Part shown: piece by piece, positions 1-11,016 of the stretch
How positions within the stretch are numbered: position 1 is the stretch's first letter
How the letters are laid out: each line of letters opens with the position of its first letter
Source of the DNA: Solobacterium sp.
GTDB taxonomy: Bacteria > Bacillota_I > Bacilli_A > Erysipelotrichales > Erysipelotrichaceae
Assembly (NCBI GenBank): GCA_017475415.1
Contig: JAFVFM010000088.1
Coordinates: 1-11,016 of the forward strand
Direction of reading: 5' to 3'
DNA: 11,016 nt
Notes under the pieces: model-generated
Databases searched by the model: none
What the model was told of the DNA's origin: nothing
The model's input: only the letters and a program-made list of their open reading frames with translations
Position numbers and translations under genes: made by a program

Positions 1-902
1 TGAATGCTTCTATTCTTTCTTTCTTTATGACAATCTTAAAACCTGTTGCGTTATTACTGACATGGATTGGTAACCAGGTGACTAAGCTTACCAAAGGGGA
101 TATGGAAGTTTCTGTTACAGAAGAAGAACTCTACAATATCATAGAGGATATGACAAAAGAAGGTACATTAGATGAGGAACAAGGGGAACTCATTTCTTCT
201 GCCTTACAATTCCAAGATGTACCTGTAGAAAGCATTGCGACAAGCCGTGTGGATTTAACAGCCTTAGATGTAGAATATCCAAAAGAAAAAGTGTTGGAAA
301 TCATTAAGAATACAAACCATTCTCGTTTACCTATATATGAAGGTACAATTGATAAGATTATTGGCACCTTACAAATACGCAAATATATGAAGGCTTACTT
401 GTTAGGTGAGAATGTAGAAGATTTACGTAAACTAATGGATAAGCCATTCTTTATTCATCAATCAGCTAAGATTGATGATGTATTACCTTCTATGTCAAAA
501 GAAAAGAGCAATATTGCGATAGTAACAGATAACTACGGTGGTACCTTAGGTATTGTTACAGTAGAAGATATATTAGAAGAATTGGTTGGAGAAATATGGG
601 ATGAGGATGATTTCAAAGAAGAAACCATTATAGAAATCAAAAAGAATTTATATAGTGTAGATGCTTCTGATTTAGTAACCGATATCTTAGATGATTTAGA
701 TATAGACTATACTGAAGAAGAGGAAGAAGAAGTAGAAAATAAGCTCATGAGTGAATGGGTGTTTGAAAACTTCACCGATATTCCTAAAGAAGGCGATAGT
801 TTTGATTATCTCAATACGAAAATTAGTGTACAAACGATGAAAGATAATCGTATTTTACGTGTGAAGATTGAGGTATTTGAAGACGAGGAGGTAGAAGAAT
901 GA
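1..902 (+). CDS. CorC/HlyC-family CBS-domain membrane protein, 5'-partial
   Basis: This is the C-terminal part of a hemolysin-C/CorC-type protein (DUF21 or CNNM membrane domain, paired CBS domains, CorC_HlyC tail), a family linked to divalent-cation export or homeostasis. The frame stays open to the window's left edge (first full codon at 3). The ATG at 27 is preceded by T-rich sequence without a ribosome site, so I treat the gene as cut by the edge rather than starting there. Visible after a final hydrophobic segment are the CBS pair with the family motifs SRLPIYE, DNYGGTLGIVTVEDILEELVG and GEIWDE, then an acidic C-terminal domain (a run of six glutamates near 715-735). It is closely similar in layout to the next gene, so the two are tandem paralogues. 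Its stop overlaps the next start by 4 nt (ATGA). The transported ion cannot be told from sequence. Confidence 0.88.
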   Translation, partial: NASILSFFMTILKPVALLLTWIGNQVTKLTKGDMEVSVTEEELYNIIEDMTKEGTLDEEQGELISSALQFQDVPVESIATSRVDLTALDVEYPKEKVLEIIKNTNHSRLPIYEGTIDKIIGTLQIRKYMKAYLLGENVEDLRKLMDKPFFIHQSAKIDDVLPSMSKEKSNIAIVTDNYGGTLGIVTVEDILEELVGEIWDEDDFKEETIIEIKKNLYSVDASDLVTDILDDLDIDYTEEEEEEVENKLMSEWVFENFTDIPKEGDSFDYLNTKISVQTMKDNRILRVKIEVFEDEEVEE

Positions 903-2164
903 GTGGTTTTGAAATTGTTCTACTGATAGGAATCGTAATATGTATCCTTTTCTCTGCTTTCTTTTCTTCTTCTGAAATGTCTTTTTCTAGTGCGAATAAA
1001 GTGCGCTTAGAAAATGCTGCAGATGAAGGAAGTGAGGTTGCAAAGCTGGCATTAAAGATAATGGATAACTTTGATGATGCTTTATCTACAATACTAGTAG
1101 GAAATAACTTAGTAAATATTGCCTCTTCCTCTATGGCTTCGGTATTTGTGATTCTCTTATTTGGGGAAAGCTATACATGGGTAGCTACATTAGTATTAAC
1201 CATCTTAGTCATCATCTTTGGTGAAACAATACCTAAGATTAGTGCGAAGAAAAATGCTACGCGATATGCGATGACTTTTTCTAAGCCGATTCAATTCCTA
1301 ATGTATATCTTAAAGCCAATAACCTTCATTGTTGTAAAGTTATGCGATCTCATCACTAAGAATCTACAAGGGGAGAATAGTGATAATGATGCTGCAGTAG
1401 AGGAATTACATTCCATTATTGAAACAGCAGAAGATGAATCTGTATTAGATGAAGATTCATCAGAACTTGTTAGTGCAGCTATCGATTTTGCGGATATATC
1501 TGTATCGGAAGTAATGACAGCTAGAGTAGATATTATTGCTTTAGATGTAGAGGAAACAAAAGAAGAAATATTAGAAAAAATAAATAATTGTCCATTTTCA
1601 CGTATACCAGTATATGAAGATAGCATTGATCATATTATAGGTATCTTATCCTTAAACCATTTCCTGAAAGCAGCTTTAGACCAAGAAGAAGTAGATCTAA
1701 GAAGCTTACTTATGCAACCATATTATGTATATAAAACGATGAAGCTACCTTCTGTATTAGAAACATTGAGAGACTCCCAGCAACATCTAGCGATTGTCAG
1801 TGATGAATATGGTGGTACTTTAGGTGTTGTTAGTTTAGAAGATGTATTAGAACAATTGGTTGGTGATATTTGGGATGAAACAGATATCGTAGATGAAGAT
1901 ATTGTGGTGATTGATGAAGATACTTTACATATTGATGGAGATACATCTGTATCTGATTTAATTGAATTAATGCATTGGAAAGAAGAAGACTTTGATTATG
2001 AAAGTGAAACAGTAGGTGGCTGGTGCATAGAATATTTAGAAGAATTCCCAAAAGAAGGCCAAAGCTTTACTTATCAAAATGCGAAGTTTGTCGTTATGAA
2101 AGTAGATGAACGCAGAGTTCTAGATGTAGAAGTGGAATTATTGAAGGAAGAGGAAGAAGAATGA
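899..2164 (+). CDS. CorC/HlyC-family protein with DUF21 (CNNM) and CBS domains
   Basis: A complete 421-aa member of the same family as the upstream gene. Residues about 5-25, 60-105 and 125-155 are hydrophobic and form the DUF21 membrane domain. The CBS pair follows at about 195-320 (motifs SRIPVYE, DEYGGTLGVVSLEDVLEQLVG and GDIWDE), then a CorC_HlyC domain to the end with a poly-glutamate tail. The family is associated with Mg2+/Co2+ or other cation efflux, with CBS domains sensing nucleotides on the cytoplasmic side; the specific substrate here is unknown. The start at 899 is supported by AGGAGGT at 886-892, six bases upstream and inside the previous gene's end. It overlaps both neighbours by ATGA junctions, so it is translationally coupled in a three-gene unit with the cyclophilin gene. 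Confidence 0.9.
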   Translation: MSGFEIVLLIGIVICILFSAFFSSSEMSFSSANKVRLENAADEGSEVAKLALKIMDNFDDALSTILVGNNLVNIASSSMASVFVILLFGESYTWVATLVLTILVIIFGETIPKISAKKNATRYAMTFSKPIQFLMYILKPITFIVVKLCDLITKNLQGENSDNDAAVEELHSIIETAEDESVLDEDSSELVSAAIDFADISVSEVMTARVDIIALDVEETKEEILEKINNCPFSRIPVYEDSIDHIIGILSLNHFLKAALDQEEVDLRSLLMQPYYVYKTMKLPSVLETLRDSQQHLAIVSDEYGGTLGVVSLEDVLEQLVGDIWDETDIVDEDIVVIDEDTLHIDGDTSVSDLIELMHWKEEDFDYESETVGGWCIEYLEEFPKEGQSFTYQNAKFVVMKVDERRVLDVEVELLKEEEEE

Positions 2165-2757
2165 AAAAGATAACTTTAATTCTAATGTGTATATTGTTGA
2201 TAGCTTGTGGGCAAAAGACAAATGAAACATCTAGTCAAAGTGAAACAACACCATCTCAAGAGAAGATAATGGTGGAAATGAGCGTTCAAGATTATGGCAC
2301 AATGGAAATTGAATTAGATCCTAGCATTGCTCCAATATCGGTAGAGAATTTTGTGAATCTTGTAAAGGAAGGCTTCTATGATGGAAGCAAATATCATCGT
2401 ATTATTGATGGCTTTATGATACAAGGTGGTGCACCAAAGGATGAAGCAAGTTATGCGAAATTAAAGACAATTAAAGGTGAATTTTCCGCTAATGGTATAG
2501 AGAATCCTCTCAAACATGCAACAGGCGTAATTTCTATGGCTAGAGCCAAGGATATGGATAGTGCTAGTAGTCAATTCTTTATCTGTGTTGCGGACGCTCC
2601 ACATTTAGATGGCATGTATGCAGCCTTTGGTAAAGTGACAAAGGGAATAGAAATTGCTTTGCAGATTGCTAAAGATGCAAAACCAATTGATCATAATGGT
2701 AGGATTCTAGAAGAAGAAATGCCAATTATCGAGTATATTAAAGTAATCGAATCATAA
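2161..2757 (+). CDS. Cyclophilin-type peptidyl-prolyl cis-trans isomerase, lipoprotein
   Basis: A 198-aa secreted foldase that isomerises X-Pro bonds, probably anchored on the outer face of the membrane. Residues 1-15 form a lipoprotein signal peptide ending in a lipobox (LLIAC), with Cys16 as the lipidated residue, followed by a Ser/Thr/Glu-rich linker to about 37. The cyclophilin domain fills the rest. The catalytic-site motifs YHR (78-80), FMIQGG (85-90) and SSQFFI (136-141) are present, as is HLDGMYAAFG (148-157). The Trp that binds cyclosporin in eukaryotic cyclophilins is Asp here, which is common in bacteria. The start overlaps the upstream stop (ATGA), with AGGAAGAGG at 2145-2153 as ribosome site. 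Co-transcription with the CBS proteins is inferred from the overlap. A plausible terminator lies at 2812-2848, inside the convergent permease gene. Confidence 0.93.
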   Translation: MKKITLILMCILLIACGQKTNETSSQSETTPSQEKIMVEMSVQDYGTMEIELDPSIAPISVENFVNLVKEGFYDGSKYHRIIDGFMIQGGAPKDEASYAKLKTIKGEFSANGIENPLKHATGVISMARAKDMDSASSQFFICVADAPHLDGMYAAFGKVTKGIEIALQIAKDAKPIDHNGRILEEEMPIIEYIKVIES

Positions 2758-2784
2758 AAAATCTTACAGTATCATCTGTAAGAT
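2756..2784 (-). terminator. Rho-independent terminator of the apbE-permease unit
   Basis: Nine-base arms at 2761-2769 and 2776-2784 (ATCTTACAG / CTGTAAGAT) enclose a six-base loop. On the minus strand they are followed by a run of T. The stem includes the permease stop codon (2764-2766), so the terminator starts within the last codons of that gene. On the plus strand no T-run follows, so it should act mainly on minus-strand transcripts. Confidence 0.8.
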
Positions 2785-3600
2785 CCAACCACTAAGTAAA
2801 GAAACAAGTAGAACATACAGGAGAATCTGTATGTTTTCTTTTATTTTTGGATGCACACGGAATAGTACAATTGCACCTGTACCTGCATTGGCTAATAAAC
2901 CAGCACATACGGCCGCAAAAGGAATTACATCTTGAAGATAAAGAGTAGAAAGAATAATCGAAGAAGCACAGCTTGGTATCATACCTACTAAGCTACAAAG
3001 GATAATGGAGAAGCGTGGGTTTTGTGTAATTAAACTTTGTATGTTTTCTAAACCTATGCCTTCAATTAAGGCATTTAATAGTAAGGTGATAATAAATAAC
3101 CATAAGGTAACTTGTAAGGTATGACCGATAGCGGAATGTAATATGCCATGACTATGGTCATCATTTTCTCTTTCACAGAAATCACTGATCGCAATTTCTT
3201 TTTTCTTACCCATAAAATGGAGTATATATCCAGCAAGTATCGCGATGATTAATTTGGTGAGTAAGATAGGATAGACTTTTGAAAAGGGTGCTTGGTTACT
3301 GAGCATAATCGCTAACATTTCATCACTTGTGGATAAATATACTGCTGTTAGGGCGCCAGCACTGATTACACCTGTTGCATAAAGGGAAGAGGCGGCACTA
3401 GAAAAGCCACAGGATGGAAATAAACCCAACAAAGCTCCATATAAAACAGATAAGCGATTGTGTTTTTTTAATATTTCTTCGAAGCGTTTATCTGTTTGTT
3501 TTTCTAACCATTCTAATAGAAGATAAGTAAGAAAAAGGAAAGGAATTATTTTGAGTACATCTAAAGTGGTATCAATGAGTATTTCTAGGATTTCTTCCAT
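2764..3600 (-). CDS. Putative metal-exporter-type permease (ArsP_2-like, PF11449)
   Basis: A 278-aa polytopic membrane protein made of two related halves. Each half has a G-x-x-PSC signature (LFPSCGF at 60-66; MIPSC at 207-211) followed by a small-residue-rich helix. The first half also has LSTSDEM (89-95). Between the halves is a charged cytoplasmic-type loop (about 131-160) with four histidines (149, 151, 155, 160), two aspartates and a cysteine, which could bind a metal. This pattern fits the family annotated as putative heavy-metal or manganese exporters (PF11449). I assign it from motif memory, and the substrate is unknown. The start is supported by GGAGG (3611-3615 on the complement), ten bases upstream. 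It overlaps apbE by 16 nt (3585-3600), so the two are co-translated from one minus-strand transcript, which suggests a link to flavin or metal handling around Rnf. Confidence 0.72.
   Translation of the reverse strand: MEEILEILIDTTLDVLKIIPFLFLTYLLLEWLEKQTDKRFEEILKKHNRLSVLYGALLGLFPSCGFSSAASSLYATGVISAGALTAVYLSTSDEMLAIMLSNQAPFSKVYPILLTKLIIAILAGYILHFMGKKKEIAISDFCERENDDHSHGILHSAIGHTLQVTLWLFIITLLLNALIEGIGLENIQSLITQNPRFSIILCSLVGMIPSCASSIILSTLYLQDVIPFAAVCAGLLANAGTGAIVLFRVHPKIKENIQILLYVLLVSLLSGWILQMIL
2812..2848 (+). terminator. Plus-strand terminator inside the convergent permease gene
   Basis: Perfect nine-base arms at 2812-2820 and 2827-2835 (AACATACAG / CTGTATGTT) with a six-base loop are followed on the plus strand by a T-rich tract (TTCTTTTATTTTT). 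It lies 55 bases past the cyclophilin stop and within the 3' end of the oppositely oriented permease gene. It probably ends the CBS-CBS-cyclophilin transcript. Confidence 0.7.
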
Positions 3601-4736
3601 TCTAACTTATCCTCCATATCTTCTGTATAGGCAATAAAATATTGATCCATTTCCTTGCCTAAACAATCCTGTGCCTTATCTTTATCCATAATCCAAACTG
3701 CACTTGCAGCATTGCCTGTTTCCTCTGTATAACGTTTCAATACTTCTTTTCCTTCTGCTACTGTTAAAGAGAATAAAGTAGTGCTTAAACAATCTGCTGC
3801 ACCTGAATCAAGTGTCATAATGGAAACACTATGATAATAGGTGGAAGGGAAGAGGGTTTTTGGATCAATAATATGATGGTAAAGTTTATCATCTTCACCA
3901 ATATAATAGCGTTCATAATCGCCACTCGTCACAAAGGAATTTTCTGTAATAGATTCCATGATCAGCATAGAATCTTCGCCACTAGGATTAGCGATACCTA
4001 TACGCCAAGGTTGATTATTTGGCTTTGTCTTTAATGTGCGTATATTTCTTCCTGCATTAACACTTGCATATTCTACATCTGTTTTTAATATTTCTTGACC
4101 GATTTGTTCGGCAGCATACCCTTTCGCTATACCACCTACATCTAATGATACACAAGGATCTATGATATAGACGGTCTTTTCTTCTTCATTAATTTCCACT
4201 TTATCCCAGCCTTTGCAAGCATTCGCTTTTTCTAATTCTTCTTCGCTAGGAATAGGGCCCTTTTTGTTTTCTTCATTTAAAGCTATCCCTTGATCTCTAT
4301 ACTTGTGCCAAACCTTTAATACGGCCCCCATTGTAATATCAAAAGCGCCATCTGAAAGGTCATAGAAAAGCTTTGCTTCTTTAAGTAAATCTATTACTTC
4401 TTGATCAACTTTAATTGCTTCCTTACCAGCAGAATCATTAATGGCTTTTAAGTTGTTTACCCCCTCATAATCGTTATAGATGTCGAAATAGTTATTGTAG
4501 GAGCTAAATAACTCTACACCTATGTCAAAATGCTTGCGCATAAGTTCTTCATCATAACCATATTCTTTATAGCTATAGATGGTATCAAAGCCGGCATCAA
4601 AAGCCATATTAGAATATTCTTTCAATTCTTTTGTGTTTGTTTCATTTGGCGTTTTGCTTTCTTCTTTTGGGCTTGAGCAACCACATAAAATCAAACAAGA
4701 AAGAAAACTTATTTGTACTATTTTTTTTACTTTCAT
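3585..4736 (-). CDS. apbE: FAD:protein FMN transferase, lipoprotein
   Basis: A 383-aa extracytoplasmic enzyme that moves FMN from FAD onto a Thr (or Ser) of S/T-G-A-T-type motifs in partner proteins, using Mg2+. Residues 1-19 form a signal peptide with lipobox LCGC (Cys20 lipidated). Family motifs are visible: SDGAFDITMG (128-137), LDVGGIAKGYA (198-208), VTSGDYERY (269-277), HHIIDPKT (287-294) and AADCLSTTLF (313-322), the last containing the metal-binding Asp. Two spots differ from what I recall as the usual family pattern: NAGRN (227-231) where a second Gly is common, and TLFP (294-297) where TGYP is common. It is divergent from the rnf operon, whose RnfD and RnfG products carry several acceptor motifs, so these are its likely substrates. 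No good ribosome site precedes the ATG; it is the only sensible start because the signal peptide begins there. Confidence 0.93.
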   Translation of the reverse strand: MKVKKIVQISFLSCLILCGCSSPKEESKTPNETNTKELKEYSNMAFDAGFDTIYSYKEYGYDEELMRKHFDIGVELFSSYNNYFDIYNDYEGVNNLKAINDSAGKEAIKVDQEVIDLLKEAKLFYDLSDGAFDITMGAVLKVWHKYRDQGIALNEENKKGPIPSEEELEKANACKGWDKVEINEEEKTVYIIDPCVSLDVGGIAKGYAAEQIGQEILKTDVEYASVNAGRNIRTLKTKPNNQPWRIGIANPSGEDSMLIMESITENSFVTSGDYERYYIGEDDKLYHHIIDPKTLFPSTYYHSVSIMTLDSGAADCLSTTLFSLTVAEGKEVLKRYTEETGNAASAVWIMDKDKAQDCLGKEMDQYFIAYTEDMEDKLEWKKS

Positions 4737-4746
4737 AACGGATAGA

Positions 4747-4755
4747 AGTATAACA
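4747..4755 (-). promoter_or_regulatory. Possible extended -10 promoter of apbE
   Basis: Read on the minus strand this is TGTTATACT, an extended -10 element (TGn plus TATACT). I see no good -35 at the right distance. It ends only ten bases before the apbE ATG, so a transcript from it would have almost no leader, and no Shine-Dalgarno is visible. It is either a leaderless-mRNA promoter or a chance match. Confidence 0.4.
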
Positions 4756-4761
4756 CGTTTA

Positions 4762-4790
4762 TAGTCATAGCATGTAAAAAATGTTATAAT
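4762..4790 (+). promoter_or_regulatory. Promoter of the rnf operon
   Basis: A sigma-A-like promoter: -35 TAGTCA (4762-4767, four of six consensus bases), 17-base spacer, and perfect -10 TATAAT (4785-4790) extended by TG at 4782-4783. Transcription would start near 4797, giving a leader of about 29 bases. The leader contains the strong ribosome site AGGAGAGGG (4808-4816), nine bases before the rnfC ATG. No operator or riboswitch is visible in so short a leader. Confidence 0.72.
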
Positions 4791-4825
4791 TTACGCGTTT
4801 TAATAAAAGGAGAGGGATAGATCAT

Positions 4826-5335
4826 ATGTCATTTTTAACAGGACCAATGAATCATCACCTTGATGGACAGAAGGAACTCACCAAACATGAGCCTGTGCTC
4901 AAAAGCATAGATCCAGAATATGTTTGGGTACCTTTAGCATGTAATGCATCGGTATTTGTGCCTCTTGTTGAAGTAGGTGATGAAGTAAAAGTGGGTCAAA
5001 AGATTGCGGAACGAAATGATCATTTCTATGTACCAGTGTTCTCTAGTGTATCAGGAACAGTAACTGCAATAGAAAAATTCATGACTTCTGCGATGACTCC
5101 TGCTGATCATTTGAAAATTCAAAATGATCATAAATATGAAGCAGTAAAGTCTTTTGAAACGATAGATTATGAAAAAGCTTCATGGGAAGAATTGTTAGAA
5201 TTCGTAAAAACAAGTGGAATGGTAGGTTTAGGTGGGGCTGGTTTCCCAACTTATGTAAAATACCAAAAACCAGAAAATGTTGATCTTTTTATCATCAATG
5301 CCGTAGAATGCGAACCATTCTTAACAGCAGAGTAA
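4826..5335 (+). CDS. rnfC: RnfC N-terminal fragment (169 aa)
   Basis: The open segment before the internal stop. It holds the N-terminal RnfC barrel/sandwich region (ELTKHEPV near 17-24, VGDEVKVGQKIAE near 50-62, SSVSGTV near 73-79) and the start of the NADH/FMN-binding (51-kDa-like) domain with the glycine-rich loop GLGGAGFPT at 134-142, ending in VECEPFLTAE. On its own it would lack the rest of the flavin domain and both Fe-S clusters. The ATG at 4826 has a strong ribosome site, AGGAGAGGG at 4808-4816. Confidence 0.7.
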   Translation: MSFLTGPMNHHLDGQKELTKHEPVLKSIDPEYVWVPLACNASVFVPLVEVGDEVKVGQKIAERNDHFYVPVFSSVSGTVTAIEKFMTSAMTPADHLKIQNDHKYEAVKSFETIDYEKASWEELLEFVKTSGMVGLGGAGFPTYVKYQKPENVDLFIINAVECEPFLTAE

Positions 5336-5353
5336 GCCAATATTGAAGAAAAC

Positions 5354-6133
5354 ATGGATTTACTTAAAACAGGTACATTAGCTTTCTTTAAATTGAGCAA
5401 GGCTAAGGCGGGCTGTGTTGCGATTAAAGAAGATAAACATGAACAAATTGCTGCATTAAAAGCTGCTTTTGCGAATACGCCAATTGAAATTCGTACAGTA
5501 CCTGATATTTATCCGATGGGTTGGGAAAGAACATTGGTATATCAATTAACGAAAAAGCGTTATGATAAACTGCCAATTGAAGCTGGTTGTATTGTGAATA
5601 ATGCATCGACTGCTATTGCTTTAGGTGATGCCTTAATGAATGGCCGTCCTATCACAAAGAAATATTTAACGATTTCTGGTGACGCATTAAAACAACCACG
5701 CAATGTATGCGTACCTATCGGCACAAAGACATGCGAAATCATTGATGCAATTGGCGGTTATAAAGATGGCGTAGAAGATGTATTAATGATTGCAGGTGGC
5801 CCTATGATGGGTAAGGCTATTCCAAATGATCAATTTGTGGTAGGTCTTGCAAACAACGGTATTACAGTACTTAAAAATGATCCAATTGACGAAGTGAATT
5901 GTTTACGTTGTGGTAGATGTACAGAAACATGCCCATCTGGCTTACAACCAGTACGTATTCAAGAAGCGGGCAAGATTAATGATGTGGAAAGACTCAATCG
6001 TTTATCGGTTATGGATTGTATTGAATGTGGTATGTGTACATGGGTATGCCCATCTAAGATTGCCGTAACAGAAAATGTACGTCGTGCAAAGAAATATTTG
6101 CAACTACAAAACGCAAAGAAGGGGGCTAAGTAA
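5354..6133 (+). CDS. rnfC: RnfC C-terminal fragment (from first in-frame ATG after the stop)
   Basis: The in-frame continuation of RnfC after the TAA. It carries the remainder of the NADH/FMN domain, a SLBB-like segment and two complete [4Fe-4S] motifs. In full-length numbering, counting the stop as residue 170, these are Cys359/362/365/369 and Cys398/401/404/408, each ending in CP. The ATG at 5354 has only a weak purine stretch upstream (GAAGAA, four bases away), so independent re-initiation would probably be inefficient. Its 3' end supplies AAGAAGGGGG (6116-6125), the likely ribosome site of rnfD. Confidence 0.65.
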   Translation: MDLLKTGTLAFFKLSKAKAGCVAIKEDKHEQIAALKAAFANTPIEIRTVPDIYPMGWERTLVYQLTKKRYDKLPIEAGCIVNNASTAIALGDALMNGRPITKKYLTISGDALKQPRNVCVPIGTKTCEIIDAIGGYKDGVEDVLMIAGGPMMGKAIPNDQFVVGLANNGITVLKNDPIDEVNCLRCGRCTETCPSGLQPVRIQEAGKINDVERLNRLSVMDCIECGMCTWVCPSKIAVTENVRRAKKYLQLQNAKKGAK

Positions 6134-6137
6134 GAAT

Positions 6138-7562
6138 ATGAAATTTACCTTTAAACCGTCTCCTAATTACCGTAATACAAAGTCAACAACAGGCATCATG
6201 TTTGATTTATGCCTATGTCTATGCGTTGTGTTATGCGGTTCGGCTATTTATTATGGTATAAATTTTGGATTAGAAATCGGCTTAAGAGTTGTACTTATGG
6301 CTGTCTTTGCGGTAGCAGCAGCCGTATTAACAGAATTTGTTTATTATAAGGCAATGAAAGCTAAAGATGTAAAACAAGCGATTTTACATTCTTATGGCTG
6401 GATTACTGCATTGATTTTAGTTTGTATCACAAGAATTGATGTAAGCTATTATGCAGTTATCATATCTACGATTATCGCCATCTTATTTGGTAAGCTCGTC
6501 TTCGGTGGCTTTGGACAAAATATTTTCAATCCAGCTGCCTTTGGTGAAGCAATTATTATGAATGCTTTTGCGGCATCCAATAGTGCTTCTGTCACAGGAA
6601 AAGTATTTGATGCAGTAAGTGGTGCGACACCAATGACAACAGCGAATGGCTTTGGCTGGGTACTTCAAAATGGTGTATTTGAAAAGCCAGGCTTTATCAA
6701 TATGTTGTTGGGCAATTATACAAGTGTTATTGGTGGCTCTTGTGCATTACTTATCTTATTATGTCTAGCTTTCTTAATTTGGCGTAAAGACATTTGTTGG
6801 AGAACAACAGCTAGCTACTTATGTGCAATCTTTGTGATTTCCTTAATTGTTGGCTTTGTGCAAGGAACAGGTTTAAGCTTTGCCTTATTTAATACCTTAG
6901 GTGGTGGTGTATTATTCGGTGCTGTATTTATGTTGACAGATCCAGTTACTTCACCATTAAGTATTCCAGGTAGAATTGTTTATTCTGTAGGTGCTGCGGC
7001 ATTAACCTTAATTTTAAGATGGAGAGCAAATTTACCTGATGGTGTATTATTTTCAATCTTATTAATGAATATGTTAGTACCTGCTATCGACCAATTTATG
7101 GATGGTAATCAAATTAAAGATGCTTCTAAATTGAGAAATAAAGTATTAATCACTTCTGTTATAGCAGGTTTAATTGCTGTATTATGTGGTGCAACAGCCC
7201 AAGCGAAAGAGCCAGTAGTTGTTGAAAATACATCAAGTGAAGCAGTTGAAGCAGTTGCCTTAAATCAAGAAGATTTAAGTGAACGTAAAGCGAGTTGTGA
7301 TGGTGAAGTATGTACAGCATTAGGCTTTGGTGGTGCTGAAAATAAGGCAACAATTGTTGTGAAAGATGGCAAAGTGGAAAGCTTTGAAGCAGAAAAAACA
7401 GGTGACTATGGAGATGAAATGGGCGATGATGCTTATGACAAAACTGACCGTTATGTAGGTGCTACATTAGATACAATAATTGATAATGTAACTGGTGCTA
7501 CAGAAACATCCAAGTCCTTCCGTGCAATGGTAAAAGCAGCTTTAGAAGCTGCGGGGAAATAA
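6138..7562 (+). CDS. rnfD: RnfD, electron transport complex subunit D, with extra TM helix and FMN_bind-like C-terminal module
   Basis: RnfD is the polytopic subunit (NqrB homologue) carrying covalent FMN. The 474-aa product has the canonical part at 1 to about 330: many membrane helices, the motif GGFGQNIFNPAAFG, and the flavinylation motif SGATPMTT with acceptor Thr164. Typical RnfD ends after the helix near 310-330. Here a charged stretch (KDASKLRNK) leads into an additional hydrophobic helix (about 336-353), then about 20 linker residues and a 100-aa module (374-474) with Cys387 and Cys392, KDGKVESFE, TGDYGDE and a second acceptor motif TGATETS (Thr455). Basic residues before the extra helix predict that the module is outside the cell. 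The module is nearly the same as one in RnfG. The start at 6138 fits conserved RnfD N-termini (MKFTFKPSPNYRN); an ATG at 6075 inside rnfC is not plausible. Confidence 0.93.
   Translation: MKFTFKPSPNYRNTKSTTGIMFDLCLCLCVVLCGSAIYYGINFGLEIGLRVVLMAVFAVAAAVLTEFVYYKAMKAKDVKQAILHSYGWITALILVCITRIDVSYYAVIISTIIAILFGKLVFGGFGQNIFNPAAFGEAIIMNAFAASNSASVTGKVFDAVSGATPMTTANGFGWVLQNGVFEKPGFINMLLGNYTSVIGGSCALLILLCLAFLIWRKDICWRTTASYLCAIFVISLIVGFVQGTGLSFALFNTLGGGVLFGAVFMLTDPVTSPLSIPGRIVYSVGAAALTLILRWRANLPDGVLFSILLMNMLVPAIDQFMDGNQIKDASKLRNKVLITSVIAGLIAVLCGATAQAKEPVVVENTSSEAVEAVALNQEDLSERKASCDGEVCTALGFGGAENKATIVVKDGKVESFEAEKTGDYGDEMGDDAYDKTDRYVGATLDTIIDNVTGATETSKSFRAMVKAALEAAGK
7257..7559 (+). repeat. FMN_bind-like module at the RnfD C-terminus (copy D)
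   Basis: This copy encodes RnfD residues 374-474. The core pattern is shared with three modules of RnfG: paired Cys, A-L-G-F-G-G, N-K-A, D-G-K-V-x-x-F, T-G-D-Y-G-D-E, G-A-T-L, I-D-x-V-T/S-G-A-T-x-T-S, S-F-R-A-M. By hand alignment, 74 of 92 residues match module 1 of RnfG. The order of elements follows the PF04205 FMN_bind layout, with the usual ETPG-type stretch replaced by TGDYGDE. Confidence 0.85.
7296..7330 (+). repeat. 35-nt direct repeat, copy in rnfD
   Basis: Bases 7296-7330 are identical to 8189-8223 in rnfG, including every third-codon position. A further exact 16-base match lies just upstream (7248-7263 and 8141-8156). Such DNA-level identity between two genes points to recent duplication or gene conversion of the FMN module. 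Confidence 0.9.
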
Positions 7563-7573
7563 GGGGGTGAATG

Positions 7574-9220
7574 ATGATGAAGAAAGATTCAGCTCTTTAT
7601 AAAGCAGTCTTATTAGCGATAGTTTGTACAGTATGTGGCTTATTGTTATCCCTAGTTAATGGTGTAACAAAACCAATTATTGAACGTAATGCAATCGCGG
7701 CTGTAGAAGCAAGTTTAAAAGAAATTTATCCAGATGGAACATTTAAAGATGTTACAGAAGATTATATTTCTCAAGATGAAACAGGCCTAATTGATGGCAT
7801 ATATGAAGCAGAAGGTAAAGGCTATATCTTTACTCTCCATAATAAAGGTTATGGTGGCGACTTTAAGTTTATGATTGGGTATAACAATGATGGAACAGTT
7901 GCCGGCTATAAAGGCTTAGAACATTTAGAAACACCAGGTAAGGGTGCTTTATGTTTTGAAGGGGATTATGTAGAACAAGTAAAAGCTTTAACATCTAGTG
8001 ATCCACTTCCATTAATTACAGGTTCTACCATTACAAGTGCTGCAGTAAATGATGCGGTAAGTGCTGCTAAAGCAATCTTCAATAATATTGCAGGAATCTC
8101 CTATGATCCTAATGCGGAACCAGAAAAACCAGCAGAACCTGAAGCAGTTGCCTTAAGTGAAGAAGACTTAAGCGATAGAAAGGCTAGCTGTGATGGTGAA
8201 GTATGTACAGCATTAGGCTTTGGAGGCGCAGAAAATAAAGCGAAAGTTGTTGTGAAAGATGGTAAAGTAGAAAGCTTTGAACCAGAAGAAACAGGTGACT
8301 TTGGCGATGGTATGGGTGAAGAAGCCTATAGCGAATTAGAACGTTATATTGGCGCAACATTAGATACAAAGATTGATAATGTATCTGGAGCAACAGAAAC
8401 ATCGAAATCCTTTAGGGCTATGATTAAAGCAGCCTTAGAGGGTGGTACATCCGCAAATGAAGAAAAGGAAGAAGAAGTAAAGCTTACTTTAGCTGATGAA
8501 GATTATTCTTCTTATGCTAAACCAAGTTGTACAGAAGAAAGCCGTGATGGGCAGGTAGCTGTATATGCATGTAGTGCAACTGGCTTTGGTGAAAAAGTAA
8601 ATAAGGCTACTATAACGGTAGATGATGCAAAAGTAAGTGCCTTTGTTGCAGAACAAACAGGCGATTATGGGGATGAAGTTGGTGATAAAGCATATACCGA
8701 TGAGAATTATGCAAATTATGTTGGCGCAACATTAGAAAGCACTATTGATCATCTTAGTGGTGCGACAATTACATCTAAATCCTTTAGAGCGATGGTAAGT
8801 GAAGCCTTAAAAGCCTTTGGTGGACCTGCTGCAATAAATGAAGAAGGTAGTTCTTCTGAAGGTAAACAAGCTACAGGCTTAATTGCAGAAGACTTAAGTG
8901 CGCATAAGGCAAGTGCTGAAGTAGAAAGTAATGATGGAGTAACAGCAGTTGTGAATTGTACAGCCTTAGGTTTTGGTGATAAAGAAAACAAGGCGAAGGT
9001 AACAATTGATTTAGAAACAAAAACAGTCAAAGCTTTCGAAGTAGAAAAAACTGGTGACTATGGTGATGAAGTAGGAGATGGGGCTTATTCAGATGATAAT
9101 CTAGCAATGTATAACGGCATTGGCCAAACTGCTGAATTAGATAATGTCAGTGGTGCATCTATTACTTCACAATCTTTTAGAGCAATGATACAAGCTGCCT
9201 TTGCGGCTTGTGGGGAATAG
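7574..9220 (+). CDS. rnfG: RnfG, electron transport complex subunit G, with three extra FMN_bind-like modules
   Basis: RnfG is a membrane-anchored extracytoplasmic flavoprotein with covalent FMN. This product is about 548 aa; usual RnfG proteins are about 180-220 aa. Residues about 10-30 form the single membrane anchor. The canonical FMN_bind domain spans about 40-175, with GYGGDFKFMIG, LEHLETPG and the acceptor motif TGSTITS (Thr152). A Pro/Glu-rich linker (PEKPAEPEA) leads to three further modules at about 193-291, 304-417 and 435-548. Their acceptor motifs are SGATETS (Thr274), SGATITS (Thr398) and SGASITS (Ser529). All should lie outside the cell, where ApbE acts. ATGs occur at 7571, 7574 and 7577 behind AAGGGGGTGA (7561-7570); I prefer 7574 for spacing, and 7577 is equally possible. 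The stop TAG is embedded in the rnfE ribosome site. Confidence 0.94.
   Translation: MMKKDSALYKAVLLAIVCTVCGLLLSLVNGVTKPIIERNAIAAVEASLKEIYPDGTFKDVTEDYISQDETGLIDGIYEAEGKGYIFTLHNKGYGGDFKFMIGYNNDGTVAGYKGLEHLETPGKGALCFEGDYVEQVKALTSSDPLPLITGSTITSAAVNDAVSAAKAIFNNIAGISYDPNAEPEKPAEPEAVALSEEDLSDRKASCDGEVCTALGFGGAENKAKVVVKDGKVESFEPEETGDFGDGMGEEAYSELERYIGATLDTKIDNVSGATETSKSFRAMIKAALEGGTSANEEKEEEVKLTLADEDYSSYAKPSCTEESRDGQVAVYACSATGFGEKVNKATITVDDAKVSAFVAEQTGDYGDEVGDKAYTDENYANYVGATLESTIDHLSGATITSKSFRAMVSEALKAFGGPAAINEEGSSSEGKQATGLIAEDLSAHKASAEVESNDGVTAVVNCTALGFGDKENKAKVTIDLETKTVKAFEVEKTGDYGDEVGDGAYSDDNLAMYNGIGQTAELDNVSGASITSQSFRAMIQAAFAACGE
8150..8446 (+). repeat. FMN_bind-like module 1 of RnfG
   Basis: Residues about 193-291. 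It has paired cysteines (206 and 211), the TGDFGDG variant of the central motif and acceptor motif SGATETS (Thr274). It is the closest relative of the RnfD module, at both protein and DNA level. Confidence 0.85.
8189..8223 (+). repeat. 35-nt direct repeat, copy in rnfG
   Basis: Identical to 7296-7330 in rnfD, and codon-aligned with it. Recombination between the copies would therefore join the two genes in frame and delete about 0.9 kb. Confidence 0.9.
8483..8824 (+). repeat. FMN_bind-like module 2 of RnfG
   Basis: Residues about 304-417. The two cysteines are spaced further apart (319 and 333) because of a short insertion. The core motifs ATGFGEKVNKA, TGDYGDEVGD and YVGATLE are followed by acceptor motif SGATITS (Thr398). 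It is more divergent from module 1 than the RnfD copy is. Confidence 0.85.
8876..9217 (+). repeat. FMN_bind-like module 3 of RnfG, with Ser at the acceptor position
   Basis: Residues about 435-548. The first cysteine of the usual pair is lost (only Cys462 remains), and GATL is replaced by a GIGQTAE-type stretch. The acceptor motif is SGASITS, so Ser529 takes the place of the flavinylated Thr. The module still has TGDYGDEVGD and SFRAM. It ends the protein with CGE. Confidence 0.82.
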
Positions 9221-9231
9221 GAGGTAGGAAT

Positions 9232-9894
9232 ATGGAAAAGAAACAAGGCTTCTTTACAAAATTATTAGTTGAAAATCCCGTATTCGGACTCTATTTAGGA
9301 ATTTGTTCTTCCTTAGCAATAACAACTACCCTAAATAATGCGATAGGTATGGGTGTTGCGGTAATCTTCGTATTAGTATTCTCAAATATTTTTGTTAGCT
9401 TAGTACGTAATATTACACCAGATGATATTCATATCCCTGTATATATTGTTATTATTGCGACGCTTGTAACGATTGTAAAAATGGTCATTCAAGCTTATGC
9501 TCCTAGCTTATATACAGCACTTGGTGCCTTCATTGACTTGATTGTCGTAAACTGTATTATTCTTGGCCGTGCTGAAGCATTTGCCTCAAAGAACTCAGTT
9601 GGGGCTTCCGCAATGGATGGCTTAATGATGGGCTTATCTTATACATTAAGTATTCTAGCGATGTCCTTTATTCGCCAATTACTAGGTACAGGATGTTTAT
9701 CTTTATCTAATCCATTCAATAATGCGACAATATTCGATATTCGCTTATTACCACAGGGTTATGAAATTCCTTTATTTACAGGGCAAACAGGTGCCTTCTT
9801 AACCTTTGCGGTATTAGCTGCTTGTATTGCAGCATATAAAAATCATTTGGATACTTTAGAAAAAGAAGAAACAAAGAAAGGAGCAACAAAATAA
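9232..9894 (+). CDS. rnfE: RnfE, electron transport complex subunit E
   Basis: A 220-aa integral membrane protein of the RnfA/RnfE (NqrD/NqrE) family, with about six helices. Cys25 (LGICSSL) and Cys108 (VVNCIIL) lie in the conserved positions that, with the matching cysteines of RnfA, hold the membrane-embedded [2Fe-2S] cluster moving electrons across the membrane. ENPVFGLYLGICS and NNAIGMG are typical. The ATG at 9232 is chosen over an upstream in-frame one at 9208 because GGAGGT (9220-9225) sits six bases before it and the N-terminus then matches the family. It ends in a TAATG overlap with rnfA. The C-terminal tail is short and basic/acidic (KEETKKGATK). Confidence 0.95.
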   Translation: MEKKQGFFTKLLVENPVFGLYLGICSSLAITTTLNNAIGMGVAVIFVLVFSNIFVSLVRNITPDDIHIPVYIVIIATLVTIVKMVIQAYAPSLYTALGAFIDLIVVNCIILGRAEAFASKNSVGASAMDGLMMGLSYTLSILAMSFIRQLLGTGCLSLSNPFNNATIFDIRLLPQGYEIPLFTGQTGAFLTFAVLAACIAAYKNHLDTLEKEETKKGATK

Positions 9895-10466
9895 TGAATT
9901 TATTTACTTTATTCTTAAGTGCATTGCTCATTAATAATATTATTCTTGCAAAATTCATTGGTATATGCCCATTTATTGGTGTTAGTTCCAAAGTTGAACC
10001 AGCAATTGGTATGGGTTTAGCCGTAATCTTCGTTATCTTTGGTGCTTCTGTACTAGCGTGGTTACTCTATAAATTTGTTCTCGTGCCACTTGAATTAGAA
10101 TATATGGAATTAATCTGTTTCATCTTACTCATAGCGGCCTTTGTACAATTTGTGGAAATGTTTATTAAGAAAACATCTCCTTCGCTCTATCAACAACTTG
10201 GTATTTACTTGCCATTAATTACAACAAACTGTGCTGTGTTATATGCTGCACAAAATAATATTTCAGAAGGCTATAACCTAATTGAAACAATGGTGAATTC
10301 ATTAGGTATCGCAGGTGGCTTTATGCTCATGCTAGTAATATTTGCGACTATTCGCGAACGTTTACAAGGCAATAATATTCCTAAAGCTTTCCAAGGTAAT
10401 CCGATTGCCTTCATTATCGCTGCGATTATGGCATTAGCCTTCTCTTCACTAGCTGGTTTAGTATAA
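9894..10466 (+). CDS. rnfA: RnfA, electron transport complex subunit A
   Basis: A 190-aa integral membrane protein, the inverted-topology partner of RnfE. LINNIILAKFIGICPFIGVS holds Cys25, and PLITTNCAVL holds Cys113, the two cluster-ligand cysteines. Length and about six hydrophobic segments are normal for RnfA. The start overlaps the rnfE stop by one base (TAATG), with AAAGGAG at 9877-9883 as ribosome site. Its own stop overlaps the next small gene in the same way (TAATG at 10464-10468), so the three are translationally coupled. Confidence 0.96.
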   Translation: MNLFTLFLSALLINNIILAKFIGICPFIGVSSKVEPAIGMGLAVIFVIFGASVLAWLLYKFVLVPLELEYMELICFILLIAAFVQFVEMFIKKTSPSLYQQLGIYLPLITTNCAVLYAAQNNISEGYNLIETMVNSLGIAGGFMLMLVIFATIRERLQGNNIPKAFQGNPIAFIIAAIMALAFSSLAGLV

Positions 10467-10666
10467 TGAGTCCACTTAGTATAATCGTTGCTGTAATTCT
10501 TGTTGTAGGTCTATTCGGTATCAATGTTTGGCTCTATCGAGCAAATCAAGCAACGCCTGTACCAGAGGGTTGTGAGGATTTAACTCCTCAATGTGCTACC
10601 TGTGGTATAGTCGATTGTGCAATTCGCAGTAAACAAAGGAAGGGTGAAGAAAATGGAAATCGTTAA
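10466..10666 (+). CDS. Small Cys-rich single-pass membrane protein between rnfA and rnfB
   Basis: A 66-aa protein I do not recognise as a standard Rnf subunit. Residues 4-24 form one membrane helix. Arg25 after it suggests the C-terminus is cytoplasmic. The soluble part has four cysteines, C36-x6-C43-x2-C46-x4-C51, then a basic/acidic tail. C-x2-C-x4-C matches the spacing of the first three cluster ligands in RnfB. The general plan (one helix plus a short four-Cys motif) recalls NqrM, which helps install iron in the related Na+-NQR, and FeoB-associated Cys-rich proteins. Function is therefore only guessed: cluster assembly for RnfA/RnfE or an extra electron carrier. It is clearly a gene: TAATG coupling to rnfA, and a 14-nt overlap with rnfB. 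Confidence 0.8.
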   Translation: MSPLSIIVAVILVVGLFGINVWLYRANQATPVPEGCEDLTPQCATCGIVDCAIRSKQRKGEENGNR

Positions 10667-10934
10667 GGCAGTAATCTTAATGTTAGTACTAGGAGGAGTC
10701 ATCGGCTTACTTCTAGGTATTGCAAGTGTAAAATTATATGTAAAACCAGATACACGTGTTGAAGATGTACTTGCAATGTTGCCAGGTTATAACTGTGGTG
10801 GTTGCGGTAACCCTGGCTGTTCAGGTATGGCAGCAAAACTTGTTGATGGTTCTGCTACTATGGACTTATGTAAACCATGTAAAGCAGATATGAAGGAAAA
10901 GATTAACCAATATTTAAAAGAATATTGTGCTTAA
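10653..10934 (+). CDS. rnfB: Minimal RnfB: membrane anchor plus one four-Cys Fe-S domain
   Basis: A 93-aa protein. Residues 5-25 form the membrane anchor, and residues about 33-80 form the Fes domain (PF04060) with C48-x2-C51-x4-C56-x16-C73, the canonical [4Fe-4S] spacing, in LPGYNCGGCGNPGC. An extra Cys76 follows. RnfB normally continues with two or more ferredoxin-type [4Fe-4S] domains (about 190 aa in proteobacteria, about 280-330 in clostridia). Here it stops after about 17 more residues, with no remnant downstream. A terminator follows within 11 bases, so the short form is the real gene end, not a window cut. The start at 10653 has AAGGAAGGGTG upstream with good spacing. Without the ferredoxin-like domains, its way of accepting electrons from ferredoxin is unclear. 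Confidence 0.87.
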   Translation: MEIVKAVILMLVLGGVIGLLLGIASVKLYVKPDTRVEDVLAMLPGYNCGGCGNPGCSGMAAKLVDGSATMDLCKPCKADMKEKINQYLKEYCA

Positions 10935-10944
10935 TTCAACAAAT

Positions 10945-10984
10945 GCACACAGTGTTCATATTTATCACTTTGTGTGCTTTTTTT
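10945..10984 (+). terminator. Rho-independent terminator of the rnf operon
   Basis: The hairpin arms are GCACACAGTG (10945-10954) and CAC-TT-TGTGTGC (10966-10977), with a two-base bulge and an 11-base loop, followed by seven T (10978-10984). It lies 11 bases past the rnfB stop and closes the operon. The remaining 32 bases to the window end show no feature. Confidence 0.88.
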
Positions 10985-11016
10985 GTGCAAAACCTTGCCA
11001 AAAGAGAATAAACAAA

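Follow-up and report, generated by a model that had tools for sequence, protein, structure and literature searches.

The window, meaning the whole stretch of 11,016 nucleotides analysed here, is contig C220 of a 1.43-Mb assembly that is 70% complete. Open reading frames and profile matches place an operon with the order rnfC-D-G-E-A-(66-aa ORF)-B on the forward strand and a divergently transcribed apbE on the reverse strand, as follows.

3585-4736, reverse strand: apbE, FAD:protein FMN transferase, 383 aa (PF02424, E 9.6e-65), divergent from rnfC
4826-6133, forward strand: rnfC, identified by profile matches and broken by an in-frame TAA
6135-7562, forward strand: rnfD, 475 aa, comprising canonical RnfD (residues 6-326), an extra helix and an FMN_bind module
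7571-9220, forward strand: rnfG with four FMN_bind domains, 549 aa (TIGR01947 at residues 13-171, below cut-off)
9232-9894, forward strand: rnfE, identified by profile matches
9894-10466, forward strand: rnfA (TIGR01943, above cut-off)
10466-10666, forward strand: 66-aa protein conserved in the family's rnf operons, with one hydrophobic segment and four Cys in its tail
10653-10934, forward strand: short rnfB, 93 aa, with the FeS domain PF04060 only and lacking ferredoxin domains

All the RNF subunits, C, D, G, E, A and B, are encoded together and each is matched by a profile. The score lies above the NCBIfam curated cut-off for rnfA (245.6 versus 229.3), as does that of the RsxE profile PRK12405 (227.9 versus 184), and below it for rnfC, matched in two pieces (115.7 and 216.7 versus 245.95), rnfD (180 versus 207.05), rnfG (78.6 versus 102), rnfE (200.7 versus 213.4) and rnfB (56.2 versus 68.7). 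The TAA that interrupts rnfC occupies positions 5333-5335 and is codon 170 of the gene, in frame. In the fetched family loci that include it, rnfC is uninterrupted at 425-449 aa, as it is at 418-457 aa in loci from other families; the stop may reflect a fault of sequencing or assembly in the draft genome, or a true loss. Wherever RnfB was called among the fetched family loci, 68 in all, it is short, at 89-149 aa, and the start is doubtful in the longer cases. A small Cys-rich protein is present between rnfA and rnfB in 71 of the 77 fetched family loci, and the 66-aa protein of the window, for which a sub-threshold match to FeoB_associated is the sole profile match, may be a small partner of the short RnfB with a redox or metal role.

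At the margins of the operon, a hairpin followed by a T run was seen by eye 3′ of rnfB (10938-10985) and is absent from the list of the terminator scan, and the promoter scan returned 19 promoter-like sites in the window versus 34 in shuffles. A gene for an arsenic efflux protein (2764-3600; NF037962, above cut-off) lies on the same strand as apbE, with a 16-base overlap between its start and the apbE 3′ end.

RnfG contains four FMN_bind domains

The original prediction read this RnfG as the standard flavin domain followed by three related modules that bear acceptor motifs, with ApbE supplied by a neighbouring gene. Profile searching with PF04205 bears out the four domains, and the PF02424 match identifies the divergent gene as apbE. 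The domains are located as follows.

7847-8068, forward strand: RnfG core FMN_bind domain, with the motif TGSTITS at 8018-8038
8234-8440, forward strand: RnfG module 2, with the motif DNVSGATETS
8606-8812, forward strand: RnfG module 3, with the motif DHLSGATITS
8990-9202, forward strand: RnfG module 4, with the motif DNVSGASITS

Together with the module on RnfD described below, all five PF04205 matches are above the Pfam cut-off. Each of the three extra modules has the acceptor motif Dxx[S/T]GA[S/T]; it is also found in the RnfD module, and the RnfG core has TGST. The mean number of such motifs expected in shuffled sequences is 0.012 for RnfG and 0.0036 for RnfD. Structure prediction likewise resolved four confident domains in RnfG, with linkers low in confidence. 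Fold comparison matched the core domain to solved RnfG and module 4 to domain 1 of CbFMN4 (8p2b), the VIA list of the RnfG fold search being taken up by matches to the core domain. Covalent FMN has been reported for CbFMN4 in the text of Tong et al. (2023; PMC10339131). The modules are very probably flavinylated. The outward orientation assigned to RnfG in the original prediction gains support from the solved Rnf complex, in which RnfG is described as one helix with an extracellular body (PMC9588780).

RnfD carries a fifth module beyond an additional helix

The four domains counted on RnfG stand, and the original count missed a module on RnfD that brings the total for the complex to five. The relevant features, including a stretch of DNA duplicated between rnfD and rnfG, are the following.

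7122-7193, forward strand: RnfD extra hydrophobic helix, residues 330-353, beyond the alignable part of the solved RnfD chains
7247-7546, forward strand: duplicated DNA, rnfD copy, 82% identical over 300 bases to 8140-8439
7341-7547, forward strand: RnfD C-terminal FMN_bind module, with the motif DNVTGATETS
8140-8439, forward strand: duplicated DNA, rnfG copy, partner of 7247-7546

In the RnfD sequence, PF03116 matches residues 6-326 and PF04205 matches residues 404-471; the profile scan, at E values up to 1, returned these two profiles only and no match to PF00175. The flavin-site motif proper to RnfD, DAVSGAT, is at residues 159-165. The predicted structure consists of a canonical RnfD, the extra helix at residues 330-353 and an FMN_bind domain, with 9eri_D and 7zc6_D as the best Foldseek matches; the solved RnfDs of Clostridium and Acetobacterium align up to residues 321 and 332, respectively. 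Since both ends of canonical RnfD are described as cytoplasmic (PMC9588780), one more crossing would put an added domain outside, and on this model the extra helix should hold the RnfD module on the outer side of the membrane.

A hydrophobic segment (KD mean of at least 1.6 over 19 residues, taken as the best segment of a 67-residue stretch) follows canonical RnfD in all 68 anchored family RnfDs of the 72 given, in a test that anchored only 6 of 19 RnfDs from elsewhere. Lysine and arginine residues are more numerous before the segment than after it in 59 of these 68 proteins, fewer in 1 and equal in 8. Family RnfDs that have no FMN_bind module have the extra helix too.

Module numbers vary within the family and beyond it

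Of 95 genomes drawn from the family of the window, 80 gave a match to the RnfG query, which in some is due to other FMN_bind proteins alone. The 77 rnf loci fetched, with the window, give 78, of which 69 have complete D, G and E; the 9 incomplete loci were dropped before statistics. RnfG has one module in 43 of the 69 loci, two in 17, three in 7 and four in 2, hence at least two in 26. RnfD has none in 24 loci, one in 36, two in 7 and three in 2, so that 45 loci have at least one, and RnfE has one module in 2 of the complete loci. The total per complex is 1 in 20 loci, 2 in 18, 3 in 18, 4 in 11 and 5 in 2, namely the window and G048; these numbers come from an FMN_bind profile trained on ORFs of the same loci, which may miss diverged modules, and those of the window were set by hand from the profile matches. 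Three loci (L072, L079 and L083) have an FMN_bind module on an RnfE of 366-369 aa, and a 732-aa ORF with two FMN_bind modules occurs at L118 in a genome of the same genus (G075). Among the proteins found by sequence search, two RnfG-like ones (740 and 749 aa, recorded under the names Erysipelotrichaceae bacterium and Solobacterium sp.) have five motifs each, and an 855-aa RnfD recorded for a Spirochaeta sp. has four.

The strict motif [ST]GA[ST] is missing from 18 of 56 extra RnfD modules, from 10 of 39 RnfG modules counted as extra, two of which are probably cores that fall outside the position rule, and from 11 of 67 cores. Modules without it still keep, by eye, a Thr at the acceptor place, and several of the cores concerned read SGST.

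A further 20 loci of the class were picked mostly for long RnfD frames and give no frequency. RnfD modules are found in 13 of them, in families f2, f7, f12 and f17; the other seven have none by profile, one of these (G075, from the genus of the window) being cut by a contig end. In families f8 and f19, the FMN_bind profile scored nothing in the long C-terminal parts of RnfDs that measure 535-657 aa (L120, L127, L128 and L130). Two f12 loci (L126 in G155 and L135 in G104) have no rnfG between rnfD and rnfE, where the gaps are 108 and 84 bases, and in both genomes RnfD carries an FMN_bind module. This is the single FMN_bind match in G104, as is the RnfD module in G197, and a second small FMN_bind ORF that could be RnfG lies elsewhere in G155, G147 and G128. 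In G147, rnfE-A-B was not found adjoining rnfD. The strict motif is absent from the f12 RnfD modules examined, those of G155, G104 and G147. Genomes G116 and G252 gave no FMN_bind match, nor did G184 (f12), which has a 392-aa RnfD frame, and the profile may therefore miss diverged RnfGs.

Modules are exchanged between rnfD and rnfG

Within the duplicated stretch, the RnfD module and RnfG module 2 share 82% identity in DNA over 300 bases and 80% in protein. The corresponding RnfD/RnfG pair in the sister genome (G031) is 98% identical, and the best module pair between the genome of the window and this sister, among those listed, reaches 46%. In loci with at least two extra modules, the nearest relative of an extra module is in the same locus for 43 of 79 and in another genome for 36; among the 43, it is on the other subunit for 21. 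This similarity within loci implies that modules move, or are homogenised, between neighbouring genes.

Candidate acceptors are present in the genomes

No reductase is encoded within the window. Its genome contains two ORFs that combine FMN_bind with FAD_binding_2, on other contigs, both of the flavocytochrome-c type by TIGR01813 (above cut-off) and both with N-termini that look lipoprotein-like by eye; the one on C320 is cut (locus L002). In G031, which is 99% complete, as against 70% for the genome of the window, two such ORFs flank apbE-rnf; the product of one, 659 aa, passes the TIGR01813 cut-off, and that of the other, 618 aa, does not.

Profiles for other donor routes or quinone synthesis (PF12801, PF01794, PF02683, PF03929 and the UbiA prenyltransferase profile PF01040) were run on 12 genomes chosen by hand, for their reductases or for kinship. 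PF12801 matched in 1, PF01794 in 0, PF01040 in 2, PF03929 in 0 and PF02683 in 10, and the RnfD-type profile PF03116 matched once in each of the 12. None of the five gave a match in the genome of the window or in G031, the two of the 12 that belong to the genus of the window, and Rnf is therefore favoured as the donor there. The broader proposal that Rnf is the sole donor in all tested genomes was not upheld, since 10 of them have DsbD_TM (PF02683).

A strong reductase match (E under 1e-60) accompanies 18 of the 26 loci in which RnfG has at least two modules versus 4 of the other 43 (Fisher 3.4e-7, uncorrected for kinship). In phylogenetic contrasts, the log number of matches correlated with all modules at r 0.25 (p 0.04) and with RnfG modules at r 0.20 (p 0.11), the counts resting on at most 13 candidates scored per genome among the matches listed, with split and FMN_bind-only matches included. 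Contrasts with the presence of a strong reductase were not significant for total modules (p 0.28) or RnfG (p 0.36). RnfD modules and reductases were not correlated, either without correction (Spearman 0.10, p 0.43) or in contrasts (p 0.40 and 0.65). Two genomes with four modules each (G064 and G008) have no strong reductase match. We therefore do not uphold a strong statistical link between module number and reductases, which the phylogenetic contrasts weaken.

Discussion

On balance we lean towards a reading in which an otherwise ordinary Rnf bears on its outer face five FMN_bind domains that serve as flexible, flavinylated side arms and feed extracytosolic reductases. The five would be the standard RnfG domain, the three that follow it in tandem and one on RnfD that the extra transmembrane helix exports, and ApbE from the divergent gene would load covalent FMN onto the modules. 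Along the path that we infer, ferredoxin would donate electrons by way of the short RnfB and RnfAE, or NADH would do so by way of RnfC and RnfD, and in either case they would arrive at the flavins of RnfG and RnfD. From there one branch could complete the usual ion-pumping cycle at the other cytosolic partner, and another could run along the flexible flavin arms to extracytosolic FMN_bind/FAD_binding_2 proteins resembling fumarate reductase. We regard this last step, from side arm to reductases outside, as somewhat probable. The original prediction had proposed a chain of flavins passing electrons outwards. Outward transfer is plausible and was put forward earlier for multi-flavinylated RnfGs (PMC8238504), but we favour a flexible brush over an ordered chain, because the linkers are of low confidence and the three FMNs of SaFMN3 share one potential, from which its authors, in the text of their report, infer no directionality (PMC10339131).

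Module numbers that range from 1 to 5 among relatives, nearest relatives that so often share a locus (43 of 79, with 21 on the other subunit) and a reductase link that is weak after phylogenetic correction would also be expected of an expansion that is neutral or provides buffering. Unequal crossing-over and gene conversion would then have multiplied the modules, whose flavins would only store electrons or make it likelier that a flavin encounters RnfD or RnfAE, with no acceptor outside. Such an account fits less well with open frames and, by eye, acceptor Thr/Ser residues that have been kept over large divergence, or with the occurrence of RnfD modules in four further families of the class (20 loci examined), and we consider it rather unlikely. 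Flavin-free modules that act as spacers or binding domains could explain the degenerate motifs of some relatives, but in the window every extra module, whether on RnfG or on RnfD, has the motif, apbE adjoins, and the fold of module 4 matches that of a flavinylated domain, which leaves this possibility highly improbable.

The interrupted rnfC of the window and a short RnfB without ferredoxin domains might instead suggest a one-way electron exporter that has abandoned the ferredoxin:NAD cycle. However, RnfC is a single ORF in the fetched family loci and in those of other families, and the Rnf of Thermotoga maritima, reported to take electrons from ferredoxin and to move Na+, likewise includes a short RnfB, of 10.56 kDa and with one predicted cluster (PMC7414866). 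A one-way exporter is thus improbable, and on the same precedent we rejected the notion that the short RnfB marks a dead complex or a new kind of complex.

More tentatively, and on the doubtful side of possible given that diverged RnfGs may escape the FMN_bind profile (G184), the side-arm reading might be extended to the bacterial class, where Rnf would be a modular respiratory hub. FMN_bind arms would be swapped among RnfG, RnfD and RnfE, an eleventh RnfD helix would hold the outer arm, which would replace RnfG in some lineages, and the arms would feed extracytosolic reductases in an anaerobic respiration that needs neither quinone nor cytochrome. Such arms would bear on how electrons are delivered to outer reductases in this group, where a quinone prenyltransferase match was obtained in only two of the 12 genomes. 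Flavins that are tethered and countable on a known ion pump make the electron route testable by removal of modules. Whether a domain tethered to RnfD can supply the swinging RnfG flavin is a further question of Rnf and NQR mechanism on which the RnfD arm bears, as do loci that lack rnfG at its usual place.

Relation to known systems

The original prediction left open whether such an RnfG had been described. As a class it has: multi-flavinylated RnfGs are on record in RNF clusters, with a proposed bifurcated path that adds a second electron route to extracytosolic acceptors (Meheust et al., 2021; PMC8238504), so that a multi-domain RnfG cannot be treated as undescribed. The RnfG of the window resembles theirs in having more than one FMN_bind domain within an RNF cluster. 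In contrast, the passages on RNF in that article speak neither of modules on RnfD or RnfE nor of an extra RnfD helix or a form without RnfG. We found no description of an FMN_bind domain on RnfD or RnfE, of an exporting RnfD helix or of an RnfG-less Rnf in open-access literature searches, among the papers listed, although the supplementary tables of the same article may list such cases. The multi-domain RnfG is therefore known, and the RnfD-borne module and the RnfG-less loci are apparently the new part, in that we did not find them in print.

CbFMN4 and SaFMN3 (Tong et al., 2023; PMC10339131) are similar to the RnfG of the window in their serial FMN_bind domains and flexible linkers, and covalent FMN is shown for both; they differ in having a predicted secretion signal and an N-terminal anchor, and the text does not describe them as Rnf subunits. 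The Rnf of T. maritima, as described, shares the gene order rnfCDGEAB and a short one-cluster RnfB, and its description mentions no extra modules or 66-aa gene (PMC7414866). The methanogen Rnf with a multiheme cytochrome (Holmes et al., 2019, cited in PMC8238504) offers an analogy for a side path outwards, through a heme protein rather than flavin modules. Finally, the NQR/RNF-like systems in the text of Meheust et al. likewise join an RnfD-type protein to a C-terminal redox domain, which is there the cytosolic PF00175 and here an FMN_bind domain placed after an extra helix (PMC8238504).
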